Shown one piece after another: positions 1 through 8,683 of a stretch of DNA of 8,683 nucleotides. The stretch spans positions 1 through 8,683 of the forward strand of contig JALSIF010000303.1 of NCBI GenBank assembly GCA_026981635.1, written 5' to 3'. Position 1 is the first letter of the stretch. The number at the start of each line of letters is the position of its first letter. Source of the DNA: JALSIF01 sp026981635 [NCBI: bacterium]. Lineage in GTDB: Bacteria; 4484-113; JALSIF01. Below the pieces are notes generated by a model. The model was not told the origin of the DNA, ran no database searches, and worked only from the letters and a program-made list of their open reading frames with translations. A program made the position numbers and the translations under genes.

Positions 1-1140
1 CTCGCGGATGAGCTTCCTGCCCTGCTCGGTGGGCAGGAGGCATAGGGTATGGGGGGAGGCGGGGACGGGCTTGACCAGCTCCCTGGTGATGAGCACCCGC
101 GCGGGAGCCTCCTCCCCCCGGGGAGGACAATAAGGAAGCTTGCCCTCAGTGTCATCTCCCCAGCCCTCGGCAACCAGCTCAACCGCTTCCAGTGGTAGGT
201 GGTGGCGGCGGGCAAGGCGGCGCATGGTGCTCCGGTAGGTGCGCACAAAATGGGCCACGGCAGCGGAGTCGCCCTCCTGCTTCGCCCTGTCCCGATGGGA
301 CCTTCCTCCTCCGCTAAAGATCATGCCCAGACTGTCCAGGGGAAGTCGGTATGAGGCCAGCAGGCGCCAGTTTTCTGTCTCCCCGCTAAGGCCAATACGT
401 GCTCCGAGCTCCACCCGGCGTCCAACGGGCGGGCCGATGCCCACTCCCAAGGTGAGAAAGTTTCTCCGCGGGCCGCGGGTGGAGGAGGTGTTACCGCCCA
501 GTTCCACCAGCAGGGCGGCCTCCCGACGGATGGGCAGCTCCACCGCCCCGCTCCAGATGAGGATGTCGTCCTGGCCGGAGACCTCGCTCTCCTTCTGGAG
601 GATGCCCATGCCCAGGTTTAGGGTGTAGCTTCCCCTGCCCAGGGGACCGGACATGGCCAGTCGGCCAAACAGGTCGGTCTTGTCCTCCCCCAGGCCCTTG
701 TTCTTGTCCTCGCTCGGTACCTTGGCGGAGAGGATGACGGCGTAGGCGGGGCGGCCCTCCTCCCACCCCACCGGGCCGGAAAGGGCGATCTTGGTGGACA
801 GTTCAAAGCGGGAAAGGCCAAACTCGTTTCGCTCAAGGCTTTTGGAAAAGCGCTTGGCGGTGGCAATGCGGATGCCAAACTCGGCCCTTCCCCCCAGCCC
901 CAGCACCAGATCAAGGCGGGGAAGGGTGAAGAGGCGGTCGCCCTGGGGGAGGTGGGCATAGTCCAGGGTGAAGATACCCTGACCGCCGGGGTAGGGGAAG
1001 AGCCAGGCCGGCTCGGCATCAAGGATTCCTCGGGCCAGGGCAGCAGAGGGGAGGATGGTAAGGAGAAGCAGGGCTAGGATGGGAGCCAGCAGGCTCGGAA
1101 GCAACTTTGCGGGCAGAGGGGTTGGACCAGACCCTGCCAT
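1..1140 (-). CDS. Secreted beta-barrel-like protein with C-terminal extension (3' end beyond window)
   Basis: An open frame of 380 codons runs from an ATG at 1140 to the left edge without a stop, so the C-terminus is missing. Residues 1-36 look like a signal peptide: a hydrophobic core around 13-31 ends in a helix breaker and an Ala-Leu-Ala site, with cleavage expected after A36. Residues about 50-270 consist of short segments with alternating hydrophobic and polar residues, rich in Gly and aromatic residues and separated by charged turns, as in outer-membrane barrels of the phenol-degradation MetA-like kind. Residues 285-380 differ: a basic, helix-like segment (about 291-325) is followed by a Pro-rich part ending in a TEQGRKLIRE-type stretch. 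I do not recognise this region. The gene begins one base after the stop of the degenerate phosphoesterase and lacks a clear Shine-Dalgarno, so translational coupling is likely. Barrel identity is inferred from the pattern; the substrate is unknown. Confidence 0.75.
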   Translation of the reverse strand, partial: MAGSGPTPLPAKLLPSLLAPILALLLLTILPSAALARGILDAEPAWLFPYPGGQGIFTLDYAHLPQGDRLFTLPRLDLVLGLGGRAEFGIRIATAKRFSKSLERNEFGLSRFELSTKIALSGPVGWEEGRPAYAVILSAKVPSEDKNKGLGEDKTDLFGRLAMSGPLGRGSYTLNLGMGILQKESEVSGQDDILIWSGAVELPIRREAALLVELGGNTSSTRGPRRNFLTLGVGIGPPVGRRVELGARIGLSGETENWRLLASYRLPLDSLGMIFSGGGRSHRDRAKQEGDSAAVAHFVRTYRSTMRRLARRHHLPLEAVELVAEGWGDDTEGKLPYCPPRGEEAPARVLITRELVKPVPASPHTLCLLPTEQGRKLIRE

Positions 1141-1141
1141 C

Positions 1142-1891
1142 CTACTGGGGGAAGTCGGCCAGTTCATGGTCGCCTCTCACTCTGGGGGTCTCCACCGTCA
1201 CCATCTCCAGTTCGGGGTAGAGCAGGCAGATGATACGGCCTCCCCAGGGAGCTCCACCGTCCAGGAATATGCATCGGTTCACCCAGCGGCTCTCCCGGGT
1301 GGGGGCACCGGCGCAGACTACGCGCTCCACCCCGTTCCACTCCCATACCCACTCCAGGGTGGGACCTGAGGATCCCTTTCCCTCCTCCGTGCCGGCTCCC
1401 CCGATGCAGAGCTGGCGGGTCTTCATGGTCAGGGGCTGGGCGAGGCTTTCCGGGGTCAGGGCGCGGTGGACCGCTATCAGCTCTCCCCCCAGCACGCGGA
1501 AAGGGGGGAGGGAGGCGAAGAAACGCTCATACTCTGCCAGGAAGCCAGCCAGCTCCTTCTCCCCCATGCGGCGAAGCTCTGGCCACAGGCCGGCCAGCTC
1601 CTCCTCGGGACGGTCAAGCCTGCCCAAGGCGTAGCGGAAGAGCTTCTCCTCCACCTCTCCGGGGACCACCACCGCGATGCCCTGCCGGCTCCACTCCATG
1701 AAGAGGCCAAGGAGTTTGAGGCTGCCCTCACCGGGCCCCACGATCCCTCCCAGGCTGACTGGTGTCCTTCCTGGAGGGGGGACCGGTACCTTCGGATCGG
1801 AAAGGTCGTAGCCGAGACGCTCAACAAGTTCCATGAACTGGTCGTGGAAACCGTAGAGGGGGCCGAAGATGTGGTAGTGCTCGCGGGGCAC
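1142..1891 (-). CDS. Degenerate PPP-family metallophosphoesterase (PrpE/ApaH-like pseudoenzyme)
   Basis: This 249-residue protein keeps the outline of bacterial PPP phosphoesterases such as PrpE and the bis(5'-nucleosyl)-tetraphosphatases, but loses the metal site. By eye, GDxHG becomes GPLYG (10-14), GDxVDRGP becomes GGIVGPGE (48-55), GNHD/E becomes GEVE (78-81), and GHTP becomes AGAP (194-197). The Val-x-His motif survives as IAVHRAL (H142), and the C-terminal D-T-G-C-x-F-G-G motif survives partly as DGGAPWGG (211-218), followed by the usual strand with LLYPELEMVTVE. The framing residues (FHDQFMELVERLGYD, PG before the third motif, WVNR before the last) are family-like, so the fold is probably intact while two-metal catalysis is probably lost. 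The start is GTG at 1891, the only start candidate between an in-frame TAG 15 bases upstream and the first motif; no good Shine-Dalgarno is seen. It is read with the barrel-like gene, one base apart. Ligand binding or scaffolding is possible but unproven. Confidence 0.8.
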   Translation of the reverse strand: MPREHYHIFGPLYGFHDQFMELVERLGYDLSDPKVPVPPPGRTPVSLGGIVGPGEGSLKLLGLFMEWSRQGIAVVVPGEVEEKLFRYALGRLDRPEEELAGLWPELRRMGEKELAGFLAEYERFFASLPPFRVLGGELIAVHRALTPESLAQPLTMKTRQLCIGGAGTEEGKGSSGPTLEWVWEWNGVERVVCAGAPTRESRWVNRCIFLDGGAPWGGRIICLLYPELEMVTVETPRVRGDHELADFPQ

Positions 1892-1937
1892 CGAATCTGA
1901 ATTCTATCAGCGCCCGGGGAGGTGGAATGGGCTGGGA

Positions 1938-1959
1938 GGTTACCGGGCAGCCGGTTACC
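1938..1959. repeat. Direct repeat GGTTACC in divergent promoter region
   Basis: Two exact copies of GGTTACC lie at 1938-1944 and 1953-1959, 15 bases apart start to start, in the 106-base gap between the divergent genes. A short inverted repeat, ACCGG (1942-1946) and CCGGT (1951-1955), overlaps them. The second copy covers the candidate -35 of the plus-strand gene, a position where a repressor or activator could act. Seven bases twice is modest evidence. Confidence 0.35.
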
Positions 1960-1983
1960 TTTTTTACCATGCTGTGCTAATAT
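1955..1983 (+). promoter_or_regulatory. Candidate sigma-70-type promoter for the receiver-like gene
   Basis: TTACCT (1955-1960) and TAATAT (1978-1983) are separated by 17 bases and lie in the only AT-rich patch of the gap. Matches to the consensus are 3 of 6 and 4 of 6. Transcription would begin near 1990, leaving less than 10 bases before the ATG at 1998. This would exclude the GTG at 1974 as the start. Confidence 0.3.
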
Positions 1984-1997
1984 CCCCTGCCATCTGG

Positions 1998-2651
1998 ATG
2001 GGTGCCAAGGGAGCACTGCTTGTGGTATCCGGCGATGTGGGGGTGGCAGAGCTCACCACCGGCTACCTGGAGCCCCTCTTCGGCCGGGTGGTGCTGGTCT
2101 CCACCGCCGCCGAGCTGTTGCGCGCGGGGGGAAAGTTCTCCCTGGCGGTGGTGGACGATTCGGCCATTGAACTTCTTCCCCGCCTCACCGAGCAGGTGGG
2201 CCCCGCCACTGCCCTGCTTCTGCTCCAGGGGGAGGAGAGCGAGGTGGAGATTGAGCGGCGGGCGCGCAAGGTTGAGGTGGTGCTGGCCAAGCCCTTCAGC
2301 CGGCTGGGGCTGGTGGCGGCCGCCCTCAGCGCCCTGGCCCAGGCCAGCCGCAGGGCAGAGGGGGCAGTGCGGCGACCCCTCTCCAACCTGATGGAACAGC
2401 TCAGCCAGCCCCTCACCGTCCAGGTCCTGCTGCTGGAGCACCTGATGGAGCTTGTCCGCGAGCGGGGGGCGGACGAGGAGGTGGTGGCCCTGATTGAGCA
2501 GCTCAGGCAGGCCACCCGGGAGCTCTCCGGCCTCATTGAGCGGGTCTTCAGCCAGGGGGAGAACCTGGCCCCCTACTTCTCGCCCCTGCTCTTCCCCGAG
2601 GACAAGCGCCGGGCCCGCCCGCTCCTCAGCACCGGCGAGGGGAGGCAGTAG
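1998..2651 (+). CDS. Degenerate receiver domain plus histidine-kinase-like dimerisation helices, no ATPase
   Basis: A 217-residue cytoplasmic protein counted from the ATG at 1998; an in-frame GTG at 1974 would add eight residues. Residues 5-115 have the alternating strand and helix order of a response-regulator receiver: strand 1 GALLVVSGD, strand 3 SLAVVDDS with D53/D54 at the phospho-acceptor position, strand 4 ALLLLQGEE, and strand 5 VVLAKPFSR with the conserved Lys-Pro (K98-P99). The acidic pair after strand 1 is replaced by Ser-Gly, and the usual Thr/Ser after strand 4 by Gln. Residues about 126-190 resemble the two helices of a histidine-kinase dimerisation domain: MEQLSQPLTV aligns with the S-H-E-L-R-T-P-L box and places E133 where the phospho-acceptor His should be. 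No ATP-binding domain follows; the end is a short Pro-rich and charged tail. It is followed 35 bases later by the EthD-family gene. The domain calls are by eye; a role as a non-catalytic dimerising regulator is inferred. Confidence 0.7.
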   Translation: MGAKGALLVVSGDVGVAELTTGYLEPLFGRVVLVSTAAELLRAGGKFSLAVVDDSAIELLPRLTEQVGPATALLLLQGEESEVEIERRARKVEVVLAKPFSRLGLVAAALSALAQASRRAEGAVRRPLSNLMEQLSQPLTVQVLLLEHLMELVRERGADEEVVALIEQLRQATRELSGLIERVFSQGENLAPYFSPLLFPEDKRRARPLLSTGEGRQ

Positions 2652-2686
2652 CCCCGGGGGCTGATTTCCACCGAGGAGGACAAGAG

Positions 2687-3001
2687 ATGGTTAAGCTGGT
2701 TGCCCTCTACAAGCCGCCCGCCGACCCGGCGGCCTTTGACGAGCACTACTTCGGCACTCACCTTCCCCTGGTGGAGAAGTGGCCCGGGCTGAGGAAGGTG
2801 GAGATCAGCCGGGTCAGCGGCGCGCCGGTGGGAGAGGCCCCCTACTACCTCATGTGCGAGATGTACTTTGACTCCCAGGCGGAGATGGAGGCGGCCCTGC
2901 AAAGCGAAGAAGGCAAGGCGGCCGCCCGCGACCTCTTTTCCTTCGCCGGGGAGCTGGTGGTGATGTTTTTCGCCGACTCGGAGGTGCGGGAGCTGGGCTA
3001 G
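2687..3001 (+). CDS. EthD-family (dimeric alpha-beta barrel) protein
   Basis: A complete 104-residue protein. The N-terminal strand (MVKLVALYKPP), the F-x-x-H-Y-x-x-x-H-x-P-L segment at residues 17-28 (H20, Y21, H25) and the following PGL at 33-35 are typical of EthD, named after a gene of the ethyl tert-butyl ether degradation cluster. The middle (residues about 50-75) has the family's Tyr-rich strand followed by a helix with repeated Glu and Ala (SQAEMEAALQSEEGKAA). The family fold is a ferredoxin-like dimeric barrel, and many members have no known substrate, so ether degradation should not be assumed. A strong Shine-Dalgarno, GAGGAGG at 2673-2679, lies seven bases before the ATG. It is probably co-transcribed with the receiver-like gene upstream and converges on the VOC gene 24 bases away. 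Confidence 0.85.
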   Translation: MVKLVALYKPPADPAAFDEHYFGTHLPLVEKWPGLRKVEISRVSGAPVGEAPYYLMCEMYFDSQAEMEAALQSEEGKAAARDLFSFAGELVVMFFADSEVRELG

Positions 3002-3025
3002 GCGGCCCTGACCAACCCACGCACC

Positions 3026-3394
3026 TCAGTCGCCCTCGTCCTCGGCCAGCATCAGCCGATTTCCATCCAGGTCGTAAAAGATTGCGCTGGTGGAGCCCCA
3101 GTCGGTCTGCTGGGGCGGGGTGGAGAACTTCACCCCGTTGGTCACCATGCGCTGATAGTCCTCATTTATGTTGTCCGAGGTGATAACGGCGAGGGGGAAG
3201 AGGTCCCGCGAGGGGTCCTTGGGCGGGACCCGCTCGCCGCCGTGGGAGAGGAGCAGGCGGCACCCCCCCAGGTTGAAGACGGCATAGCCGGGGGTGACCG
3301 TCTCAGGCTCAATGAGGAGCTTCTCCCGATACCACTCAACCGCCTCCTGCAAGTTGGAGACGAAGACTACGACCTTGCTCAGCCGCTTAATCAT
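3026..3394 (-). CDS. VOC-superfamily (glyoxalase/bleomycin-resistance fold) protein
   Basis: A 122-residue single-domain protein begun at the ATG at 3394. It opens with a strand and helix of the VOC kind (KVVVFVSNLQEAVEWYREKL), has a central strand pair (YAVFNLGGCRLLLSHGG), and ends with the family signature D-L-D-G-N-R-L-M-L-A-E. The His that opens the fold in many metal-dependent members is replaced by a Val, while the terminal Glu remains, so metal binding and activity are uncertain; it could be a lactoylglutathione-lyase relative, a dioxygenase relative or a binding protein. The frame stays open upstream to a TTG at 3661, but those 89 extra residues are low-complexity Gly/Pro/Arg sequence unlike the family, and a TATAAT lies just before the ATG, so the short form is preferred. 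It is convergent with the EthD gene. Confidence 0.85.
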   Translation of the reverse strand: MIKRLSKVVVFVSNLQEAVEWYREKLLIEPETVTPGYAVFNLGGCRLLLSHGGERVPPKDPSRDLFPLAVITSDNINEDYQRMVTNGVKFSTPPQQTDWGSTSAIFYDLDGNRLMLAEDEGD

Positions 3395-3400
3395 AAAGGA

Positions 3401-3406
3401 ATTATA
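3401..3406 (-). promoter_or_regulatory. TATAAT -10 element placed for leaderless transcription of the VOC gene
   Basis: Read on the minus strand, a perfect TATAAT ends six bases before the ATG at 3394. Transcription from it would start at or next to the start codon, giving a leaderless mRNA. No convincing -35 is seen 16-18 bases further upstream, and the six-base leader TCCTTT contains no Shine-Dalgarno. The AT-rich patch at about 3386-3425 stands out from its GC-rich surroundings. Confidence 0.5.
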
Positions 3407-3544
3407 CAACCTGGCCAGTTTATTCCCGCCGACGCTCCGATCATGCCACCCCCAACCTGGCCGCCCCCGCACACCGGGCCGACCGGCCAGAAAGGGGCCA
3501 CTTTTTTCTTCATCGGGGATGTTTTCTCTCTTTTCCATCACGGA

Positions 3545-3562
3545 GCGGCCATTTTTGGCCGC
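3545..3562. repeat. Perfect 7-bp hairpin with TTTT loop
   Basis: GCGGCCA (3545-3551), a TTTT loop and TGGCCGC (3556-3562) form a perfect hairpin. Its right arm is one copy of the local TGGCCGCC repeat, so other copies could pair with the left arm as alternatives. No T run directly follows on either strand. Confidence 0.5.
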
Positions 3563-3606
3563 CTGACCCCCGGGTTTTGGCCGCCCCTTCTGGCCGCCTT
3601 TTGGCC

Positions 3607-3621
3607 CCTCCCGGGGGGAGG
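3607..3621. repeat. GC-rich 6-bp hairpin
   Basis: CCTCCC (3607-3612), a GGG loop and GGGAGG (3616-3621) form a short, very stable hairpin in the middle of the repeat-rich gap. There is no T run, so intrinsic termination is not indicated. Confidence 0.35.
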
Positions 3622-3676
3622 CGGCGGGGCGGGCCGCCACCTCCCCCCAAGGTAGGGGCAAGTGTCAAGCCCTGTT

Positions 3677-3692
3677 CAGGCCCCAGGGCCTG
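3677..3692 (-). terminator. Hairpin just downstream of the lipoprotein gene, possible terminator without a U tract
   Basis: CAGGCC (3677-3682), a four-base loop and GGCCTG (3687-3692) form a perfect stem 21 bases past the lipoprotein stop on the minus strand. The bases following it on that strand are AACAGGGCTTGACA, with no U tract, so it is either a non-canonical terminator or an mRNA 3'-end stabiliser. Confidence 0.3.
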
Positions 3693-3713
3693 CGGAAAGA
3701 TCTGGTGCTACTG

Positions 3714-4475
3714 CTAGGGGCAGTTTATCTCCGGGTCTCCCAGGCCGATCTGGTCAACGGCCTCAATTATCAGCCTACCTCCCTCACCGTAGAGGCGCCA
3801 GTAGGCCACCGTGTAGTAGTCGGGGCAGTCCAGGTTTCTGGCCGGGCTCCACTGGCCGACGAAGGGGTTTGCCTTGAGGAACTGCCGGGTCTCCTCGTCG
3901 GTGAGGACGCGGATGTAGAGGTCGCCGGGGGAGGGTTCCTCACTGAAGAGCCTCACCGGGCGGTGCTGGAAGAGGTTGATGGGGGGGAGGGGAACGGTTC
4001 CCGTTTCGCTGTAGTCGTACCTGCGATAGAGCTCCTCCCAGGTGAGCCTGGTGGGGTCGTCGCCGGCCATCATCGCCTTCTTGATCAGGTGGGAGGTGTA
4101 GATGGGGTACATGCGCACCTCCATCACCTGGCGCTTCTCCAGCTCGGTGAGCCTGTCCCAGGTGAGGCTTGGGTCCTTGGTGGGGGTGATGTCGGCGAAG
4201 GGGTTGAAGAGGCCGGAGCCCTCCACCAGTCCGCGGAAGGTCTGGAGGGCCTCCTGGTAGAGCTTGTCGTCGCTGGGGTCAATGTTGTACCAGTAGTTTC
4301 CCTCCACCTGCTCGCTGGCGCCGGAGGAGCTTCCCGCCCCAGGGCTTGAGGAGCCGGCCACGGCGGCCTGGCGGCTCATGGCTGTCTCCGTCCCCGACGG
4401 CTGGCAGGAGAGGGACAGCATGATTACTCCCAGCAGGACTGAGAAGAGAAAGATGGTCTTCCCTCCCTTGCTCAT
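3714..4475 (-). CDS. Putative lipoprotein of unknown function
   Basis: A 253-residue protein of a family I do not recognise. Residues 1-23 form a lipoprotein-type signal: KGGK, then a hydrophobic core, then LSLSC with the acceptor Cys at C24. The residue at -3 is Ser rather than the usual Leu, so the lipobox is slightly atypical. Residues about 34-57 are a Ser/Gly/Ala linker, as often follows the lipidated Cys. The rest (60-253) is a mixed globular domain rich in Tyr, Trp and Pro, with two cysteines (C217 and C252) that could form a disulfide outside the cytoplasm. The start is well supported: on the minus strand AGGAGG and AAGGAG lie 9 and 4 bases before the ATG. It is probably monocistronic, with divergent pyrF upstream and the hairpin-rich gap downstream. 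Confidence 0.8.
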   Translation of the reverse strand: MSKGGKTIFLFSVLLGVIMLSLSCQPSGTETAMSRQAAVAGSSSPGAGSSSGASEQVEGNYWYNIDPSDDKLYQEALQTFRGLVEGSGLFNPFADITPTKDPSLTWDRLTELEKRQVMEVRMYPIYTSHLIKKAMMAGDDPTRLTWEELYRRYDYSETGTVPLPPINLFQHRPVRLFSEEPSPGDLYIRVLTDEETRQFLKANPFVGQWSPARNLDCPDYYTVAYWRLYGEGGRLIIEAVDQIGLGDPEINCP

Positions 4476-4593
4476 CTCTCCTTACCTCCTGTTTCGGTTA
4501 TTGATTGACCTTTGTATTCTCGCCGGAATATCTAGACCGGCCACGGCGGGGAAAGTTCCCTTACCCTCAGCCACCAATTAGACTCCCAGGTGG

Positions 4594-4625
4594 CCGATAT
4601 GTTTCATACCTTACATAAATATCGG
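4594..4625. promoter_or_regulatory. Inverted repeat CCGATAT/ATATCGG, possible operator
   Basis: CCGATAT (4594-4600) and ATATCGG (4619-4625) are perfect inverted half-sites, 25 bases start to start, with an 18-base AT-rich spacer. They lie between the divergent lipoprotein and pyrF genes and overlap the candidate minus-strand promoter, which would suit a dimeric regulator binding on one face of the helix. The length makes chance possible. Confidence 0.35.
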
Positions 4626-4637
4626 GCGGGATGTCAA
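4608..4637 (-). promoter_or_regulatory. Candidate promoter for the lipoprotein gene
   Basis: On the minus strand a perfect TTGACA (4632-4637) is followed after 18 bases by TAAGGT (4608-4613), a poor -10. Transcription would leave an untranslated leader of about 130 bases before the ATG at 4475. The 254-base gap between the divergent genes is the most AT-rich in the window. Confidence 0.25.
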
Positions 4638-4674
4638 CACTTTTATCCCTACCCCGTGGTAGAGGGGGTCAGGG

Positions 4675-4700
4675 TTGCCGGCGGGGAGGCTTCCTATAAT
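4675..4700 (+). promoter_or_regulatory. Promoter for pyrF with perfect -10
   Basis: TATAAT at 4695-4700 lies 29 bases before the pyrF ATG. The best upstream match is TTGCCG at 4675-4680, but the spacer is only 14 bases, so either the -35 is weak or an activator is used. A purine-rich GGGGAAGAGAG (4713-4723) before the ATG can serve as the ribosome binding site. Confidence 0.45.
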
Positions 4701-4729
4701 CTCTCCCATCCTGGGGAAGAGAGCAAGGG

Positions 4730-5665
4730 ATGGGATTTGTTGAGCTTGCCCAAGGGAAGGTAGCGGAGAAGGGGAGCCGGGTGGTGGTGGGGATTGACCC
4801 CCGCCTGGAGCGCATCCCACCGGCCCTGCGAGGGGACGGCTTCAGTCATTTGCTCCCCTATCAGTCGGCGGCGGAGATCTTCTATGAGTTTTCCCGCCGC
4901 ATCATCGGGGCGGTGGAGCCCCACGTGGTGGGGGTGAAGTTTCAGCTGGCCTTCTTTGAGCAGCTGGGCAGTCCGGGCATCGCCGCCCTGGAGCGGCTTA
5001 CCCGGCTGGCTCGAGAGATGGGGCTTTTGGTGATCATGGACGCCAAGCGGGGCGACATCGGCAGCACCGCCGAGGCCTACGCCAACGCCTTCCTGGGCAG
5101 GTTCAGGCTGGGCGAGGTGGAGGTGGAAGCTCCCCTCAAGGCGGACGCCATCACCCTCAACCCCTACCTGGGGCTGGAGAGCCTAGGCCCCTTCATGGAG
5201 CGGGCGGAGGCCGGCGGGGCGGGACTGTTTGTCCTGCTCCACTCCACCAACCCGGGGGCGGAGCAGGTGCAGGAAAAGGTGCTCTTTACCGGCGAGCCCC
5301 TCTACCTTGCCCTGGCCCTGGAGATAGAGGCCCACAACCAGGAGCACGCCGGCGAGGGGGGATTTGGCCTGCTGGGGGCGGTGGTCGGTGCCACCTACCC
5401 GGAGAAGCTTGCCACCCTGCGCCAGCTCATGCCCCACACCTTTTTCCTCATTCCCGGCTACGGCGCCCAGGGGGCGGGTCCGGCGGAGGTGAAACGGGGC
5501 TTTCTGGAGGGGGGCAGGGGGGCGCTGGTGGCAGCCAGCCGCTCGGTCATCTTTGCCTGGGAGAAGGACCCCACCGACCCCCAGGGGGTGGGCTTTGACC
5601 GGGCGGCGGCCGAGGCGGCGGAGGAGATGAAGCTGGCCATCAACCGGGCGCTGGGACTGGTCTAG
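4730..5665 (+). CDS. pyrF: Orotidine-5'-phosphate decarboxylase, type 2
   Basis: Converts orotidine 5'-phosphate to UMP, the last step of de novo pyrimidine synthesis, in the cytoplasm. The 311-residue protein fits the longer type 2 branch. VVGIDPRLERIP (19-30) opens the barrel, K70 lies in VKFQLAFFE, and the catalytic motif DAKRGDIGSTA at 104-114 supplies D104, K106 and D109. Then follow LNPYLGLESLGPF (143-155), STNPG (172-176), VVGATYPE (218-225) and the phosphate-binding loop IPGYGAQG (241-248). VKFQ replaces the more usual FKPQ, and LLHSTNPG replaces the usual R/K-T-S-N-P-G; neither removes a catalytic residue. The start follows a purine-rich ribosome site and a TATAAT. It stands alone rather than in a pyr operon. 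Its stop TAG lies inside a CTAG shared with the convergent nadK. Confidence 0.96.
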   Translation: MGFVELAQGKVAEKGSRVVVGIDPRLERIPPALRGDGFSHLLPYQSAAEIFYEFSRRIIGAVEPHVVGVKFQLAFFEQLGSPGIAALERLTRLAREMGLLVIMDAKRGDIGSTAEAYANAFLGRFRLGEVEVEAPLKADAITLNPYLGLESLGPFMERAEAGGAGLFVLLHSTNPGAEQVQEKVLFTGEPLYLALALEIEAHNQEHAGEGGFGLLGAVVGATYPEKLATLRQLMPHTFFLIPGYGAQGAGPAEVKRGFLEGGRGALVAASRSVIFAWEKDPTDPQGVGFDRAAAEAAEEMKLAINRALGLV

Positions 5666-6519
5666 AGGCGCAGGTTGGTCTTGAGCCCCTCCTGGAGGAG
5701 GGACTGGCCCCAGCGCAGCTTGGTGCGAAGCTGGCGGATGTAGTCGCGGCCGGGGGGGATGACCATGCGCAGGTAGCGCTGGGCGAGGTGGGCCTCCACC
5801 AGATCGCCCGGCTCAAGCTGTTCCACCAGCTGGCCGTCAAAGGTAGCTGCCACATTCCTCTCTTCGGCTGGCACCTCAATGGTGATGGTGGCACGCTCGT
5901 GGAGCACGAGGGGGCGCACCGCCAGGGAGTGGCTGCAGATGGGGGTGATCATCACCAGGTGGAGGCCCGGCTCCAGGATGGGGCCACCGGCTGACATGGA
6001 GTAGGCGGTGGAGCCCAGGGCGGTGGAGACGATTACCCCATCGGCCCGGTAGGTGGTGAGGAAGACCCCGTCCACCGAGACGGGCAGGTTGGTGAGCCGG
6101 CTGATCTCCGCCTTGCTCACCACCAGGTCGTTGATGGCGATGGAGCTGGCCACCTGCTTCTCTCCCCTAAGCACCTTGGCCTCAAGGACGCTGCACAGGC
6201 GCAGGGTGTGGCTTCCCTGGCGAAAAGCAGAAAGGTCCTCACCCAGGGTCTTGGGGCTGGAGTAGCAGAGGAAGCCCACGAAGCCCACGTCCACCCCCAG
6301 CACGGGGATGTCGCGCTGCCAGGCCTCGCGGGCCCCCTGGAGGAAGGTGCCGTCGCCCCCCACCGTCACCACCAGGTCGGCGGCGAAATCCTCCGGGGGG
6401 GACTCCGGCCCGGAATAGAGGTGGTAGTCAAAGCCCTGCTGGCGGAGGGCGGTCTCCACCACCTCCGCCACGAACTGGCGGGGGATGCGCTGGTGGTGAA
6501 CTCTTACCAGTGCCTTCAT
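5662..6519 (-). CDS. nadK: NAD kinase
   Basis: Phosphorylates NAD to NADP with ATP or polyphosphate in the cytoplasm. The 285-residue protein has the family's key elements in order: VTVGGDGTFLQ at 51-61 with catalytic D56, VDVGFVGFL at 76-84, INDLVVSK at 129-136, DGVIVSTALGSTAYSMSAGG at 160-179 and a C-terminal FDGQ. Small departures are Asp for Glu in the N-E pair (D131), Asp for Asn in the G-x-N-x-G loop (D77), and Ala-Leu for Pro-Thr before GSTAY. All keep the overall motif, so activity is expected. The ATG overlaps the tlyA stop as ATGA, so translation is probably coupled and nadK is the last gene of the operon. No terminator hairpin is evident before the convergent pyrF. Confidence 0.96.
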   Translation of the reverse strand: MKALVRVHHQRIPRQFVAEVVETALRQQGFDYHLYSGPESPPEDFAADLVVTVGGDGTFLQGAREAWQRDIPVLGVDVGFVGFLCYSSPKTLGEDLSAFRQGSHTLRLCSVLEAKVLRGEKQVASSIAINDLVVSKAEISRLTNLPVSVDGVFLTTYRADGVIVSTALGSTAYSMSAGGPILEPGLHLVMITPICSHSLAVRPLVLHERATITIEVPAEERNVAATFDGQLVEQLEPGDLVEAHLAQRYLRMVIPPGRDYIRQLRTKLRWGQSLLQEGLKTNLRL

Positions 6520-7367
6520 GGGCCTTGGGGACCGCCCTCCGGCCCGGGGGGCCGTCGGTAGGCCTGCTGGATTATAAGCCCCGCCGGGGGCAGGTCGGGG
6601 AGCATGGGGGGTGGCTCCTCCCCCCGCCAGGCGAGGAAGAAGAACTCCCGGTTGCCCTCCCTCCCCAGGGGACGGGCCGGGGCGATAAGTTTTACAGTAA
6701 AGTATTTTTCTATATAGCTTGAGAGGCTCTCCCAGGCCTGCTGGGCGAGGCGGGGGTCTACCACCACTCCCTTTTTCACCCCGGTGGAGTGGGCCTTCTC
6801 TTTGGGGATCTCAAACTGGGGCTTAAAGAGGCCGATCCAGAGACCCGCAAAGCTAAGCCTTTGGGCCAGGTCGGCCACGCGGCGCTGGGAGATGAAGGAG
6901 AGGTCGCTGGTGATGAGGCTGGGGGGCTGGGGGAGGTCCTCCGGAGCGAGGTCGCGCAGGTTGGTCCGCTCCATCACCACCACCCGGGGGTCCCGGCGAA
7001 GCTCTGGCGCCATCAGGCCGTAGCCCACGTCAACCGCCATCACCAGCCGGGCGCCATGGTCAAGGAGGACGGCGGTAAAGCCTCCGTGGGCGGCGCCCAG
7101 GTCCAGGCAGACCCGCCCGGCTATCGCCCTGGCCAGGGCGGGCAGGTCGGTGAAGAGGTTTTGCAGCTTCTCGCCCGCCCGGCTGGGCAGGGAACTCGGG
7201 CGCTCAACCTCAAGCTCGCAATCAGGGCTTACCCTGCGACCTGCCTCGGTGATTACCTCCCCCTCCACCCGCACCCGGCCAGCGAGGATGAGGCCGCGGG
7301 CCTCCCTGAGGTCGTGGGCCAGCCCCCGGCTCAGCACAAGCTCGTCCAGCCTGACCCGGGTTGCCAT
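6516..7367 (-). CDS. tlyA: TlyA-family rRNA 2'-O-methyltransferase
   Basis: An S4 RNA-binding domain (residues 4-60, RVRLDELVLSRGL and GRVRVEGEV) is joined to a Rossmann methyltransferase. The linker SRAGEKLQNLF (62-72) matches the family's S-R-G-G-x-K-L with the first Lys of the catalytic tetrad (K67). The SAM loop LDLGAAHGGFT (88-98) has Ala-His in place of the usual Ser-Thr. VDVGYGLMAPELRRDPRV, DLSFIS, FKPQFE and the final GNREFF follow in the expected order, giving a Lys-Asp-Lys-Glu set. Known TlyA enzymes methylate 2'-hydroxyls of 16S and 23S rRNA cytidines and affect capreomycin sensitivity. The old name hemolysin A is misleading. A Pro-rich tail of about 33 residues follows the domain and overlaps the nadK start by four bases. 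The gene begins three bases after the DUF212 stop. Confidence 0.93.
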   Translation of the reverse strand: MATRVRLDELVLSRGLAHDLREARGLILAGRVRVEGEVITEAGRRVSPDCELEVERPSSLPSRAGEKLQNLFTDLPALARAIAGRVCLDLGAAHGGFTAVLLDHGARLVMAVDVGYGLMAPELRRDPRVVVMERTNLRDLAPEDLPQPPSLITSDLSFISQRRVADLAQRLSFAGLWIGLFKPQFEIPKEKAHSTGVKKGVVVDPRLAQQAWESLSSYIEKYFTVKLIAPARPLGREGNREFFFLAWRGEEPPPMLPDLPPAGLIIQQAYRRPPGPEGGPQGP

Positions 7368-7370
7368 GGC

Positions 7371-7841
7371 TCAGCCGGCAGGGTAGAGGAGGGCGAAGAA
7401 GATGACCGAGAGGGCGCCGCCGATCACCGCCCCCACCACCACTTCAAGCCAGTTGTGGCCCAGCACCTCCTCCAGCTCGTGGCGGAGGATGTCGGCCCTG
7501 ACCAGCTTGCCGGAGACCAGCTCGCGAAAGATCTGGTTGATGGCCTCGGCGTGGCGGCCGGCGCTGCGCCTCACCCCGGTGGCGTCGTAGATGACGATGG
7601 CGGAGAAAACCATGCTGACGGCAAAGAGGGTGCTTGCCACCCCCTCCACCAGGCCGACGATGGTGGTCACCGCCACCACCGCGGCGGTGTGGCTGGAGGG
7701 CATGCCACCGGGGTCAAAGATGCGGGCCAGCTCAAACCTGCCCTGGAAGATCCAGGAGAAGAGGGGCTTGGAGAGCTGGCAGCAGAGCCAGGCGAGGAGG
7801 GTGGGAACCAGGACCTGGTTGAAGTTTAGGACCTGCTCCAA
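7371..7841 (-). CDS. Divergent PAP2 family (DUF212/YuiD-like) membrane protein
   Basis: A 156-residue integral membrane protein with about four hydrophobic segments. GGMPSSHTAAV (residues 45-55) is the hallmark of the divergent PAP2 family and keeps the Ser-His pair of lipid phosphatases. IVIYDATGVRRSAGRHAEAIN, then LEEVLGHNWLEVVVGAVIGG, complete the DUF212 pattern. The reaction is not established for this family; a lipid-linked phosphate substrate is plausible. The start is a TTG at 7841: an in-frame TGA (the stop of the gene before it) lies nine bases upstream, and GAGGTGAG just before the TTG serves as Shine-Dalgarno. It sits nine bases after the aminotransferase gene and three bases before tlyA. 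Confidence 0.92.
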   Translation of the reverse strand: MEQVLNFNQVLVPTLLAWLCCQLSKPLFSWIFQGRFELARIFDPGGMPSSHTAAVVAVTTIVGLVEGVASTLFAVSMVFSAIVIYDATGVRRSAGRHAEAINQIFRELVSGKLVRADILRHELEEVLGHNWLEVVVGAVIGGALSVIFFALLYPAG

Positions 7842-7850
7842 CTTCTCACC

Positions 7851-8683
7851 TCACCCCGGAGAGAGGGTTTCCCTCACACTCTCAACCACATGATCAAGCT
7901 GGGCGGGGCTCATCTCGGCATAGATGGGCAGACTGAGGCAGCTTGCCGCCACCTCCTCGGTTACCCCGAGGAAGTCCTGGCGCCAGTTTCTCACCTCGGC
8001 CATGGCGGGCTGCTGGTGGATGGGGCGGGGATAGTAGACCATGGCGGTGATCCTCCGTTCCCTAAGGGCCCTAAGCAGGCGGTCCCGCTCGGTGCGCCCG
8101 CCGCGGATCAGGACGGTAAACTGGTGGTAGACGTGGTAGGCGCCGGCTCTCTCCTCGGGCAGGATGAGGGGAAGGCCGGAAAGCTCGCGGCGGTAAAAGT
8201 CGGCGATCTGGCGCTTCTTTTCGGTTATCTCCCCAAGGCGGCGAAGCTTTACCCGAAGCAGGGCGGCCTGGAGGGCGTCCAGGCGGGAGTTCATCCCCAG
8301 GCGGAGGTGGGTGTAGCGGTCGGTCTGGCCGTGGTTGGCCAGCTGCCGTACGCGCCTTGCCACCTCGGGGTCGTCGGTTACCACCATCCCCCCGTCACCG
8401 CAGGCGCCCAGGTTCTTGGTGGGGTAGAAGGAGATGGCGCCGGCCTGGCCGAAGCTCCCCACCGGCCGGTCGCCAAGCTTTGCTCCCAGGGCCTGGGCCA
8501 GGTCCTCTATCAGCACCAGGCGGTGGCGGCGGCAAAGCTCACCCAGCTCCTCCATGGGGGCAGGGTGGCCGTAGAGGTGGACCGCCATCACCGCCCGGGT
8601 GTCGGGGCCTATCAGCCGCTCCACCGAGGCCGGATCCAGGCAGAAGGTCTGGCGGTCAATGTCGGCGAAGGCGGGATGCGCCC
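7851..8683 (-). CDS. DegT/DnrJ/EryC1-family PLP aminotransferase (N-terminus beyond window)
   Basis: The frame enters from the right edge (first complete codon at 8681) and encodes the last 276 residues, so roughly the first hundred are missing. The GTG at 8624 is an internal Val codon. The visible part begins AHPAFADID, then AVMAVHLYGHPAPM, a family block. IEDLAQALGA carries the Asp that contacts the pyridine nitrogen, and SFYPTKNLGACGDGGM carries the PLP lysine (codon 8415-8417). GMNSRLDALQAA and the C-terminal VYHQFTVLI and YYPRPIHQQPA segments complete the domain. Members transaminate nucleotide-linked keto sugars for surface polysaccharide, glycan or antibiotic sugars; this one's substrate cannot be told. 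It is followed nine bases later by the DUF212 gene and probably belongs to the same transcript. Confidence 0.93.
   Translation of the reverse strand, partial: AHPAFADIDRQTFCLDPASVERLIGPDTRAVMAVHLYGHPAPMEELGELCRRHRLVLIEDLAQALGAKLGDRPVGSFGQAGAISFYPTKNLGACGDGGMVVTDDPEVARRVRQLANHGQTDRYTHLRLGMNSRLDALQAALLRVKLRRLGEITEKKRQIADFYRRELSGLPLILPEERAGAYHVYHQFTVLIRGGRTERDRLLRALRERRITAMVYYPRPIHQQPAMAEVRNWRQDFLGVTEEVAASCLSLPIYAEMSPAQLDHVVESVRETLSPG

Follow-up and report, generated by a model that had tools for sequence, protein, structure and literature searches.

A putative PPP-family pseudophosphatase of the PrpE/Pnkp-phosphatase branch in a bacterium known from metagenome sequence

The phosphatase domain of Clostridium thermocellum Pnkp (PDB 4j6o) is part of a larger protein that also has kinase and ligase domains, and in PPP phosphoesterases two further histidine ligands complete the metal site beyond the residues of the family signature. 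This signature, GDXHG - GDXVDRG - GNHE, comprises the residues that coordinate metal and the proton-donor histidine, and members of the family from kinetoplastids (trypanosomatids) in which catalytic residues are substituted, several of them on long branches, are described as pseudophosphatases (PMC2175518, in excerpt). The complex described in PMC4411300 was set aside as a comparison because, according to the excerpt of that paper, its phosphatase domain and that of Pnkp-Hen1 belong to different superfamilies. We found no bacterial PPP pseudophosphatase among the papers listed by searches of open-access PMC, which is no proof of absence. The metallophosphoesterase fold is reused for protein contacts in inactivated calcineurin-like domains such as Vps29 and the B subunits of eukaryotic DNA polymerases, which belong to a different subfamily from the PrpE/Pnkp branch and to which the protein reported here is likened in general terms.

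The window analysed here spans the whole of contig C303 (8683 bp), which belongs to a 1.75-Mb genome in 317 contigs, estimated to be 85% complete, from a bacterium known solely from metagenome sequence. On its minus strand, positions 1142-1891 hold a gene for a 249-aa protein, a putative pseudophosphatase, that family matches and an AlphaFold model assign to the PPP fold and its PrpE/Pnkp-phosphatase branch. The protein resembles the Pnkp phosphatase domain 4j6o in fold, in the order of its motifs and at 27-29% identity, but it is a lone domain that has lost five of the six metal ligands, whereas the motifs of 4j6o are intact. Like PrpE, a bis(5'-nucleosyl)-tetraphosphatase (NF010148), it stands alone and matches the 245-position model over its full length, yet it scores far below the cut-off of that model and lacks active-site residues. 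It shares with the kinetoplastid PPP proteins the family and the substituted catalytic residues and, with several of them, the long branch; those proteins are eukaryotic, and the likeness is one of description, not substitution by substitution (PMC2175518, in excerpt).

Loss of PPP catalytic residues is thus known from kinetoplastids (PMC2175518, in excerpt), and what would be new is such a loss in the bacterial PrpE/Pnkp branch, where the ligands are kept in all of the homologues that we aligned, which come from bacterial genomes apart from one viral contig. A wholesale, frame-preserving loss would show that the PPP fold can be reused free of metal in bacteria, and would caution against calling such genes tetraphosphatase or Pnkp on the strength of homology. 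The case is a single example so far, pending an orthologue.

A lone PPP-fold domain

The open reading frame starts with a GTG at 1891 and ends with a TAG at 1144-1142, and its 249 codons (253 from stop to stop) are uninterrupted, as the earlier note had stated. By eye, no clear Shine-Dalgarno sequence precedes the GTG and the protein carries no signal peptide; secretion was rejected on the same inspection, as a signal sequence is absent ahead of the first strand. The region up to the divergently transcribed gene (1892-1997; start of that gene at 1974 or 1998) contains a promoter-like match at 2008-1979 oriented towards the PPP gene and, at 1942-1955 on the plus strand, one that resembles a terminator, both of them consensus matches only.

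Homology to the PPP family spans the full length of the protein and is far beyond chance, in line with the assignment made from the letters alone. The PrpE model NF010148 matches residues 5-235 (E 2.4e-25, 89.5 bits), and the bacterial Pnkp model TIGR04075 matches residues 6-237 (E 7.6e-26, 90.5 bits) through its phosphatase part, model positions 182-415 of 851. Among PDB sequences, 4j6o is the sole match at E <= 1 (residues 6-235, E 5.1e-18), and a Pfam search returned no family at E <= 1. The scores lie well below the family cut-offs of 340 bits for NF010148 and 750 bits for TIGR04075, so the protein is neither a PrpE equivalog nor, as a lone 249-aa frame, a bacterial Pnkp. Its mean identity is 27.3% to a 19-row Bacillota PrpE clade vs 29.8% to the remaining rows of the alignment.

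Structure prediction with superposition, which the earlier note had proposed as a check, recovered the PPP fold. An AlphaFold2 model from an alignment of 82 sequences (the window protein plus 81 homologues) reached pLDDT 88.3 and pTM 0.88. Note that prediction from the sequence alone gave pLDDT 34.9, uninformative for or against the fold, and that the modelled fold is therefore partly imposed by the homologue alignment. Both Foldseek (E 1.2e-15) and VIA-align (Z 28.1, 234 aligned residues, rmsd 2.8 A) ranked 4j6o first, followed by ApaH, a putative diadenosine tetraphosphatase (2qjc) and lambda phosphatase, and lower by PP1, PP2A and PP5. Full-length homology together with the fold predicted from this homologue-based model places the protein in the PPP/PrpE-Pnkp-phosphatase fold family.

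Catalytic motifs in the window protein and its relatives

We then read the catalytic site against 93 aligned homologues, about 30% identical to the window protein, with residues labelled by what we take to be CthPnkp numbering and with residue roles presumed from the same enzyme. The altered motifs are those described in the earlier note. Motif 1 (1850-1864, minus strand; residues 10-14) reads GPLYG for GDxHG with the loss of two ligands, columns 11 and 13 being D and H in 93/93 homologues. Motif 2 (1727-1750, minus strand; residues 48-55) reads GGIVGPGE for GDxVDRGP, so that the bridging Asp and the Arg are gone (column 49 is D in 93/93, column 52 D in 92/93 and column 53 R in 93/93). In motif 3 (1649-1660, minus strand; residues 78-81), GEVE stands for GNH(D/C/E) and the Asn ligand and the catalytic His are lost (column 79 N in 93/93, column 80 H in 91/93). 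Motif 5 (1301-1312, minus strand; residues 194-197) reads AGAP for GHTP and lacks a His ligand, column 195 being H in a fraction of 1.0 of the 93.

Two motifs have kept their key residue. Motif 4 (1460-1471, minus strand) reads VHRA for AHAG and retains the metal-ligand His (column 142, H in 93/93), and motif 6 (1253-1261, minus strand) reads DGG for DTG with its Asp in place (column 211, D in 93/93). Overall, five of the six metal ligands have been exchanged (D187>P, H189>Y, D233>G, N263>E, H376>G) and so have three further residues, D236 (>G), R237 (>P) and H264 (>V), while H323 (residue 142) and D392 (residue 211) remain, i.e. 2 kept and 8 lost among the 10 catalytic-site columns examined. 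The claim that nearly every metal ligand had been replaced thus stands for five ligands and fails for the third His, in the VxH motif, and the loss of catalytic residues likewise spares the Asp that is conserved in the C-terminal DTG motif. The combination of GDxHG, GDxVDRG and GNH(E) with two His ligands that marks an active PPP metallophosphatase is absent, and the protein, as judged from alignment and model, is a phosphatase fold without its catalytic residues, the description of a pseudophosphatase. Sequencing error was rejected as the origin of these differences, since the eight catalytic substitutions lie within one uninterrupted frame and are flanked by conserved residues (Gly).

In the homologues, D187, H189, D233, R237, N263, H323, H376 and D392 are invariant (93/93), D236 is D in 92/93 and H264 is H in 91/93. 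All six ligands are present in every aligned homologue, including the sole one found in a class-mate; note that 93/93 is no unbiased census, because the genome-contig rows are the best 80 of 503 confirmed relatives and were retrieved with two peptide patterns, one over motif 1 (with the window's own letters allowed) and one over the C-terminal D(T/G)G motif. The other rows are 12 from a whole-genome search and one viral contig. That search found a match in 14/385 genomes, one of them the window's own; 12 of the other 13 were aligned, and the 13th (L016), which fell below the phmmer cut and is outside the 93, has intact motifs by a profile reading. Among plasmids, 16 records match at 26-31% identity and were judged by annotation: polynucleotide kinase-phosphatase (12), metallophosphoesterase (1) or no feature (3). 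Searches of phages and of viral contigs with the window protein gave no match.

Within the class, of which 10 genomes were searched and none other is listed with the same family code, a PrpE-like gene occurs in two, the window's own genome and G001, and the catalytic motifs of the G001 gene are intact. That gene (L003 1444-2487, minus strand; 347 aa from a GTG) lies in a different neighbourhood, next to mraZ- and mraW-like genes by eye. An orthologue with the same substitutions was not found among the class genomes, the 385 genomes, the genome contigs, the viral contigs or the phages. In the genome contigs, 25 stretches matched the peptide patterns for orthologues and none was confirmed as a relative, these patterns being exact 8-mers from which, by our estimate, orthologues below ~60% identity could escape. 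The earlier note had named orthologues with intact motifs as a sign of recent decay or sequencing error; the motifs of the homologues are indeed intact, but at ~30% identity these are no orthologues that would reveal recent decay.

Constraint, decay and possible function

We consider it fairly probable that the product is a folded, cytosolic protein with a PPP fold, derived from a metallophosphoesterase of the PrpE/Pnkp-phosphatase type, that its two-metal centre has been lost and that it is maintained for binding. The idea of a maintained pseudoenzyme, put forward in the earlier note, draws support from the open frame, the hydrophobic core and a neutral simulation, and is weakened by the lack of a second copy with the same substitutions among the collections searched. 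At ~30% identity, 52/60 family-hydrophobic columns are still hydrophobic in the window protein, as are 28/36 of those in which the residue is substituted (binomial p 1.5e-5, given that 42% of the residues of the protein itself are hydrophobic), and 12/18 family glycine columns are kept. In the simulation, which started from the gene itself with 400 copies and allowed substitutions only, no indels, 1/400 copies was free of stops at 37% identity left and 0/400 at 24%, while 31.5% were still open at 90% identity (0.05 substitutions per site).

The opposing account is that of a decaying gene, which would have lost catalysis recently, still lacks a stop in its frame and encodes a functionless protein. 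Since no orthologue shares the losses, a recent release from constraint after a long constrained divergence is conceivable; a short neutral phase of this kind could leave the frame open, as in 31.5% of simulated copies at 0.05 substitutions per site, and part of the core conservation may predate the catalytic loss. The patchy occurrence of the PrpE-like gene in 2/10 class genomes fits decay as well, and in a quick tree the branch of the window protein is 8.47 long vs a median of 0.27, a length also compatible with relaxed constraint; its placement has no support and no ancestry is drawn from it. A preference for catalytic over other conserved sites among the losses is borderline in the alignment: 2/10 catalytic columns are kept vs 37/71 other columns at >=85% conservation (Fisher p 0.090), 31/58 at >=90% (p 0.085) and 27/46 at >=95% (p 0.038), and at 100% conservation 2/8 vs 12/20 (p 0.21). 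Non-catalytic conserved positions are thus also often lost (27/58 at >=90%), as decay would predict. Codon adaptation of the gene (0.568) is the lowest of 11 window genes compared, next to the downstream gene at 0.578, with a reference set made up of 5 of the 11, which favours those genes; it exceeds the values of three ORFs that overlap the gene in other frames (0.324-0.468). The GC content by codon position, 0.71/0.46/0.80, looks coding-like, as does 0.79/0.41/0.74 in an opposite-strand ORF; it discriminates poorly and proves little, since the overlapping other-strand ORF at 1466-1900 has a similar pattern and only codon adaptation (0.468) separates the two. Against decay stand the rarity of open frames that drift by substitutions would leave at this divergence, the hydrophobic character of the substituted core columns and a downstream gene placed only 1 nt away. 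Given the open frame, the retained core and the simulation, we regard decay as unlikely.

Two other accounts keep the protein tied to catalysis. It might still be an enzyme with a rebuilt site, in which His142 and Asp211 together with nearby Glu residues (in GPGE and GEVEE) hold one metal, or in which catalysis is metal-free. His142 and Asp211 are indeed the residues kept among the 10 catalytic columns, Glu, a residue able to bind metal, stands in place of the Asn ligand, and a review warns that catalytic residues may have migrated in some pseudoenzymes (PMC10211241, in excerpt). However, Gly, Pro, Val or Tyr now occupy the positions of the bridging Asp, of both ligands in motif 1, of the catalytic His and of the motif-2 Arg, which leaves a rebuilt site, in our judgement, with a rather small chance. 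Still less probable is a regulatory subunit of an active paralogue, for which the precedent is the AdoMetDC prozyme of T. brucei, reportedly a regulatory subunit paired with such a paralogue. The window's own genome holds no second PrpE/Pnkp homologue (protein search at E <= 1; PrpE HMM at E <= 0.01), and the single Metallophos (PF00149) match in that genome belongs to a different gene, on contig C92; the protein is therefore probably no regulator of an active copy, with the caveat that in an assembly 85% complete the absence of a paralogue is no proof.

As no paralogue was found that it could regulate, the PPP-fold protein, if maintained, is best read as binding a ligand or a protein partner. 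A folded protein without the two-metal centre of its presumed PrpE/Pnkp-type ancestor should be unable to carry out PPP-type hydrolysis of phosphate esters, and it would be kept because it binds something. Most likely this would be either a ligand of the ancestral class, a nucleotide or RNA end that sits in the groove now free of metal, or a protein partner. Its role could be that of a sensor or adaptor co-expressed with the outer-membrane-like protein encoded downstream. More specifically, and as a speculation to which we give little weight, it may be an adaptor of one sparsely sampled lineage whose metal-free groove still recognises dinucleotides or RNA ends and which adjusts the amount or state of the co-transcribed outer-membrane protein.

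Genomic context

Immediately downstream on the minus strand, positions 1-1140 encode a probable exported outer-membrane (beta-barrel-like) protein, whose gene starts with an ATG at 1140-1138 and runs off the contig. At the junction, TAGGATG, this ATG lies 1 nt past the PPP stop, with an in-frame ATG at 1167 as another possible start, and the gap of 1 nt between stop and start suggests that translation of the two genes may be coupled; they are probably co-transcribed. The N-terminus of the downstream protein is hydrophobic and signal-peptide-like by eye. The coupling to a secreted barrel-like protein that the earlier note had asserted is thus borne out as adjacency, but the barrel identity depends on a match to PF13557 below the cut-off (E 0.0071).

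Searched with the translation of window positions 1-1137, i.e. without the first Met, 2/9 other class genomes hold homologues of the downstream protein (E 3.6e-35 and 4.0e-19), and these adjoin a gene that is dprA-like by eye. No PrpE-like gene was found in these two genomes at E <= 0.01, so that the pairing of the PPP and barrel-like genes has one occurrence, and none in the other class genomes searched. Contig C201 (L104 14554-14698) is identical to window positions 1-145 over 126 bases, after which 6/19 bases differ, and the two contigs are probably neighbours in the assembly graph with strain variation; in C201 the frame of the downstream gene continues for 14 more codons and is followed by a gene that is FtsY-like by eye. 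A weak match to the C-terminal part of the downstream protein at L102 1501-1719 (G000:C6:1887-2105; E 0.0015, 32%) contains 3 TGA codons and is possibly a decayed copy or a chance match.

The divergent gene at 1974-2651 (plus strand) encodes a protein whose N-terminal part is receiver-like by eye, followed by a sub-threshold HisKA match (E 0.0057); an ATPase domain was not found. A Met occupies, by eye, the position expected for the phospho-acceptor His, placed by what we take to be the HisKA phospho-acceptor motif. At E <= 0.001 the protein is matched in none of the 9 other genomes of the class, it has no convincing relative in the PDB (best E 0.94), and it is possibly a second degenerate signalling protein next to the PPP-like one.

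Two further genes of the window lie on the minus strand. The one at 3714-4475 encodes a 253-aa protein with no match at E <= 1 in Pfam, NCBIfam or PHROGs and an N-terminus that, by eye, resembles a lipoprotein signal. The product of 3026-3661 gives weak matches, far below the cut-offs, to FosB (fosfomycin-resistance) models, and it contains a Glyoxalase/VOC domain (Pfam E 2.1e-15), preceded in the listed start by ~90 unmatched N-terminal residues.
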